Positions 1 to 64,000 of a stretch of 64,000 nucleotides of DNA are shown here, in pieces. A model generated the notes under the pieces. The model saw nothing but the letters and a program-made list of their open reading frames with translations, did not search any database and was not told the DNA's origin. The stretch is from Phycisphaerae bacterium. GTDB taxonomy: Bacteria; Planctomycetota; Phycisphaerae; UBA1845; PWPN01. Where the stretch lies: NCBI GenBank assembly GCA_018003015.1, contig JAGNEZ010000025.1, positions 1-64,000 of the forward strand, given 5' to 3'. Within the stretch, counting starts at the first letter, position 1; every line of letters begins with the position of its first letter. The translations under genes were made by a program, and so were the position numbers.

Positions 1-129
1 ATGGTGAAATACTCGCTGTTGAGTCTAGTGCACTACTAACAGACGGAAGGCGCCGACCCTGTCGGGCGTGTGGAATCTCCGCCGCGGGTGTTAAGCCCGC
101 AGGGTTCCGTGGGAATCAAGGCTAGGTCA

Positions 130-173
130 ACCCGCCGGGACCGCCAGGCAAACCCGCCAAGACCACCAGGCAA
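130..173. repeat. two-copy 22-bp tandem repeat
   Basis: Two adjacent 22-base units (130-151 and 152-173) differ at three positions, all G to A. They lie in the leader of the first gene; bases 1-266 otherwise hold no convincing coding sequence. Function unknown; it may be simple duplication of a low-complexity stretch. Confidence 0.5.
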
Positions 174-266
174 ATGAGTCCAGCGCCCCTAACCAGGCCC
201 GCCAAGCGCGTGTCTAATCCAATAAGGCATGCTCCGTGCTCGCGATTATGACCCCAGGAGATCCAC

Positions 267-1583
267 ATGAGAACTGTCACACGATTTATTACTACATTGA
301 TGACAGTCGCCACGGTCATACCCGCATTCGCCCAGGTCGACACCACTGCGGCTGAGAACAAGCTGCTGAGCATGCGGGCCGCCCAGGCGGACGCCTACCG
401 CAAGCTGGCCGAGGCGATCAAGGGTCTCAAGATCACGTCCGACACCTACGTCAAGGACTTCGTCGCCGAGAGCGACTTCATCCAGGCGGCCATGGACACG
501 TTCATCCGAGGCGTGAAGCTGGGCCAGCCGAGGTGGCTCAGCGACCAGTCCTGTGAGGTGCCGGCCGAGGTGACCGTCTCGCGGCTGATCCAGGAGATCA
601 AGCAAGTCCACGCCCGGCACTACAAGGGTGACCGGATCAAGGGTCACGACATCGAGCACATGAATCAGCACGTTCGGACGGAGGTCATCAAGGTCGTGGG
701 CACCGGCGCCCCGCGCCCGGATCTGCCGCCGAACCTGCCGGCCGGCGTCGAACAAGTGATCGAGAAGGGTCCTCCTCCCCCGCCGACCCCGCCGCTCCCG
801 CCGCTCTGGCAGAAACTGGGTCCTCAGGCCCGGATGATGGCTGTCCGGGCGGCCCGACTCGTCGCCTTGAGGAATCTCGCCGAGCGGATTGGCGGCCTGC
901 GGGTCACCTCGAACACCCTGGTTCGCGATTTCGTGACCCAGTCGGACGAGATCACCGCCGTCACCGAGCAGATGTTGGTCGGGTTCAAGGTCACCTGCGA
1001 GTACCTCCATTCCAACGAACCGATCGCCGAGGTCACGATCGAGGTGCCGATGGAGTCGGTGATCAACGTGATCAAGGAGCTGCACAGCCGCAGCATCCAG
1101 GGAGACCGCATCAAGGGAACGGACGTCACCGAGGTGACCAAGCAAATCCAGCGCCAGGTCTTCGAGGCCTCCGGCATGGGTATACCCCCGCCGCAGTGCG
1201 TGAAGCAGGCGGAGGCCGCGTTGCAGACCACCTATCCTCCGTGGGCGACCGGGTGGATCACGATGGACGGCCAAGGCATGGCTCCGAATGACAAGCGGGG
1301 CACGCCGCAGGGCAGACTGCTCGCGGCCCGGGCCGCGGAACTGGAGGCCAAACGCAAGCTGGCGGAACACGTGATGGGCCTGCGCATCGAATCGAACCTC
1401 GTGGTCGAGGACTTCATCGCCCAGCACGACGAAATCCGGAGTTCGGTCGATGCGGTGATCGTGAACTCGCGGGTCGAAAGGACGACCTTCGACGGCGACA
1501 TCGCCACGGTGACGGTGGTCGTTCCGGGCATGCAGGTCTGGGAACTGATTGACGGACGGATGCGGGCCGGCCAGGGCGGCTAG
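267..1583 (+). CDS. exported three-repeat protein, LPP20-like
   Basis: A 438-residue protein with a typical Sec signal peptide ending near residue 22 (AFA-Q). The mature part has three copies of one domain, starting near residues 33, 188 and 350. Each has an alanine-rich helix followed by a LAE..xGL(K/R)(I/V)xS(D/N) motif, then V(K/R/E)DF and an acidic stretch, and finally a beta strand of the type EVxVxVP. The helix-plus-strand pattern resembles LPP20-type lipoprotein domains of unknown function, but this copy has no lipobox. A proline-rich linker near residues 155-180 separates repeats 1 and 2. The ATG is preceded by CAGGAG six bases upstream. It probably forms an envelope cluster with the next two genes. 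No catalytic residues are apparent, so a structural or surface role is inferred. Confidence 0.85.
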   Translation: MRTVTRFITTLMTVATVIPAFAQVDTTAAENKLLSMRAAQADAYRKLAEAIKGLKITSDTYVKDFVAESDFIQAAMDTFIRGVKLGQPRWLSDQSCEVPAEVTVSRLIQEIKQVHARHYKGDRIKGHDIEHMNQHVRTEVIKVVGTGAPRPDLPPNLPAGVEQVIEKGPPPPPTPPLPPLWQKLGPQARMMAVRAARLVALRNLAERIGGLRVTSNTLVRDFVTQSDEITAVTEQMLVGFKVTCEYLHSNEPIAEVTIEVPMESVINVIKELHSRSIQGDRIKGTDVTEVTKQIQRQVFEASGMGIPPPQCVKQAEAALQTTYPPWATGWITMDGQGMAPNDKRGTPQGRLLAARAAELEAKRKLAEHVMGLRIESNLVVEDFIAQHDEIRSSVDAVIVNSRVERTTFDGDIATVTVVVPGMQVWELIDGRMRAGQGG

Positions 1584-1626
1584 TCGGCAAACGGGACGGA
1601 CGGTCGAGCAGGAAGGAGAGTCTGAC

Positions 1627-1860
1627 ATGCAGCGTTTCACGATCGCCCTGGCGTTGGCGGTCCCGGCCTGGACACTGGCCACCTTGACCGGCTGCGGGAG
1701 CGAAGTTCGGAGCTACCAGAGCAGCGAGCGAATTGAGCAGGCCGAGCCGAGGATGGTATCTCCCGGCAGCGAAGCGCTGGTGCCTGATCGCGTTGAGCAG
1801 ACTGAACCGAGGATGGTGTCGCCGGGGACGGAGGTTCTGGTGCCCGACCGAGTGGAATGA
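1627..1860 (+). CDS. small repeat lipoprotein
   Basis: A 77-residue lipoprotein: a hydrophobic signal (residues 1-20) ends in a lipobox LTGC, so Cys is the probable lipidation site. The mature part is two copies of a 20-residue unit containing EPRMVSPG(S/T)E.LVPDRVE, with a third copy just begun at the C-terminus. A reading frame extends upstream to 1549, but the ATG at 1627 is preferred because AGGAAGGAG lies just before it and the signal peptide starts there. Its stop overlaps the reading frame of the next gene by ATGA. Function unknown; length probably varies by repeat number between relatives. Confidence 0.8.
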   Translation: MQRFTIALALAVPAWTLATLTGCGSEVRSYQSSERIEQAEPRMVSPGSEALVPDRVEQTEPRMVSPGTEVLVPDRVE

Positions 1861-1961
1861 CTCGGGCAGTTGACGCGTGGTCAGCGACGGCGTGGGGCGG
1901 GTGTTGGCGAGCGGCCGGCACCCGCGTTTTCATGCGCCGGCGGCTGGAGTATGATGCGATC

Positions 1962-3284
1962 ATGTCGGTTTCCGGGTCCATGGTTGACCGCTCTCGGCAG
2001 AACTCTGGGGCTGAGGGCCGGTCGGGGTGTGGGCGTGTCGTCGCCCTGAGCCTGCTGGGCTGGGCCGCCCTGGTCATGGTCGGCACCGTGGCCCTGGCAC
2101 AGGAGCCGGAGAGCCAGCCGGCCAGCGTCGCCCAGAGGGCGAGTGACCAGGCGTTCCAGCAGCTGGTCGACGAAGTCATGGCCATCCACCTGGCGGGTGG
2201 ATGGACCGTGGGTGGCCTGCTTGGCGTGGTGCCCGACGCCGATCGCGGACTCCGAGAGAGCCTTTTGGAATCCCGGGTAGAGCGCCGGGCCAGGCCCCTT
2301 CCAGGGAACCTGGTCGAGGTCGAGGTCTCGCTGCCGATGGAGCGGCTGGCGGAGATGCTCCAGGACATTGCCGCCCGGTTCTTTCCGAAGGCGGACCGGT
2401 CGGTGGTCGAGATCGAGAGCCGCGGCCGGGCGCGTCTCGCGGGCGTCGGCCGGGTCAGGGCTGACGGGAGCGCGGTCGGGCTGCCGGTCGGGTGGCGGCA
2501 CTGCGACGAGCACCAGTTGGCCCTGGTTCGAGCGGCGGCGGAGACCGATCTGCGGCAGCATCTGCTGGAGCGTATGGGGCAGTGGCGACTGACGCCGACG
2601 CAGACCGTGGGGCAGTTGTGGGGCCGGTTTCCGGCGTTTCGCCGGGCGGTTGGGCGGCGGGTTTGCGCCGTGGCGTTGCCCAAGGCGGTCTATGAGCCGG
2701 CAGGCATCTGTCGCGTGTCGGACGAGATCGGCCGGACCGACGTGCTCCAGATCCTGATCCGAGGGGCGGAGGACTCGGGCGATCCGATCGAGGCGGATCT
2801 GACGCGGGCGGTGGACCCGGAGTTCCAGGATCCGCTGATTCTGGACGGGTTTGCGGTCGCCCCGGGGATCGCGTGGAGTCTGGCGGGGGCGACCGAGGTT
2901 GAGTCGATGACCGGGCGGCCGGTCTGGGTGGAGCGCACGCTGAGCGTCAAGGTCACGGGTCAGCCGCCGGTGAACGTCGCCGGTCGCGAGATCCGGCGCC
3001 GGCTGGCGGCGGGGGCTGCCGGGATCGAGGCCAGGCGCCAGCTCTGGCTTCAGATCGAGCAGTTACCTCTTCCAGGTGGCATAGCCCTCGATGGCCTGCT
3101 CGCCCACCTGGGCAGGCCGGCGGACGCGCTGTTGGCCATCGAGAACGCCATTCAGCAGACCGAGGGGCCGAGCTTCGACGAGCAGGACAATGCCACGGTC
3201 GCGTTCACCGCCCGGCTGGACATTGTCTGGGAGGTAGTCCGAGGCATCTGGCCCGCCAAGGACGCTGGTCGCAAGGCCGGTTGA
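1962..3284 (+). CDS. exported three-repeat protein, diverged paralog of the first gene
   Basis: About 440 residues. The frame is open from 1857 (ATGA overlap with the lipoprotein), but the signal-like hydrophobic segment VVALSLLGWAALVMVG suggests a start at 1962 or 1980. After cleavage near ALA-QE the protein shows the same plan as the protein at 267-1583: three units, each a helix with repeated Leu/Ala (LVDEVMA, LRQHLLERMGQ, RRQLWLQIEQL), then a glycine/threonine turn and hydrophobic segment (TVGGLLG, TVGQLWG, ALDGLLAHLG), then a strand with a VEVSLPMERL-type ending. Identity to the first gene is low and the relation rests on the periodic pattern, so it is an inference. A TTGACA promoter element for the next gene overlaps its stop codon. 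Confidence 0.75.
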   Translation: MSVSGSMVDRSRQNSGAEGRSGCGRVVALSLLGWAALVMVGTVALAQEPESQPASVAQRASDQAFQQLVDEVMAIHLAGGWTVGGLLGVVPDADRGLRESLLESRVERRARPLPGNLVEVEVSLPMERLAEMLQDIAARFFPKADRSVVEIESRGRARLAGVGRVRADGSAVGLPVGWRHCDEHQLALVRAAAETDLRQHLLERMGQWRLTPTQTVGQLWGRFPAFRRAVGRRVCAVALPKAVYEPAGICRVSDEIGRTDVLQILIRGAEDSGDPIEADLTRAVDPEFQDPLILDGFAVAPGIAWSLAGATEVESMTGRPVWVERTLSVKVTGQPPVNVAGREIRRRLAAGAAGIEARRQLWLQIEQLPLPGGIALDGLLAHLGRPADALLAIENAIQQTEGPSFDEQDNATVAFTARLDIVWEVVRGIWPAKDAGRKAG

Positions 3285-3308
3285 CAAGCCCCCCTGCCCG
3301 GCTAGCAT
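3281..3308 (+). promoter_or_regulatory. sigma70-type promoter for the sugar kinase gene
   Basis: A perfect -35 TTGACA (3281-3286) is followed after 16 bases by TAGCAT (3303-3308). The predicted transcript would start near 3315, about 70 bases before the kinase ATG. The -35 box overlaps the stop codon of the preceding gene. A short inverted repeat, GATCGAACGATC (about 3360-3371), sits just before the kinase ribosome site and could be an operator. Confidence 0.55.
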
Positions 3309-3382
3309 GGTTCGCCGGCGACGCGAAGCACCCGCCGAGTGCTTGATTTCACGACTGATGATCGAACGATCGAGGAGGATCG

Positions 3383-4465
3383 ATGGCCGGTTTGAAGGTA
3401 CGCCAGGACGCATGTGATCTGGACTTTCTTGCCCTTGGGGCGGTGGTTCATCGGCTTGATCCCGGGGTGATTCCGTTCCGCAAGGCCCGCTCGGTGGCCA
3501 TTCACGTCTCTGGTGGGGAGTACAACGTGGCGGCCGGGCTTGCGGACTGCTTCCGGCTGCGGACGGGGATTGCGACGGCGATGGTCGACTACGGGATCGG
3601 CGAGTTGGTCCAGGGCCGGGTGCGTGAGATGGGGGTCAAGCCGTTCTACAAGTGGTTCGAGCACGACGGCGTGCGTGGGCCGAACATCGCGACGGTGTAC
3701 AGTGACCGCGGCCAGGGTGTTCGCCCGCCGGTGGTGTTCTACAACCGCTCGAACGAAGCCGGGGCGTTGCTGAAGCCGGGCGATTTCGACTGGGTGAAGA
3801 TTCACGCCGGAGGGGTTCGCTGGTTCCATTCGGGAGGCATTTTCGCGGCCCTGTCGGAGACGACATCGGAGCTGATCCTCGAGGGGATGCAGGCTGCCAG
3901 GGCTGCGGGGGCGATCAACTCGTTCGATCTCAACTACCGGGCGAAGCTGTGGGCCCCGATCGGCGGTCTGCCGCGTGCTCAGCAGGTTTTGCGGAAGATC
4001 GTCGGCAACGTGGACGCCCTGATCGGCAACGAGGAGGACTTGCAGAAAGGTTTGGGCATCCAGGGACCTGAGGTTGCCTCCAAGTCGAAGCTGGATGCGG
4101 ACACGTTCTTCACGATGATCGAGCGGGTCGTCGAGCGGTTCCCGAACGTGAAGATGGTGGCGACCACGCTGCGGGAGGTTCACTCGACCAATCGGCATGA
4201 TTGGGCGGCGGTGTTGTGGTTGGACGGCCGGCGGTACGTCACCCCCACCTGCCAGCTTGACGTTATTGACCGGATCGGGGGCGGCGACGGTTTCGCGGCG
4301 GGCCTGCTGTACGGTCTGCTGGCCGGCCGCCCACCGGAGGAAGCCCTGCGGCTGGGCTGGGCTCACGGTGCCCTGCTGACCACGTTCCCCGGCGACGTGA
4401 CCATGGCGAAGCTCGAGGAGGTCGAGGCGTTCGCCAAAGGCTGTTCGGCGCGAGTGCAGAGGTGA
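3383..4465 (+). CDS. PfkB-family sugar kinase, probably 2-dehydro-3-deoxygluconate kinase
   Basis: A 360-residue cytoplasmic kinase of the ribokinase/PfkB fold. The N-terminal part has the substrate-loop signature SGGEYNVAAGLADC. The C-terminal ATP-site signature is DRIGGGDGFAAGLLYGLL, with the anion-hole glycines 299-301 and the catalytic base Asp302. The FDLNYRAKLW segment and overall pattern are typical of KDG kinases, which phosphorylate 2-keto-3-deoxygluconate in pectin, alginate or Entner-Doudoroff catabolism. Substrate identity is inferred from family resemblance; other keto-sugar acids remain possible. A strong GAGGAGG ribosome site precedes the ATG. It has its own promoter and no aldolase neighbour in the window. 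Confidence 0.85.
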   Translation: MAGLKVRQDACDLDFLALGAVVHRLDPGVIPFRKARSVAIHVSGGEYNVAAGLADCFRLRTGIATAMVDYGIGELVQGRVREMGVKPFYKWFEHDGVRGPNIATVYSDRGQGVRPPVVFYNRSNEAGALLKPGDFDWVKIHAGGVRWFHSGGIFAALSETTSELILEGMQAARAAGAINSFDLNYRAKLWAPIGGLPRAQQVLRKIVGNVDALIGNEEDLQKGLGIQGPEVASKSKLDADTFFTMIERVVERFPNVKMVATTLREVHSTNRHDWAAVLWLDGRRYVTPTCQLDVIDRIGGGDGFAAGLLYGLLAGRPPEEALRLGWAHGALLTTFPGDVTMAKLEEVEAFAKGCSARVQR

Positions 4466-4472
4466 GGTGGAG

Positions 4473-4529
4473 CGGTCAGGGGTCGGCGGTCAGCGGCCGG
4501 CGGTCAGCGGTCAGCGATCAGCGGTCGGC
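4473..4529. repeat. short degenerate GGTCAGC tandem repeat
   Basis: A run of imperfect units of the type CGGTCAG / CGATCAG / CGGTCGG repeated about seven times directly after the kinase stop codon. It is intergenic and not in a reading frame with supported protein features. Confidence 0.6.
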
Positions 4530-5040
4530 TGCCTGAGCGGCTGAAGGGAGCTTCATAGCCCTGAGTTGGACGGGGGGGCACGGGGCCAAAGCACGCACAT
4601 CCTTGCGGTTTCCCGGACCAGTTCATCTCACCGTGGCGTCTGCCGGCCAGATCGGAGGAGGGCTTGTCGGGCGGATGGGCGTCAGGGTTTGGGGCGAAAC
4701 GAACCCAATCGAAGCCTGGTTGTCGGTCGTCGAACCGCGTTATTGATGCCGCCAGAGCGGTTCCTGCCCGGGATCCATGAAAAGCCCGGCGCCAAACGAA
4801 GCCAATGTTGCCCCCCCGATGTTGACCTCAAGTGCACCCTGGGAAGCAGGATGTCCGCTTTTGAGGATGTCAAAGAACGCGTTGCGTGGTCGGGGCACGG
4901 CCTGGTTACCGGCGGAGGCCGCAGGCACCGCTCGCCATGAAGAACACGGCGGGTGTTCCGAAGGAAGGTCGGAAGCCGGATCGGGGCTCCGCCCTGGCCG
5001 GGGTGATGCCTGCCGGCGGGTGGTGGTTGCTGATTGCGAC
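4530..5040. other. intergenic stretch without a supported gene
   Basis: Several overlapping frames are open here on both strands, as expected at this GC content, but none shows a ribosome site, a protein-like composition or a recognised motif. A minus-strand frame at 4740-4928 reads like protein near its end but has no recognisable family. Together with the adjacent oxidoreductase remnant this looks like decaying sequence. Confidence 0.5.
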
Positions 5041-5355
5041 TCACGTTCGCAGGACGGTCTTTCCGTAGGCTCGCGACTCGATGATTTGGTGGTGAGCCTG
5101 GGGGGCCTCGGGGAGAGGGATTTGCCAGCCGATCACCGGCGTCAGGGCGCCGTTGGCCAATCCGGCCCGGATGGCCGCGTGGAGCGTGATCTGGTCGGCC
5201 TCGGGTATATTGAGCAGGGCCATACCGAGGATAGCGCTGTCGCGGCCCATCGTGGTGCGGGGGTCGATCTCGATTCGGCCGCGGCTGCCGACGACCACGA
5301 CTCGCCCGTTCTTGGCCAGCAGGGGCAGATCGCGGTCGAGGTTGACGTTGGCCGG
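5041..5355 (-). pseudogene. C-terminal remnant of a zinc-type alcohol dehydrogenase/quinone oxidoreductase
   Basis: About 105 residues in one minus-strand frame match the end of medium-chain dehydrogenase/quinone reductases. Visible are NLDRDLPLLAKNGRVVVVGS, then RGRIEIDPR and MGRDSAILGM, the helix ITLHAAIRAGLANG, and the terminal AYGKTVLRT. The catalytic domain and the Rossmann GxGxxG segment that should precede it are missing: upstream lies the promoter and start of the divergent GNAT gene. It is therefore a 5-prime-truncated gene, presumably non-functional. The frame is open beyond the homologous part to 5475 but that portion is not protein-like. Confidence 0.7.
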
Positions 5356-5388
5356 TCGTTGTCGCGGGTTCTGTCCTATGGTAGACAA

Positions 5389-5417
5389 TTGCCGGCTCCG
5401 GACCAGGGTCATAGAAT
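5389..5417 (+). promoter_or_regulatory. sigma70-type promoter for the GNAT gene
   Basis: TTGCCG (5389-5394), a 17-base spacer, then TAGAAT (5412-5417). The transcript would begin near 5424, leaving a leader of about 30 bases before the GTG start. Confidence 0.5.
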
Positions 5418-5455
5418 AGCTCTCGTTTGCCGCCCGGCGCGGCGGGGAGTTGCCC

Positions 5456-5923
5456 GTGATTCGTCCGGCGACCATGGTCGATGTGCCTGCGATCCACCGG
5501 TTGATTACCGGTCATGCCGAGTTCAATCGGATGCTGTTTCGTTCGCACGCCGATCTGTACGAGCACTTGCGGGATTTCTTCGTGGCGGTGGAGAACGTGG
5601 ACGGGGCGGAGCGGGTGGTGGGTTGTGCGGCATTAGAGCTGGCCTGGCGTGATCTGGCGGAAGTCAAGAGCCTGGCTGTGGCCGAGGGCTGGCAGGGTCG
5701 GGGGATTGGCTCGGCCCTGGTCCGGGCGGTGGTAGCGGAGGGTCGCCGGCTGGGCTTGGCCAGGGTGTTTGCCCTGACCCGCGAGGATCGTTTTTTCGGG
5801 AAGCTGGGATTCGCTCAGGTTCCCAAGGAGACGCTGCCGCACAAGGTCTGGACGGACTGTGTTCGCTGCCCGCTCCAGGCGAACTGTGACGAGATTGCCG
5901 TTGTGTTGAGTGTTGAGTCTTGA
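5456..5923 (+). CDS. GNAT N-acetyltransferase, ArgA-like amino-acid acetyltransferase
   Basis: A 155-residue GNAT-fold protein. The acetyl-CoA loop is EGWQGRGIGSALVRAVVAEG (Q/RxxGxG/A type), followed by the family segment RVFALTREDRFFGKLGF. The C-terminal CVRCPLQANCDE is typical of small ArgA-like N-acetylglutamate synthases, where it follows the catalytic core. The likely reaction is acetyl transfer to the alpha-amino group of glutamate, the first step of arginine synthesis; the exact substrate is inferred. The GTG at 5456 is chosen because GGGGAG ends six bases before it; a TTG at 5450 is in frame but lies within the ribosome site. The next gene begins four bases after its stop. Confidence 0.8.
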   Translation: MIRPATMVDVPAIHRLITGHAEFNRMLFRSHADLYEHLRDFFVAVENVDGAERVVGCAALELAWRDLAEVKSLAVAEGWQGRGIGSALVRAVVAEGRRLGLARVFALTREDRFFGKLGFAQVPKETLPHKVWTDCVRCPLQANCDEIAVVLSVES

Positions 5924-5926
5924 ATC

Positions 5927-6292
5927 ATGAAGCATGTCCACAAGCGTCGCGGTCGTGTGAAGGCCATCGGGATCGGCATTGCCGCCTTGCTGGTGGGCAT
6001 CGGCCTGGTGGTTCTGAGTTTCATGATTGCGCCGTCGCCGCAGGAGGCCGGGGCCACTTCTCCGGCAGCCACGGCCCCGGCGAGTTCCGCGCCGGCGACG
6101 ACCCAGCCCACACGGGAGTCGCAGGAGGAAAACCGGCGTCGGGCCTCGGCCCAGAACATGAGCAACCTGGTCTTCATGTTCGGCACACTCAGTTTCGGGG
6201 TGGCCGCGATCTGTGCCGGCTGGGTGGTTTATGACATCCGCCGCTCCCGACCGGCCTGGATGACGCAGACGAAGTTTCCGCGCAAGCGATAG
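5927..6292 (+). CDS. small two-helix membrane protein of unknown function
   Basis: A 121-residue protein with a basic N-terminus (KHVHKRRGRVK), a transmembrane helix at about residues 12-34, and a threonine/alanine/proline-rich linker (residues 40-65). A second helix follows at about 78-102, then a basic tail ending KFPRKR. No family recognised. It starts three bases after the GNAT stop, so the two genes are probably cotranscribed. With both termini basic the hairpin topology would leave both ends in the cytoplasm and the linker outside. Confidence 0.75.
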   Translation: MKHVHKRRGRVKAIGIGIAALLVGIGLVVLSFMIAPSPQEAGATSPAATAPASSAPATTQPTRESQEENRRRASAQNMSNLVFMFGTLSFGVAAICAGWVVYDIRRSRPAWMTQTKFPRKR

Positions 6293-6314
6293 GCTGCGGA
6301 CGAAGCCGGAAGGC

Positions 6315-6338
6315 GGACCGGTCTTCAGTGACCGGTCC
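6315..6338 (+). terminator. perfect 8-bp hairpin after the membrane protein gene
   Basis: GGACCGGT and ACCGGTCC form a perfect stem with an 8-base loop, 23 bases after the stop at 6292. No T tract follows, so it may be a transcript-stabilising or rho-assisted structure and not a classical terminator. The remainder of 6293-6550 holds nothing recognisable. Confidence 0.35.
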
Positions 6339-6552
6339 AGGGATGCGCCTTGAGCGGGAGAGGTTGCCGAGGCGACCTCAGGGTGTCGCGCCCCTCATTG
6401 ACGTCCGCTGGGCGAGGTTGACCGTCTCAGAGCCTATCTGAGCAGATTTGGTGAGACGGGGAAGCGGCTTGAATCAGCGCCGGCGAGATGCCGGTCGCAC
6501 ACCTACTGAGACAGGGACGAAGGTGTCACGGGCCCGGTTTTGGCCTCCGGGG

Positions 6553-6581
6553 TTTCGAGTGATGCGGTCGTTCTCTATAAT
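6553..6581 (+). promoter_or_regulatory. promoter directly abutting the MgtE-like gene (possible leaderless transcript)
   Basis: A perfect -10 box TATAAT (6576-6581) ends nine bases before the ATG at 6591. TTTCGA (6553-6558) lies 17 bases upstream as a weak -35. Transcription would begin at or within a few bases of the start codon, and there is no Shine-Dalgarno sequence, so a leaderless mRNA is inferred. Confidence 0.45.
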
Positions 6582-6590
6582 TCCCCCCCG

Positions 6591-7586
6591 ATGAGTCGAT
6601 TCATCGCTTCCCAGCATTTCGATGACCCGGTGTCGCTGCACATGCGGGCCTGGAGCACTGCCCTTCGCCAAGACATGACCGTGAGCGAGGCGTTGACGGA
6701 GCTGCGCACACGTGATCTGAGCGACAAGGTCGTCTACTTGTATGTTACCGATGCTGACCAGCGGCTGGTCGGCGTGGTCTCGACCCGCCGATTGCTGATC
6801 AGCCCGCCCTCGGAGTGTGTCCAGGCGATCATGGATACCCAGGTGGTTGCGATCGAGGCGACGGCGACGGTGTTGGAGGCGTGCGAGTCGTTCGGCCAGC
6901 ACCGGTTTCTCGCCCTGCCCGTCGTTGATTCAGAAGGGCGGCTGGCCGGGGCCATCGACATCGGCCTGTTCACCGACGAGGCGGTCACGGGCTTCGAGCG
7001 CCGGCAGGCGGAGCGTGTGTTCCAGCTCATGGGCGTGCACGTGGCCCTTGGGCGCAAGGTATCTCCGTGGCGCAGCTTCGTGGACCGGTTTCCCTGGCTG
7101 TTGTGCAACATCATTGGCGGGATTCTCTGTGCTCTGATTGCCGGGCGCTACGAGGCGTTTCTCGACACGGTGATTGTGCTGGCCCTGTTCATTCCGGTGG
7201 TGCTGGCCCTGGCCGAGAGCGTGAGCATGCAATCCATGACCCTGACGCTGGTGGGGCTGGAGTCCCAGCGGATTCACTGGCTGCGGTTATGGGGCAATTT
7301 ACGCAAGGAGTTTGCCACCGCGGCGATGCTGGGTACGGGATGCGGGCTGGTTGTGGGGCTGGTCGCGTTTGTCTGGAAGGGATCGGGTTTGGTTTCGCTC
7401 TCCATCGGTGCGAGCATCGCCCTGGCGATGCTCACGGCATGCCTGCTGGGGGTGCTCATTCCGACGACCATTCGCCGGTTCAACCGTGATCCGCGGATTG
7501 CCGCCGGCCCGATCGTGCTTGCCTCCGCCGACATCGCCACGCTGGCTTTCTACTTCAGCCTCTCCGGCTGGCTCCTGGGTCGATGA
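6591..7586 (+). CDS. MgtE-type divalent cation transporter lacking the N-terminal domain
   Basis: A 331-residue inner-membrane protein. Residues 25-145 form a CBS pair (AIMDTQVVAIEATATVLEAC, FLALPVVDSEGRLAG). From about 165 the MgtE membrane domain follows, with five hydrophobic helices and the signature PVVLALAESVSMQSMTLTL, in which full-length relatives place the pore. The soluble helical MgtE_N domain that normally precedes CBS is absent, making it about 120 residues shorter than classical MgtE. Mg2+ transport gated by the CBS pair is inferred from the family; without MgtE_N the gating may differ. The frame extends to 6540, but the ATG at 6591 fits the promoter at its upstream edge. Confidence 0.85.
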   Translation: MSRFIASQHFDDPVSLHMRAWSTALRQDMTVSEALTELRTRDLSDKVVYLYVTDADQRLVGVVSTRRLLISPPSECVQAIMDTQVVAIEATATVLEACESFGQHRFLALPVVDSEGRLAGAIDIGLFTDEAVTGFERRQAERVFQLMGVHVALGRKVSPWRSFVDRFPWLLCNIIGGILCALIAGRYEAFLDTVIVLALFIPVVLALAESVSMQSMTLTLVGLESQRIHWLRLWGNLRKEFATAAMLGTGCGLVVGLVAFVWKGSGLVSLSIGASIALAMLTACLLGVLIPTTIRRFNRDPRIAAGPIVLASADIATLAFYFSLSGWLLGR

Positions 7587-7651
7587 CTTGCCCTTCCGGA
7601 CGGCCGGTTCTCCGCAGGGGTGGGGGGCGCGCATGGCGGACGGGCCGCGGA

Positions 7652-9235
7652 TCAATCGCCAGGCGGGGTCTCGGGAGGTGGATCGTCGCCTGCCGGGGGC
7701 GGCAGCTCTGGTCGCATTTCGGTCGCCTGGAGTGTTCGGGGGGTTCGTTCCAAGGGTTCGAGGAGGTTGACATCGGTGCCGGCGGGTGCGGCGTGCAGGT
7801 CCTTGAACCGTCGGGCGCAGGGCAGCACCTTGGCTTCCAGTGAGCCGACGGCGTCGTTGTAGGCCCCGACAGCGGTTCCGAGGTTGCGGCCGAGCTTGTC
7901 GAAATGTGCGCTCATGGTGCAGATCCGCTTGTAGAGGTCTTTGCCCAACTCGCTGATGTCCTGGGCATTTCGGGCGAGGCTTTCCTGGCGCCAGCCGTAG
8001 GAGACGGCCCTTAGCAGGGCGATCAAGGTGGTCGGAGTGGCCAGGATCACGCGTTGATCGACGCCGAACTCGATGAGGGCGGGGTCCTGCTCGAGGGCGG
8101 CGCTGAAGAAGGTTTCGCCTGGCAGGAAGAGGACGACGAACTCCGGGGCGGGCTGGAGGTGCTCCCAGTAGGACTTGCGTGCCAGGGCGGTGACGTGGTT
8201 GCGGATCTGGCGGGCATGCTCGGCCATTTTCGCCTTGCGTTGTTCGTCGTCGCCGGTCTCGATGGCCTCGAGGTAGGCGGCCAGGGGGGCCTTGGCATCC
8301 ACCACGATGCTCTTCTCGCCCGGCAGGCGGACCAGGAGATCGGGGCGGAGGCGGCCTTCATCGCCCTCGACGATCTGTTGTTCATAGAAGTCGCAGTGAT
8401 CGACCATGCCGGCCATTTCGACCACGCGTTTGAGCTGAATCTCGCCCCATCGCCCGCGGACCACGGGGGAGCGGAGGGCCTTGACCAGGTTTGACGTCTC
8501 GGACCGAAGCTGGTTCTGGGTATCGATGAGCGACCGGACCTGGCTGCGTAGTGACTCGTAGGCCCCGACTCGCTCCTTCTCGATGCCTTGGATTCGGGTG
8601 TTGAATTCCTTGAGCGATTCGGCGACTGGCTTGACCAACTCCCCGATAGCCGCCTGTCGCTTCTCGAGATCGCCTTTGGCGCTTTCCTGGAACTTCTCCA
8701 ATGAGGCCCGGGCCAGTTCGAGAAAGGACTGATTGTTGCTGAGCATGGCTTCCGACGCCAGGGCCTTGAAGGCGTCGGAGAGCCGGACGCGGGCCTCTTC
8801 GAGCAGCTTGAGCTTCTCCTCGGCGAGGCGAGCTTGTTCGGCCAGTCTGGTTTCGAGTTCTGCCTGGGCTGCCTTGAGGGCCTTCTCGGTTTCCTGCAGG
8901 CCGGTGACCTGGGCCTCCTTCTCCTTGAGGACGGCCTCGAGTCTGGGGATCTGGCGGCACTGTTCTTCGGCGGCGGATCGTTTGGCGGTTTCCACCTGGG
9001 CCTGTTCGCGCATGAGGCCGATGTCGCCGTTCAATCGCTGTGATTCGGCGGCGAGCTCGGCCAGACGCCGTTCGTGGCCCTGGAGTCGCTCCTGGAGGGC
9101 GGCGCGTTGGGCTTCCGATTCGGCGCGGCCCAGCTGGATGGCGTCGGCGATGCGGCCGCGGAGCACGAGCCACAGGGCGGCGGCACCGAGGACCAGACCC
9201 AGGATCAATGCGAAGACCGGGAGCGTGGAGCCCAT
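7652..9235 (-). CDS. rmuC: DNA recombination protein RmuC
   Basis: A 527-residue protein with an N-terminal membrane anchor (residues 6-26) and a long alanine/glutamate/leucine-rich coiled coil (about 30-250). The PD-(D/E)XK-like RmuC domain spans about 250-460. Recognisable core segments are [43 protein letters not shown] and [16 protein letters not shown]. RmuC proteins limit DNA inversions and are thought to act on DNA at recombination intermediates. Length is normal for the family. The C-terminal tail is proline-rich. No Shine-Dalgarno is visible before the ATG. Confidence 0.92.
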
Positions 9236-9398
9236 GATGCAGACAAGTGTAACTTCGTTGGCCGTCGATACAAGCAGGGTCGGCCGGGCGGGTTTGCCTG
9301 GAGGGCATCTGTCCGCGTGGCGATTGGCGTCGAGAGGTATCGCCTGATGACGGTTGCAGCGGATGGGAGCACGTTCCGACCGGGCGATTCGGGTTTCG

Positions 9399-9428
9399 TT
9401 GACATCGTTGCGGCCTGGTTTGTACGAT
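9399..9428 (+). promoter_or_regulatory. sigma70-type promoter for the PQQ-repeat gene
   Basis: TTGACA (9399-9404), 18-base spacer, TACGAT (9423-9428). The leader to the ATG at 9525 is about 90 bases. This sits in the divergent region between rmuC and the next gene, where nothing else is recognised. Confidence 0.5.
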
Positions 9429-9524
9429 CAAGGAGTGTTTTCCAGAAAGAGGAACGGACGGGTCTCGTCTATCCTCCTGGATGGCCGGTGTGGATCGTCC
9501 GCGTGTTTTGAAGGAGGCCTCGCC

Positions 9525-9857
9525 ATGCAACGCCCCAACGGGGAACCCGTGTTTATCGGCATTGCCGGAACGGTTCTGGCCCTGGACCGATCGACGGGTG
9601 AGGAGATCTGGCGTACGCCGCTGAAGGGCAGCGACTTCGTCAATCTGGCCCTCGACGGCAACCAGTTGCTGGCCTCGGTGCGAGGGGAGGTATTCTGTCT
9701 CGATCCGGCCACGGGCGAGATTCTGTGGCACAATGGGCTGAAGGGTCTGGGTTGGGGGCTGGTGTCTTTCACGAGCCGGTCGATGTCCAGTTCTACGGGA
9801 TGCGTTATGGCAGCCGAAGGCAGTCGAAGGCAGCAACGAGCGGCGACGGCCACGTGA
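9525..9857 (+). CDS. small PQQ-like beta-propeller repeat protein
   Basis: A 110-residue protein with two PQQ-type blades: IAGTVLALDRSTGEEIWRT (residues 9-30) and GEVFCLDPATGEILWHNGL (about 50-70), followed by GLGWGLVSF. It has no signal peptide, so it is probably cytoplasmic. Two blades cannot close a propeller, so it may oligomerise. Short proteins of this plan occur as a conserved family of unknown function. The ATG at 9525 is chosen for the AAGGAGG at 9511-9517, although the frame is open from 9354. The C-terminus is rich in Ser, Arg and Ala. Confidence 0.75.
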   Translation: MQRPNGEPVFIGIAGTVLALDRSTGEEIWRTPLKGSDFVNLALDGNQLLASVRGEVFCLDPATGEILWHNGLKGLGWGLVSFTSRSMSSSTGCVMAAEGSRRQQRAATAT

Positions 9858-9912
9858 ATCGTGCCCGGCTCGTGCCGACCGACCCGCTTCACGACTTGGT
9901 GCGAGGCCATTT

Positions 9913-10632
9913 GTGCCTGACCGGCGAACCCATCGCGGCCGACATCCCGAGGATGATCGCTTGTTCGCGCCGACGGTCTGGCCGACGCTCTGCCGCGCGG
10001 TCGAGGATCTTTCCTGGCTGCTGACGGGCGGATACGCGGAGAAGTCCGCCCTCAAGCTGGTTGGTGATCATTTCCAGCTCAACGAGCGGCAGCGTACGGC
10101 GGTGATGCGCTGCGCGTGCAGCGACGCGTCGCTGGCGCATCGGCGCCGGACGGAGGCGGCGGAGGTGGAGGTAGGAGACCAGCCGCTGCTGATTGACGGC
10201 TACAACGTTCTGACCAGCATCGAGGCGGCCCTGGCCGGGGGGGTAGTCCTCGAGGGCCGAGACGGCTGCTACCGGGATATGGCCAGCATGCACGGCACGT
10301 TCCGGCAGGTGAAGGAGACGATGCCGGCCAGCGAGCTCATCGGGCGGGTGCTGGCCCACCTTGGGGTCGCACGGGTGGTGTGGTACCTGGATCGGCCGGT
10401 CTCGAACAGCGGCCGGCTCAGGACGATGCTGCTCGCGGCCGCGGGGCGTCAAGGCTGGTCCTGGCAGGTGGAGTTGGTGGCCAATCCGGATGCGGTTCTG
10501 GCGGCCAGCGAGGCGATGATCGCGACGGCCGACAGCGTGGTCCTCGACCGGTGCAGACGCTGGTTCAATCTGGTTCGCCGGGCCATCGCCATCGGGCTGC
10601 CGAGTTGCCCGATTGTGCGTCTGCACGCGTGA
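9913..10632 (+). CDS. DUF434 / DUF5616 family protein
   Basis: A 239-residue protein beginning GTG with the family-typical MPDRRTHRG..PED. The N-terminal helical part LSWLLTGGYAEKSALKLVGD with NERQR fits DUF434. The second part, LLIDGYNVLTSIEAALAGG through VWYLDRPVSNSGRL, contains the conserved DGYN and YLDxPVSNSG motifs. It ends with VELVANPD and IATADSVVLD, a Rossmann-like, PIN/NYN-type arrangement of acidic residues. A nuclease-like role is an inference only. No close Shine-Dalgarno is seen. It lies 55 bases after the PQQ-repeat gene. Confidence 0.85.
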   Translation: MPDRRTHRGRHPEDDRLFAPTVWPTLCRAVEDLSWLLTGGYAEKSALKLVGDHFQLNERQRTAVMRCACSDASLAHRRRTEAAEVEVGDQPLLIDGYNVLTSIEAALAGGVVLEGRDGCYRDMASMHGTFRQVKETMPASELIGRVLAHLGVARVVWYLDRPVSNSGRLRTMLLAAAGRQGWSWQVELVANPDAVLAASEAMIATADSVVLDRCRRWFNLVRRAIAIGLPSCPIVRLHA

Positions 10633-10930
10633 CGCCGGATTTGCCGCGCAGGCCCGATGCCTGGAGAGCGGGCGGAGGCGGTCTCTTTGCCGGTCGGGGA
10701 TGGGCGGAAGGCGATGGCCCGCCTGCGAAGGGGAGCCGAGCGGGGTGGGAGTTCAGGCGAGGTACCGGGCGCGGACCTGCGTGGTGATCGAGGTTGTTCG
10801 GAAAGGGCACGGCAGGCAACAGGGCTCGTCGTGCAGACCCTCAGTGTGGTCCGCAAGGCGAGCCCTGCCAACTGGAAAGGAGCACGGAAACGCTGTGTGG
10901 TTACGCCCGGGGGGGGCGAAGCTCTGGTTA
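10633..10930. other. intergenic stretch without a supported gene
   Basis: Frames are open on both strands but none has a ribosome site or recognisable protein motif. It separates convergent genes. I see no clear T-tailed hairpin. Confidence 0.5.
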
Positions 10931-11179
10931 TCAGACCGATGGTACGGTTCCGCCGCCCATGGTGGTGCTGGCCGGCTGGGTCCCGGAGGTGAACATCGCC
11001 TGGATGGCCTGGAAAGCCGTCTCGGTGATGCCCTGGCTGGCGGCGACGGCGGTCTCACCCAGCCCGTTGATCAGGGCGTCGGACACGTCGGGGTCGCAAC
11101 CTGGGATGGAGAACGCCGCTCCCAGGCCCATCGTCATCAGCGCGATTTCGAGTTTGCGAACCATGGCACGGAGTCTCAT
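10931..11179 (-). CDS. small putative lipoprotein
   Basis: An 82-residue protein with a positively charged N-terminus, a hydrophobic segment (residues 10-25) and a lipobox-like SIPGC, so Cys28 is a candidate lipidation site. The mature part is rich in Ala, Gln and Thr and contains VSDALINGLGETAVAASQG. No known family. A good ribosome site, GGGAGGAA, lies about six bases before the ATG, which is the main reason for accepting it. The gene stands alone between two plus-strand genes. Confidence 0.65.
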   Translation of the reverse strand: MRLRAMVRKLEIALMTMGLGAAFSIPGCDPDVSDALINGLGETAVAASQGITETAFQAIQAMFTSGTQPASTTMGGGTVPSV

Positions 11180-11404
11180 ACTGTTCCTCCCGGTCTAATT
11201 CACCGTGTGGCAATAGGTTATAATGTGCCCGCGAACCGGCGGGCCACAAGCTCCGGGGCTCAGGGTGCGTCGTGGGAAGCCTGGTTGCCGAGCGGCCGGA
11301 AGCCGGTCCACGCAGGATTCGCCGTGCGCTCTTGCCCTGGTCCATCCGGTTTATCGGTTGGCGGGGTTATCGGGTTGAGTTAACCGTGGAATGGAGGTGT
11401 GACC

Positions 11405-11977
11405 ATGCGAATTCTGACCGTCAACGGCAGTCCCCGGCCTCATGGCAACACGGGCGTCATGCTCAAGCGGGTCTCCTCGGTGCTGGTCGAGGCGGGCCAC
11501 GAGGTCGACGATCTGTTTCTGGAGGCGTACGACCTGCGACCCTGCGGGGCGTGCATGGCCTGCGCCCGGGAGCGGGACGGGAAGTGTCATGGTCGAAATG
11601 ACGACGGCAACGCGATCATCGCCCGGACCGTAGCCGCGGACGTGATCCTGCTGGGCTCGCCGGTTTATTTTGGCTCGTTGACCGGTCAGATGAAGGCGTA
11701 CCTGGATCGGGTTGGCTTCGTCAGCCGGGTGAGCACCCAGTTTCTCAACCGCAAGATCGGGGCGGCGGTGGTTCCCGCCCGCCGGGCGGGGCAGCTGTTG
11801 ACCTTCGCGGAGCTGAACATGTGGTTTTTGATCAACGGCATGATTGTTCCGGGCAGCACGTACTGGAACGTGGGTCAGGGCATGAAGGAGGGGGACGTGG
11901 CCGGGGATGCGGAAGCGATGACGACGCTGGATGAGCTGGCCAAGAATCTGCTCTGGCTGATGGAGAAGACGGCTTGA
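11405..11977 (+). CDS. flavodoxin-fold NAD(P)H-dependent FMN reductase / iron-sulfur flavoprotein-like
   Basis: A 190-residue protein of the NADPH-dependent FMN reductase fold. The FMN phosphate loop is NGSPRPHGNTG near the N-terminus. A cysteine-rich segment RPCGACMACARERDGKC (about residues 44-60) resembles the iron-sulfur flavoprotein motif, although the CxxCxxC...C spacing may simply be structural. GSPVYFGSLTGQMKAYLDR is the second flavin-contact segment. Likely an electron-transfer or quinone/nitro reductase; partner unknown. The ATG at 11405 has GGAGGT just upstream; an in-frame GTG at 11399 overlaps that site. Confidence 0.85.
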   Translation: MRILTVNGSPRPHGNTGVMLKRVSSVLVEAGHEVDDLFLEAYDLRPCGACMACARERDGKCHGRNDDGNAIIARTVAADVILLGSPVYFGSLTGQMKAYLDRVGFVSRVSTQFLNRKIGAAVVPARRAGQLLTFAELNMWFLINGMIVPGSTYWNVGQGMKEGDVAGDAEAMTTLDELAKNLLWLMEKTA

Positions 11978-12054
11978 GGGAGCGGAGGGAGGCGAATCGA
12001 GGTGGAACGTGTAGCCACGTTGACGGGCAAGGCCTAGGATCCTACCCTTCCACC

Positions 12055-12873
12055 GTGAATGAGGGATCACGACCGACGGAAGAGCGATCGCGCTCGACGG
12101 AGTCCGGTGCGTCCGAATCGTTCAACGCCTCGGGTCCGTGGGATGCGCGGAAAGTCATTGCGCTGCTTCGTCATCTGGGTCCAGCGGGTGTGCTGGCGGT
12201 GATCTCGGCCACGCTTCCGGCGCTGGGCGGTTTTGTGTTGCTGGGGTCTTTGAGCTGGACGGGGAACTGGCTGCGTGGCCAAGGCGACCAGGGGGTGTTC
12301 ATTTACGTGGTCGGCTACTCGCTGCTGGCGGGTCTTGCCTTGCTGCCGACTTACGCCCAGTCGATCACCGGCGGTTTCTGCTTTGGCCGGTTCACGGGGT
12401 CGCTGGCCGCCCTGGGGGGGATTCTCGGGGCCGCGACGCTGGCCTACGTGATTGCCCGCCGGGCCTCGGGCGAGCGGGTGGTGAGGCTCATCGAGGAGCA
12501 GCCGAAGTGGAAAGCAGTATATACGGCTCTGGTTGGTGGTGGTTTTTGGAAGACTCTGCTGATTGTCGCGCTGCTGCGCGTCCCGCCGAATTCCCCGTTT
12601 GCGATCACCAATCTGGTGATGGCTGCCACCAAGGTGAGCTGGCCGGTCTACGCCCTGGGCACGGTGGTGGGTATTGCCCCGCGGACGGTCTTCGCGGTGT
12701 ATGTCGGGGCCCAGGTGACCGAGCTGAGCACGGGCAGTTTCTCGTCAACTGGGCAGTGGCTCATCACCCTGGTGGTCGGACTGGTGGTTCTGGCGATCAT
12801 CGGGGCCATCGCCAACCGGGCGTTGAGGACGGTGACTACGGGCAGCTGTCCGGAGCGATCTGACCGACGTTGA
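12055..12873 (+). CDS. TVP38/TMEM64-type VTT-domain membrane protein
   Basis: An integral membrane protein of about 272 residues with a VTT (SNARE-associated) domain. A Ser/Thr/Glu-rich N-terminus is followed by about six hydrophobic segments. Typical features are LPTYAQSITGGFCFGRFTG (the F/YxxxxG re-entrant segment), a GAATLAYVIARRASGERVV segment and LLRVPPNSPFAITNLVMAAT. Such proteins act in lipid or undecaprenyl phosphate translocation or membrane homeostasis; the substrate is unknown here. The start is uncertain: no ATG is available, a GTG lies at 12055, and a TTG at 11974 overlaps the stop of the flavoprotein gene. Its end overlaps the convergent gene by 38 bases. Confidence 0.8.
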   Translation: MNEGSRPTEERSRSTESGASESFNASGPWDARKVIALLRHLGPAGVLAVISATLPALGGFVLLGSLSWTGNWLRGQGDQGVFIYVVGYSLLAGLALLPTYAQSITGGFCFGRFTGSLAALGGILGAATLAYVIARRASGERVVRLIEEQPKWKAVYTALVGGGFWKTLLIVALLRVPPNSPFAITNLVMAATKVSWPVYALGTVVGIAPRTVFAVYVGAQVTELSTGSFSSTGQWLITLVVGLVVLAIIGAIANRALRTVTTGSCPERSDRR

Positions 12874-15739
12874 GACGGACGCGGGTGAGGTCCAGGACAT
12901 TGATTCGCCCGTCTGCGGAGAGATCGGATCGGAAGTTGGCGGCGTTCACCGGCTCGCCCAGGGTGGAGCGTACCTTTCCCATGTCCAGGGTGTTGACGCG
13001 ACGGTCCGCGTTGACGTCGCCGGACATGACCGTGAAGCAGAGGGTTGCGGAAACCGGGCTTCCCTCCTCTGAATTCACTATACCAGGGAATACCACCTTG
13101 AGAGTCTCGCCGTCGTTGACCCCGCTCAGCAGAATGGTGGCCGTGGTTTCGGCGACGACGAGGGCGTCCACCCGGCCGCTGGAGAGGCCCACGCTGGCCA
13201 CATCGAGGCCGTTGACCGTCTGCACCGGCCGGTCGAACGAGACGATCAGCAGGCTCGGTCCGCCGGCCCGGGGCTCGATCGCGTCTCCGGCCGTCACATC
13301 GATGCCGAAATCACCTGCCCCGCCGTGGGTCTTCACCGAGACGGCGCTGGTCAGCTTGGGGGTTGCCGCGTGCACACAGCCCCCGGTCTGGGGGTCGCAG
13401 TGGTCCTCGGTTCCGGGATTGCCGTCATCGCAGTAGACGGCTTGGTGAAGACACGCGGACTGCGGGTCGCAGCGGTCGATCGTGCACAGGTCGCCGTCGT
13501 CGCAGGATTTGGGCGCGTTCACGCACTCGCCGACTTGAGGATCGCAGCTGTCGTCGGTGCAGACATCGTGGTCGTCGCAATCCTTGGCGATATGGATGCA
13601 GCCGTTCTGGGGGTCGTAGCCGTCGGCGGTGCAGGCATCGTGGTCATCGCAGCCGATGTTGACCGTGGGCTCGGCTTCGACGGCATCGCGATAGAAATAC
13701 CAATCGACGCCCATGGTCACGCTTGGGGCATCGGTGCGGGCGATCTGCCAGGTCAGATCATCCGCGTTGTCCGAGCCGAGCACCTCGAACGGGCCGGGGG
13801 GCAGCTCGCCGCCATCCCACCAAAAACGCCCCACGTTTCCGACCCGCCGGAACCGCACGGAGTGGAACGCGTTGATGTCGCCCAGGGGGACTGGCCCGGC
13901 GACGGGCACATACCGGGAGCCCCAGCGAAACTGCACTCCACTCTGGGGAGGGAGGCCGCTGTGGTACGAATCGATCCAGGGGCCGTACGAGCCGGAAGCC
14001 TGAAGGGCCACGTAGCTGTCTGGATCGACCTTCAAGCGCATGTGGTATTCGTGATCGCGAGGACGAAGGAAGTTGGAGTCCACCCTGGCCCTGGGAATCA
14101 CCGGCGACTGGGATGCGAATGCCAGGAGATTCGCGACCGAGAGGAGGGTGGTGGCATTCTGGCTGTCGTCGATTGTGAACCAGGGGTGGGGCCACTGGGC
14201 GGCGTTGGAGACGAAGTCCCGGGCGCTGCCCCAGAACACGGTTGAGATGGCCGGTGCAGACCGGGGCAGATGGGGGTTCCAGCCGGCGTCGAACCATCGA
14301 CCCGTGCCGCCGACACCGGGGGTGCTGGATTCGCGGGCGTTGCAGCCGACGTAGATTTCCAGACCCTCGCCCGGCACGTAGAGCATGGACGGGCGATAGG
14401 CTCCGATGCCGAACCAGCCGGACGCCGGCTCCAGAACGGTGGGCAGCAGGAGGCTGAAATGCAGCCCGTCCTCCGACCGCAGCATGTAGACGTCGTGTTT
14501 GCTGGTCTTGTTCTCCCGGAACGCTCCGAAACTGCCCATCAGCCAGTAGACTCCGCCCTCCCTGATCACGTCGAAATGCCAGGGTCCCCAGAGGCCTTTC
14601 GGCAGCCCCATGTCGGCCGTGCCCAGCGTGGTCCAGGTCACCCCGTCCTGAGAGCTGTAAGCGACCATGACCACGGTGTTCGTGCCCAGCAAGTTCATCG
14701 CCCACATTCTCAAGCTGCCGTCGGGTTCCTGAATCACGGTCGGGCTGGTGAAGCTGTTGTAGGGGCCCACCAGGCTGGTGGGGTTGAAGGCCGAGATCTG
14801 GACGCCCGTCCAGGCCCCGTCGGTCGAGGTCAGGTCGTCAAAGAAGACCGCGTGCCCGACGGAGTTGGTGCGGTGGTACACGCGGAGCGTATCGGTTGCA
14901 GGCCCGCCGCTGGGCAATGAGCCCGCCCTCAGGAAGACCGCCTCGGGATCCGAGTTGTTGCCTCCGTCGGGACCCGAGGGCGGGCCGACAATCCAGTTGT
15001 TGTGGTACTTCCATGCGGGATTTGTGGCCACGTCCGGTGGCCAATCCCAGGTCAGTCCCCGGTCAGCACTGAGCCAGACCTCGGGGTTCTCGAGTTCGTT
15101 GGCGCTCAGGGCCGGGCTGGGATTCTGGGGGAACATGGTGTCCACGAGCACGCGGTTCACCGTCGGCGGCGTCTCAGGGGACAACCGACACATCCAACCT
15201 TCGGCCGGTACCACTGTCGGGTGGGTCGTGGTCTTGCCCGGCGGGTCGGTACGGAGAGCGAGACGTATGCCCTCGCTTGCGAGCAGGCGGGCGGTCAGCG
15301 TGGAAGGCTCATAGCGTGGTCCTCCAGGCGGCTCGCAACTGTAGGTGATGAAGCCCGAACCCAAAGGCAGCCGCGGCACACGAACCCAGAAGGTGGCGGA
15401 GACGCCAGGCTGTTCATCCATCATCCAGAAGGGAATCGGTGTGGCTGCATCCAACCCCTGATAGAACCTCACGCTACCGAAATCAGGAGGAAAACCCCCG
15501 AGCTGGACCTGCTCGGCCGTCAGCGTGATCAGCACGGTGTGCTCGACCAGGGGAACGGGGCCGCTGTTCCGGATCTCGACCACCTCGGTTCTCGAGGCCC
15601 CGTGGACCGCGAGGCACAAGAGGCCCACCAGCGCGGCGGGCATCAGCACCCCGCAACGGACGCCGACCCGTGCCCAGCCGGGTTCCAGCCGCCAAGCCGT
15701 CAGTCGTTTCAGCCAGACGGTCAAGCTCTGAAGATCCAT
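12836..15739 (-). CDS. giant exported DUF2341 / beta-propeller / Cys-rich / dockerin-like protein
   Basis: A 967-residue secreted protein with a long basic N-terminus and a signal helix at about residues 30-47 (AALVGLLCLAVHGAS). A DUF2341 domain follows (about 50-150: VLITLTAEQVQ, RFYQGLDAATPIPFWMMDE, FITYSCEP). Next is a large region (about 200-560) with repeated beta strands and W(D/N)-G segments like five-bladed GH43/GH117-type propellers, then a jelly-roll-like segment (about 560-690). Four Cys-rich units of about 24 residues (CDDxDxCTxDxCDPQ) lie at about 697-795, followed by a beta-rich stretch. A dockerin-like pair (GDVNADRRVNTLDM and DLSADGRINVLDL) closes the protein. A glycan-processing or surface-binding role is inferred. 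GGGGAG lies just before the ATG. Confidence 0.85.
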   Translation of the reverse strand: MDLQSLTVWLKRLTAWRLEPGWARVGVRCGVLMPAALVGLLCLAVHGASRTEVVEIRNSGPVPLVEHTVLITLTAEQVQLGGFPPDFGSVRFYQGLDAATPIPFWMMDEQPGVSATFWVRVPRLPLGSGFITYSCEPPGGPRYEPSTLTARLLASEGIRLALRTDPPGKTTTHPTVVPAEGWMCRLSPETPPTVNRVLVDTMFPQNPSPALSANELENPEVWLSADRGLTWDWPPDVATNPAWKYHNNWIVGPPSGPDGGNNSDPEAVFLRAGSLPSGGPATDTLRVYHRTNSVGHAVFFDDLTSTDGAWTGVQISAFNPTSLVGPYNSFTSPTVIQEPDGSLRMWAMNLLGTNTVVMVAYSSQDGVTWTTLGTADMGLPKGLWGPWHFDVIREGGVYWLMGSFGAFRENKTSKHDVYMLRSEDGLHFSLLLPTVLEPASGWFGIGAYRPSMLYVPGEGLEIYVGCNARESSTPGVGGTGRWFDAGWNPHLPRSAPAISTVFWGSARDFVSNAAQWPHPWFTIDDSQNATTLLSVANLLAFASQSPVIPRARVDSNFLRPRDHEYHMRLKVDPDSYVALQASGSYGPWIDSYHSGLPPQSGVQFRWGSRYVPVAGPVPLGDINAFHSVRFRRVGNVGRFWWDGGELPPGPFEVLGSDNADDLTWQIARTDAPSVTMGVDWYFYRDAVEAEPTVNIGCDDHDACTADGYDPQNGCIHIAKDCDDHDVCTDDSCDPQVGECVNAPKSCDDGDLCTIDRCDPQSACLHQAVYCDDGNPGTEDHCDPQTGGCVHAATPKLTSAVSVKTHGGAGDFGIDVTAGDAIEPRAGGPSLLIVSFDRPVQTVNGLDVASVGLSSGRVDALVVAETTATILLSGVNDGETLKVVFPGIVNSEEGSPVSATLCFTVMSGDVNADRRVNTLDMGKVRSTLGEPVNAANFRSDLSADGRINVLDLTRVRLNVGQIAPDSCP
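13361..13650 (-). repeat. four tandem Cys/Asp-rich protein repeats
   Basis: In-frame units of 24-25 codons within the preceding CDS, each reading CDD(H/G)(D/N)xCTxDxCDPQxGxCxH with small changes. The first unit has Tyr and the last Gly in place of one Cys. Each unit's paired Asp and Cys residues suggest disulfide-bonded or metal-binding loops. Confidence 0.8.
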
Positions 15740-16176
15740 TGACTCCCCGGCACAGAGATATCGCCTAACGCGTCATGGTGCACACCGTGACCTGATACCC
15801 TCAGACTCTAGCCCAAGCGCATGAAAAGAAGATGAGGCGAGCATGAAGTTGCCTTTATTGTCTCGAGCCTTCCCGGAGCCTCGCCTTGTGGAATGCCAAG
15901 TGCTTTGTTATCGGACTCACGTCATGCAACGACGCGGGCTTCGCAGGACCCACCCGCTGCGCGTTCTCACGGCATCCGAGAAGAGCATCGTCCGCGTACC
16001 TCGGCGGGCGTGGTGGGCCTTTGGACCGACCCTCGCATCGTCCAGGGCTCGCGGCGTACGATCCGAGGGGCAGCAGGCCGCGGCCGGGCCGGCGGCCATC
16101 TGTTCCGTTCGGCTCCGTGTGCCGATAACACGTGGGGAGCGTTGTTCTCCGAGACGATGACGAGGAACCGTGTTCG
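15740..16176. other. divergent intergenic region without a supported gene
   Basis: Lies between the minus-strand DUF2341/dockerin gene and the plus-strand methyltransferase gene. Short frames on both strands (for example 15843-16160) have no ribosome site and an arginine/proline-rich composition typical of non-coding GC-rich DNA. Promoters for both genes should lie here but I could not pick out a convincing pair of boxes. Confidence 0.5.
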
Positions 16177-17040
16177 ATGGACCATGACAAGAGCATTGTC
16201 CGGACGTTCTACGAGCATTTCGGCTGGAGCCGGGACGCGACCGGCGTCTACAACGACGTCGTGCTCTTCGAGGACGGCCGGCAAGTGGTCCAATGGTACT
16301 ACCTGCAGACCAACCGGCGCGTGCAGAGGTACATCCCGGCCAAGGGTCGCTTCTTCCTGGATGCCGGCTCGGGACCGATTCCCCACCCGGAGTACCTTGA
16401 GCAATCCGCGGGCTATGATCGCCGGGTGTGCGCGGATTTCTCGTTCGAGGCCCTGAAGCAGGCCCGCGAGAAGCTTGGTGGTTTTGGGTTCTACGTGCAG
16501 GCGGACATCACGCGCCTGCCTTTCAAGGACGGTGCTTTCGACGCGGTCGTGGCGGCCCACATCCTCTACCACGTGCCGGCCACCGAGCAGGCCAGGGCGG
16601 TTCGGGAGCTGCATCGGGCCACGGCCCCCGACGGTGGCTGCGTCATTCTGTACACACGGAAATACCCGCTCCTGGCGAAAATCAAGCGGCTGTTTCGCGC
16701 GGAGCGGTGGTGTGCCACGATTCCGGGCTTCTATCGCCTGCACAAGGGGTGGTCGAGGCGACGGTCGGCCAAGGAGCAAGCCGGCGGGCAAACCGCGACC
16801 GCCCGGCCGCCCCTCTACGCCCACGCCTATCCCTATCGCTGGTTTGAGCAGTCATTCCCGAAGAGCTGGCGGCTGCAGGTTCGTGCGTGGCGGGTGATGG
16901 GCACGGCGTTCTCGCGACGATTCGTGCCCGACAATCTGCTTGGGGGGCTCTTCGTGAGACTCCTCTACCGCATCGAAGACCTCTTCCCGCGGCTGTTGCT
17001 CCGCGTCGGGCGATACCCGATGATCGTCATTCAGAAGTGA
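16177..17040 (+). CDS. class I SAM-dependent methyltransferase
   Basis: A 287-residue methyltransferase. Motif I is FFLDAGSGPIPHPEY (G.G.G variant), the acidic end of strand 2 is CADFS, and motif II/post I is QADITRLPFKDGAFDAVVAAHILYHV. The helix RELHRATAPDGGCVILYTRK is typical of UbiE/Methyltransf_11 enzymes. The C-terminal part (about 170-287) is basic and hydrophobic and may bind a membrane or lipid substrate. Substrate unknown. The ATG at 16177 is chosen for GAGGAA ten bases upstream; the frame is open from 16132. The end overlaps the convergent DUF167 gene by 14 bases. Confidence 0.8.
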   Translation: MDHDKSIVRTFYEHFGWSRDATGVYNDVVLFEDGRQVVQWYYLQTNRRVQRYIPAKGRFFLDAGSGPIPHPEYLEQSAGYDRRVCADFSFEALKQAREKLGGFGFYVQADITRLPFKDGAFDAVVAAHILYHVPATEQARAVRELHRATAPDGGCVILYTRKYPLLAKIKRLFRAERWCATIPGFYRLHKGWSRRRSAKEQAGGQTATARPPLYAHAYPYRWFEQSFPKSWRLQVRAWRVMGTAFSRRFVPDNLLGGLFVRLLYRIEDLFPRLLLRVGRYPMIVIQK

Positions 17041-17335
17041 ACAGCCTGGCGACGTCGGCCGCGGTGACCCCGGTGATCCGCAGGGATTTCCGCGGCGAGC
17101 CGTGACCGCTGTCGACGTTCACCTGCTGAGCGCGGATCCCCAGGGTCCTGGCAACGAGGGTGCAGACCGCCTTGTTGGCCGCGCCCTTCTCCGGCGGAGC
17201 CGACACCGCGATCTTGAGGGCCCCGTCAAGCTCGCCGACGATCCGGTCGCGTGACGCCTTAGGCACCACCTTCACCGGAAGCAGCACGTCGCCGCCTTGT
17301 TGCCTCAACTCGATCACGGGTGTTACCTCGCCCAT
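17027..17335 (-). CDS. DUF167 (YggU-type) family protein
   Basis: A 102-residue protein with the whole DUF167 signature: VKVVPKASRDRIVGELDGALKI, VSAPPEKGAANKAV, and SGHGSPRKSLRITG. This is a small conserved alpha/beta protein family of unknown function. The start ATG overlaps the end of the S66 peptidase gene by 13 bases, implying translational coupling at the end of a four-gene run. Confidence 0.9.
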   Translation of the reverse strand: MGEVTPVIELRQQGGDVLLPVKVVPKASRDRIVGELDGALKIAVSAPPEKGAANKAVCTLVARTLGIRAQQVNVDSGHGSPRKSLRITGVTAADVARLFTSE

Positions 17336-18399
17336 TCCCGCCAGGGAATCTCGATGCTCACCGACGGCTTATGCCGAGCCCGGCGTCGGCAGACCAGCGT
17401 GACCGGGCGGTTCATGGGTAACGGGGCGATTGGCCAGACATGCCCGAAGTTGCCGATTCGCACGATCGGCGTTCGCCGTTCCGGCAGATGGTAGCGCAGC
17501 ACCCTGCAGGCCGCAGCGGTCAAGTTGTCGTCCTTGTTGTGGAAATCGCCGAGGATGACGCCCTGGGCCCGCTCAAACAGGCCGGCCAGCTTCAGGGCCG
17601 CGATCATGCGGTCGATCTTGTCGGCGGGTTCGTTCAGATCCTCGATCGCCAGCCATTTGCCGCGGGTATCGATCGCTCCGGCGAACCGCGAACCGAGCAA
17701 GGGCATCAGCAGACTGAGGTTGCCGCCGGTGATGGTGATGCGGCTGCGTGAAGGCAGTGAGCCGGCCAGCAACTCCCCGGCCGGCACGCGCGGCATGCCC
17801 CTGCCCTCGACGGCACCGGCGACTTCGCCGAAGAACTCGGTGAACTTCCGGGGGAACTCGGCGGTGGCCCAGCCGGCGGCGAATCCCTGTTGCTCGTCGG
17901 CGGACATCTTGGTCGGGTCGACCAGGGTGCTGATGTTCTGGAGGGCCCAGCGTTTCATTCCCGCGAAGATGAAGATCGGTCCCAGATCATACAGACCGAC
18001 CGCCCGGGGATACTGACCGGCGATGGCCACCAGTGTGGTCATCTCACTGAAGCCGAAGATGTGGATCATGTTCCGGCGGCGTCTGAGCACGTTCCAGTCG
18101 ATCTGATCGAGCAGCCGGGTGAACCACGCCCCGCCACGGATCGTGACCAGGGCGGCGACGCGGTCATCGGCCAGGACGGACTCGATTTCCCTGGCTCGGG
18201 CATCATCGTCCGAACGACCACCCTGGTTATCGACTTCGCTGGCCAGGATCATCCTCGCGTTGGCGGTGACTTCGTACTGGTCGCCGGCACCGGCCTGGGC
18301 CAGCTTCGCGAGCCCGGCCACGTTCCTGACGCCCAGGCGCTGGAGGGCATCGGGAGCCGGGCTGCCGACCGCGGTGATGTGAATGCGGGGCTTGACCAT
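17323..18399 (-). CDS. S66 family LD-carboxypeptidase-like protein
   Basis: A 358-residue protein of the peptidase S66 family, which trims the terminal D-Ala from murein tetrapeptides in the cytoplasm. The catalytic triad is visible: Ser118 in FGFSEMTTL, Glu253 in AIEDLNEP and His320 in NFGHVW. GGAW(F) and TITGGNLSLLMPLLG are also family-typical. The N-terminal segment before residue 85 is more divergent than usual. The ATG at 18399 has CAGGAG upstream; the frame continues to 18510 but overlaps the BtpA gene. It begins one base after the BtpA stop. Confidence 0.88.
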   Translation of the reverse strand: MVKPRIHITAVGSPAPDALQRLGVRNVAGLAKLAQAGAGDQYEVTANARMILASEVDNQGGRSDDDARAREIESVLADDRVAALVTIRGGAWFTRLLDQIDWNVLRRRRNMIHIFGFSEMTTLVAIAGQYPRAVGLYDLGPIFIFAGMKRWALQNISTLVDPTKMSADEQQGFAAGWATAEFPRKFTEFFGEVAGAVEGRGMPRVPAGELLAGSLPSRSRITITGGNLSLLMPLLGSRFAGAIDTRGKWLAIEDLNEPADKIDRMIAALKLAGLFERAQGVILGDFHNKDDNLTAAACRVLRYHLPERRTPIVRIGNFGHVWPIAPLPMNRPVTLVCRRRARHKPSVSIEIPWREWAR

Positions 18400-18400
18400 G

Positions 18401-19198
18401 CTATCGACTCCTGGCGGCCTGGACCACCGCTCGGGCCCGGGACGGATCGACCGGAGCGGTGGTCCGGCCATCCTGCTTGATGGCCGTACCGATGATCGCG
18501 CCGTCCGCAAGTTGGAGGAGGTCCCTGATGCTGGCAGCGGATGCGCCGCTGCCGACGTAGATCGGGCGATCGGGGACCGCCTGGCGTACGGCCCGAAGGT
18601 CCTCCAGACGGGTGGGCTTGCCGGTGGCCGTTCCGCTCACGATCAAGCCGTCGGCCTTGCCGCGATAGGCGGCCTCTTCCGCCGCCTCGGCGATACTCGG
18701 ATTGGACACGGGCAGGGCGTGTTTGACGTGGACGTCGGCAAGAATGGCGACGTCGGCGTTCAGCCGGCGGCGATAGCGGAGGGTTTCATCCGCTTGGCCC
18801 GCGATGATGCCCTGGTCGGTGGCATACACGCCGGTGTGCACGTTGACGCGCACGAAGGCCGCCTCGGTGGCGGTGGCGACCGCCAGGGCGGCCCGGGCGT
18901 CGTTGCGAAGCACGTTGATTCCCAGTGGCAGCTCGACCGCGCGGCGCACGCAACGGGCGACGACGGTCATGGCCGCCACGGTGTGCGGATCGGCCTCGGT
19001 CGCCCGGAAGGGTGCATCGCCGAAGTTCTCGATCATCAGGGCGTCGAAGCCCGCATCGGCGAGGGCCTTGGCGTCGGCGACGGCCAGGCGGACGATCTCG
19101 TCGAGATGATGTGATTCCGAAGGGCTGCCCGGCAGGGGGCACAGATGGACCATCCCGATCAGCGCTCGAGGGGGAAGCGGTCGCGGGGATGTGCGCAT
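18401..19198 (-). CDS. BtpA/SgcQ family TIM-barrel protein
   Basis: A 265-residue protein starting with the family motif LIGMVHLCPLPGSP. It continues with the TIM-barrel strands DALMIENFGDAPF, LPLGINVLRND, AAFVRVNVHTGV, VAILADVHVKHA, ADGLIVSGTATGKP and PIYVGSGAS. BtpA was named for stabilising photosystem I in cyanobacteria; non-photosynthetic homologs such as SgcQ have unknown functions. The role here is unknown. An in-frame TTG at 19216 overlaps the stop of the preceding GroES-like gene and could be the true, coupled start; the ATG at 19198 lacks a clear ribosome site. Confidence 0.88.
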   Translation of the reverse strand: MRTSPRPLPPRALIGMVHLCPLPGSPSESHHLDEIVRLAVADAKALADAGFDALMIENFGDAPFRATEADPHTVAAMTVVARCVRRAVELPLGINVLRNDARAALAVATATEAAFVRVNVHTGVYATDQGIIAGQADETLRYRRRLNADVAILADVHVKHALPVSNPSIAEAAEEAAYRGKADGLIVSGTATGKPTRLEDLRAVRQAVPDRPIYVGSGASAASIRDLLQLADGAIIGTAIKQDGRTTAPVDPSRARAVVQAARSR

Positions 19199-19212
19199 GG
19201 ATGCCTGTCGCG

Positions 19213-19536
19213 TCAAGAGCGATGCCGGAAGACCGCGACCACGTCGTCAATCGGAACGACGAAGAGTTGGTTGCCCGGTTCGAAGTCCACGGGCACGGAG
19301 CCCTTGGGGTTGAACAGCACCTTGTCGTACTGGCGAATCGGGAAGTTGTCGTCCGCCGCAATCTGGGCGGAGACCGAGACCACGCGTCCGGTGATGGTCG
19401 GGATCTCGATGTTGTCCGGCAAGGCGATGCCGCCCTTGGTTGCCTTTTTGTCTTCGTCCTTGCGTATCAAGACTCGTTTGCCGAGCGGTTCCACCGTCTC
19501 GAACTTGGCCCTCTGGCGACGGATATCCCGCTGCAT
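19213..19536 (-). CDS. GroES-like co-chaperonin
   Basis: A 107-residue protein of the GroES (cpn10) fold: FETVEPLGKRVLIRKDE, the mobile loop ATKGGIALPD, GRVVSVS, and the strand pair YDKVLFNPKG...LFVVPIDDVVAVF. GroES proteins cap GroEL chaperonin rings, yet no GroEL gene is next to it. The canonical YGGxE segment near the C-terminus is replaced by FNPKGSVPVDFE, so it may be a specialised paralog. Start at 19536 with AAGGAGAGGAC just upstream. It heads a run of four minus-strand genes with overlapping or near-touching ends. Confidence 0.85.
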   Translation of the reverse strand: MQRDIRRQRAKFETVEPLGKRVLIRKDEDKKATKGGIALPDNIEIPTITGRVVSVSAQIAADDNFPIRQYDKVLFNPKGSVPVDFEPGNQLFVVPIDDVVAVFRHRS

Positions 19537-19584
19537 GTCCTCTCCTTGCGGTTGAAGGTTGGATGCACCGTAGCAATGTCGCGG

Positions 19585-19590
19585 ATTATA
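19585..19590 (-). promoter_or_regulatory. -10 box upstream of the GroES-like gene
   Basis: On the minus strand a perfect TATAAT lies about 48 bases before the GroES-like ATG; the -35 region (TGGCA-like, near 19608-19613) is weak. It would drive the GroES-BtpA-S66-DUF167 run. No CIRCE heat-shock element was seen. Confidence 0.4.
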
Positions 19591-19636
19591 CCGAGCGATG
19601 GGCACAATGCCAGTGAAAAATGTGGATATTGCGATC

Positions 19637-20110
19637 TCAGGGCTGCCGATCCGGTGACGCTGCCGGATCGCGCGGTGGCGAGCGAGGCGTGCTCTGCGTG
19701 CCGCCGGCCCGCGCCTTTCTGATGAAGTCGATGAAACGATCCTTGGGGATGTAGCCGACCTCCATCCGATAACTGCCGTCCGGCTTGACGATCACGAAGG
19801 CCGGCGTGCTGTTGACGCCGTACTTGCTGAGGTACTGGGCATACTCGGCCGAGGAGTCCTTCTCCAGAAGGAGATTGATGGTATCCTGCAGCAGGGCTCC
19901 GACTTCCGGGGCGGCCACGACTTCGCCGTGCATTCGGTTGGAGTCCTCGTTCATCCACCACTTGTAGAAGATGAACAGGTCCTTGCCCTGCTCGCGAGCC
20001 TGGTTTTCGGCGGTTTGATAGTCCCATCGCCAGCGGTAGTCCTGGCAGCCGGCCGCGAGCAGGAGGCTGCAAGCCAGGACTCCGCGCAGCCGGACGGACG
20101 CGGCGGCCAT
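19637..20110 (-). CDS. thioredoxin-fold lipoprotein without the CxxC motif
   Basis: About 157 residues with a lipoprotein signal (SVRLRGVLACSLLLAAGC) and a thioredoxin-like domain: KDLFIFYKWWMNEDSNRM at the usual active-site position, cis-Pro loop NSTPAFVIVKPDG and GYIPKDRFIDFI. The redox CxxC is replaced (WMNED), so it cannot act as a normal disulfide reductase; a binding or chaperone role is possible. The chosen ATG (20110) gives a clean lipoprotein signal but lacks a Shine-Dalgarno; ATGs at 20158 and 20170 are alternatives. The upstream methyltransferase gene ends at 20203. Confidence 0.7.
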   Translation of the reverse strand: MAAASVRLRGVLACSLLLAAGCQDYRWRWDYQTAENQAREQGKDLFIFYKWWMNEDSNRMHGEVVAAPEVGALLQDTINLLLEKDSSAEYAQYLSKYGVNSTPAFVIVKPDGSYRMEVGYIPKDRFIDFIRKARAGGTQSTPRSPPRDPAASPDRQP

Positions 20111-20202
20111 GGGTGAACAGATCGCGGAGCCGTGATCACGGGAGACGGTCCTAGGCATCTGGATTCTCATCTGAGGAATGACGTTGGTGCGCGGGTGTCC
20201 GC

Positions 20203-20853
20203 CTACGCAGCCACAATCCGCTGAGAGGGCTGCGACTGCGGGCGGTTGGTAATGAATACGATCTGGAACAGGTCCACCTGGTCCAGCTTGTAACGGAAAT
20301 CGACTTCCAGGCCGGTCTCCTGGATCAGCTCCTGCAGGCACAGATCGCTCCGCCATCCGAGGTGCTGACAGAGGGGGCAGAGCCACTTCTCGATCAAGCC
20401 GATGATGCGGTTGCTGGAGCGGAAGTGGTTGATGATGACCATCTGGCCGCCCGGCCGGGTGACGCGCCGGGTTTCCTCGACCAGTTTCACCGGATCGCTG
20501 ACCACGGTGATGACGTGGCTGAGGAGTACATGGTCAAAGGCATGGTCAGGGAACGGTAGGACCAGGGCGTTGCCCAGGCAGAGGTTGACGAAATCGAGGT
20601 TGTGCTGTTCGATTCGCCGACTCGCCCGGCGGAGCATGCCCTCGCTGAGATCGATCCCAGTGACCTTGGCATGCCGGGGATAGGAGGGCAGGGCCAAGCC
20701 GGTGCCGACGCCGATGTCGAGGACCTTCTCACCGGGGCGGATATGCATCTGCTCGATGGCTCGGGTGGTGCGGCGATGGACGATCCCGGGCCAGAGCATG
20801 TCGTAAAAATAGGCCCAGACGTTGTAAATGCTGCGCGTCGTTTTTTCTTGCAT
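20203..20853 (-). CDS. class I SAM-dependent methyltransferase, PmtA/UbiE-like
   Basis: A 216-residue enzyme beginning with the YNVWAYFYDMLWPGIVHRR segment typical of phosphatidylethanolamine N-methyltransferases of the PmtA type. Motif I is VLDIGVGTGLALP, followed by GIDLSEGMLRRA, LVLPFPDHAFDHVLLSHVI and VTRPGGQMVIINHF. It probably methylates a phospholipid head group at the membrane surface, but quinone or other substrates are possible. It lies between two thioredoxin-fold genes on the same strand. Confidence 0.82.
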   Translation of the reverse strand: MQEKTTRSIYNVWAYFYDMLWPGIVHRRTTRAIEQMHIRPGEKVLDIGVGTGLALPSYPRHAKVTGIDLSEGMLRRASRRIEQHNLDFVNLCLGNALVLPFPDHAFDHVLLSHVITVVSDPVKLVEETRRVTRPGGQMVIINHFRSSNRIIGLIEKWLCPLCQHLGWRSDLCLQELIQETGLEVDFRYKLDQVDLFQIVFITNRPQSQPSQRIVAA

Positions 20854-20921
20854 GGGGCAGCGCCCTCAAGTCCTTGCCATGACCAGAAACTAGCTTAGCC
20901 ATGGATCGCGGGCCACGCAAG

Positions 20922-20950
20922 CCGCCGGTCTACCCCGGCGGGGGCGTTTT
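20922..20950 (+). terminator. hairpin with short T tract in the gap before the methyltransferase
   Basis: CCGCCGG and CCGGCGG pair across a 6-base loop, followed within a few bases by TTTTT, reading on the plus strand. The flanking genes are both on the minus strand, so it would stop antisense transcription, or it may simply be a GC-rich inverted repeat. The rest of 20854-21085 holds no supported gene. Confidence 0.3.
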
Positions 20951-21085
20951 TCGGGCGGCGAGAACGCGGGTGTCGGTCCCCCGGCAGCGGCCCGGCGGCA
21001 AGAAACGGGCTTCGCAATGGGGCGCGCATGGGGGTGTGGCGCTGCTTATCGGACATCAGGCCGGGGGCTGGGGGGGGTAACCGAC

Positions 21086-21703
21086 TCACCGGGCATACTT
21101 GACAGTGCAACCATACGGTTCGGTGCGGCTCTTAGCCACATCCCGGCCGGCGAGCAAGTCTTCGACAGCCGCCCCGACGAAGTTCTTTTCGCCCTGGTCG
21201 TCGATTGCCCCGGTGTAGGCCAGCTTTCCGGTCTTGTCGATGACGAAGAGATGGGGCGTTTTCGTGGCGACGAAGGCGTGTCCGGTTTTTCCGTCCGGGT
21301 CGAGGAGCACGGGGAAGTTGAGTCCGGTTTCGGCGGCATAGACGCGGTTGGCCTCGGCCTTCTGGCCGGCGGTCGAGTCCACGCCGAGCCAGATGACGCC
21401 CTTGGCGGCGTACTTGGCGTAGGTTTTCTGCATCACCTGGTCGACCTGTTTGCCCCGGCTTACCGGACAGCCGGGATTCATCCACTCCAGGACGACGATC
21501 TTGCCCTTGAACTCGGATAGGGTAAATGCCTTGCCGTAAGCATCTTTCAGGTTGAAGTCCGGCGCCGGCTTTCCGATCTCGGCGGTTTTGGCCACCTCGG
21601 CTTTGGGCTGGTTCTCACCAGCGGACGCCGCCATGCTCGCCGCGAAAGCTGCAGCGGCTGCCAGGGCGATCCCGAGCGGTCCGTAGAGACGCATTGTGTT
21701 CAC
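21086..21703 (-). CDS. exported redoxin (AhpC/TSA-thioredoxin superfamily)
   Basis: About 205 residues: a signal peptide (ALAAAAAFAASMAASAG) and a redoxin domain with GKPAPDFNLKDAYGKAFTL, FKGKIVVLEWMNPGCPVSRG (single peroxidatic-type Cys), GVIWLGVDST, NFPVLLDPDGKTGHAF and cis-Pro KTPHLFVID. The C-terminal GCTVKYAR Cys is conserved in this subgroup and might be the resolving residue. The likely role is periplasmic thiol or peroxide chemistry. The GTG at 21703 is preferred because AAAGGAG sits seven bases before it; an ATG at 21694 follows. Confidence 0.83.
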   Translation of the reverse strand: MNTMRLYGPLGIALAAAAAFAASMAASAGENQPKAEVAKTAEIGKPAPDFNLKDAYGKAFTLSEFKGKIVVLEWMNPGCPVSRGKQVDQVMQKTYAKYAAKGVIWLGVDSTAGQKAEANRVYAAETGLNFPVLLDPDGKTGHAFVATKTPHLFVIDKTGKLAYTGAIDDQGEKNFVGAAVEDLLAGRDVAKSRTEPYGCTVKYAR

Positions 21704-21872
21704 GTTTGATCTCCTTTCGTTCTGGTCAGTGATCGTTTGACTCATCGTCCGATAGCTTATAGTCACGGGGAGGATTCCCGACCAGGAACAGAGCTAACTC
21801 GGAAGACTGGTTGCTGTCGTGTTTATTGATGCGTGATGGCCCGAAGCGTTCGCGGAATCGTGGTTTCGCTGA

Positions 21873-21901
21873 TTGAACGCCCCGGCTATCGGGCCTATGA
21901 T
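21873..21901 (+). promoter_or_regulatory. sigma70-type promoter for the UVR-motif gene
   Basis: TTGAAC (21873-21878), 17-base spacer, TATGAT (21896-21901). It lies in the divergent region between the redoxin gene and the UVR-motif gene, giving a leader of about 70 bases. Confidence 0.55.
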
Positions 21902-21979
21902 TGAATGGGGAGCGCGAGTTCTAGGGTCTGACGAGGAATCAGGCCGTACTACCAGGCGTGAAGACGGGCAGGGTGTACC

Positions 21980-22756
21980 ATGGCAGCCAAGGATCTCAAG
22001 TGGGTGACTGACGGCTGGCCCTATGTGTCGGGCCAAGTCAGCGTCCGCCGTGTCCGCGGCTCGGACAACCGCATCAAGATTCAGATGCGCGTGGACCTGG
22101 GCGTCCTGCAGATGGAGACGTTCGGGCGCCCGGACGGCAGTCGCCCGTACGACCACGAATCGCTTCTGGAGTATCACCGGGATCGACTTGAAGCCTCTCG
22201 GCGAGCGAACGGCAACGATCTGGGTTTCGCCCTGGACAGCGACGAGTGTCGCGACCTGCGCGAAGAGGCATTTCAGTACTACCAGCGTTACCTGGCCAAT
22301 TTCGTGCTGGAGGACTACGAGGCTGTCGCGAGGGACACGCGTCGCAACATTGAGGTCCTGGATCTGTGCCGCACCTACGCAAGGGACGACGAAGACCGCT
22401 ACTCCCTCGAGGCGTATCGGCCGTACATTGTCATGATGAACAGCCAGAGCCAAGCTCTCGGGGCTATGCGACTGGGCTCGTATCGCACGGCACTGAAGCA
22501 CGTTGAGGCCGGGATGCGGGCCATTCGTGACTTCTTCCGGCGAGCCCGCCAGCCCAAGGCCTTCCGCGAGTCGAGCGAGGTTGAGGTCCTGCGCACGCTC
22601 CGGAAGGAGATTCTGCGCCGGCTTCCGGTGGACCCGACCCGGGTGGTGCGTCGCAAGCTCAAGAAGGCGATCGAGCAGGAGCGATACGAGGATGCGGCCC
22701 GCTATCGGGACCAGCTCGAAGCCCTGCTGGGGCACGACCGTCCGTCGGTCGAGTGA
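21980..22756 (+). CDS. UvrB/UvrC (UVR) motif protein
   Basis: A 258-residue cytoplasmic protein. Residues 1-60 hold a beta-rich segment (QVSVRRV...KIQMRVDLGVLQMETFGRPDG); residues 70-205 are helical with tetratricopeptide-like pairs (EAFQYYQRYLANFVLEDYE, LGSYRTALKHVEAGMRAIRD). The C-terminal RRKLKKAIEQERYEDAARYR is a UVR motif as in UvrB, UvrC and McsA, where it mediates protein-protein contact. It may be an adaptor in repair or proteolysis; the exact partner is unknown. No arginine kinase (McsB) neighbour is present. Confidence 0.82.
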   Translation: MAAKDLKWVTDGWPYVSGQVSVRRVRGSDNRIKIQMRVDLGVLQMETFGRPDGSRPYDHESLLEYHRDRLEASRRANGNDLGFALDSDECRDLREEAFQYYQRYLANFVLEDYEAVARDTRRNIEVLDLCRTYARDDEDRYSLEAYRPYIVMMNSQSQALGAMRLGSYRTALKHVEAGMRAIRDFFRRARQPKAFRESSEVEVLRTLRKEILRRLPVDPTRVVRRKLKKAIEQERYEDAARYRDQLEALLGHDRPSVE

Positions 22757-22937
22757 GTCCGCCGGCCCGGGGTTCCTGTCGCCCTCCCTCTCGCTGGACA
22801 AGGCATTGCCACGTGCTGACGCCGGTCGATCGTGCCGACCGGTCTTTCCTGACGCGTACCGACCATTTGACAGCCGAAGCACTTTGCCTGACAACAGCGC
22901 GTGCGACACCGGGCTGTCGTGAAGCGAGGGACGACGC

Positions 22938-24566
22938 ATGCCGGCGGAAGGTGCTGTGCTGATCCGTAACGCCATGATCTACGACGGCTCGGGCCAGGCT
23001 CCCGACCGGGGCGAGATTGCGATCGAAGGCGACACCATCGCCGCGGTGGGGCGGTCGCTCGGTGTTCAGGCGGGTTTGGAGATCGACGCCGAGGGCCTGG
23101 CGGTAGCGCCCGGTTTCATCAACATGTTGAGCTGGGCCAACGAGTCGCTCATCCACGACGGGCGATCGCAGAGTGACATCCGGCAGGGAGTCACGCTCGA
23201 GGTGCTCGGCGAGGGCAGTTCCATGGGGCCGTGGAACAGCACGATGAAGAAGGAGGAGCGCGACCTTCAAGCCGACATCAAGTACGACATTGAGTGGACG
23301 ACGCTGGGTGAGTTCCTCGATTACCTGGTTGCCCGCGGCATCTCCTGCAACGTGGCCTCATTCGTCGGGGCGACGACGGTGCGGGTGCACGAGCTCGGAT
23401 ATGCGGATCGGCCGCCGAGCCCGGTGGAACTGGAGCGGATGTGCAGGCTGGTGCGCAATGCGATGGCCGAGGGGGCGATGGGAGTTGCCTCGGCGTTGAT
23501 TTACACGCCGGGCTTCTTCGCCAAGACCGACGAACTGATCGCCCTGGCGGGAGCGGCTGCCGAGTACGACGGCCTTTACATCTCGCACATTCGCAACGAA
23601 GGGGACAACATCATGGAGGCCCTGGGCGAGTTCCTGACGATCGCGAGGGAAGCGGGAGCCCGCTCGGAGATCTATCATCTGAAGGCTTCGGGCCGGGCCA
23701 ACTGGGACAAGATCGAGGGGGTCTTCGAGAAGATCGAGGCGGCGCGGGCCGGCGGCCTGCAGATCACGGCGGACATGTACCCTTACCACGCCAGTTCGAC
23801 CGGCCTGGACAGCATCATGCCCCCGTGGGTCCAGGAGGGTGGTCACCGGGCCTGGGTTGACCGGCTGAAGGACGCGGCGATCCGCAAGCGGGTCAAGCGT
23901 GAGATGCGCATTCCCAGCACCGGGTGGGACAATGGCTGGCTGTCTGCCGGATCTCCGGAGAACATTTTGCTGGTCGGTTTTCGTTCCGAGCGACTGAAAC
24001 CCTTGGCCGGCCGGACGCTGGCGGAAGTGGCGGCGGCGCGGGGTTGCTCGCCGGAGGACACGGCCATAGATCTGGTCATCGAGGACGACAGCCGGGTTGG
24101 GGCGTCGTTCTTCAGCATGTCCGAGGAGAACATCCGGAAGGAGATTTGCCGGCCGTGGGTCAGCTTCTGTTCCGATTCCGGGTCGCTGGCCACGGAGGGG
24201 GTTTTTTTGAGGAGTCAGCCTCACCCGCGGGCCTACGGCGCGTTTGCCCGGCTGCTCGGGAAGTACGTTCGTGACGAGAAGTTGATTCCGCTGCAGGAGG
24301 CCGTTCGCCGGCTGACATCGCTGCCGGCGGAGAACCTGCGTATCCGGGGCCGGGGCCGCCTGGCACCCGGCTATTTCGCGGATGTGGTGGTCTTTGACCC
24401 GGCGGCGGTCCACGATCACGCGACCTTCCGGCAGCCTCACCAGTATGCCACGGGCATGGTTCACGTCCTGGTCAACGGCGTGCAGGTACTCAAGGACGGC
24501 GAGCACACCGGGGCCACGCCCGGCCGGGTGGTACGTGGCCCGGGATGGCGGCGCACGGTGTGCTAA
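22938..24566 (+). CDS. N-acyl-D-amino-acid deacylase-like amidohydrolase with altered metal site
   Basis: A 542-residue amidohydrolase-superfamily protein of the D-aminoacylase type. It starts with VLIRNAMIYDGSG and the small beta domain, and retains the barrel His residues in YISHIRNEGD and EIYHLKASG, the barrel Asp in SFCSDSGS, and the C-terminal APGYFADVVVFDP. The first metal-binding motif, normally PGFIDxHxHxD, here reads APGFINMLSWANESL, and the zinc Cys loop (GNCG type) is GEGSSMGPW. The canonical HxH and Cys ligands are therefore absent. It may use one metal or a different chemistry, and D-amino-acid deacylation should not be assumed. No signal peptide. Confidence 0.82.
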   Translation: MPAEGAVLIRNAMIYDGSGQAPDRGEIAIEGDTIAAVGRSLGVQAGLEIDAEGLAVAPGFINMLSWANESLIHDGRSQSDIRQGVTLEVLGEGSSMGPWNSTMKKEERDLQADIKYDIEWTTLGEFLDYLVARGISCNVASFVGATTVRVHELGYADRPPSPVELERMCRLVRNAMAEGAMGVASALIYTPGFFAKTDELIALAGAAAEYDGLYISHIRNEGDNIMEALGEFLTIAREAGARSEIYHLKASGRANWDKIEGVFEKIEAARAGGLQITADMYPYHASSTGLDSIMPPWVQEGGHRAWVDRLKDAAIRKRVKREMRIPSTGWDNGWLSAGSPENILLVGFRSERLKPLAGRTLAEVAAARGCSPEDTAIDLVIEDDSRVGASFFSMSEENIRKEICRPWVSFCSDSGSLATEGVFLRSQPHPRAYGAFARLLGKYVRDEKLIPLQEAVRRLTSLPAENLRIRGRGRLAPGYFADVVVFDPAAVHDHATFRQPHQYATGMVHVLVNGVQVLKDGEHTGATPGRVVRGPGWRRTVC

Positions 24567-24721
24567 TGCTGGTGTCCCGGCCGATGGCCGCGGCGATGAT
24601 GCACCCACAGGCCGATGAGGCCCGCGATGGCGACGAAGAGGACAATAGCCATGAAGATGATGGCCGCCTGCCGTGCGTCGATGGGCTCCAGGGGAGCGGG
24701 GTAATAGGGATAGAGAGGCAT
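24563..24721 (-). CDS. 52-residue single-pass membrane protein
   Basis: A short gene, MPLYPYYPAPLEPIDARQAA at its start, with a hydrophobic helix (residues 19-39, AAIIFMAIVLFVAIAGLIGL) and a His/Arg-rich tail (HHRRGHRPGHQH). A very strong ribosome site, GAGGAGGTGGGCT, ends right before the ATG. The stop overlaps the convergent amidohydrolase stop by three bases. Unknown family. The His-rich tail could bind a metal. Confidence 0.75.
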   Translation of the reverse strand: MPLYPYYPAPLEPIDARQAAIIFMAIVLFVAIAGLIGLWVHHRRGHRPGHQH

Positions 24722-24797
24722 AGCCCACCTCCTCTCGCAACGTCACGTGAATCACCCACGACCCCGCGGACGCCGACAAATTCTAGGCCGGGCGAGT

Positions 24798-26177
24798 TCA
24801 GGCCTCCAGAATGCCCATGGGCGGGGTCGTCTTCCAGCGACCGCGGGTGAAATCGGGGAAGTCCGCCGGGCGGGAGCGGTTGGCGACCGAGCGGGCGGTG
24901 AGTTCGACCGGAGCGCTCCAGGCGGCGGCGTCGTAGACGTCCTGATCGGGGTACTGGCCGGTCCGGAGGGCCCGGATGAGGCGGAAGTCCTCGATGAAGT
25001 CCATTCCCCCGTGGCCGGCGCCCTTGGAGCGATCCTGCATGGTCTTCCAGAGCGGATGATCAAACTCCGGGCGGTACTTGTCGGCCGGTTCCCAGTCGTG
25101 GCCGTCGGTTCGGCCCTCGAGGTGAATCTGGTCGGGGAAGCCGCGGAAGATGCCCTTGGTGCCCTGGACGACGAGCAGACGGCTGTAGGGCCGGGGCAGG
25201 TTGGTGTCATGCTGGAGGAGAATCGTGAGGCCTTTCACGGTCTTGATCAGGGTAGAATTGACGTCGCCGAGCACGTACTTCTCCTTGCGCCGCGGGTCGT
25301 CGGCCGGGAGGTGCTCGGCCGCGTAGGCCTGCAGTCCCTTGGAGGGTCCGCTCATCGAGACGAGGAAATCGAAGCGGTCGCCGCGGTTGATGTTCATGTA
25401 CTGGGCGACGGGGCCCAGGCCGTGGGTGGGATAAAGGTTGGCATCCATCTTCATGGCGTGGACCCGGCGCCAGAGGCCTTCACCTCCTTTACTAAACTTG
25501 ATTCCTCTCAAGTCGTGCATGTAGCCGCACTCGGCGTGGAGCAGCTCGCCGAACAGGCCCTTGCGGACCATGTTCATGATCATCAACTCGCTGCGGTCGT
25601 AGCAGCAGTTCTCCATCATGACCGCGTGTTTGCCCACTTTCTCCGCGGTCTCGACCAGTTGCCAGCAACCCTCGAGGGTCAACGACGCGGGCACTTCCGT
25701 GGCGGCGTGTTTGCCGGCCTTGAGGGCGGCCACGCACACCGGCACGTGCCACTCCCACGGTGTCGCGGTGTAGACCAGGTCCAGTTCCTCCTGCTCGCAC
25801 AACCGCCGGAAATCCTCCGGCCCCTTGGTGTACGCCGTCGGCTTGGGCTTACCCGCCTTGGCGCACATCTCCTGTACCCGGGCGGCCTTCTCGGGCACGA
25901 CGTCGCAGACCGCCTTCAGCTCGACGCCCTCGATCTTGAGGAGGTTGTTGACGTGGCCGGTGCCCATGCCGCCCACACCGACGAAACCCACCCTGATGGT
26001 CTCGCGGGCTTTCGGGGCGGGAATGGTTGTGGCCACGCTCATCCGGGGCATCTCGGCGCACCCTTCGGTCGCCAGCGCGGCGAAGACCGTGCCCGCCGAG
26101 GCCAGGGCGGTGTTCTTGAGCAGATCACGACGGTTCAGGTTGACATTCGATTGGCCAGCGGATTGGTTCATCATCAT
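24798..26177 (-). CDS. Tat-exported GH109-type NAD-dependent glycosidase (Gfo/Idh/MocA fold)
   Basis: A 459-residue protein with a Tat-like signal (NRRDLLKNTALASAGTVFA). The Rossmann domain begins IRVGFVGVGGMGTGHV. GH109 hallmarks are PWEWHVP with TEVPASLTLEGCWQLVE, MMENCCYDRSELMIMNMVRK, and YPTHGLGPVAQYMNINRGDR, the segment carrying the conserved His. GH109 enzymes cleave alpha-N-acetylgalactosamine by NAD+-dependent elimination/addition. Export after folding with bound NAD agrees with the Tat signal. Three ATGs in a row (26177, 26174, 26171) follow an AAGGA site. Confidence 0.88.
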   Translation of the reverse strand: MMMNQSAGQSNVNLNRRDLLKNTALASAGTVFAALATEGCAEMPRMSVATTIPAPKARETIRVGFVGVGGMGTGHVNNLLKIEGVELKAVCDVVPEKAARVQEMCAKAGKPKPTAYTKGPEDFRRLCEQEELDLVYTATPWEWHVPVCVAALKAGKHAATEVPASLTLEGCWQLVETAEKVGKHAVMMENCCYDRSELMIMNMVRKGLFGELLHAECGYMHDLRGIKFSKGGEGLWRRVHAMKMDANLYPTHGLGPVAQYMNINRGDRFDFLVSMSGPSKGLQAYAAEHLPADDPRRKEKYVLGDVNSTLIKTVKGLTILLQHDTNLPRPYSRLLVVQGTKGIFRGFPDQIHLEGRTDGHDWEPADKYRPEFDHPLWKTMQDRSKGAGHGGMDFIEDFRLIRALRTGQYPDQDVYDAAAWSAPVELTARSVANRSRPADFPDFTRGRWKTTPPMGILEA

Positions 26178-26499
26178 GCATCCTTACGGAGGGACCAGCG
26201 ATCGGGTGGGCATCGACACACCCATTCCGCACACAACCGGGGAGCCAGTGTACGAGACGATGGCCGGCCATGTAAAGACCGGCTGTGACCGGGCCCTCTC
26301 GACTTCGACGCGGGCTTGCCGGCGTGGAGCCCGATGTTCGGCGCCGGTCAGGGATCATCGCGGGCCCTGCCAACGGACCCGGGGGCAGGCTCAGTGGAAG
26401 CCGGGCGGCCGGTTCCGCCGCCTCTTCCATCGGATACCGGTGCATTCTATCATGGCGACCGCAGATCACGACCTGATCAGCCGGAAGGAGCCATCCTGC
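26178..26499. other. divergent intergenic region between the GH109-type gene and dprA
   Basis: No supported gene. Frames running through it are shadows of dprA upstream extensions. A GGAAGGAG ribosome site for dprA occupies its right end. No clear promoter boxes recognised. Confidence 0.45.
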
Positions 26500-27663
26500 A
26501 TGCTGGAGCATCCTCTCGCCCCATCGTCGGTCGCCTCATCGGCGGCGATCGAGCATCTGCGTTGGTCGCTGACGCCGGAAGTGGGACCGGTCCTGTTCGG
26601 GCGGCTGATTGAGTGCTTCGGGTCCGCCCAGCAGGCTCTCGTGACGTCGGCTGCTCAGCTGGAACGGGTGGACGGGATCGGGGCGACGACGGCGGACAAG
26701 ATCGCGCGGGGGCGCGAAGCGGCCGAGGTGGAGGCGGAACTCGAACTGGCCGCCAGGCACGGGGTGCGGATCATCTGCCGGGACGACGCGGAGTACCCCC
26801 GAGCTCTGCTGCACATACCCGACCCGCCCATCTGCCTGTACGTTCGCGGACAGATCCAACCGGAGGATGCCGTGGCCATCGGGATCGTTGGCTCGCGGCG
26901 GTGCACCCTGTACGGACGCGAGCAGGCCAACCGGTTCGGTTATCAGCTGGGCTCGCAGGGAATCACCATCGTTTCCGGTCTGGCCCGGGGCGTGGACGGC
27001 GAGTCGCACAAGGGGGCAATCGCGGCCGGCGGGCGGACGCTGGCGGTGCTGGGCAACGGATTGAGCATGATCTACCCGCCGGAGCACCAGGACCTGGCGG
27101 ATCGAATCGTTCACCAGGGTGCGGTGCTGAGCGAGCTGCCGATGGCCACCTCCCCGAACTCGGGCAACTTCCTCCCGCGGAACCGGCTGATCGCCGGACT
27201 GTCGCTGGGGGTTCTGGTCGTGGAGGCGGCCCGACGAAGCGGGTCGCTGACCACGGGGCGACTGGCCAGCGAGTACAACCGGGAGCTGTTCGCGCTGCCC
27301 GGCCGGGTCGATTCCGAGTATTCCCAGGGGACCAATGCCCTGATTCGCGATCAGCACGCCAAGTGCGTGACCTGCGCCGAGGACATACTCGAGGAGCTGG
27401 GCGAGGTAGGCAAGGCGCTCTCATCCGGGAATGGTATACCCGCCAACGAGGCGGCGGAGATCGCGCCGGCGGCGGCAGGACTCAAGCGGGAGGAGCAGCT
27501 CTTGTGCAGTGTCCTCAGCCGCCAGGAGCAATCCATCGAGATGCTGGCGGAGGCCACCTCGCTGCCCGCGGGCCGGATTGCGTCCATGCTGATCACCCTG
27601 CAGCTGCGCGGTCTGGCTCGGCAACTGCCGGGCAACCTGTTCGTGCGAGCGAGAGGTCGGTAG
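26500..27663 (+). CDS. dprA: DNA processing protein DprA
   Basis: A 387-residue cytoplasmic protein. The N-terminal helix-hairpin-helix region (VDGIGATTADKIARG) is followed by the Rossmann-like DprA core: AIGIVGSRRCTLYGREQ, ITIVSGLARGVDGESHKGAI, LAVLGNGL, YPPEHQDLA, FLPRNRLIAGLSLGVLVVEA and RRSGSLTT. A winged-helix C-terminal domain (EEQLLCSVLSRQEQSIEML) completes it. DprA loads RecA onto incoming single-stranded DNA in natural transformation. The ATG at 26500 is chosen for GGAAGGAG nine bases before; an ATG at 26452 is also in frame and the frame is open from 25825. Confidence 0.95.
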   Translation: MLEHPLAPSSVASSAAIEHLRWSLTPEVGPVLFGRLIECFGSAQQALVTSAAQLERVDGIGATTADKIARGREAAEVEAELELAARHGVRIICRDDAEYPRALLHIPDPPICLYVRGQIQPEDAVAIGIVGSRRCTLYGREQANRFGYQLGSQGITIVSGLARGVDGESHKGAIAAGGRTLAVLGNGLSMIYPPEHQDLADRIVHQGAVLSELPMATSPNSGNFLPRNRLIAGLSLGVLVVEAARRSGSLTTGRLASEYNRELFALPGRVDSEYSQGTNALIRDQHAKCVTCAEDILEELGEVGKALSSGNGIPANEAAEIAPAAAGLKREEQLLCSVLSRQEQSIEMLAEATSLPAGRIASMLITLQLRGLARQLPGNLFVRARGR

Positions 27664-27781
27664 CCGTGCCCAGGGCATGATCGTGCCGAGGCCGCCAGCG
27701 AGCGGCGTTCGGGGCCGGCTCTTCCGGGCGACGGCCGAGTCGGTTTGGCGATCGATCGCCGGTCCCGTTAAGCTACCCGGG

Positions 27782-29542
27782 ATGGCGTCCGCACCCTTGC
27801 AGCAAGCGCGTTTGCGGCTGACCGCCCGGGTGGGCGGGCAAGTTGTCGTCCGCTTCGAACTGGCCGAGGGGGCGCAACTGATCCTGGGGGCCTCCTCCCA
27901 GGCTGACTGCCCCTGCCCGGGTGAGAAGTACCTGAGTCGCCGCCACGTGGTTCTTCGTCCTCACGGCGGGCATCTCCAGGTCGAACGCCTGAGTGGTTCC
28001 GCCAATCCGGTGTTATTCAAGGGCGGTCACCATGATCGGTTCGTCATGGCGGACGGTGACTACTTCGTGATCGGGACCACGGAGTTTCACCTGGATGCGG
28101 CCGGTCTGGTGGACGCGCCCGGCGACGACAGGGCCGAGCTTCGCCCCCAGGAGCAGTTCACGCTCGGGGCTCACGAGCTGCGACTCACCGGCGACACCAA
28201 CGACCGGCTCCGCCTGCTGGACCTCATGACCCTTCCGGAGATACTGCGGACTCGGAGCCGCAAGGAGTTCTACATCTACGCCTGCGGGGCTTTGCGGATG
28301 GCCACCGGGGCCCGCTGGGTCCAGGTGTTAGCGGTCGAGGATCATGCCCCGCGGGTGCTCTGCGAGGACGCCGGGCTTGACCAGGGTGCCCCGCGGGGGC
28401 AGAGCCGGGAACTGGTCAAGTTCGCGCTGGCGGAGGCCCCCCGCCCAGTGACCTACCGCTGGCAACAGAACGGTCGCGGCGAGCTGGCGGCCACGGTTTG
28501 TGAGGGAATCGACTGGGCGGTCTGCTGCGCCATGCCGGTCCCGGGCGAGACACCGGTCCTGTTCTACCTGGCAGGCTCGATGAGTGCGGCGGAACCCGGA
28601 CTGGGCTCGGTACTCGGGCTGCGCGACACCGCACGTCTGGTCGGACTGGTGGCCGACGCGGTGGGACGGGCCCTGGCCATGTACAAGCTTGAGGACTGGC
28701 AGGCCAAGCTCGGGCACTTCTTCTCCGGCAAACTGGTGTCCAAGATCCTCGAGTCGGAGGACCCCCGTCAACTCGCCCCGAGCATCCGGCAAGCCACGGT
28801 GATGTTCTTCGATATTCGCGGCTTCTCGCATATCGCGGAAGGCAACCTGGCGCGGATCCTCGAGTGCCAGAGCGAACTCAAGCAGGTGATGACCGCCATG
28901 ACCCAGTGCGTCTTCGACCATGACGGCGTGGTCATCCGGTACATGGGCGACGGCATCCTGGCCTGCTGGAACGTGCCCTATGATCTGGTGAACCACACCG
29001 AGCGGGCCAGCCTGGCGGCCCTACGCATGGTGGGGCTGATGAACGAGGTCTCGCCAGGCTGGGGCTGCGGCATCGGGCTTGGGGCGGGTGATGTGGTCGC
29101 GGGCTCGCTGGGATCGGAACAGGTCTACGCGTACGACATCCTTGGGCCGGTGGTCAACCAGGCCGCCCGCGTGGAAGGCATCACCAAGGAAGTGGGCGTG
29201 CCCATCCTGGTCACCGCGGAAGTGGCTCGAACGTTGGAGCCGGACCGGGTCATGACCCGTCGGGTCGCCCGGTTTCTGCCGGCTGGGGTGCAGACGGAGG
29301 TGGATCTTTACACGATCGAGGAGACCCCGGCTGATGCCGCCGCACGACGGGTCATCGAGCAGCGGCACGGCGTTCACGCCGAGGCCTTGGCCGCGTTCGA
29401 GCAAGGCGACTGGGAGAAGGCCTTTGATCTGCTTCACCCCATCGTCAAGGAGGACGTGGCGGCGCGGTACGTCTACACGCTGGCCCTGCAGCGGAAGCCG
29501 CCTCGCGACTGGCGGGGCGTGATCGAGATGACCCACAAGTAG
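27782..29542 (+). CDS. FHA domain - GAF-like - class III adenylate/guanylate cyclase
   Basis: A 586-residue cytoplasmic signalling protein. Residues 36-104 form an FHA domain (LGASSQADCPCP, YLSRRHVVL, DYFVIG), which binds phosphothreonine peptides. Residues 155-310 have a GAF-like pattern. Residues 335-505 are a class III cyclase domain. Metal-binding Asp344 (FFDIRGFS) and Asp390 (RYMGDGILACW) are present, as are the DILG Asp and the VVNQAARVEG Asn/Arg that stabilise the transition state. The Lys usually before the GD is Arg here. Cyclic AMP synthesis is likely, with specificity not certain. It starts about 118 bases after dprA, in the same direction. Confidence 0.85.
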   Translation: MASAPLQQARLRLTARVGGQVVVRFELAEGAQLILGASSQADCPCPGEKYLSRRHVVLRPHGGHLQVERLSGSANPVLFKGGHHDRFVMADGDYFVIGTTEFHLDAAGLVDAPGDDRAELRPQEQFTLGAHELRLTGDTNDRLRLLDLMTLPEILRTRSRKEFYIYACGALRMATGARWVQVLAVEDHAPRVLCEDAGLDQGAPRGQSRELVKFALAEAPRPVTYRWQQNGRGELAATVCEGIDWAVCCAMPVPGETPVLFYLAGSMSAAEPGLGSVLGLRDTARLVGLVADAVGRALAMYKLEDWQAKLGHFFSGKLVSKILESEDPRQLAPSIRQATVMFFDIRGFSHIAEGNLARILECQSELKQVMTAMTQCVFDHDGVVIRYMGDGILACWNVPYDLVNHTERASLAALRMVGLMNEVSPGWGCGIGLGAGDVVAGSLGSEQVYAYDILGPVVNQAARVEGITKEVGVPILVTAEVARTLEPDRVMTRRVARFLPAGVQTEVDLYTIEETPADAAARRVIEQRHGVHAEALAAFEQGDWEKAFDLLHPIVKEDVAARYVYTLALQRKPPRDWRGVIEMTHK

Positions 29543-29612
29543 GGCGTCGGCCGGAGAGCGGAGTTCCGGTTGGCAGGGCAAGATTGAGTCGTGGCGAACC
29601 GATAAGACAACC

Positions 29613-32600
29613 ATGACGAAGCGAGCCTTGGGGCGGGTGCGATTGACTTGCGCCAGCATCGTGCTGGTTGGCCCATGGGCAGTATTGGCCCTGCCGGCGG
29701 GCGAGCTGCCGGACGGCCGGGGCGACCCGGCGGCGCTGCAGGCCGCAGTGCTGCTCGAAGGCTGGGTCGCGGCGGTGAACGCGGCCGGGGCGGAGGGCAC
29801 GTCCGACTATCCGGACTGGGCGTTGACCGCCCTGCCGGCCGGCGGATCGTTCGACCGGGCGGAGGCCCGGGGGCAGGCGATCATCGCCTACCTGTCGCTG
29901 CCCGACGAGTTTCTCCTCTGCCTCACGGCCGCCCAGTGCGAGGTGGCGATACGGGCGAAGATCGGACTGCTTCGATCGATCGACGGCCTGACCGGCGTCG
30001 CCCTGTTCGCTCGACCGATTGGGAAGGTGGACGCCGACTACCGACCGCTGTCCGCCTACCTGCCGCCCCCCGAGCCGATTGTCAGGAAGGCCGAGTCGGC
30101 GGCGGTCACCGACGCGGACTCGACCGAACCGGGCGCGGCGATCTCATCCTCGGAAAAGGCGGTCGCCGCCGAGACACCTCGCACCGAGGCGGGCGGTCTC
30201 CCAACCTATAATCCGGGTCGACCGCAGGGAGCCTTGTCGGGCAAGACGGTCTTCCTGAGTCCCGGCCACGGCTGGCTATACAACACCACCTACAAGACCT
30301 GGATGACTCAGCGGGGCAACAACTACAACCTGATCGAGGACCTGAGCAACGGGGAGGCGGTCCTGAACCATCTGGCCCGCTACCTGCACAACGCGGGGGC
30401 CGACGTGTGGCCCTGCCGCGAACGGGACTTCAACACCAACATGGTCATCATTGACAACCAGGACGCGGCCCCGGCCTTCAGCGTCACCGGTTCCTGGCCG
30501 ACGAGCACCGGAGCGGGCACCTGGAAGGGCGACCACTACCAGTATGGCACGGTCAGCACGACGGAGACCGGCGTAGCCACCTACCTCCCGAGCATCCCGA
30601 CCGCCGGCTACTACGCGGTCTATCTCTGGACACCGTCGGCATCGAACCGTTCGACCGACGCGAAGGTCCGCGTTCGCCACGCGGGTGGCGTGACCGCCCA
30701 CGCAGTCAACATGCAGCGCGACGGCAACACCTGGCGTTTTCTGGGCAGCTACTACTTCAATGCCGGGCGGGACGCGGCCCGCGGAGCGGTTGAGATTTCG
30801 AACCAGGGCTCGGATACCGGCAAGATCGTGGTGGCCGACGCGGTCCGGTTCGGCGGGGGCATGGGTGACTACGACGACGGCGGGGGCATCAGCGGCAAGC
30901 CGCGCTGGGAGGAGTCGGGCAAGTACTTTCCGGTTTTCATGGGCCAGCCGGACACCCCCAAAGGCAGCGTGGATTCCATGCCCCGCTACGCGGCGTGGGA
31001 AAGCGAGGACTGGGAAGACTCCATATACCTCTCATGGCACAGCAACGGTGGCGGCGGCAGTGTGCGCGGCACGGACGTCTACGTCTACGCCTCCGGGCAG
31101 TCACCGGGGGTCTCGGGCAGTTTCGAGCTGTTCGACGGCGTCCAGGGCAGTGACACGCTGGCCGTGCGCATCCTCGACGAGGTGATCACCGACATTCACG
31201 CCGGGTGGGATCCCGCCTGGATCGGCCGGAAGTTCGGTGCCTGGCTGGGCGAGGTCAATCCGAACAACAACGATGAGATGCCCGCCTGCCTGATCGAGGT
31301 CGCCTACCACGACAACCCGCTCGACGCCCAGTCGCTGGCCGACCCTCGGTTCCGCGATCTCGTATCCCGGGCGATCTACCAGGGGGTCGTCCACTGGTGG
31401 TACCGCGACCACGACGGGCCCTCGACCACGCCGATCGCCGTCGAGACGCTTTTGCCGGAGCCGCCGACGCACCTGGCCGTCCGCCATACCAGCCCCGGCA
31501 CGCTGCGGGTCAGTTGGCACGCCCCGCCGTCCAACAACGGCGACCATCTGCTGGGGGATCCGGCCACCGGATACCTGGTCTGCCACAGCACCAACGGGTT
31601 CGGCTTCGACGACGGCGCGCCGACCGTCTCGACCACCCTAGAGTTTACCGGGCTGGCGCCGGGCACGATCCACTTCTTCCGGGTCATCGCCACGAACGCC
31701 GGCGGCCAGTCGTTTCCCAGCCCGATCGCCGGGGCCATGGTCGCCGCCGATGGGGCTGCCCCGATCCTGGTGGTCAATGGCTTCGACCGGCTCGACCGGG
31801 CCATGATGCTGGTCGAACGCGATCCGGTGAGCGGCAAGGACCTGCTTCGCGAGCGGCTCGACCGGATGAACGACTTCGGCTACATCCGCATGTTCGCGGC
31901 CGCCGTGGCGAGCACCGGGAACGCCTTTGACTCCTGCGCCCACCAGGCGGTGCGCGACGGCGATGTGCCCCTGGTCGACTACCGCCTGACCATCTGGGGA
32001 TGTGGCCGTCAATCCGAGGCCGATCATACGTTCGATGCCGCCGAGCAGGCCCTGGTTGCGGCCTACCTGGTCGGCGGCGGGCGGCTGTTCGCCTCCGGAA
32101 CCGACATCGGCTGGGATCTGGATGCCCGCAATCACGGGGCCGCGTTCTATCACGACTACCTGCGAGCCACGTTCTCGGCCGACGACGCCGCGACCTACAG
32201 CGTTACCCCGGTCTCCGGATCCCTGTTCGACGGCGTCGGAGCGTTCGCCTTCGACAACGGATCGACCATCTACAACGCCAAGTCAGCCGACGTCATCATT
32301 CCTCGAAACGGGGCGACTGCGGTGCTCACCTACGTCGGCGGCAACGGCGAGGCTGCCGGCGTATTCTACGACGGGGCGTTCAAGGTAGTCACCTTCGGGT
32401 TTCCGTTCGAGACGATCACCTCGGCGGCCACACGAACGGCCGTCATGCAGCGAATCGTCGAGCGACTCCTGGTTCCGTCGTGTACCCAGAGCCCTGATCT
32501 GGACAACGATAACGACGTGGATCAGTCGGACTTCGCCCTCCTGCAGGCGTGCTACAGCGGGAGAGGCGTCACCCAGTCCGACCCGGCGTGCCTCTGCTCG

Positions 32601-32699
32601 GATCTCGACAGCGACGGGGACGTCGACGCGAACGATACGACCATCTTGCGCCAATGCATGTCCGGCGCGGGCATCGCCTGGGACTCGAACTGCAGATGA
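29613..32699 (+). CDS. exported N-acetylmuramoyl-L-alanine amidase-like protein with inserted golvesin-type domain, FnIII and dockerin
   Basis: A 1028-residue protein with an N-terminal signal (VRLTCASIVLVGPWAVLALPA). Amidase_3-type zinc ligands and catalytic residues are visible: His219 (SPGHG), Glu248 (SNGEAV), His476 (LSWHSNG) and Glu562 (CLIEVAYHD). Between Glu248 and His476 lies a beta-sandwich insertion of the golvesin C-terminal/xanthan lyase type (about 285-415; VTGSWPTSTGAG, ADAVRFGGG). A fibronectin III domain (about 615-710) follows, then an alpha/beta domain with VAAYLVGGGRLFASGTDIGW (about 715-960), and dockerin-like repeats (DLDNDNDVDQSDF, DLDSDGDVDANDT) end the protein. Peptidoglycan or surface-polymer cleavage outside the cell is likely. 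Confidence 0.85.
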   Translation: MTKRALGRVRLTCASIVLVGPWAVLALPAGELPDGRGDPAALQAAVLLEGWVAAVNAAGAEGTSDYPDWALTALPAGGSFDRAEARGQAIIAYLSLPDEFLLCLTAAQCEVAIRAKIGLLRSIDGLTGVALFARPIGKVDADYRPLSAYLPPPEPIVRKAESAAVTDADSTEPGAAISSSEKAVAAETPRTEAGGLPTYNPGRPQGALSGKTVFLSPGHGWLYNTTYKTWMTQRGNNYNLIEDLSNGEAVLNHLARYLHNAGADVWPCRERDFNTNMVIIDNQDAAPAFSVTGSWPTSTGAGTWKGDHYQYGTVSTTETGVATYLPSIPTAGYYAVYLWTPSASNRSTDAKVRVRHAGGVTAHAVNMQRDGNTWRFLGSYYFNAGRDAARGAVEISNQGSDTGKIVVADAVRFGGGMGDYDDGGGISGKPRWEESGKYFPVFMGQPDTPKGSVDSMPRYAAWESEDWEDSIYLSWHSNGGGGSVRGTDVYVYASGQSPGVSGSFELFDGVQGSDTLAVRILDEVITDIHAGWDPAWIGRKFGAWLGEVNPNNNDEMPACLIEVAYHDNPLDAQSLADPRFRDLVSRAIYQGVVHWWYRDHDGPSTTPIAVETLLPEPPTHLAVRHTSPGTLRVSWHAPPSNNGDHLLGDPATGYLVCHSTNGFGFDDGAPTVSTTLEFTGLAPGTIHFFRVIATNAGGQSFPSPIAGAMVAADGAAPILVVNGFDRLDRAMMLVERDPVSGKDLLRERLDRMNDFGYIRMFAAAVASTGNAFDSCAHQAVRDGDVPLVDYRLTIWGCGRQSEADHTFDAAEQALVAAYLVGGGRLFASGTDIGWDLDARNHGAAFYHDYLRATFSADDAATYSVTPVSGSLFDGVGAFAFDNGSTIYNAKSADVIIPRNGATAVLTYVGGNGEAAGVFYDGAFKVVTFGFPFETITSAATRTAVMQRIVERLLVPSCTQSPDLDNDNDVDQSDFALLQACYSGRGVTQSDPACLCSDLDSDGDVDANDTTILRQCMSGAGIAWDSNCR

Positions 32700-32755
32700 C
32701 CGCGGTGTCTTCTCTTCTGACCCGCCGGCACCCCACCGGCCCAACCCGCGATCCC

Positions 32756-33310
32756 CTACGCCTGCCCGCCCTGCTTGGCCTTGCGCAGAAACTTGAGCAG
32801 CTCTTTCGCGTTGGCCTTGGCCATGTCGCTGGCCCCGTGCTGAATCGGGGACTCGCTCACGCCCTCGACGAACACAACACCCACGGCCTCGCCGGTGGAG
32901 TTGTCGGCCAGCGTGACCAGCCAGTCGAGCCGGCCCTCGCCGCCGATCATGCCCTTCTCCTTGAAGAACCGGCACAGAACGTTGATCTTGAGCGCTCTGC
33001 CGCCGCCGGGGAACACTCTGCGGACATCCTCCCCCGCGAGCGTCTCAGCGAACTCGCGACGCACCTTCGCGAGCATGCCGCTGTCGCAAATCGGAGGAAC
33101 GTCGGTGGTGACGTCGCCGGGCAACAGCGTGTCGTAGACCGCCAGCCGCGAGGGGCTGAAATCGCCGTGGATCAGGGTCGCATCCGCATCCGCCCCCTTG
33201 ACCGCCTGGAAGGCCATCCCCGCCGCGTGACCCACCATCTGCACATTGCTGCAGCCGGCCGCAGCAAGCAGCAACCCTCCCGCCAGAACCACCGCCATCA
33301 CACGCATCAT
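32756..33310 (-). CDS. small lipoprotein, DUF4410-like
   Basis: A 184-residue lipoprotein. The signal VMAVVLAGGLLLAAAGC ends in a lipobox with Cys as lipidation site. The mature domain has DATLIHGDFSPSRLAVYDTL, VRREFAETLAG and a VVFVEGVSES segment, with the pattern of DUF4410-type envelope lipoproteins of unknown function. The terminal helix is basic (KELLKFLRKAKQGGQA). ACAGGAG lies five bases before the ATG at 33310. It runs convergently with the amidase gene and follows the Gfo/Idh gene on the same strand. Confidence 0.7.
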   Translation of the reverse strand: MMRVMAVVLAGGLLLAAAGCSNVQMVGHAAGMAFQAVKGADADATLIHGDFSPSRLAVYDTLLPGDVTTDVPPICDSGMLAKVRREFAETLAGEDVRRVFPGGGRALKINVLCRFFKEKGMIGGEGRLDWLVTLADNSTGEAVGVVFVEGVSESPIQHGASDMAKANAKELLKFLRKAKQGGQA

Positions 33311-33375
33311 CGAGCTCCTGTACCTTCGAGACCCCGAAAGAAAGCCGCCAGACGTCATGAACGCGAGCATTCCCG

Positions 33376-34653
33376 TCAGGTCAGCGACCACGGCTTGCGC
33401 ATTGGCCGGACCTTGCACATCGCGTTCGCCTGATCGTCGTCGGCGAATCGCTCCGCCTTCGGATCCCACCTGAGCTTCCGCCCCAGCTTGATGGCGATGT
33501 TGGCCAGGTGGCATACCGAGGAGACGCGGTGGCCGATGTCCACCGGGAAATACGGATCCTTGCGGCTCTTGACGCAGTCGAGGAAATCGCGGTGCTCACC
33601 GGCCGGATTGGCGGTCACCCGAAACTCCTCCGGGCCGATCTTGGCCTTGGCGATCTCCGGTGAACTCGCCTCGAGGGGTGCGTCCCAGCCGGTGTTGCCC
33701 ACCCAGCCGTCGGTCCCGGTGAACCGGATGCTTGGATTGCCCGGCTTGCAGGTCATGACCACCCCGCTGGCGTAGCGGTAAGTGACGTCGTACTCCTTGA
33801 CCGTATCATACAACCCCCCTTCCCAGTAGGTGCCCTTGCCCTCGATCTCCGCTGGTCCGCTCCGCTCGACATCCAGGGCGTACTGGGCGGTATCGAACAG
33901 ATGGGTACCCCAGTCGCAGATGATCCCGCCGGAGTAGTCCTGGATCCACCGGAAGTTGAAGTGGACGCGGTCCTTGTTGTACGGGGCCTGAGGGGCCGGG
34001 CCGAGCCACATGTCGTAGTCGAGCTCGGGCGGCACCGGCTGCGGCGTTGGATCACCGGGCGAGGTCGGCTGCCTCGGCAACACCACCTCGACCTTCTGGA
34101 CCTTGCCGATCCGGCCGTTGCGGACCAGCTCCACCATCCGGCGATAGACGCCCAAGGAGCGGTCCTCGGTACTGGTCTGGAAGACCTTCCTGTTCTTGCG
34201 GACAACGTCGACGAGGATCCTGCCCTCGTCGATGGTCAGCGTCGGCTTCTCGCACTGCACGTCCTTGCCCGCCCGGACGGCCATCACGCTGATCAGCGTA
34301 TGCCAGTGATCGGGGGTGGAGATCATGACCGCGTCGATGTCCTCGCGAGCCAGGACCTCGCGGAAATCCCCGGTCATCGCGCAGTCTTTGTTGCCGTACT
34401 TCTGGTCCACCATGGCCTTGGCGTTCTTCATCCGGTTGGAGTCGACGTCGCAGACCACGAGCACGCGGGCATCGGGCTGCCTGAGGTATTGCACCAGGTT
34501 GCGGTCCGTCCCGTGCGAACCGGTCCCGATGAAGCCCACGGTGATCTTGTTGCTGGGTGCGTCCTCTCCCCGCAGACGAGAAGAGACGATTGTCGGAAAG
34601 GCCACTGCCGCGGATGCCGCCCCGATGAACCTGCGTCGAGACATGGTGTCCAT
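33376..34653 (-). CDS. Tat-exported Gfo/Idh/MocA family oxidoreductase
   Basis: A 425-residue protein with a Tat signal (MSRRRFIGAASAAVAFP). The NAD(P)-binding start is ITVGFIGTGSHGTDRN, with the substrate-domain motif EKPTLTIDEGRILVD and ISTPDHWHTLISVMAVRAG. In this family Lys of EKP is usually catalytic. Planctomycetes carry many such exported paralogs, most with unknown sugar substrates. The ATG at 34653 is preceded by GGAAGGAG. It is divergent from the GH2-like gene, suggesting shared regulation of sugar use. Confidence 0.88.
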   Translation of the reverse strand: MDTMSRRRFIGAASAAVAFPTIVSSRLRGEDAPSNKITVGFIGTGSHGTDRNLVQYLRQPDARVLVVCDVDSNRMKNAKAMVDQKYGNKDCAMTGDFREVLAREDIDAVMISTPDHWHTLISVMAVRAGKDVQCEKPTLTIDEGRILVDVVRKNRKVFQTSTEDRSLGVYRRMVELVRNGRIGKVQKVEVVLPRQPTSPGDPTPQPVPPELDYDMWLGPAPQAPYNKDRVHFNFRWIQDYSGGIICDWGTHLFDTAQYALDVERSGPAEIEGKGTYWEGGLYDTVKEYDVTYRYASGVVMTCKPGNPSIRFTGTDGWVGNTGWDAPLEASSPEIAKAKIGPEEFRVTANPAGEHRDFLDCVKSRKDPYFPVDIGHRVSSVCHLANIAIKLGRKLRWDPKAERFADDDQANAMCKVRPMRKPWSLT

Positions 34654-34936
34654 GCTGCGCATCTCCTTCCGGCAAGGATGTTCCGGCCGGACCCCTGCGA
34701 TCACTCGCCGGGCCGAGCCCATCATGTGGGAAACCATGCTACGGCGGGAACGGCGAGCCGTCGAGTCTGACCCGCCGGCGCAAGCCTGGTCTTCGCGTGC
34801 CTTGACGCTCACTCCACGCCACGCTCTACTGGCTTCCAAGCCTCGCTCCGGCAGCGCCCTTCGTGGGACCGCTGGCGACAAGGCCCCCTGGCTGTAACCA
34901 TCGGCCAAACCCCAGGCAATCTCGAAAGGACGCTCC

Positions 34937-37900
34937 ATGAATACCCGCAGTGCTTTGACAGGCAGCCTCTCCGCCTTCTTGCTCGTGGCTTCGTGGGCTC
35001 CAGCCGTATCGGGCGCGGACTTCATCTGGATCGAGGGCGAGCAGACCAACACGGTCAATCTGAAGCCGGACATCAACGGGAGCGGGCGGCCGCAGCTCGT
35101 TTCCGACGGCCGGTGGCTGACCGTACACCTGGACCCGGGCGAGATCGAGAAGCAACTGCCTGCCGAGGGGGCGCTTCTCTCCTACGTGTTCACCGCGGAG
35201 CAACAGGCCGCCTACACCCTCTGGGGACGCATCGGCTACGAGTTCGCCCGATCGCCCTTCGACTGGCGGATCGATGGCGGCCAATGGAATCGAATCGCCC
35301 CGGACACCGTCACCACCGACCTGACCGAACTGAGCTTCTTCACCGAGGTCGCCTGGCTCAAGTTCGGGCCGCAGGACCTGGCCGCCGGCAACCACACGCT
35401 CGAGATTCGGATCCGGTCCCACAAGAACGGAAAGGGCGAGCTCCAGCGTGTACTCTTCGGGCTCGACGCCCTCTGCATCACCCGCGGTGAGTTCTTTCCC
35501 AACGGCAAGTTCAAACCGGGCCAGGAATGGCGCGACGAGCGCGACCGCAAGGCCGGCCAGACGGTGTTCGAGCTGCCCGAGGCTCCCAGGAACGGGGAGC
35601 AGACGGCCGTCGCCCTCAGCGGTTTGTGGGAGATCTGCCGGCACGACGAGGACCTGCCGGGCAAGGTGGCCGAGCCGATCAAGGAGCGGCCCGATCACCC
35701 GTTCTGGCGGGCCATCGAGGTCCCCGGCGACAAGAATTCGCTTCGCGAGGACATGATCTTCGCCCACCGCATCTGGTACCGCACTCGGGTCAACGTTCCC
35801 GAGTCTCAGAAAGGCCGGTCGTTCTACCTGCTCTTCCCGCAGAATAACCTCAACACCACGGTCTACGTCAACGGAGTGCTCTGCGGTTTCGCCAAGCACC
35901 CCTACGCCCGCTTCCAGATCGATGTCACGAGAGGCGTCAAGACCGGCATCAACGAGGTCTGGGTCGGCATCCGCGACGCGTGGTACGGCTACACCGCCAG
36001 CCCGACGAACCCGATGAAGCTGCGGCGGGCGTTCAATTTGCCACTGCAGTTCTCGCGCAATGGCTTCCAGGACTTGTCCTATCCGGTCTGGGCCGCGTTC
36101 CAGTCAGGGATTCTGGTGACGCCGTCGCTGGTCTCGGCCGGCCCGGCCTACGTCTCCGATGTCTTCTGCAAGCCCTCGGTCGCCAAGATGGAATTGGCCC
36201 TGGAGGTGACGGTGAGCAATCCGTCGGCCGGGGACATCGCCGGCCAGGTGGTGTGCGAGGCCGTCGAAGCCAAGAGCGGCGCGGTGGCCAAGACCTTCGC
36301 TCCGCTGCCCTTCCACGCGCCGGCCGGCAAGGAACAGGTGCTGCAGACAGTGGAAAAATGGGAGAAGCCCAAGCTCTGGTGGCCGGACGAGCCGAACATG
36401 TACGTGCTGCGAGCGACCGTCAGGATCGGCGATGCGGCGGCCGACGTGGCCAAGACCTCGTTCGGCTTCCGTGAGTGGGGCGTGGACGGTAAGCACTTCA
36501 CGCTCAACGGATATGTTTGGCACGGCTGGAACATGGGCATTCCCGGGACCACGAAGGAGGAGTACCTGGCGAGCTACCGCAAGCTGCACCAGACACAGAT
36601 GCGCATGGCCGGCGCCGCCCAGGGTGGCAACCGCCCGTTTTTCGGCATGTCCCCGGACGAGGCCCTCGATTGGTGCGATCAGAACGGTGTGGTCGTCCGC
36701 CGCTGCGGCCCGCTGGACGGCGAGGCCATCGGCTACTTCGCGGTCGAAAACGACCCGGAACTGCGGAAGCTGCACAACTCCGAGATCAAGATGGACCTGC
36801 TGAACGAGTGGCGTGAGCAGATGGTCGCCCAGGTCAAGGGTGAGCGGAATCACCCCTCGGTTCAAATCTGGTCGATCGAAAACGAGTGGCTGTACATCAA
36901 CTGCATCAACCTCTACGGTGGGCTGATGGACCAATTCGAGGCCCAGACCTACAAGACGGCCGAGGCGGTGAAGGCGGTCGATCCGACCCGCCCGACCATG
37001 GCGGACGGCGGCGGGGCGGGCAAGGCCCAGGGCATGCCCGTGCACGGCGATCATTATGTGGCCGACGCCGACCTCACCCGCTATCCCGCCCTGGCCTATG
37101 CGGCCAATGTCACCGGCGGCGGGCGCGGGCGATGGACCTGGGATCAGAAGCGGCCGCGGTATCTCGGCGAGGACTTCTACTACACCGGGAACCACCCCGA
37201 GCTGTCAACCGTCGGCGGCGAGGTCGCGTTCGGCGGCAAGAGCGTCACGCTCCAGGCCTGCGGGCTCATGCTCCAGATCCTCCAGCAGGGCTACCGCTGG
37301 GCGGACTTCGGGGCGTGGAACTTCTACTGCGGCGAGAACGACGCGGATAACTCTCAATGGAAGTATATGGCTCCACGGGTGGTCCTCTGCCGGCAGTGGG
37401 ACTGGTCGTTCGCCTCCGGACAGCAGGTCAAGCGGACCTTGGCCATCTTCAACGACACCCACGACGCCGACCCGATCGAGTTCGCGTGGAATCTGGAGAT
37501 CGCCGGCCGGCCTATCGCGGGGGCGAAGAAGGAGTACGCCGTCACCCCGGGCGGGCGGGCCGAGTTCGAGTTGACCCTGCCGATGCCCAAGATCGATGCC
37601 CGCCAGGAGGGGCGTTTCACGCTCACGCTCTCCGTCAAGGGGACCGAGGTGTGGTCGGACAGCGAGGCGGCCTCGGTATTGCCCCCACCTGCGGTGAGCA
37701 AGGACGTAGCGTCGTTGGGTGCGAACGGCCTGTGCGTCTACGACCCGGCGGGATCGGTCAGGGCGTTCCTCACCGCTCGCGGCATCGCCTTCAGCACGCT
37801 CAAGGACCTCAGGAAGCTGCCCGATTCCGCGAAGGTCCTGCTGATTGGCAAGGATGCCCTGGATCCCGCCGAGAGCACGTCGAGCCTGCTGGCCGCCTGG

Positions 37901-39994
37901 GCCTCCGCCGGCCGATGTGTCATCGCCCTCGAGCAGGACAACCCGCTCAAATACCAGGCCATCCCCGCCGAGATGGACGCTGCCACCAACGAGGGGCGGG
38001 TCGCATTCGCTGAGGACCCCGGCCACCCGGTCTTTGCCGGCCTCGCCCAGAAGGACTTCTTCACCTGGTCACCGGACGAAATCATCTTTCGCAACACCTA
38101 CAAGAAACCGGTCCGCGGAGCCAAGAGCCTCATCCAGTGCGGCCAGCTGCTCGCGAACTCGGGGCTGGTCGAGGTCCCCGCGGGCAAGGGTCTGCTGCTG
38201 CTGAGCCAGATCGTGATCGGCGAGAAGCTGGCCGACAATATCGTCGCCCAGACGCTGCTGGAGAACTTGCTCGCCTATGGTGCGGCCTACAAGCAGGTCT
38301 TCCATCCGGTTGCCGCGGTGGTCGGCGAGGGCACACAGTTGGCCCGGGCACTCGACGCCATGGGTCTTCAGTACACCCGGACGGCCGATCCCCTGGCCGC
38401 CCTGACCACCCCGGGCGGGGTCGCGGTGATCGATGCCAGCCCCGCCAACCTCAAGGCCCTGGCCGACAACCTGGCCGCAGTGGAGCAGTTGACCGGCAGC
38501 GGCGGCTTCATCATCTTCAATGGCCTGGGGCCCGAGGGGCTGGACAGCTACAACAGGATCGTCGGCTTCGAGCACATGATCCGGCCGTTCAAGCGTGAGC
38601 GGGTAGTCTTCCCGGCCGTCCGCGACCCACTCACCAGCGGTCTGACCACCGGCGACGTGGCCCTGTACTCGTCGCAGAGGATCTTCTCCTGGACGGAGGG
38701 CAACTACGTCGTGTCCGACGCCTTCAGCTACGTCGTGGATTACGACGAGGTGGCTCCTTTCGGCCAGTCGCCGTTCTTCGCCTACGACAACATTGTCAAC
38801 GGCTTCACCAACGCCGACGGTTGGCCGCTGATCATCAACTTCGAACTGAACAAGGACAACTCGCCGTTCGACGTGCCGATCACACTGCCCAAGGCCCAGA
38901 CCATCGCCGAGTTCACCTGGATCGGGAACACCAACTACTACCCGCAGACCAAGGTGAACCTGATCTTCGACGGCGACAAGGCGAGCATGGTCTCGTACGA
39001 CGTGAAGCCGACCGGCGATCCGCAGACGCTGCCGGTCAACCCGCCGCGCATCGCGAAGCAGATCACCGTGCAGATCGCCGGCTGGCAGGAGAAAGCCGGC
39101 TCGCGGCCGCTGATCGGGATCGACAACATCTTCTTCAAGGCCGCGCGCCCAGCCGAATTCCGCGAGAAGGTCAAGCCGATGCTCAATGTCGGCGGCATGG
39201 TGCATTACATCCGCGGGCCAGGCGGCATCGTGCTGTGCAACCTCAAGTTCCAGGACAAAGAGGAGGTCCCCGCCAACGCGGTCAAAAAGCAGAACATTCT
39301 GGCGACGATCCTGCGCAATCTCAAGGCCCCGTTTGCCGGCGGCAAGTCGATCATCGCGGGTGCCGGCCTGGACTATCAGCCCATCGATCTGGCCAAGCAG
39401 GCCACGCAGTACCGGGACGAAAAGGGCTGGTTCGGCGACAAGAACTTCACCTTCCGCGACATGCCGGTTGGCAAGCAGACCATGGGCGGCGTGCTCTTCG
39501 ACATCTACGAGTTCCCCACCTCGCCAGTGCCGACGGTCATCATGCTGGAAGGCTCAGGCGTACCCAACCAGTTGCCGAAGGAGGTCCGGGGGATTCCGGT
39601 CAACCGCAAGGCGGATGCCCTGTTCTTCCTGCAGGCCGCGAGAATCGACCAGCGCACCAACGACCAGCAGCGCCGTGATAAGAAGCATTTCGAACTGTTC
39701 CGATACGTGATCCGCTACGCGGACGGCAAGACGGAGCAGGTCCCGGTGTACTCCGAGATCGACGTCGAGGACTACAAGCAGGAGGGCAGTCCCAAGGCCG
39801 TCCCGGGCGCTCAGATCGCCTGGACCCGGCAATACCCCAACTCGTCCTTCTGGGCGGTCGCCTACAGCAAGCAGTGGAACAACCCCCGGCCGGACGCGGC
39901 CATCTCGACGCTCGACGTGGAGTACCCGAAGGAGCGTCGCGGTGTGCCCGCGATCCTGGCGATCACGGCGGCATCAGCGGTGGAGAGCAAGTGA
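34937..39994 (+). CDS. giant exported glycoside hydrolase family 2-like enzyme
   Basis: A 1685-residue exported protein (signal LSAFLLVASWAPAVSG). Residues 30-180 are a carbohydrate-binding-like beta domain. About 220-365 is the GH2 sugar-binding jelly roll (WRAIEVPGDKNS, FYLLFPQNNLNTTVYVNGV), and the GH2 immunoglobulin-like domain follows. The TIM barrel at about 500-830 has the acid/base pair Asn649-Glu650 in SIENEW; Glu745 in RYLGED is a candidate nucleophile. The remaining 850 residues contain a Rossmann-like/GATase-like segment (about 920-1220) and a C-terminal beta domain. It is two to three times larger than a standard beta-galactosidase. Substrate unknown. GAAAGGA precedes the ATG. 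Confidence 0.85.
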   Translation: MNTRSALTGSLSAFLLVASWAPAVSGADFIWIEGEQTNTVNLKPDINGSGRPQLVSDGRWLTVHLDPGEIEKQLPAEGALLSYVFTAEQQAAYTLWGRIGYEFARSPFDWRIDGGQWNRIAPDTVTTDLTELSFFTEVAWLKFGPQDLAAGNHTLEIRIRSHKNGKGELQRVLFGLDALCITRGEFFPNGKFKPGQEWRDERDRKAGQTVFELPEAPRNGEQTAVALSGLWEICRHDEDLPGKVAEPIKERPDHPFWRAIEVPGDKNSLREDMIFAHRIWYRTRVNVPESQKGRSFYLLFPQNNLNTTVYVNGVLCGFAKHPYARFQIDVTRGVKTGINEVWVGIRDAWYGYTASPTNPMKLRRAFNLPLQFSRNGFQDLSYPVWAAFQSGILVTPSLVSAGPAYVSDVFCKPSVAKMELALEVTVSNPSAGDIAGQVVCEAVEAKSGAVAKTFAPLPFHAPAGKEQVLQTVEKWEKPKLWWPDEPNMYVLRATVRIGDAAADVAKTSFGFREWGVDGKHFTLNGYVWHGWNMGIPGTTKEEYLASYRKLHQTQMRMAGAAQGGNRPFFGMSPDEALDWCDQNGVVVRRCGPLDGEAIGYFAVENDPELRKLHNSEIKMDLLNEWREQMVAQVKGERNHPSVQIWSIENEWLYINCINLYGGLMDQFEAQTYKTAEAVKAVDPTRPTMADGGGAGKAQGMPVHGDHYVADADLTRYPALAYAANVTGGGRGRWTWDQKRPRYLGEDFYYTGNHPELSTVGGEVAFGGKSVTLQACGLMLQILQQGYRWADFGAWNFYCGENDADNSQWKYMAPRVVLCRQWDWSFASGQQVKRTLAIFNDTHDADPIEFAWNLEIAGRPIAGAKKEYAVTPGGRAEFELTLPMPKIDARQEGRFTLTLSVKGTEVWSDSEAASVLPPPAVSKDVASLGANGLCVYDPAGSVRAFLTARGIAFSTLKDLRKLPDSAKVLLIGKDALDPAESTSSLLAAWASAGRCVIALEQDNPLKYQAIPAEMDAATNEGRVAFAEDPGHPVFAGLAQKDFFTWSPDEIIFRNTYKKPVRGAKSLIQCGQLLANSGLVEVPAGKGLLLLSQIVIGEKLADNIVAQTLLENLLAYGAAYKQVFHPVAAVVGEGTQLARALDAMGLQYTRTADPLAALTTPGGVAVIDASPANLKALADNLAAVEQLTGSGGFIIFNGLGPEGLDSYNRIVGFEHMIRPFKRERVVFPAVRDPLTSGLTTGDVALYSSQRIFSWTEGNYVVSDAFSYVVDYDEVAPFGQSPFFAYDNIVNGFTNADGWPLIINFELNKDNSPFDVPITLPKAQTIAEFTWIGNTNYYPQTKVNLIFDGDKASMVSYDVKPTGDPQTLPVNPPRIAKQITVQIAGWQEKAGSRPLIGIDNIFFKAARPAEFREKVKPMLNVGGMVHYIRGPGGIVLCNLKFQDKEEVPANAVKKQNILATILRNLKAPFAGGKSIIAGAGLDYQPIDLAKQATQYRDEKGWFGDKNFTFRDMPVGKQTMGGVLFDIYEFPTSPVPTVIMLEGSGVPNQLPKEVRGIPVNRKADALFFLQAARIDQRTNDQQRRDKKHFELFRYVIRYADGKTEQVPVYSEIDVEDYKQEGSPKAVPGAQIAWTRQYPNSSFWAVAYSKQWNNPRPDAAISTLDVEYPKERRGVPAILAITAASAVESK

Positions 39995-40290
39995 ATCATG
40001 CGCCACCACAGCAACAGGACGTCCCCAACACCGGCGACGCCCTCATCGATGAAGTCCGGCGGCTACGGCGAGAAGTCTGCAGCCAGTGTAGCAACGATGT
40101 GGACCGACGCTGCGACCATTTGCTGGAGGTCCAGCAGGACTATGCAGCCCGCCGTGGCCCGTTCGCGGCGGTGAACCACGAGGCGGCCGCCGCAGTAGCA
40201 GCAAACTGGGGCGAGCAACACGTTCGTGAAGCAGCACCATCGAACCCGGGCCAGCACCTGGACGGCGCCAACCGGGCAGGGTCCGGTTGA
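39991..40290 (+). CDS. small conserved-looking protein overlapping the GH2-like stop
   Basis: A 99-residue frame from a GTG that overlaps the GH2-like stop (GTGA). Residues 16-50 read DALIDEVRRLRREVCSQC and NDVDRRCDHLLEVQQDY, a helical pattern (DALIDEVRxxRRxx...ND) that I recognise from short planctomycete and cyanobacterial proteins of unknown function, some linked to toxin-antitoxin-like loci. The C-terminal half is low complexity. Family assignment is from memory of the motif; homology should be regarded as tentative. Confidence 0.45.
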   Translation: MNHAPPQQQDVPNTGDALIDEVRRLRREVCSQCSNDVDRRCDHLLEVQQDYAARRGPFAAVNHEAAAAVAANWGEQHVREAAPSNPGQHLDGANRAGSG

Positions 40291-40306
40291 TTCGCAGTAT
40301 TCTCGT

Positions 40307-43300
40307 CTACTTCACCTCAACGCTGGCCGCACTCTCCAGCCGCACCGGTCCGATCAACCCTGACTCGCGCGGCGCCTCGTCCTTCTTCCACAGCCGCCAG
40401 CTGGTGAAGGTGTACCGGCCGGTTGGGCTCGGCTTGCCCTCTTGGAGCCACTTGGGCCATGCCTTGAGCGTGCCGTCCGGATTGCGGGCGCTGTCCTCGG
40501 GCAGTTGCTCGTCGCCGATCATGCGGTTGATCCACAGGTTGACCACTCTGACCTCCAGGGTATTCTCACCGGCCTTCGCGACCTCGCTGATATCCACGCG
40601 ATACGGCGGCTTCCAGAGCGTGCCGAGCGACTTGCCGTTCAACGTGACCTCGGCCATGACCGCCACCTTGCCGAGATCAAGGTGCAACCGGCGATCCTTG
40701 GCGAGCAGATCGGCCGGGACGGTAAACGTCTTGGCGTAGGTGGCCGTCCCGGAGAAGTACTTGATCCCGGCATCGCTGTTGTCCGTCCAGGACGCGAGCT
40801 TGTCCAGCGTCACCTTCTCGGGCGGGCCCCACTTCGGCGGGAAGCGGAGCTCCCACGGCCCGGCGATCTGCTGAGCCACCGGCAACGCGGGAACCGTCAC
40901 CTGCCTTGTGGCACCGGACGCGGTCTTGATCTCGTACTTGCCCGGCTGCCAGGCCTCCGCCTTCAAACCACCGTCCACCCCGGCAGCCAACGTGATGATC
41001 TTCTGCGAGGCGGGAGCTGGCGGAGCCAGATCGATCAGCTGGGGATCGGTGCCTGTCGCGGTGTATGACTCGTCGCCGGCCGTGCAGTCTACGACCAGCG
41101 TCTTGACCACGCCGAACGCCGGATCATCGCCCTCGGCCATGCGGGCCACGACGAAGCTGGTTTGGCCGGCGTCCACCAGCTTCTGGGCCTTGGCGGTCAC
41201 GTCACGGGTCCGGGCGGCGTCGCCGGGCGGTCCATAGTGAGCCTTCGTGACGACGATCCTCTTCGGCGGAACGGTCGCCAGCGAGATGATCGGTTTGCCG
41301 TCGCGCGAGACGGCCACCGCGGCATCGCCCTTCTGAGCGGCCTTGCGGAACACCACAAACACCGATCCGCTCGGTCCCAGGGGCAGCAAAACGCGCGTGC
41401 CCCCATCAACCTCGGTGAAGACCGAAGCTGATTCGATCCGGCCGGAGTCCGGCCACCAGAGCTCCGGCGCCTTGCCCTTCACCCGGAACGTGCCGGTAAC
41501 CGCCACATCGCGCGGGTGGGCGTTGGCGACGAAGTAGATATCCGTCTCGTCGGCGGCACGATGGATGTACCGGATCCCTGGCCCGCCGATGAAGTCCGGG
41601 GCCACGCCGTCCGCGGCCAGCACCTGGTCGGGGGCCATGCCCCACACCGCGCGGCCCTTGCCGTGGTGATGCTCCTTGACTGTGGTCCCGCTGCCGTCGC
41701 CCCACAGCTCATCCGCCAGGCGCTTCAGCTCGCCGTCGCATGCCGGGTAGTCGGTCAGACCCGGCGTCTTCGGCGGGCGCGGCCCGACGACGGTTGCGCC
41801 TGCCTGAACCAGTTCGCTGATCTTGCCCAGGAGCTTGACGGTCATCGGCTGCCCGTCGGGCAGAACCAGTGCCCGGTAGCTCATCCCATCCGGCAGCACG
41901 ATCCGCCCGTTCTTGACGGCCATACGCGTGAGCACGGCCTCGGCGGAACAGCCGTCGTAGTCATAAGAAGAAGGAGCATGCCCGGCGAGTCCCTGCGGCG
42001 ACGCCTCCGGCTGCAGGTAACACAGGTCGGCCACGAACAGCCCCTGCCGAAGGAGGAACTGGCACCGGGCCAGATACTGGTGCCACGCCGGCGTCCAGTC
42101 CCACCAGGTCGAGGTCCGCTCGTAATGAAGCCCCCACGGACCCATGGTCATGCCCGGCACGCGATCAAGCCACGGCTGCATAGCGTAACGATGGAACACA
42201 AACCGGCTGATGCCGTCGCAGAAGGCGCGATCGCCCAGGGCCTTGATCGAGCCCGGCCACTCCTGCCATCGCTCGCTGTCGTTAGCGGTGAAGGCTTCCG
42301 CGCCGAGGATCGGCTTGCCGTAAATGTGGGCGGCCGAGGCCATTTCCTTGATCGTGTTGAACGCCCCCCCGCCAATCCAGAACTCGCACATCGGCTCATC
42401 GGCCCGCCCCGCGTAGGGAAGGTCGTCGGTCGGCCCGCCGTAGGCCTCGATGGACAGCTTGAGCCCGTGCTTCCGGGCGAGCGTCCGCATGTGGTCCGCG
42501 TAGTTCTCGACAACCAGGTCGGAGATGGTCTGCCGCAGATCCCACAGGAATCGCTCGGAGATCTCCAGGCTGTCAATCACGCGCCCTCCGTAGGTCGGCA
42601 GGAACGGCATCATGTCGTAGCCGCGGCGGGCCTTGAACTCCTCCCGCATGCGGGCGGTCCAGTTCTGTGAGCCATTCTCCCAGCTGTCGATGTGGGTGGT
42701 CACCAGGGTCTTGCCGGCCGCCGGCCCCACGTCCGCGATCAGCTTGGCCATCATGCCGGCGAATGCCGCCTCGATCCCCTCCTTGCTGAGCTTGTCGCAT
42801 TCCAGCCCGCGCCCGGTGGCCGGCGCGGGCGCATTCTCGACACCGGTGCAGGTGTGGCCGTAGCGGACAATCGTCCACTTGCCCGCGGGCACGTCCCAGG
42901 CGAGCTTGCCGCCCCTGTCCATCCTGGCGGTCAGATCAACGATGCGCTTGCGATGGATGACCATCTCGGCGGGCAGGTCCTTGACGACCGCCGGCCCCAC
43001 CCCACCGACCTCATAGCCGGCCTTGACCTGGATGCCCTCAATGCGATACGCCCCCGTGGCCGGAAACGCGAGCACGGCGATGTCGCGATAGTAGCCGGCC
43101 ACGGCCTTCGGCTGGGCGAGCAGGCCTTCGAACACCTTCCCGCCTTCGACGTCCACCTCGGTCCAGACCACCTTCTGCATGGCCTGCTCCGGTCGGATCC
43201 ACGGCCCGCCGCTGCCGTTCCACCCGGCGTCGTCGTTCATATTCACTTCAAGCCCCAGCCGCTCGGCCTCGGCTACCACGAACTTGAACAGCTCGCGCCA

Positions 43301-43600
43301 CTTCGGGCTCATGAAGTCGATCGGCCCGACCGGCGCCCCCTGGTCCACTTCCATGATCAGCACGCCGCCAATTCCCACCCGCTTCATGGCCTCGAGATCA
43401 GCGGTGATCCCTTCCGGGGTGATATTGCCATTCAGCCAGAACCAGTACACCCATGGCCGAGCGGAATCCGGCGGGCGCAGGAAACCCTGCTCGATGTCCG
43501 CCCCCGTCTGGGCGACGGCGACACCGGCGACAAGAACGAAGGCCAGCAGTGATCCGGCCAACTTGACCGCACCAGCGGCAAACAGGCTTCGACTTCCCAT
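40307..43600 (-). CDS. exported GH106-type glycoside hydrolase (alpha-L-rhamnosidase-like)
   Basis: A 1097-residue protein with a signal peptide (LLAFVLVAGVAVAQT). The N-terminal catalytic region has WVYWFWLNGNITPEGITADL, IGGVLIMEVDQG, EVNMNDDAGWNGSGGPWI and THIDSWENGSQNW, the pattern of GH106. A beta-rich middle follows. The C-terminus has a galactose-binding-like domain (about 930-1060; YFSGTATYAKTFTVPADLL, LDLGKVAVMAEVTLNGK), as in GH2/GH106 enzymes. GH106 removes terminal alpha-L-rhamnose from pectic or microbial glycans; substrate inferred from family. AAAGGGAG lies before the ATG. It is convergent with the GH2-like gene. Confidence 0.85.
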   Translation of the reverse strand: MGSRSLFAAGAVKLAGSLLAFVLVAGVAVAQTGADIEQGFLRPPDSARPWVYWFWLNGNITPEGITADLEAMKRVGIGGVLIMEVDQGAPVGPIDFMSPKWRELFKFVVAEAERLGLEVNMNDDAGWNGSGGPWIRPEQAMQKVVWTEVDVEGGKVFEGLLAQPKAVAGYYRDIAVLAFPATGAYRIEGIQVKAGYEVGGVGPAVVKDLPAEMVIHRKRIVDLTARMDRGGKLAWDVPAGKWTIVRYGHTCTGVENAPAPATGRGLECDKLSKEGIEAAFAGMMAKLIADVGPAAGKTLVTTHIDSWENGSQNWTARMREEFKARRGYDMMPFLPTYGGRVIDSLEISERFLWDLRQTISDLVVENYADHMRTLARKHGLKLSIEAYGGPTDDLPYAGRADEPMCEFWIGGGAFNTIKEMASAAHIYGKPILGAEAFTANDSERWQEWPGSIKALGDRAFCDGISRFVFHRYAMQPWLDRVPGMTMGPWGLHYERTSTWWDWTPAWHQYLARCQFLLRQGLFVADLCYLQPEASPQGLAGHAPSSYDYDGCSAEAVLTRMAVKNGRIVLPDGMSYRALVLPDGQPMTVKLLGKISELVQAGATVVGPRPPKTPGLTDYPACDGELKRLADELWGDGSGTTVKEHHHGKGRAVWGMAPDQVLAADGVAPDFIGGPGIRYIHRAADETDIYFVANAHPRDVAVTGTFRVKGKAPELWWPDSGRIESASVFTEVDGGTRVLLPLGPSGSVFVVFRKAAQKGDAAVAVSRDGKPIISLATVPPKRIVVTKAHYGPPGDAARTRDVTAKAQKLVDAGQTSFVVARMAEGDDPAFGVVKTLVVDCTAGDESYTATGTDPQLIDLAPPAPASQKIITLAAGVDGGLKAEAWQPGKYEIKTASGATRQVTVPALPVAQQIAGPWELRFPPKWGPPEKVTLDKLASWTDNSDAGIKYFSGTATYAKTFTVPADLLAKDRRLHLDLGKVAVMAEVTLNGKSLGTLWKPPYRVDISEVAKAGENTLEVRVVNLWINRMIGDEQLPEDSARNPDGTLKAWPKWLQEGKPSPTGRYTFTSWRLWKKDEAPRESGLIGPVRLESAASVEVK

Positions 43601-43784
43601 GCTCGCGCTCCCTTTGGACTGAGTTTGACCAGGTGGTGGAAGCAGCCGTACGGCGTCCACGCTCCAGAAGGTAGCCGAGCCCGAGACCGGGTGCAATCGC
43701 CGACGACTCGGACGTCGCTCGTGCAAGCCGCGAGCGGCTACACCCGAGCCGTGAACCAGGGATGGATCGTCTGGCAAACACCAC

Positions 43785-44867
43785 TCATGCTTCACGCTCC
43801 CCCCGACTCCGCAACGCCCGGTTGCCCAACTGCCCGCAAGCGGCCATGTGTTCGCGGCCCTTGGTCAGCCGCCGCTTGCAGACCTGGCCGGCACCCTGGA
43901 GCCAACCCAGGAACCGCACCACCGACTCCTCAGTCGGCGCGGGCCACGGGGAATCCCGCCGCGGGTTGTACGGGATCACGTTCACCACCGACTTCACCGG
44001 CCGAAGGTATTCGACCAGTTCGCGGGCATCCTCCTGGCGATCATTGACCCCTGGGATCAGCACGTACTCGATCATGAAGAACTGGCACTTGCGCAGCGGG
44101 TAGGCCAGCAGGGCCTCGCGAAGGGCGGCCATCGGCTCCAGCCGGTTGACGGGCATGATCTGATGCCGAATCTCGTCATTGGGAGCATTGAGTGAGATAG
44201 CCAGGTTGATCCGCCGCCAACCCAGAGACGCCAGCTTGCGGATGCCCTCGGTCCGCCCCACCGTGGAAATCGCGATCCGCTCGGCCGCGAATGACAGCCC
44301 GGAACGGTCCAACAGCACCCGGACCGCCTGGATCACGCTGTCGAAGTTGTCGAAGGGCTCGCCCATCCCCATGAAGACCACGTTGCGGACCCGCACGCCG
44401 AACTCCCGCCGGGCGGCCACGACCTGCCCGACGATCTCACCGGCGGTCAGGTTGCGGAGGAAGCCCAGCTGCCCCGTCTCGCAGAACAGGCAACCGCGGG
44501 CGCAACCGATCTGAGAGGAGACGCAGAGCGTCTTCCACTCACGGCCGTACCGCTGCATGGGAACCATGACGCTTTCGATCTCGAGGCCGTCATGGGTGCG
44601 CTGGATGAACTTGGTCAGGTCGCCGTCCTGGATGTGCCGAACCACGGGCAGCAGGTCGGCACCGATGGCTTCAAACGGGGGGAGGGAATGGTCAGGACAA
44701 TCGATAGTCTCGACCGGTTGGCAGGTCAGGAGTCCGCGATACTCGGCTCGTAGCGTCCTCACATGCTGCGGCAACGGCCGGCGGCGCTCCAGCACTTCCT
44801 TGAATGTCAGCCCGAGAACGTCCACCACTCCCACCGGTCCGATGGCCCGCGGCAGCCCGGGTGGCAC
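43785..44867 (-). CDS. RlmN/Cfr-family radical SAM rRNA methyltransferase
   Basis: A 360-residue radical SAM protein of the RlmN/Cfr family, which methylates C2 (RlmN) or C8 (Cfr) of adenosine 2503 in 23S rRNA. The iron-sulfur CxxxCxxC is GCARGCLFC (Cys122, 126, 129). Glu98 in LEIESVMVP corresponds to the conserved family Glu. The methyl-carrying Cys344 lies in HMAACGQLG. SAM-binding MGMGEPFDNFD and RINLAISLNAPN are present. The N-terminal domain is shorter and more divergent than in E. coli RlmN, so the paralog class is open. It starts at GTG 44867 without a clear ribosome site, 27 bases after the LeuD stop. Confidence 0.85.
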   Translation of the reverse strand: MPPGLPRAIGPVGVVDVLGLTFKEVLERRRPLPQHVRTLRAEYRGLLTCQPVETIDCPDHSLPPFEAIGADLLPVVRHIQDGDLTKFIQRTHDGLEIESVMVPMQRYGREWKTLCVSSQIGCARGCLFCETGQLGFLRNLTAGEIVGQVVAARREFGVRVRNVVFMGMGEPFDNFDSVIQAVRVLLDRSGLSFAAERIAISTVGRTEGIRKLASLGWRRINLAISLNAPNDEIRHQIMPVNRLEPMAALREALLAYPLRKCQFFMIEYVLIPGVNDRQEDARELVEYLRPVKSVVNVIPYNPRRDSPWPAPTEESVVRFLGWLQGAGQVCKRRLTKGREHMAACGQLGNRALRSRGEREA

Positions 44868-44894
44868 CAGCGGCCCAGGCTGCAGTCGGGGCCG

Positions 44895-45461
44895 TTACAG
44901 CATTCCCTTCGACTTGGCGTAGGCGAAGATACCCCCCGCCTCGATGATCGGGGCCACGTCACCCAGCGCCCGCAGGGGATATCGCTTTCCGCTCTTGGTC
45001 CCCACCAGGCATGGCTCGGCGGTGTGAATCTCGACCTCTTCGCCGGTCTCGAACTGCTCGACCAGCCGCCGCCCCGTCTCGAAGGGCACGAGGTAGCCGC
45101 CGTTCACCGAGTTGCGGAAGAAGATCCGGGCATAGAACTCAGCGATGACCGCGACGACGCCGGCCTCGGCCAGGGCCAGGGGCGCGTGCTCGCGCGAGCT
45201 TCCACAACCGAAGTTCTTGCCGGCAATGATGATAGAGTAAGCGCTGTGCGTGTTGGCGGGATCCTTCTGGTCGACGAAGGGAATACCGCCGCCGGGCAGG
45301 CCAGCCTGAGGCGTGGGCACCCCGCACAAGGCGTGACGCCCAAACTGCCTCCGCTCCTCCGCGATGGCCGGATTGTAGACCAGAAAATGGGCCGGGATGA
45401 TCTGATCTGTGTCAATGTCGTCACCGAGAACGTAGACCTTGCCGCGGATCACCTGTTCCAT
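44895..45461 (-). CDS. leuD: 3-isopropylmalate dehydratase small subunit
   Basis: A 188-residue LeuD/aconitase swivel-domain protein: VYVLGDDIDTDQIIPAHFLV, IIIAGKNFGCGSSREHAP (substrate-binding Ser-Arg loop) and AEFYARIFFRNSVNGG. With LeuC it isomerises 2- to 3-isopropylmalate in leucine synthesis. LeuC is not in this window, so the partner must be elsewhere. The ATG at 45461 has AAAGGTGAG just upstream; an open frame upstream to 45545 is ignored. Confidence 0.92.
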   Translation of the reverse strand: MEQVIRGKVYVLGDDIDTDQIIPAHFLVYNPAIAEERRQFGRHALCGVPTPQAGLPGGGIPFVDQKDPANTHSAYSIIIAGKNFGCGSSREHAPLALAEAGVVAVIAEFYARIFFRNSVNGGYLVPFETGRRLVEQFETGEEVEIHTAEPCLVGTKSGKRYPLRALGDVAPIIEAGGIFAYAKSKGML

Positions 45462-45575
45462 GGTCTCACCTTTCGCTGGGGCAAAGGAAGCGGGCGAATC
45501 GAGCCGGATGCCGATTCGCCCGCGTGATCGTCGTTTCAGATCCACCCGACGGTGACCGCCGGGGCGGCCCCGTCC

Positions 45576-46157
45576 CTAACGGGCCTTCTTGGCAGCGGGC
45601 TTCGTGCCCACTTCCACAATCGACTGGGTCTTCAGGATCGTATAGTCGGCCGGAAAAGCGTGGAACGCCTGCACGTGCAGTTCGCGGTTCCGAAGCTCCC
45701 AATCGACGAACGAAAAGGGTACCAGATTGTCGTCGTCTGTCCAATCCTCGAACCTCACCAGCAGGCCCCGGGAGCCTGCGTAGTTGAGCAGATCGCGATG
45801 CGAGGCGTGGAACAGGTTCCGATTCATCTTCTCCACTTGAGTGGACAGAATGTAGTGCAGGCCGTCATCGAACTTCTCGTGGTGGTCGCGCTCGCCCCGG
45901 AACTGGAACGAGGTCACCAGGCCGTTCTGAGGAAGAAGGTCGACGTCAGTGGTCGTGACTTCAGTCACGCATCGGCCGCCAGACTGCAACGAAACCACAT
46001 GGGAGAGTCCCAAGATCCAGATGTCCGCCTGGTACGCCGCTTGCTCCAGATGGCGATTCTGGTAGATCGTGAACAGCTCAGGATGGAGTGGGCGGCGATA
46101 TAGCGCGAACTTCAGATCCGCTACACGCTGTAATGTCTGACCAACTTCCACGGTCAT
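45576..46157 (-). CDS. DUF2617-like protein
   Basis: A protein of 193-196 residues. LKFALYRRPLHPELF near the start, ADIWILGLSHVVSL, CVTEV, FDDGLHYILSTQVEKM and HVQAFHAFPADYTILKTQSI near the end give the pattern I associate with DUF2617, a family of unknown function. No signal peptide or membrane helix. The C-terminal tail is basic (TKPAAKKAR). The start is between ATG 46157 and TTG 46166; both ribosome sites are poor. Confidence 0.65.
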   Translation of the reverse strand: MTVEVGQTLQRVADLKFALYRRPLHPELFTIYQNRHLEQAAYQADIWILGLSHVVSLQSGGRCVTEVTTTDVDLLPQNGLVTSFQFRGERDHHEKFDDGLHYILSTQVEKMNRNLFHASHRDLLNYAGSRGLLVRFEDWTDDDNLVPFSFVDWELRNRELHVQAFHAFPADYTILKTQSIVEVGTKPAAKKAR

Positions 46158-46166
46158 TCCCTTCAA

Positions 46167-46707
46167 AACCCCATGCAGACCCAGACCCTTCGGTACAGGC
46201 TGTACAAGCCTCCTACCGGCTTGCGGTTGCTGCTGATCCCGCCTCTTTCTTCTCCAGGATCACCCGACTCGGGTGTCCACCCGCCACGGCTGCTACTCCC
46301 CTCCGGGCAGGCCTCAGGTAGGCGTCGTCTTGGCTCATTCTACCGGACAGCAAACCCCGTTCCAAACAAAATCTTCCCAAAAGCAGAGCTTCTGTCGTCA
46401 ACCATGAGTCTTATACCCCGCTTGGCCCAAAAAGTTCCCAACATTCTAAAACACCGAATCATAACGGCTTCTGCAATGACCGGTGTTTCGTGTAATACCA
46501 ATTCTATGTCAGCTTAAGTGTATTCTGAGGCCCCTGGTTGCTTGAGCTCGACTTGTTCAACCCTCCTGGAATCCTGCACAGACGGAAAACCGACTCGCCT
46601 ACAATACTAGCGTTTGGGCGAGACACGTAGCTCCCCGTACAATCCCCCCGTCAAACGGACCGATACGGTCGGGCGTCTTGTCTCCAAGTTGAAGAAGGAG
46701 GAATGCG
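46167..46707. other. intergenic region with an AT-richer island
   Basis: About 540 bases with no supported gene. The stretch near 46360-46610 is visibly less GC-rich than its surroundings. Noted features are an inverted repeat GTACAGGCTGTAC at 46193-46205, a TACAAT -10-like box at 46600-46605, and a strong AAGGAGGA ribosome site near the right end for the next gene. Confidence 0.5.
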
Positions 46708-48792
46708 ATGCGACGGCTTTGGATCATCGCAGTGGTCGGACTGGCCTTTGTCCTGAGCGGTGCCTCATGTCCGCTGTATCACCCCCGTACTGCCAAACCA
46801 AGGATTGCCGGGCTGAAGGGTTTTGGATCGGCCGAGGAACTCCGTCAGTTCCTGGTGGATCAGGCCAACGAGCGGCTTTCCGGGACGGGTCAGAGCTACG
46901 GCACGGGCGACCCCTTGTTCGACCTGTTCTTCGGGTGGGGCGGCATGGCCTCCGCCCCCACGGCCGAGCTGAGCAACGCCGATACCGGGGGCCGATCCGA
47001 GGGAGCCACCACCTCGCATTCGTCGACCAACATCCAGGAAGAGGGCGTGGACGAGAGCGACGTCGTCAAGTGCGACGAAGAGACCATCTACTGGCTCCGC
47101 GGCGACACGATCCACGTGTGCCGAGCATATCCGGCGACCCAGCTGGCCGAGCTTGCCACCGTGAAACTGGATTCAACCGGCGAGTCGCTCTACCTGCGCG
47201 GCCACCAACTGATCGCCCTTTCCAGCCGCTGGTCGTACGGCTACTACCGGTACGGCTGGGGTGTCTTCGCGGCGGAAGCGGAGGCCCCCACCCCGGGAGG
47301 GACGAGTTCAACCGATTCCTCTTCCCTTGTCGGCGGCAGCTGGAACGACGGCGGCCAAGTCACCGTGTCCATCATCGACGTCAGCGACCCGGCCCACCCC
47401 ACGACCACCGCCACAGCCAAGTTCGAAGGCCAGCTGGCTTCCAGCCGGATGATCGACAATCATCTGTATCTCGTCGTGACCACCACGCCGCGGCTGCCGG
47501 ACAACCCGGTGCCGTTGACGCTCGAGGGCATGACCCTCGACGAATGGCTGCCCGACTACGAGATCACCATCAGCGGCGGAGCCACCCAAATTGGCGACAT
47601 GATCTCCTGGCAAGGCGCCTTCCGGCCCGAAGTCGGCGACGGCTACAACATCACCACCGTTGCAACGCTCGACGTCGATAACCCGACCGGCGGCTTCGCC
47701 TCGACGGCCATCACCGCCGACGCGGGAACCATCTACGCCAGTACCGCCGCCCTGTATGTCACCGACACCCAGTACGACTGGTACATGGGCGGCTCGCGGA
47801 CCGACACCATTGTCCACAAGCTGGCCTTCACCCAAACCGGAACCGACTACATCGCCAGCGGCATGGTGCCCGGCCGGCCGCTCAACCAGTACTCGCTCGG
47901 CGAGTATGACGGCCACCTGCGCATCGCCACCAATCAGGACGAGTGGTCGATCGACGGCGCCGGTCTCAAGAACGGGATCTACGTCATGAAGGAGACCGGG
48001 ACGACGTTGGACATCGTCGGCCGGATCGACGACATCGCCGTCGGCGAGCAGATCTATGCCGCCCGCTTCATCGGCCCGCGCGGCTTCCTGGTCACCTTCA
48101 AGCGAATCGACCCGCTCTTCACCGTCGACCTGAGCAATCCGACCAACCCGCGGATCGTCGGCGAGCTCAAGGTGCCGGGCTACTCCGATCACCTTCAGCT
48201 GCTGGACCAGAACCACATCCTGGCTATCGGGAAGGACGCCCAGGACACCGGCTCGTTCGCCTGGGTCCAGGGCGTGCAGCTCTCCATGTTCGATGTGAGC
48301 AACCTGGCCAACCCCCAACTCATGTTCAAGGAAATCATCGGCGGTCGCGGTACCCACAGCGAGGCCAACAACAATCCCAAGGCATTCATCTACTACGAGC
48401 CCGACGAATCCGGCCCAGGATACCTGACGTTCCCGATCGATCTGTACAGCACGGGCACGACCGGCCCGGAGTGGGGCACGCACCAGTTCACCGGCATCCT
48501 GGTCTACCGCGTGGATCCGCAGACCGGCTTCTCAAGGCTGGGGTCCATTTCGACCTTGCCCGAAGGCAAGTCACCCAACGGCTGCAACTGGTACTACTAC
48601 GGCGCCACCCGCGGGCTCTTCATCGGCGAGAACGTGTACGCGGTCTCCGATCTGGGCGTGAAGGCGGCAGGGCTGAGCAGTCTCGGCACACTGTCCGGAA
48701 GCGTTTCATTCACCGGGGCCAGCGCCTTCGAGGACTGCTACTATGACGACCTGCCGGAGATCCTGCCGGCCGTTTCGGAAGGCCTGCGGTAG
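46708..48792 (+). CDS. beta-propeller domain lipoprotein (PF09826-like)
   Basis: A 694-residue protein with a short signal (VVGLAFVLSGASC) ending in a lipobox-like SGASC. An N-terminal acidic/Gly-rich linker is followed by the propeller signature TNIQEEGVDESDVVKCDEET, then repeated blades with DVSDPAHPTTTA, VDLSNPTNPRIVGELK and FDVSNLANPQLMFKE. This matches secreted beta-propeller proteins distantly related to WD40 (COG4880/PF09826), function unknown. The C-terminus GLFIGENVYAVSDLGVKA completes the last blade. GAAGGAGGAATGCG precedes the ATG. Confidence 0.85.
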   Translation: MRRLWIIAVVGLAFVLSGASCPLYHPRTAKPRIAGLKGFGSAEELRQFLVDQANERLSGTGQSYGTGDPLFDLFFGWGGMASAPTAELSNADTGGRSEGATTSHSSTNIQEEGVDESDVVKCDEETIYWLRGDTIHVCRAYPATQLAELATVKLDSTGESLYLRGHQLIALSSRWSYGYYRYGWGVFAAEAEAPTPGGTSSTDSSSLVGGSWNDGGQVTVSIIDVSDPAHPTTTATAKFEGQLASSRMIDNHLYLVVTTTPRLPDNPVPLTLEGMTLDEWLPDYEITISGGATQIGDMISWQGAFRPEVGDGYNITTVATLDVDNPTGGFASTAITADAGTIYASTAALYVTDTQYDWYMGGSRTDTIVHKLAFTQTGTDYIASGMVPGRPLNQYSLGEYDGHLRIATNQDEWSIDGAGLKNGIYVMKETGTTLDIVGRIDDIAVGEQIYAARFIGPRGFLVTFKRIDPLFTVDLSNPTNPRIVGELKVPGYSDHLQLLDQNHILAIGKDAQDTGSFAWVQGVQLSMFDVSNLANPQLMFKEIIGGRGTHSEANNNPKAFIYYEPDESGPGYLTFPIDLYSTGTTGPEWGTHQFTGILVYRVDPQTGFSRLGSISTLPEGKSPNGCNWYYYGATRGLFIGENVYAVSDLGVKAAGLSSLGTLSGSVSFTGASAFEDCYYDDLPEILPAVSEGLR

Positions 48793-48802
48793 ACCCTTCG
48801 GC

Positions 48803-50428
48803 TCATGAGCCCTCCGGCGCGTCGTCCAAGGCAACCAGCAGGTCCGCGACCAGGCCGCGCAGGTCCTCAATACGATAGGGCTTGGTCAGCACCGCGGACC
48901 TTGCCGGGAGAGGAGCCTCCACGCCCGACGTCGCGCCGGGGGCGATCAGAATGACCGGTGTCTGCCGTCCGCCGTCCCGGATGGCCCGTAGACATTCGAG
49001 ACCGCTGCGTTTCTCGAGTTCCATGTCCACAACGAGCAGACGAACTCTGGTGCCGAGTTCCTGGAACTTGGTCAGCAGTTCGAAGCCGTCCCCGGCCTCG
49101 ACGACCCGGTAGCCGGCGGCAACGAGGGTCGACACGAGAATCGAACGGACGTGGGGATCGCCCTCCGCCACCAGCAGCAGATCACCTTGTCCCTGGTGGG
49201 GCGAGGCCCGACCCCCGGAAGCGGACAGAGCGTCGGCGCTCACACAGGGAAACACCAAGGTGAACGTGCTCCCCTTGCCTTCCGTCGAGCTGAACTCGAT
49301 CCGCCCGCCGTGATCCCGGACGATGCTCTGCACCACCGCCAGACCAAGCCCCGTGCCCTTGCCACGCTCCTTGGTGGTGAAGAAGGGTTCGAAGATCCGA
49401 CCGCCGATCGCCGCGGGGATGCCGCACCCGCTGTCTCGGATTTCGACGACCGCGTACGTTCGCTTCGGCTCCAGGTCGGAGAAACGAGCCAGATCCTCGG
49501 CCTGGGCGGCGCGGAGAACAACGTCGAGACGGCCGCCGTCCGGCATCGCGTCCTTCGCGTTGATCACCAGGTTCATCAGGGCCTGCTGCAGTTGGGTGGC
49601 GTCCGCATGAACAACGAGACCGGTGCTGACTCCGAGATGTTCGGTCACCCGGACGCTCGAGGGCAGCAGCCGTCGACAGAGGTGGCACCATTTCGGAAAG
49701 TCCACCGCCAGATCGATCAGCTTCTTCTGCACCGGCAGCCGCCGGCTGAAGGTGAGCATCGACCTGGCCAGGGCCATCGCATCCTGGGCCGCCTGCTCGA
49801 TCATGTCCAGGGATTCCCTCGCGGTCGCCTGCCCCTCCAGGCTGCCGCGAAGGAGGGCCACATTGCCGAGGATCACGGTGACCAGGTTCCCGAAATCGTG
49901 AGCCACGCCGCCGGCCATCTGACCGAGAGCCTCCAGCCTGTGAGTCTGACGCAGCAAGTCCTCCAGCCGGGCTCGCTCTTCCTCGAGACGCTTGCGCTCG
50001 GTGATGTCCTGCATCACCCCGACGAAGCGATCCGGCCGCCCGCCCCGCCCCACTGCGAGCAGCCCGCGGTCCAGCATGCGAACGTAGTGCCCGTCCTTGT
50101 GTCGAAAGCCGTATTCGCATTCGTACGGCGTGCCATCGCGGAGGGCAACTTCAAGAACACCCAGGGCTTCGGCGCGGTCCTGGGGATCGATCCGTTCCGC
50201 CCATTGTTCGAAACCGCCCTTCATCTCGGACAGGGCGTATCCCAGAATCTGCTCGATGCTCCCACCCCAGACGAGCTTCTTGGTCGCAAGCTCGCCATCG
50301 TAGACGATCTGCCGAGCCGCCGAGGCCGCCAGCTCATACCGCTGCCGCCAATTCACGCGGCCCCTCGGCGTTCTTCCCCGCCTGAGCGGCCCGCCACGCC
50401 TCGTTCGCCGGCCGGAGTCACCGGACAT
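48803..50428 (-). CDS. PAS hybrid histidine kinase with receiver domain
   Basis: A 541-residue cytoplasmic hybrid kinase. After a basic N-terminus, a PAS/PAC sensor spans about 35-150 ([41 protein letters not shown]). HisKA holds the phosphoacceptor His in [10 protein letters not shown]. HATPase_c has [40 protein letters not shown]-terminal receiver domain contains LLVVDMEL with the phosphoacceptor Asp. No transmembrane helix, so it senses an internal signal. The response target is unknown. GAGGGA lies upstream of the ATG at 50428; the frame extends to 50578. Confidence 0.88.
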
Positions 50429-50662
50429 GACCAGTCCCTCATCGCCGCAACAGGGCTTGCGGCTTGGGTAGCCCTCTCGCGAGAACACCAGTATACGCCA
50501 GCATGGCGGCGCCGGCCAGCAGCTCCGGGGCCACCGCGGCTGCCCCCCTCGACGGGCGGGCAACGGTTCCCGGCGCAAGCAAACAGCGGACCTGGCCGCC
50601 CGTGAGGCAACCAGGTCCGCCGTATGTCTAGCACTTCCCGCTACACGGGTGTGGGAAGCGAG

Positions 50663-53600
50663 TTACTGCGGCATGTCGAGGCAGCCTGCGTCCGCCGCGA
50701 TCGCCGGACCAGCGTAACAGTTCTGGAAGGCGGCCAAATCCTCCGCGGCCACATAACCGTCACCGTTGGTGTCCGCACAAGCACACACCGAACCGGTCAG
50801 CGGTGCGACCGTGCCCGTGAAGCAGGCCTGGAAGAGCCCGAAATCGACCTGGTCGACGTCACCGTCCGTGTCCAGGTCCAGTCGCGGGGCGGCACAGGCG
50901 GAGAGCCCGCCGGTCATGGCCGCATACTCCGCAGCCACCCACTCGGCCGAGCGGGCAACGCCGGAAAACCGGATTTCGTCAACCAGACCGCTGTACCACC
51001 CGTTGGTATCGGCACCGATGGCGTCGATGACGCCGGTTCCGATCTTGGCGGTGTCGCCTGAGGAGCCCTGGTTGGTGATGTTCTCCAGGGCGACCTGACC
51101 CGCTTCGACGCCGTCCAGGTAGATCACCAGGCTCGTGGCGTTGCCGGTCATGACCACGTAATGCCATTCGCCGGTGTTGTAGGCGTAGGGGACGTTGATG
51201 CCCGGCCAGGTCCCGCCGGCACTGACCCACGCCTGCAGGTTGGCCCCGCCGTGGAAACCGAACTCGATCAGGTCATTCTGGCCGAACAGCGGCATCCGAT
51301 CGCCGAAGGCCGCTGCCTCGGGAGCGATCCAGCCGCTGACCGTGAACTCCGCCAGGTTGCTCAAGAAACTGGCGTTGAGGTCAACGTAGGCATCGGTTCC
51401 GTTGAACCCGCGCCCCAGGCCCAGCCGGCCCGTGGCGCTGGTCGAGTTGTAGATGGTCCCGTCGTGGTCATTGGCCGTCGAGTCAATCACCGTGGCCTCA
51501 TCGGCAAAGTGGTAGACGGCCAGGTAGCCGGCGGTCCACACGCCTTCCGCATCCTGCCCGGCGGGCACGCCTGGATTGTTCCAGTGCATCCAGACGGTGG
51601 TGGCCTGATCAAGCTGCGGAACCTTGACCCAGATGAGCGAGGTGCCGGCCGCATCCCACCGCTCGATTTCGTACGGCAGGAGGGCCGTCTGGTCCTTGTT
51701 GGTGAAGCGGATGTCCGAGCCGTCGGCCGCAAAGCCGGCGTAGTTGTCGACCTTGTCCGGCGTGAGCGTCACCAGAACCGGGAACTCCGCCAGCGGCGTG
51801 GCTCCCATGTATCCGCTGAACGAAACCCGCATGCTGTTCTTCCAGTCGGCGATCGAGTCGATATCCTGGATCGTCACCGTCGCCGAAGCCTCGCCGGCGA
51901 CATCGTAAATGGCCCGCTCCTGGAGAGTCAGGATCACGGTCTCCTCGCCCTCGAGCGGCAGCCAGTCCTGAATGGCGCTGACCGTCAGATTGATCTGGGT
52001 CTCGCCGCCGGCGAAGGTGACCGGGATGGGCAGGGCGGTATAGTCCTTGCCGGGCGTGGCCGTTCCCTCCACCGTCAGGTAGACGGTGAGCGGCCGGCTG
52101 GTATTGCCGCCCGAGCGGGTGAGGGTGAAGGTGCCGGTGTCACCCAGCTCGGTCGCGGCGGCGTCGGCGGCAACAAGCTGCACCTGAGCGACGACCCCGC
52201 CGAAGGCGATCAGGTTGTCGACCATGGACGCGGCCTGGTTAGCGACCCAACTCTCCGACTTGGCCACGGAAAGAACCTGAACCTCATCGATGGTGCCGCT
52301 GAAGTACTGGGCGGCGGCAGCGTGGCGGGCGAACTTGAGGGTGTTGGTTTCCACCTCCGGGATGCCCAGGGCCTCGGTGTTCTGGGTGATCAGAACGCCG
52401 TCGCGGAATCCCTTCAGCGAACCTCCTGCTTCAGCGGCACCGTCGTAGGTCCCCGCCAAGCAGTACCAGGTATTTGCCTCGAGCGGGTTCATCGTGGCAC
52501 CCCGCCAGCCACCGGCTGTCGAGTTGACCGCGATAGCGCCATTGAACTCCGGTGTGCCGTGGCCCCAGTTGATCTGGTAGTTGCTCTCGCGATGGACCGG
52601 GCCGGTGGCGGTGGCGCCCTCGGAAGCGGCGGCGGTTCCACGCACGTAGGTCATCACCGTGAAGTAGGTGATGTTCTCGGTGTTGCCGGTGTCAACGTAG
52701 TTTGAACTGGCGGCATCGAAGCTCAGCGCCCCGCCGATCGCGCCTTCGACCGGGCTGGCCCCGTAGTTGGTGCCATCGTTGCCGTGGCCGGTGGAGTCGT
52801 AGTAGAGCCCTTCGGCGGTGGTGGTATTCAGGTGCCAGACACCCAGGTAATCGGGCGTCCAAACCGCCTCCCCACCCTGAGCCAAGACGGAGTTCGTGTT
52901 GCCCCAGACCAGGGTGATGGCATCGGTGGGCGCGGCGATCTGCGGGACCTTCACCCAGACGTAGGACGATCCCGCCGGATCCCACTTCTCCACCTCGTAG
53001 GGCAGGCTGAGGTCGCCACTTCTGAAGCGGAGGTCCGAACCATCGGCATTGAAGCCGGCGTAGTTGTTGACGCGCTCGGGGGTCAGCACGACCAGAACCG
53101 GGAACTCGGTCAGGATCTCGGTGCCGGTGTACCCGGCGAAGACCAGGTCCAGGGACTTGGTCCAGTGGCTCCAGGATCCGTTGTCTGCGATCGTGGCCGT
53201 GGCCGAATCGGGTGCCCCGGCCACATACTGCGGATCGTTGGACGTGATCGTGACCATGACCGTCTCGTCCCCCTCGGTTGTTCCGTCCTCGTAAGGCGTG
53301 ACGGGTACGGCCACGCTGGCCTGACCGGCCGGAATGACGACCTTGCCGCCCAGATACGCATAATCGGCTCCGCCGGTCGCGGTTCCCGACACGGTGTAGT
53401 TCAAGGTCAGCGGGAAGAGCGTGCTGCCCGTGCGGGTGAAGGTGAACGTACCGGTATTGCCGGCCACTTCGGCAGCGGCGGAGTCGGTTGCCTCGACGGT
53501 GATGGTTGCGGTGACATCCTCGCTGATCAGGTTGATTTGTGCATTCGATGGTTCCCCGAGCTCGTAGGTGGGTGCCGTGGTCAGTGCGACCGTGACCGTC

Positions 53601-54667
53601 TCATCGACCTCGACCTCGCCGTCATCGATTGGCGTCACGGTGATGGTTGCGGTCGATTCGTTGACAGGGATGGTCACCATGCCGGACAGCGTCGCAAAAT
53701 CAGTGCCGGCCGTGGCGGTGCCATCGAAGTTGTAGTACACGTCAAGGGCTTTGGAGGTGTCGCCGCCGGCTCGGGTCACGGTGAAGGTGCCTTCCGTCGC
53801 CGGTTCGGCGGCACTGGTGCCGGCCGCGATCGTTACTGTGGAGGGTGGGTAGGTCGCGATGATCTGGACGGCATTGATCTGGGAGCGGAAGGTCTGCTCC
53901 TCGCTCCGAATGATGATCTGGTCGGCGGTCAGGCCGGTGAACACGATGTAGTTGCCGATGCCGGCGGTTTCCAGGGTGTTGGCCGTGATCGGTACCTGAG
54001 TGAACACCGGTGCCGCGGCGGTGAAATTCACCGAGTCCTGGAGGAAGACATGGGGAGTCAGAACGGAGCCCAGACTGTCCGGCGGCATGGCCGTGCTGGT
54101 GGTCTCCTGAACCCAGTATTCACTTCTTCGGCCTTCGGTGGCGTCGCCGTCGCTGTAGATGACCACGCTATAGCCGGTGGCACCCGGCTGGGCGGCCAAC
54201 CACGCGGCGAGGCCCTTGACGAAGACCTGCGGGACGTTGGCGGTCGTTATGTTGCCAGTCCAGAACTGGTAAGGCGTGGTCACATCGTCGTTTGGCTTGC
54301 CGGGGGCGTCGATGTAGCCGTGCATGAGCTTGCAGTTGGGGGTCGACGTGCCGGCTCCGTCGTTCCAGATATTGGGGGAGTCCCAGGCGCAGACGATGGT
54401 CACGCCGGTGAACGTCACCTTGTTGCTGAACTTGCTGAGGGTGATGTTGCTGCCCCATCGCCCGAGGTTGTTCCAGTTGTCCTGGGCGTATCCGGGAGCT
54501 CCGGCAACTTCGTCTACTCCCAGCGAGTCGCCGCTGGTTTCCTGGATGCCGCTGCCGCTGTTGGCGACGAAGTTGATGCCGATGGACTGGGCGGGGGCAA
54601 GGCCCGCGGAAACCCCGATCAGAATAAGTCCTAACGCGACGGTCAAGCGAAAACCGAGCTGGGACAT
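50663..54667 (-). CDS. giant exported Calx-beta / DUF2341 / LamG / dockerin protein
   Basis: About 1334 residues after a signal (FRLTVALGLILIGVSAG). An N-terminal region of about 270 residues is followed by Calx-beta 1 and 2 (TVTRAGGDTSKALDVYYNF, FTFTRTGSTLFPLTLNYTV), a DUF2341 domain (YTGTEILTEFPVLVVL) and a LamG jelly roll. Calx-beta 3, a second DUF2341 (YMGATPLAEFPVLVTL) and a second LamG follow, and a dockerin-like pair (DLDTDGDVDQVDF, DTNGDGYVAAEDL) ends the protein. The half containing Calx-DUF2341-LamG is duplicated. Probable adhesin or surface-glycan binder. Two well-placed starts exist: 54667 (GAGGAGGG) and 54763 (AAAGGAG); 54667 gives the cleaner signal peptide. Confidence 0.85.
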   Translation of the reverse strand: MSQLGFRLTVALGLILIGVSAGLAPAQSIGINFVANSGSGIQETSGDSLGVDEVAGAPGYAQDNWNNLGRWGSNITLSKFSNKVTFTGVTIVCAWDSPNIWNDGAGTSTPNCKLMHGYIDAPGKPNDDVTTPYQFWTGNITTANVPQVFVKGLAAWLAAQPGATGYSVVIYSDGDATEGRRSEYWVQETTSTAMPPDSLGSVLTPHVFLQDSVNFTAAAPVFTQVPITANTLETAGIGNYIVFTGLTADQIIIRSEEQTFRSQINAVQIIATYPPSTVTIAAGTSAAEPATEGTFTVTRAGGDTSKALDVYYNFDGTATAGTDFATLSGMVTIPVNESTATITVTPIDDGEVEVDETVTVALTTAPTYELGEPSNAQINLISEDVTATITVEATDSAAAEVAGNTGTFTFTRTGSTLFPLTLNYTVSGTATGGADYAYLGGKVVIPAGQASVAVPVTPYEDGTTEGDETVMVTITSNDPQYVAGAPDSATATIADNGSWSHWTKSLDLVFAGYTGTEILTEFPVLVVLTPERVNNYAGFNADGSDLRFRSGDLSLPYEVEKWDPAGSSYVWVKVPQIAAPTDAITLVWGNTNSVLAQGGEAVWTPDYLGVWHLNTTTAEGLYYDSTGHGNDGTNYGASPVEGAIGGALSFDAASSNYVDTGNTENITYFTVMTYVRGTAAASEGATATGPVHRESNYQINWGHGTPEFNGAIAVNSTAGGWRGATMNPLEANTWYCLAGTYDGAAEAGGSLKGFRDGVLITQNTEALGIPEVETNTLKFARHAAAAQYFSGTIDEVQVLSVAKSESWVANQAASMVDNLIAFGGVVAQVQLVAADAAATELGDTGTFTLTRSGGNTSRPLTVYLTVEGTATPGKDYTALPIPVTFAGGETQINLTVSAIQDWLPLEGEETVILTLQERAIYDVAGEASATVTIQDIDSIADWKNSMRVSFSGYMGATPLAEFPVLVTLTPDKVDNYAGFAADGSDIRFTNKDQTALLPYEIERWDAAGTSLIWVKVPQLDQATTVWMHWNNPGVPAGQDAEGVWTAGYLAVYHFADEATVIDSTANDHDGTIYNSTSATGRLGLGRGFNGTDAYVDLNASFLSNLAEFTVSGWIAPEAAAFGDRMPLFGQNDLIEFGFHGGANLQAWVSAGGTWPGINVPYAYNTGEWHYVVMTGNATSLVIYLDGVEAGQVALENITNQGSSGDTAKIGTGVIDAIGADTNGWYSGLVDEIRFSGVARSAEWVAAEYAAMTGGLSACAAPRLDLDTDGDVDQVDFGLFQACFTGTVAPLTGSVCACADTNGDGYVAAEDLAAFQNCYAGPAIAADAGCLDMPQ

Positions 54668-54779
54668 GGACTGGGCCCTCCTCAATGGCCGAACGGACAA
54701 CCGGGCGACAATCCCGCGATTCCAATAGCGCGAGCGCCCGCGACAGAGGCAGGAATCCAACATGGAAATTGCTCCTTTC

Positions 54780-54797
54780 CCACGACAATTGTCGTGG
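54780..54797. promoter_or_regulatory. perfect 18-bp palindrome
   Basis: CCACGACAATTGTCGTGG is a perfect inverted repeat with no spacer. It ends two bases from the AAAGGAG ribosome site that serves the 54763 ATG of the minus-strand giant protein gene. Its symmetry and position fit a dimeric repressor operator, or an RNA hairpin that would mask the ribosome site. Confidence 0.5.
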
Positions 54798-54890
54798 AGC
54801 CACACCAGACAACCGACATGAAGACTGATCCGCAGACGTGCATGCGGGCCGGGTCAGACACCTTCGACAGACCCCCCGATGCTACAACGC

Positions 54891-54919
54891 AGTATACGCC
54901 GAAACCACCGGCCATGCAA
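54891..54919 (-). promoter_or_regulatory. candidate promoter for the minus-strand giant protein gene
   Basis: On the minus strand TTGCAT (54914-54919), 17-base spacer, TATACT (54891-54896). The leader to the ATG would be 120-220 bases and includes the 18-bp palindrome. The region 54806-55105 holds no gene; TTGATC N18 TAGACT (55019-55048) is a weaker candidate for the plus-strand gene. Confidence 0.35.
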
Positions 54920-55105
54920 GCCGGAGTTGGTGACGAGATAAGCCTTCTAGGAGGCGGAGACCGCGAAGCGCACTTCGATGAGACAGGCCTATGTAAATAC
55001 CCCATCGTCGGCCCGGACTTGATCCTCCCCCCCGGTTTGCCATAGACTATCGCTATAGAGGGTCGCAAGTCTCGTTCCTACGATCATAGGGGAGGAGGGC
55101 GTTCC

Positions 55106-58100
55106 GTGGTGAGCACCCCAACGTCTATATGCAGCCGGTCTGTCGGCTGTTTCCTGGCCATGCTGGCTGTGTTCCCTCTTGCGCCAGCCTCGCTCCAGGC
55201 CCTCGTCCTCACGGAACTCATGTTCCATCCCCTGGGGGACAATCCGGATGAGGGCGTCCACGGCGAAGAGTACATCGAGTTGTGGAACGAGACGTCGGGC
55301 TCGATCGATCTGAGCGGTTATCGGTTCACCCGCGGGATCAGCGGGGCCAACGGGGAAACGGACTACACGATTCCCAACGGCACCGTCTTGCCGGCGGGAC
55401 AGTACTTGGTGGTGGCTCGAGAGCCGGCAGCCATGGCCGCCCGGGGGGTCTCCGGGATCATCGGACCCTACGGGGGTAATCTCAGAAACTCGGGTGAGCG
55501 GCTGACGCTAGTGGATGCGGCGGGAGAAACGGTTGTAGACGTCGCTTACAGCGATCGCGGCGACTGGCCGGCGGCGGGTGATGGGACGGGTCACTCCATC
55601 GTACTCAAAGACATCACCGAGGATCCAGACATGGGTCGACACTGGCGTCTGAGCCAGTTGAAGGGCGGCTCGCCCGGTGCGGCCGACGTCGTCAAGCCTC
55701 AGACCCTTTACCTGGTCTACGCTCCCGAGCTGAAAAGCCACGGCTGCGCGACCGACTGCTCGCGGCAGCGGTACTTCAAGGGCACCGTCGAACCGCCGGC
55801 AACCTGGAAGGATGTCACCTTCGATGACTCGAGCTGGTTGATCGGCTGCGGCGGATGGGGGTACGGCGACGAGGACGATTGTACCCTGCTCAGCGACATG
55901 TACAACTACTACCTCTCCGTGTATGCCCGGGTCGGTTTCGACCTGACCGCCGATCAGATCGCCAACATGAAATCCCTGACGTTGGAGGTCCGCTACGATG
56001 ACGGCTTCGTCGCTTATCTCAACGGTCATGGCGATCCGGTCGATCGGGCCAACGTGAACGGCACGCCGCCGGCGTTCAACCAGCGGGCGTCCTCCAGCAT
56101 CGAACCGACCACGCAGACGAAGGACCTGACGTCCAAGATCGGTCTGCTTCAGGCCGGGCCCAACGTGCTGGCGCTCCAGGGACACAACTACCCGAGAAAC
56201 AGCAGCGACCTGTCGTTGATCCCCCGGCTGACCGCAGTCATCGAGCCGCCGTCCAGCTCGAACGATCCCGCCCGCCAGCTCCTGATCAACGAGATCTTCG
56301 CCGACGGCTTCGGAACCGAGTGGTTCGAGCTCTACAATCCGACCGATCAGGCGGTAGCCCTGGACGGGGTGTGGCTGAGCAACAGCGAGGACAACCTGGC
56401 GATGCAAGCCCTGCCCTCCGGAACCACAGTGCCAGCCAGGGGTTTCCTCCAGCTTCAGCAGGGCGTGGATTACAGCACCTTCAGTATTCGGACCAGCACG
56501 ACCAGCGGCCAGATCTTCCTCACCGCCCCGTCGCAGGCCTACGTGCTGACCGGCTACTGTTTCGGTACCCAGCGCACCGGATGGAGCATCGGCCGCTATC
56601 CGGACGGCGGCGACGACTGGTCCCCGATGGATACCCCGTCGCCGGAGACGTTCAACACCCGCCATCGGCTCCGCCAGGTGGTCATCAGCGAGCTCATGTA
56701 CCATCCCCTGCTGGGCGACGATGCCGGTTACGTCGAACTGTACAACACCGGCACGACCATGGTGAACATCTCCGGTTGGGAGTTCGACGGCATCGGCTAC
56801 CGGTTCGGCGACAACAAGACGCTCCCGCCCGGCGGCTACGCGGTGGTCTGCGACAACCGGACGGTAGCCTCGGCGGCCTACGGGCTGGTCTACAGCACGC
56901 TATACGGCAACTACCACGGGAACCTGGCCCGCGGTGGCGAGAAGGTCGTCCTGCTGGACGAGAACGACCTGGTCGTGGACTGCGTGACCTACACCGACGA
57001 GCCGCCCTGGCCGGTGACCCCGGACGGCACCGGAGCCTCGCTCGAACGCCGCTGCGTCAGTGACAGCTTCGAGCAGCCCTCGGACTGGGTCGGCTCGGTG
57101 GTCGGCGCTCCCACGCCGGGCGGTCCCAACCGGATGTCGGACTGCACGGTTCCGCCCACGCCGGCGGTGGTCATCAATGAGATCATGCAGCATCCCTTCG
57201 CCGATCTGCACGATGACGCGAAAACCGAGTTCATCGAAATCTACAACAACTCCGGCGCCGCGGTGAATCTGACGAACTGGCGCTTGGGCGGTGACATCCA
57301 GTTCGCCTTCCCGGACGACTATTCGATCCCCGCCGGCGGCTACCTGGTCCTCTCGTCGGACGATGCCGCCGGTCGTGCCGGCGAGGGCGGACTGTACCGG
57401 GTCTACACCCACCTTTCCGACGCCAACACGCTTGGCCCGTATGCGCCCGAACTGCCCAACGGCAACGGCGACGTGTGGCTGATCGGTGAAGACGGCCGGG
57501 TCGTCGACGCCGTCACCTACTCCGACGATTTCCCCTGGCCCAGCCTGCCGGACGGCTATGGCACGGTCGAGGGTCGAGGCTATTCGCTCGAGCGGCGATG
57601 CATGACGGCGCCCTCGGCTTCGCTGGCCAACTGGGAGGCGTCGCCCGCCGACGGGGCCACGCCCGGGGTGGCCAACAGCAAGTCCACCTGCACCCTGCCT
57701 CCGACGGTGGCCGCCCTGAGCGTCACCCCCTCGCCGGTCATGGCCACCAGCACCACGACCATCACCGCCACGATCGAGCCTTACACCGCGGTGGCCGGAG
57801 CCCAGGTCCGATACTTCGTGGATGACATCGAGAAGACCGGCGAGACCGTCTCCACGGCAATCATGTCCAACGGGGGCAACGGCATCTGGACGGCCACGCT
57901 GCCGGCCCAGGTCGCCAACAGCGTGGTGCGGTACCAGATCTGGCTGAACACCGGGGCCGGTTATGCCCGGGTCTCGCCCCGACCGGCCGGCGACGCCTAC
58001 GAATGGAACGCCTACTTCGTCGATCCGCAGATGTCCTCGCCAGAGCCGCAGTTCCACCTGTTCATCTCCAAGGCCAACTGGCAGCTCCTGTACACCAACT

Positions 58101-60433
58101 GCTCGCCCGGCCGGGTGATCGGCTCAGCCCTGAATCCGAACTGGGACGCCCAGGTTCCCGCCACGTTCGTCGCCGACGGCGTGGTCTATGATGTCTCCGT
58201 TCGATTCCAGGGCAGCCGCTGGAACCGCCTCGGCGGCGGCACGATCAACTTCTCGTGCCCGTCCTACTCGACCACCGGCCAGGTCCAGGTCCTCAGCTGG
58301 CGCATCAAGTTCCCCTCCTACCGGAAGTACAACAAGCTGGACACGATCGCCCTGCAGAAACAGGCGGGCTGGCCGCAGCGGGTCAGCTTCAAGATGTTCG
58401 AGCTGGCCGGCGTGCCCGCCCCGATCACCGACTGGGCCAGCCTGCACATCAACGGCTGCCTCTACAACGAGTACGCCTATCTCATCGAGCGACCGGCGGC
58501 CGACCTGATCCAGCGCTGGTTCGGCACAGTGGGCGACCTGTTCAAGTCCCAGGGATTCACCGGCGACGAGGGCCCGTTCAGCTGGGGCGACGAGCGGCTT
58601 ATCACCGGCTCGCTCAACGGCTACACCGAGGAGCAGCGATATGAATACACCTACGACCGCACCACCCTGACCTGGAAGGGTCGCCCCGGCGACGGCAAGT
58701 CGGATATGGTCGAGGGGCTGATCGAGGGCCTGAACGCCGCCCGGGCCCAGGGCACGGCGGCCCTGCGCGAGTTCCTGACCCAGACCTTCGACGTGGACCT
58801 GACCCTGCGTTACATCGCCACCATCAACTACGTCGGCACCTTCGACGACATGTTCCAGAACCACTTCCTGTACCGCAAGGCCGACGACGGCAAGTGGTGC
58901 ATGCTCCCGTGGGACATGGACAATACCTTGGGCGGCGCTTACGGCGAATACAACGCCCACTGGCTACGCGGGGCCAATCGCAGCGACGTCGGCAACCGCA
59001 GTGGCTGGTGGAACTACATCAAGGACTCGTTCTTCCTGGCCTACGAGGCCGAGTTCACCACCATGATGCTGTACCTCAATAACGAGGTCTACCCACCGCA
59101 GGTGATGAACTCGATCGTCGAGGCCCTGGCCGCCGAACGCGGCGTCGATCCGTCGGGCATCAAGAACCATATCCAGGCCCGCTACGACTGGCTCAATGCC
59201 AACGTGGTCATCCCGATCTGCAAGGGCGATCCGGCCGTGGTCGATGGGACGCTCTCCGAGTTCACCGTCGAAGGCCCCGATGTGGCTATCGTCAACCGCA
59301 CCACCCAGTACGAGGCCCACGCCGTCAAGCAAGGCGCCACCGTGGCCGTCGATGTGGGCGCCTGCACCGCGTGGTCCACCAGCCGGCCGGACATCGCAAC
59401 GATCAGCGACGGCCAGGTGATGGTCCGGACCGCCGATCCGCCGCCCACCCTCGACCTCGTCGCCACCGTGACCGACGCCACCGGGCCCCGGACCGCGATC
59501 AAGACCGTGACCCTGGCCATCGTTCCCACGACGAGCATCGATCTCGGCTTGATCGCCGGCGGCGGCGACGGCATCTCCTCCGATCTCCACCCCTACGCCG
59601 GCATCAACATGATCGACGGACAGTTCGAGCCGACCCACTACAACGGAGGAGTGGGCGACGGTAGCACCTTGCCCCAGCCGGTCCCCACCCCGCCGGGCTC
59701 GAACTTCGACCTGATCGATTCGGTGTTCATCCTGCACAGCGACGTGGCCATCAATCAGGCAGGCGTCCTGTGGGGCACGAACAACTGGACCAATCCGACC
59801 AACCCCTTCAACGGGGGTTCGTGGGACTTCATCCTCAACAACGCCGAGCCGGGCGAGGCCCGTCCACTCCGCCTCCTCGAGAGCGGTTCAACGGTCGAGT
59901 ATACCTCCGGCCTGGGCATTCACGCATCGGCGGGGATCACCTTCGATCTTGCCGCGATCGCCACCTATGCCAACGTCGCAGTGCAACGCTTCGTGGGCAA
60001 ATGCGGCGTGCACGCCAACGCCGGCGGCTCGGTGGAAGGTTTCGTCATCTTCTCGGATGACACCTCCGTTCTTGCCGCCTATCGCAGCGGCATCCAGTAT
60101 CAGAACAGCGACGCGTACGCCTTCGACGTCGCGGTTCCGGCGAAAGCCAGGTACCTCACCCTGGCAATCGGCTCGGGCAGTGACGGCATCGGCCTCGACC
60201 ACGGCGTGTTCGCCAACGCCTTCCTGATCACCCAGCCGTACGTACTCAATCCCTTCGACTTCGACGGCGACCGGGATGTCGACCAGGATGACTTCAACAC
60301 CTTCGCGGCCTGCCTCTCGGGACCCTCCGTTCCGCGAGCCGCCGGATGCGAGGACTGCGACGGGGACGGGGACGGCGACGTCGATCAGAACGACTTCGGC
60401 GTGTTCCAGCGCAACATCACCGGTTCGCCCTGA
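55106..60433 (+). CDS. giant exported LTD-CotH-type kinase protein with dockerin
   Basis: A 1775-residue protein with signal peptide (VGCFLAMLAVFPLAPASLQA). Lamin-tail (LTD) domains lie at about 30-145, 395-520, 525-655 and 685-860, marked by VLTELMFHPLG, LLINEIFADG, VISELMYHPL and VVINEIMQHPF. The CotH domain (about 1005-1400) has AGWPQRVSFKMFELAGVPAP, YEYTYDRTTLT and the active-site type PWDMDN (Asp1270, Asp1272). Ig-like and NPCBM-like domains follow (about 1410-1705), then a dockerin-like pair (DFDGDRDVDQDDF, DCDGDGDGDVDQNDF). CotH proteins are secretory-pathway-type protein kinases; activity here is inferred. GGAGGAGG precedes GTG 55106. The next gene starts 39 bases later. Confidence 0.88.
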   Translation: MVSTPTSICSRSVGCFLAMLAVFPLAPASLQALVLTELMFHPLGDNPDEGVHGEEYIELWNETSGSIDLSGYRFTRGISGANGETDYTIPNGTVLPAGQYLVVAREPAAMAARGVSGIIGPYGGNLRNSGERLTLVDAAGETVVDVAYSDRGDWPAAGDGTGHSIVLKDITEDPDMGRHWRLSQLKGGSPGAADVVKPQTLYLVYAPELKSHGCATDCSRQRYFKGTVEPPATWKDVTFDDSSWLIGCGGWGYGDEDDCTLLSDMYNYYLSVYARVGFDLTADQIANMKSLTLEVRYDDGFVAYLNGHGDPVDRANVNGTPPAFNQRASSSIEPTTQTKDLTSKIGLLQAGPNVLALQGHNYPRNSSDLSLIPRLTAVIEPPSSSNDPARQLLINEIFADGFGTEWFELYNPTDQAVALDGVWLSNSEDNLAMQALPSGTTVPARGFLQLQQGVDYSTFSIRTSTTSGQIFLTAPSQAYVLTGYCFGTQRTGWSIGRYPDGGDDWSPMDTPSPETFNTRHRLRQVVISELMYHPLLGDDAGYVELYNTGTTMVNISGWEFDGIGYRFGDNKTLPPGGYAVVCDNRTVASAAYGLVYSTLYGNYHGNLARGGEKVVLLDENDLVVDCVTYTDEPPWPVTPDGTGASLERRCVSDSFEQPSDWVGSVVGAPTPGGPNRMSDCTVPPTPAVVINEIMQHPFADLHDDAKTEFIEIYNNSGAAVNLTNWRLGGDIQFAFPDDYSIPAGGYLVLSSDDAAGRAGEGGLYRVYTHLSDANTLGPYAPELPNGNGDVWLIGEDGRVVDAVTYSDDFPWPSLPDGYGTVEGRGYSLERRCMTAPSASLANWEASPADGATPGVANSKSTCTLPPTVAALSVTPSPVMATSTTTITATIEPYTAVAGAQVRYFVDDIEKTGETVSTAIMSNGGNGIWTATLPAQVANSVVRYQIWLNTGAGYARVSPRPAGDAYEWNAYFVDPQMSSPEPQFHLFISKANWQLLYTNCSPGRVIGSALNPNWDAQVPATFVADGVVYDVSVRFQGSRWNRLGGGTINFSCPSYSTTGQVQVLSWRIKFPSYRKYNKLDTIALQKQAGWPQRVSFKMFELAGVPAPITDWASLHINGCLYNEYAYLIERPAADLIQRWFGTVGDLFKSQGFTGDEGPFSWGDERLITGSLNGYTEEQRYEYTYDRTTLTWKGRPGDGKSDMVEGLIEGLNAARAQGTAALREFLTQTFDVDLTLRYIATINYVGTFDDMFQNHFLYRKADDGKWCMLPWDMDNTLGGAYGEYNAHWLRGANRSDVGNRSGWWNYIKDSFFLAYEAEFTTMMLYLNNEVYPPQVMNSIVEALAAERGVDPSGIKNHIQARYDWLNANVVIPICKGDPAVVDGTLSEFTVEGPDVAIVNRTTQYEAHAVKQGATVAVDVGACTAWSTSRPDIATISDGQVMVRTADPPPTLDLVATVTDATGPRTAIKTVTLAIVPTTSIDLGLIAGGGDGISSDLHPYAGINMIDGQFEPTHYNGGVGDGSTLPQPVPTPPGSNFDLIDSVFILHSDVAINQAGVLWGTNNWTNPTNPFNGGSWDFILNNAEPGEARPLRLLESGSTVEYTSGLGIHASAGITFDLAAIATYANVAVQRFVGKCGVHANAGGSVEGFVIFSDDTSVLAAYRSGIQYQNSDAYAFDVAVPAKARYLTLAIGSGSDGIGLDHGVFANAFLITQPYVLNPFDFDGDRDVDQDDFNTFAACLSGPSVPRAAGCEDCDGDGDGDVDQNDFGVFQRNITGSP

Positions 60434-60472
60434 CCGGAAGGACCAGGGGGATAGCCCGAAGGAGAATCAGCC

Positions 60473-63400
60473 ATGTCGCGGTGTTCGGAACGCCTGCACC
60501 GTGCGGAATGGATGGTGGCCCTGGTTCTGATTCCGGCGATGCTGCCCGCGGTCCGGGCGGCGGCGGAGACGGTTCTGCCCTCTACGTACTGGCGCAACAC
60601 CGCGACCTTCCCGAGCGACGCCTTCCGGGCCCCGGCCTCGCAATCCGGCGACCCCGGCTGGATCAAGTTCCTTGTCTTCACCAGCGACCCGACCAAGGTC
60701 TACTTCCAGGACAGCAGGCAGTACCGCTTCCACTACGACTTCGCCACCGCCCTGGTCTCCGAATACATCGGCATGAGCACCGAGCAGTTTGACCAGATCA
60801 CCCTCTACGCCCAGGGCCAGAAGGCAATCCTCGGTTCTGTGATTCTCCCCTATTGGACATCGTATCAACCGGCGGCCGAGCAGATCCAGGAATACGGCAT
60901 CCAGCTCGTCCGGCAGAATGCCTACGATCCCGCCCAGGTCGTGACTCTCTTCAACCTGGTCAAATCCAAGGTGGTCGCCGCGGCCGGTGTCCAGGCCTAC
61001 TACTTCCCCAGCTACGAGCAGATCGCTTCCGCCGAGGTGCACCGCCAGTACCTCGCGGATCACGGCGTGCAGGTCAGCTCAACGAGCCGCTGGGCCAAGG
61101 GCAACGTCGCCTACGCCCGCGGCTGGGCCCTGGGAACCCTGAAGAGGTTCCCTGCGGCCGATATCGGCCACGCCTATCGCTCCGGCCAGCTGGCCCCGAA
61201 CGACATCCTCCTGACCGACGGCATACCCGCGGAGGTGCCGATCCTGGCCGGGATTGCCACCCTGGCACCCGCCACACCCAGCTCGCACGTCGCCATCCTG
61301 GCCAACACCTACGGCATCCCCTTCGTGTACCTGGCACTGCCGGATGACGCCGACCGGGCGGAACAGCTTGTCGGCCGCCAGATCGTCTTGCGGGCTTATG
61401 GGAACACCAACGACTGCGACGCCCGGCTGATCGACGTGCAGGACATCCTCACCCCCCAGCAGATCGAGGAGATTCTGGCCCTCAAGGTGCCCGCACCCCT
61501 GAAGATCAGCCCGGTGACGCCCTTCGGCGCCTACAGCGCTCCGGCCGACGGGCTCTGGCCGGCCGACATCCGTTACTTCGGGGGCAAGGCCGCCAACTTC
61601 GGACTGCTCCGGCGCTCCATCCCCGCCAACAGCCCGGTCGCGACCGCCCTGTCCTTCGACCTCTGGAACGAGTTCCTGGACCAGACGCTGACCAACGGCC
61701 GGACGCTCCAGGCGGAAATCGACCGGCGCCTCGCGGGAGTAACCTATCCTCCGGCGGATATGTCCGCCCTGTCGGCCACGCTGGAGAGCATTCGCGAGGA
61801 CCTGTTCAAGAGCAGATCGGCCACCAGCTTCAGCCCGGCCGCGCAAAACGAGATCATCGCCATCCTGCAGGATCCCCAGTATCACTTCCAGCCGAACCGC
61901 AACATCCGCTTCCGCAGCTCCACCAACATCGAGGACAGCGCGCAATTCACCGGCGCGGGCCTGTACGACAGCTTCAGCGGCTGCCTCGCGGACGATCTCG
62001 ACGACGACGAACTCGGACCGAGCCGATGCGACGCGTCCGAGCCCAACGAGCGCGGCGTGTTCCGAGCGATCCGCAAAGTCTTCGCCAGCTTCTACAACGA
62101 CAATGCCTTCCTGGCACGGCTGCGCTACGGCCTGGACGAGAACCAGGTGGGCATGGCCTTGCTGGTGCATCACTCGACACCCGACGAATTCGAGCTGGCC
62201 AACGGCGTGGCGACGCTGGTGCGAAACGGTTCAAGCCAGAGCCAGATCACCCTGGTAACACAGAAAGGCGCGGTGTCGGTGACTAATCCTGGCGACGGCT
62301 CGATCCCCGAGGAAGTCCACGTCCAGGTCTATTCCTTCGGCAGCTATCTCACCCTCGTGGGGTACTCGAACCTCGTGCCGCTCGGGGCAACAGTGCTCAG
62401 CTGGGAGACGGAGTATCGCAACCTGAGCGGCCTGCTGCTGGCGGCCGGCAACGCGTTCGCCGCCGCCTCCGGCAAGAGTCGCTTCACTCTCGACTTCGAG
62501 TACAAGAAGGTGCTGCCCGACGAAACGCTGTGGGTCAAGCAGGTTCGCGAGCTTCCGCAGGCCAGCACGACGGCCAGCATCACGCCATTCCTGATCGGCG
62601 AGCCCGCGCCATTCACCCTGTTCCAGGGCGAGTATGCCGACGTCTTCGCCAACCACCGGCTCAAGTCGAAATGGACCGTGACCACCCGGAGCATGTGGCT
62701 GACCGAGGCTCATCTCGCCGCCGGACTTTACGCCAACGTGGCGATGGAGTATGTCGACAGCGAAGGCAACGTCCGGACCATCACCGGTCTGCCGTCAGAT
62801 TGGCCCGAGGCATCTCATGACTACCCGGATAGTGCCGTGGTCGACAGTTGGTCCCTGGCCGACATGGGCAACCCGCGCCGATATACCCTGCGGGTCGGCG
62901 ACGCAGGCAATCTGGTCGCGCCGTCGCAATGCCCCCTGCTGACCATCCGGGATCTCGGCCTGCAGTCCGGTTTCGGAGCCGGCGTGCTGGAACTCCAGGC
63001 GGACCACGACCGGCCGGTGCCCAGCTGGACCTGGTCCGGAGCCGGCACCACGAGCACCGACCACGGCCGCCTGATCCCCCCCTTCGAGCCTCAACCAGGC
63101 GACGAGCTGATCACCCGGAAGCTGATCGGCCCCAAAGGCGTTTCCGCAACCACTCAGTACTACTGGCCAGTCCCGCCGGGAGGAATCGCCGCCGGCTATA
63201 CCGCTCCGCTCGCCCGCTTCGTCGAGACCCAGATCGCCGGCTACACCACCACCCCAATCGTGCTCCACGGGTTCTACGCCCAGACCTACAAGCCGGAACA
63301 CCACAACTTCGGCGAGCATTTCATCTTCGAGCCCGGGCTCGAACCGGATTTGTCGCCTGCCATCCTGCAGGAACTCCGTGACCGCAACATCCGGCTGATC

Positions 63401-63643
63401 CATGTGGACTCCAGCCTCGGAGGCACGGCGACCTTCACCACCTATGGCTTCATCCCTCCAGGGGATTTTGACCAGGACGGCGATGTGGACGGCACGGATC
63501 TGGCCATCTTCAGAGACTGCGTCACCGGCCCGGCGCTCGGCCCGGCCATCTCCGGATGCCGCTCAGCGGATTTCGATGACGACCACGACGTGGATCAGGA
63601 TGACTTCGGCGCCTTCCAGCGAACCTCCACCGGCTCGAAGTGA
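60473..63643 (+). CDS. exported PEP synthase-like protein (phosphohistidine domain then ATP-grasp) with dockerin
   Basis: A 1056-residue protein with a signal peptide (MVALVLIPAMLPAVRAAAE). Residues about 235-310 are a PEP-utiliser mobile domain with the phosphorylatable His272 in APATPSSHVAILANTYGIPFV. Residues about 365-700 are a PPDK_N/ATP-grasp domain: GGKAANFG (Lys372), FRSSTNIEDSAQFTG (Arg481, Glu487) and the KQVREL end (Gln690, Arg692). The PEP/pyruvate TIM barrel is absent, and the His domain precedes ATP-grasp, the opposite of PEP synthase. A 300-residue unassigned region and a dockerin-like pair (DFDQDGDVDGTDL, DFDDDHDVDQDDF) follow. Function inferred: phosphotransfer to an unknown acceptor. 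AAGGAG precedes the ATG. Confidence 0.85.
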   Translation: MSRCSERLHRAEWMVALVLIPAMLPAVRAAAETVLPSTYWRNTATFPSDAFRAPASQSGDPGWIKFLVFTSDPTKVYFQDSRQYRFHYDFATALVSEYIGMSTEQFDQITLYAQGQKAILGSVILPYWTSYQPAAEQIQEYGIQLVRQNAYDPAQVVTLFNLVKSKVVAAAGVQAYYFPSYEQIASAEVHRQYLADHGVQVSSTSRWAKGNVAYARGWALGTLKRFPAADIGHAYRSGQLAPNDILLTDGIPAEVPILAGIATLAPATPSSHVAILANTYGIPFVYLALPDDADRAEQLVGRQIVLRAYGNTNDCDARLIDVQDILTPQQIEEILALKVPAPLKISPVTPFGAYSAPADGLWPADIRYFGGKAANFGLLRRSIPANSPVATALSFDLWNEFLDQTLTNGRTLQAEIDRRLAGVTYPPADMSALSATLESIREDLFKSRSATSFSPAAQNEIIAILQDPQYHFQPNRNIRFRSSTNIEDSAQFTGAGLYDSFSGCLADDLDDDELGPSRCDASEPNERGVFRAIRKVFASFYNDNAFLARLRYGLDENQVGMALLVHHSTPDEFELANGVATLVRNGSSQSQITLVTQKGAVSVTNPGDGSIPEEVHVQVYSFGSYLTLVGYSNLVPLGATVLSWETEYRNLSGLLLAAGNAFAAASGKSRFTLDFEYKKVLPDETLWVKQVRELPQASTTASITPFLIGEPAPFTLFQGEYADVFANHRLKSKWTVTTRSMWLTEAHLAAGLYANVAMEYVDSEGNVRTITGLPSDWPEASHDYPDSAVVDSWSLADMGNPRRYTLRVGDAGNLVAPSQCPLLTIRDLGLQSGFGAGVLELQADHDRPVPSWTWSGAGTTSTDHGRLIPPFEPQPGDELITRKLIGPKGVSATTQYYWPVPPGGIAAGYTAPLARFVETQIAGYTTTPIVLHGFYAQTYKPEHHNFGEHFIFEPGLEPDLSPAILQELRDRNIRLIHVDSSLGGTATFTTYGFIPPGDFDQDGDVDGTDLAIFRDCVTGPALGPAISGCRSADFDDDHDVDQDDFGAFQRTSTGSK

Positions 63644-63753
63644 ACGACTCCCGACGCGGAACAGAACAACGGAGACCACAAGCTCGGCGGCGGCCTCTCC
63701 CCAGGGATTTGCCTGCTCCTGGCCGGGTGCGGCCCGATGCCGGCCTCAGGCGA

Positions 63754-64000
63754 TCACGGCCACAAGGCCTTGAGATCGTCGGAACAGGCCGACGGGATGT
63801 TGTTGTTCCGCAGGATCTCCGGCTGGAACTTGGCCACGTCCTTGGGCTTCAGGACAATCTTCTCCTCGTTCTCGTTTTCGAACCGGAAGACGATGTACTC
63901 TTCCTTGTTGTCCTTGATGAGCTGGATCAGGTGCTTGAGGTTGCGCACCTTCTGGTCGTTGACATGGGTAAGGACCGACACCGGTGTGATGCCATAGCCC
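63754..64000 (-). CDS. C-terminal end of a PDZ-containing serine protease (DegP/HtrA-like), cut by the window edge
   Basis: The minus-strand frame reads in from the window end: GYGITPVSVLTHVNDQKV and NLKHLIQLIKDNKEEYIVF, then KPKDVAKFQPEIL and SDDLKALWP before the stop. The GYGITPVSVLTHVND segment with the NLKHL helix is the C-terminal PDZ strand/helix pattern seen in secreted trypsin-like/HtrA proteases of this phylum. The protease domain is outside the window, so the assignment is tentative. Gap 63644-63753 holds no gene. Confidence 0.7.
   Translation of the reverse strand, partial: GYGITPVSVLTHVNDQKVRNLKHLIQLIKDNKEEYIVFRFENENEEKIVLKPKDVAKFQPEILRNNNIPSACSDDLKALWP

Follow-up and report, generated by a model that had tools for sequence, protein, structure and literature searches.

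To our knowledge, dikinases combining an ATP-grasp with a phosphohistidine domain are known from the cytosol and organelles. Two groups of these enzymes provide the closest descriptions for the locus studied here: alpha-glucan water dikinases (GWD), and rifampin phosphotransferase (RPH) with PEP synthase/PPDK. In RPH the reaction is carried by Lys22, Arg117 and a catalytic His (PMC4844700). CotH proteins form a further described group, that of secreted kinases, which occur in the Bacillus spore coat and, as LTD-CotH proteins, in the cellulosome of Clostridium thermocellum. The substitution D228Q abolishes the activity of B. subtilis CotH (PMC7821199), and the cellulosomal LTD-LTD-Fn3-CotH protein Cthe_0239 was listed earlier (PMC6083626).

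The window, i.e., the whole stretch of 64,000 nucleotides analyzed in this work (contig C25 of a genome of 6.86 Mb in 144 contigs), contains a gene for an LTD-CotH protein followed on the same strand by a gene for a phosphohistidine/ATP-grasp protein (Table 1). A sequence-only reading had described this tandem, the export of both products and the integrity of their key motifs, and on these points it was borne out by the ORF listing and translations: both frames are real, both proteins look exported by their signal-peptide-like N-termini (called by a hydrophobicity rule instead of a trained predictor), and both phosphotransfer modules retain their key residues. The CotH gene starts with GTG, preceded by GGAGGAGGG, and the dikinase-type gene with ATG, just downstream of its ribosome site; no terminator-like site was found in the 39 bases between the two genes. 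Purifying selection acts on both of them, as judged from two species (dN/dS of ~0.16 for the CotH gene and ~0.23 for the dikinase gene).

Table 1. Features of the CotH-dikinase tandem, in positions of the window.
Feature	Position	Strand	Basis and remarks
Exported LTD(x4)-CotH-NPCBM protein with dockerin-like C-terminus, 1775 aa	55106..60433	+	ORF/translation; Pfam; 93% identical same-genus orthologue
Signal-peptide-like N-terminus of the CotH protein, SVGCFLAMLAVFPLAPASLQA	55106..55201	+	Read from translation
LTD domain, best-scoring of four	57152..57523	+	Pfam
CotH kinase domain, aligned with Bacillus CotH 5jd9 at its TFDDMFQNHFLY and PWDMDNTLGG motifs	58295..59137	+	Pfam; alignment
NPCBM domain	59843..60226	+	Pfam
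Dockerin-like C-terminal repeat of the CotH protein	60224..60427	+	49% identical (tblastn) to the second protein's tail
Intergenic stretch, 39 bases	60434..60472	+	AGGAGA-type ribosome site
Exported phosphohistidine/ATP-grasp (dikinase-type) protein, 1056 aa	60473..63643	+	ORF; Pfam; structure model
Signal-peptide-like N-terminus of the second protein, MVALVLIPAMLPAVRAAAET	60473..60565	+	Translation; like N-termini in nearly all complete relatives
N-terminal domain, residues ~35-204, family-conserved, without assigned family	60575..61084	+	Alignments; model
Phosphohistidine swivel domain, residues 205-323	61085..61441	+	VIA Z 10.3 to RPH His domain 5fbu
Catalytic His272 codon	61286-61288	+	Invariant in 50- and 22-member alignments
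ATP-grasp domain, residues 351-697 (K372, R479, R481, D674, E676, Q690)	61523..62563	+	VIA Z 28 to RPH 5hv1 and PEP synthase 2ols; conservation
C-terminal all-beta domain, residues 697-993	62561..63451	+	Without Pfam match; weak likeness to double-calycin proteins (AttH/CrtC)
Dockerin-like C-terminal repeat of the second protein	63452..63640	+	Pfam Dockerin_1 E 0.013, below cut-off

In Pfam, the second protein matched PPDK_N (3e-14) and, weakly, PEP-utilizers (0.024). The AlphaFold2 model built from a 50-member family alignment reached a mean pLDDT of 87. In this model, VIA-align superposed residues 351-696 on the ATP-grasp domains of RPH and PEP synthase (Z ~28), and the swivel domain that bears the phosphohistidine in RPH was matched by residues 205-323. 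The counterparts of RPH Lys22, Arg117 and the catalytic His are K372, the pair R479/R481 and H272. Thus, the predicted fold and the Lys, Arg, acidic and Gln ligands together identify an ATP-grasp domain, and the preceding domain carries the phosphorylatable His of a swivel domain, present as H272 in all 50 members.

The order of these domains, His domain N-terminal to ATP-grasp, is the opposite of that in PEP synthase, PPDK and RPH, a point on which the sequence-only reading was silent. Although the ATP-grasp and swivel folds and the conserved Lys, Arg and His residues are common to all of them, the second protein differs from RPH and PEP synthase/PPDK by its reversed order, by lacking a RIF-binding domain or a PEP/pyruvate barrel, and by its apparent export. 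An identity as PEP synthase/PPDK was discarded on these grounds, the His-then-grasp order replacing grasp-His-barrel and the C-domain being all-beta in the model instead of a TIM barrel; the NCBIfam scores of PEP synthase/PPDK type were also far under their cut-offs. The genome encodes three further PPDK_N proteins, which we take to be of the usual cytosolic PEPS/PPDK types.

The nearest kin appeared to be GWD. A profile of the His and grasp domains of the family, built without any GWD, scored 72-116 bits against GWD-type planctomycete proteins, with a single colinear match for several of them, as compared to 31 and 17 bits against the two PEPS/PPDK-type proteins matched in the own genome. The motif RSS(S/T)NxED...GAGLYDS is common to the family and to the GWD type. 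Both the domain order and the grasp motif (GAGLYDS) of the second protein correspond to a GWD-like architecture and not to that of PEP synthase. In contrast with GWD, it looks exported, lacks the long (cytosolic) N-terminal GWD part, and has an N-domain of its own and a predicted all-beta C-domain, to which a dockerin-like tail is often added in the family. The Pfam model GWD1_pHisD matched weakly in only 2 of 22 relatives (PEP-utilizers in 6 of 22) and gave no reported match in the window protein; thus, "GWD-like" denotes here architecture and nearest kinship, not membership.

Family members were gathered from Planctomycetota, plus one from Verrucomicrobiota; a search of plasmids returned ppsA once and nothing else. 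The 50 aligned members share 21-93% identity with the window protein and only 28 invariant columns, among which are H272, K372, R479, R481 and E676, with Q690 present in 49 of the 50. A second alignment of 22 members, including other distant ones, displayed the same conservation of catalytic residues. Where the N-terminus is complete, almost every member has, by the hydrophobicity rule, a signal-like segment directly ahead of the conserved core or of an added module, and several carry modules of extracellular type (FG-GAP, P-proprotein, EF-hand, LamG, beta-helix, LTD and dockerin-like tails). All these factors taken together indicated that export signals and catalytic residues have been jointly retained across a very wide divergence. 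We know of no characterized enzyme of PPDK, PEPS or RPH type that acts outside the cytosol or organelles, which would speak for a cytoplasmic protein whose N-terminal hydrophobic stretch is a non-working signal; with signal-like N-termini throughout the family and extracellular modules in its members, this appears most unlikely. ATP is scarce outside the cytoplasm and many extracellular kinase-like domains have lost their activity, and the protein might accordingly have ceased to transfer phosphate and, once exported, only bind or sense nucleotides or its ligand. Invariance of the catalytic His, Lys and Arg in very distant members would, however, be unexpected after a loss of activity, and we consider such a role improbable.

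The second gene is therefore a member of a family of GWD-like, exported-looking dikinases with intact catalytic residues. No description of an exported member, nor of a pairing of CotH with a dikinase, was found in the literature under open licence. We consider it somewhat probable that the product is an exported dikinase-type phosphotransferase of GWD-like build, belonging to this conserved family and moving phosphate from ATP through His272 to an extracytoplasmic acceptor. By analogy with the superfamily (RPH, PMC4844700) and with the residues retained, ATP or another nucleotide would be taken in the periplasm or at the cell surface, His272 would be phosphorylated at the ATP-grasp site with release of AMP and phosphate, and the His domain would then swivel and deliver its phosphate to an acceptor bound at either the N- or the C-domain. 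An exported-looking family in which every catalytic residue is kept across such divergence implies two-step phosphotransfer outside the cytoplasm, and prompts one to ask which donor supplies the phosphate there. In E. coli, ATP has been measured at a steady-state level in the periplasm, and vesicles likewise contain ATP (PMC7432876); the Km of RPH for ATP is 8.4 uM (PMC4844700). By analogy with these data, ATP as an extracytoplasmic donor in planctomycetes would not be absurd.

As for the acceptor, a glycan is our leading guess, favored by the kinship with GWD and by the gene context of one subclade. In this subclade (seven loci in two genera: L138, L139, L141, L142, L150, L154, and L155) the family gene lies beside genes of GH39-like, heparinase II/III-like, radical-SAM/SPASM and xylose-isomerase-like proteins, with a sulfatase in one locus; another family member adjoins a GH31 gene. 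The GH39/heparinase-type context suggests that the family gene is tied to glycan degradation in this subclade; this is not by itself transferable to the window, where this neighborhood is absent. A tentative proposal, which we regard as possible but rather doubtful, is that glycans are phosphorylated outside the cytoplasm of Planctomycetes and some Verrucomicrobia by active, exported GWD-like dikinases, via phosphohistidine and with periplasmic or released ATP; if true, it would constitute an extracellular chemistry not described so far.

A weak hint in another direction came from the C-domain, whose model resembles binders of small hydrophobic molecules. Modelled alone (residues 697-993), it was all-beta with a pLDDT of 93.5. 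Its second half was closest in VIA to AttH (2ich, Z 7.4), CghA (7.2) and the 25-phosphosteroid lyase 9fzn (Z 5.8), and its first half to fatty-acid-binding proteins (Z ~5), values that in both cases lie within the range given by unrelated models. As Foldseek returned nothing at E<=0.001 and VIA no Z above 7.4, the fold was left unassigned; this absence of matches does not amount to proof of a new fold. Taken at face value, these likenesses would fit an exported dikinase acting on a small hydrophobic alcohol, which the double-calycin-like C-domain would bind and from which it may eliminate the phosphate, resulting in an ATP-driven dehydration within one protein. Apart from the modest Z values, the C-domains of distant family members seem divergent, and the 25-hydroxysteroid kinase that acts before the lyase is ADP-forming and has little similarity to known phosphotransferases (PMC8449060). 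We therefore deem an alcohol acceptor decidedly improbable.

About 20 members of the family (L143, L144, L146-L153, L157-L162, L165, L166, L170, and L173) carry an in-frame LTD-like insert of ~155 aa at one site of the ATP-grasp domain, corresponding to ~61691-61706 in the window. The insert is circularly permuted, with the C-half before the N-half, and its distribution on the tree is patchy (4-5 changes), the sisters L150 and L135 being with and without it, respectively. It was also considered as a mobile element spread across unrelated proteins, and this was dismissed as full-length permuted copies were confined to this gene family in the eight genomes searched.

Four LTD domains, a CotH domain (E 1e-16; 61.5 bits vs. 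a curated cut-off of 23.8) and an NPCBM domain were found by Pfam in the first protein. Its TFDDMF and PWDMD motifs align with NFDGF and PWDYD of 5jd9, the catalytic/metal-binding Asp motifs, and the aligned Asp is probably the counterpart of B. subtilis D228. The CotH domain and its Asp motifs are thus common to the described secreted kinases, from which the window protein differs by its four LTDs plus NPCBM. It is best explained as a separate exported protein kinase, with an activity predicted from sequence. The CotH gene is one of nine in the genome and stands far from the other eight. Between the two species, the region of the CotH domain has changed more slowly than the whole gene (dN 0.010 vs. 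0.035).

The sequence-only reading had also proposed that the two proteins may form one extracytoplasmic phosphotransfer system. It had named a lack of conserved adjacency in relatives as refuting this, and such a lack was indeed observed. The tandem recurred in a genome of the same genus (G633, same contig as L043), with both proteins 93% identical, and was missing from all other lineages; the genome of the next closest orthologue (G651/L044, 67%) gave no CotH hit, nor did five others in which a family gene is present. Among ~75 family loci read, a CotH gene adjoined the family gene in three unrelated lineages. Besides that of the window, these were L135, where the two genes abut on the same strand, and L061, where they converge; both emerged from ~55 further loci, and their CotH belongs to a different subfamily, not orthologous to the window CotH. 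The three cases compare with ~0.45 expected over 58 loci (P ~0.01, from a rough count and rough assumptions), and none of 20 further family loci had a CotH gene next door. Given this weak excess over chance, exported genes of this sort may be slightly prone to end up side by side. Homologues of 1800 aa were inspected as possible CotH-dikinase fusions and ruled out, their additional part consisting of FG-GAP repeats.

Dockerin-like tails, which the earlier reading had seen at both C-termini, are indeed present, and lose their value as evidence of pairing since they occur at ~130 places in the genome, which that reading had not noted; as a link between the CotH and dikinase genes they were rejected. 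An assignment as type I dockerins was not retained either, Dockerin_1 reaching 16.2 bits in the second protein (cut-off 22.9) and giving no match in the first. With a strict motif, clustering with other dockerin-bearing genes was not seen.

With adjacency not conserved and the tail genome-wide, the pairing was rejected as a conserved two-gene system. The same strand, the short spacing free of a terminator-like site, the retention of the tandem in a second species, the independent arrangements in L135 and L061, and the LTD-like insert, a module typical of CotH proteins, in ~20 family members would agree with a functional unit. Against them stand the confinement of this tandem to one genus, the genomes without a CotH hit, including that of the closest orthologue, the non-orthologous CotH neighbors and the 20 loci without one, and we hold a joint system to be very unlikely. 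The tandem is best explained as a lineage-specific arrangement in which the CotH partner is dispensable, and interest shifts to the second gene.

The only cohesin-bearing frame found in the genome, of 2099 aa (C63:25176-26636), combines a pair of cohesin domains with a dockerin-like match and compares with the ~130 dockerin-like tails; a cohesin-dockerin contact may therefore take place. On the minus strand of the window, the divergent neighbor of the tandem (50663-54805) encodes a large exported-looking protein with Calx-beta, LamG and DUF2341 domains and a dockerin-like tail.
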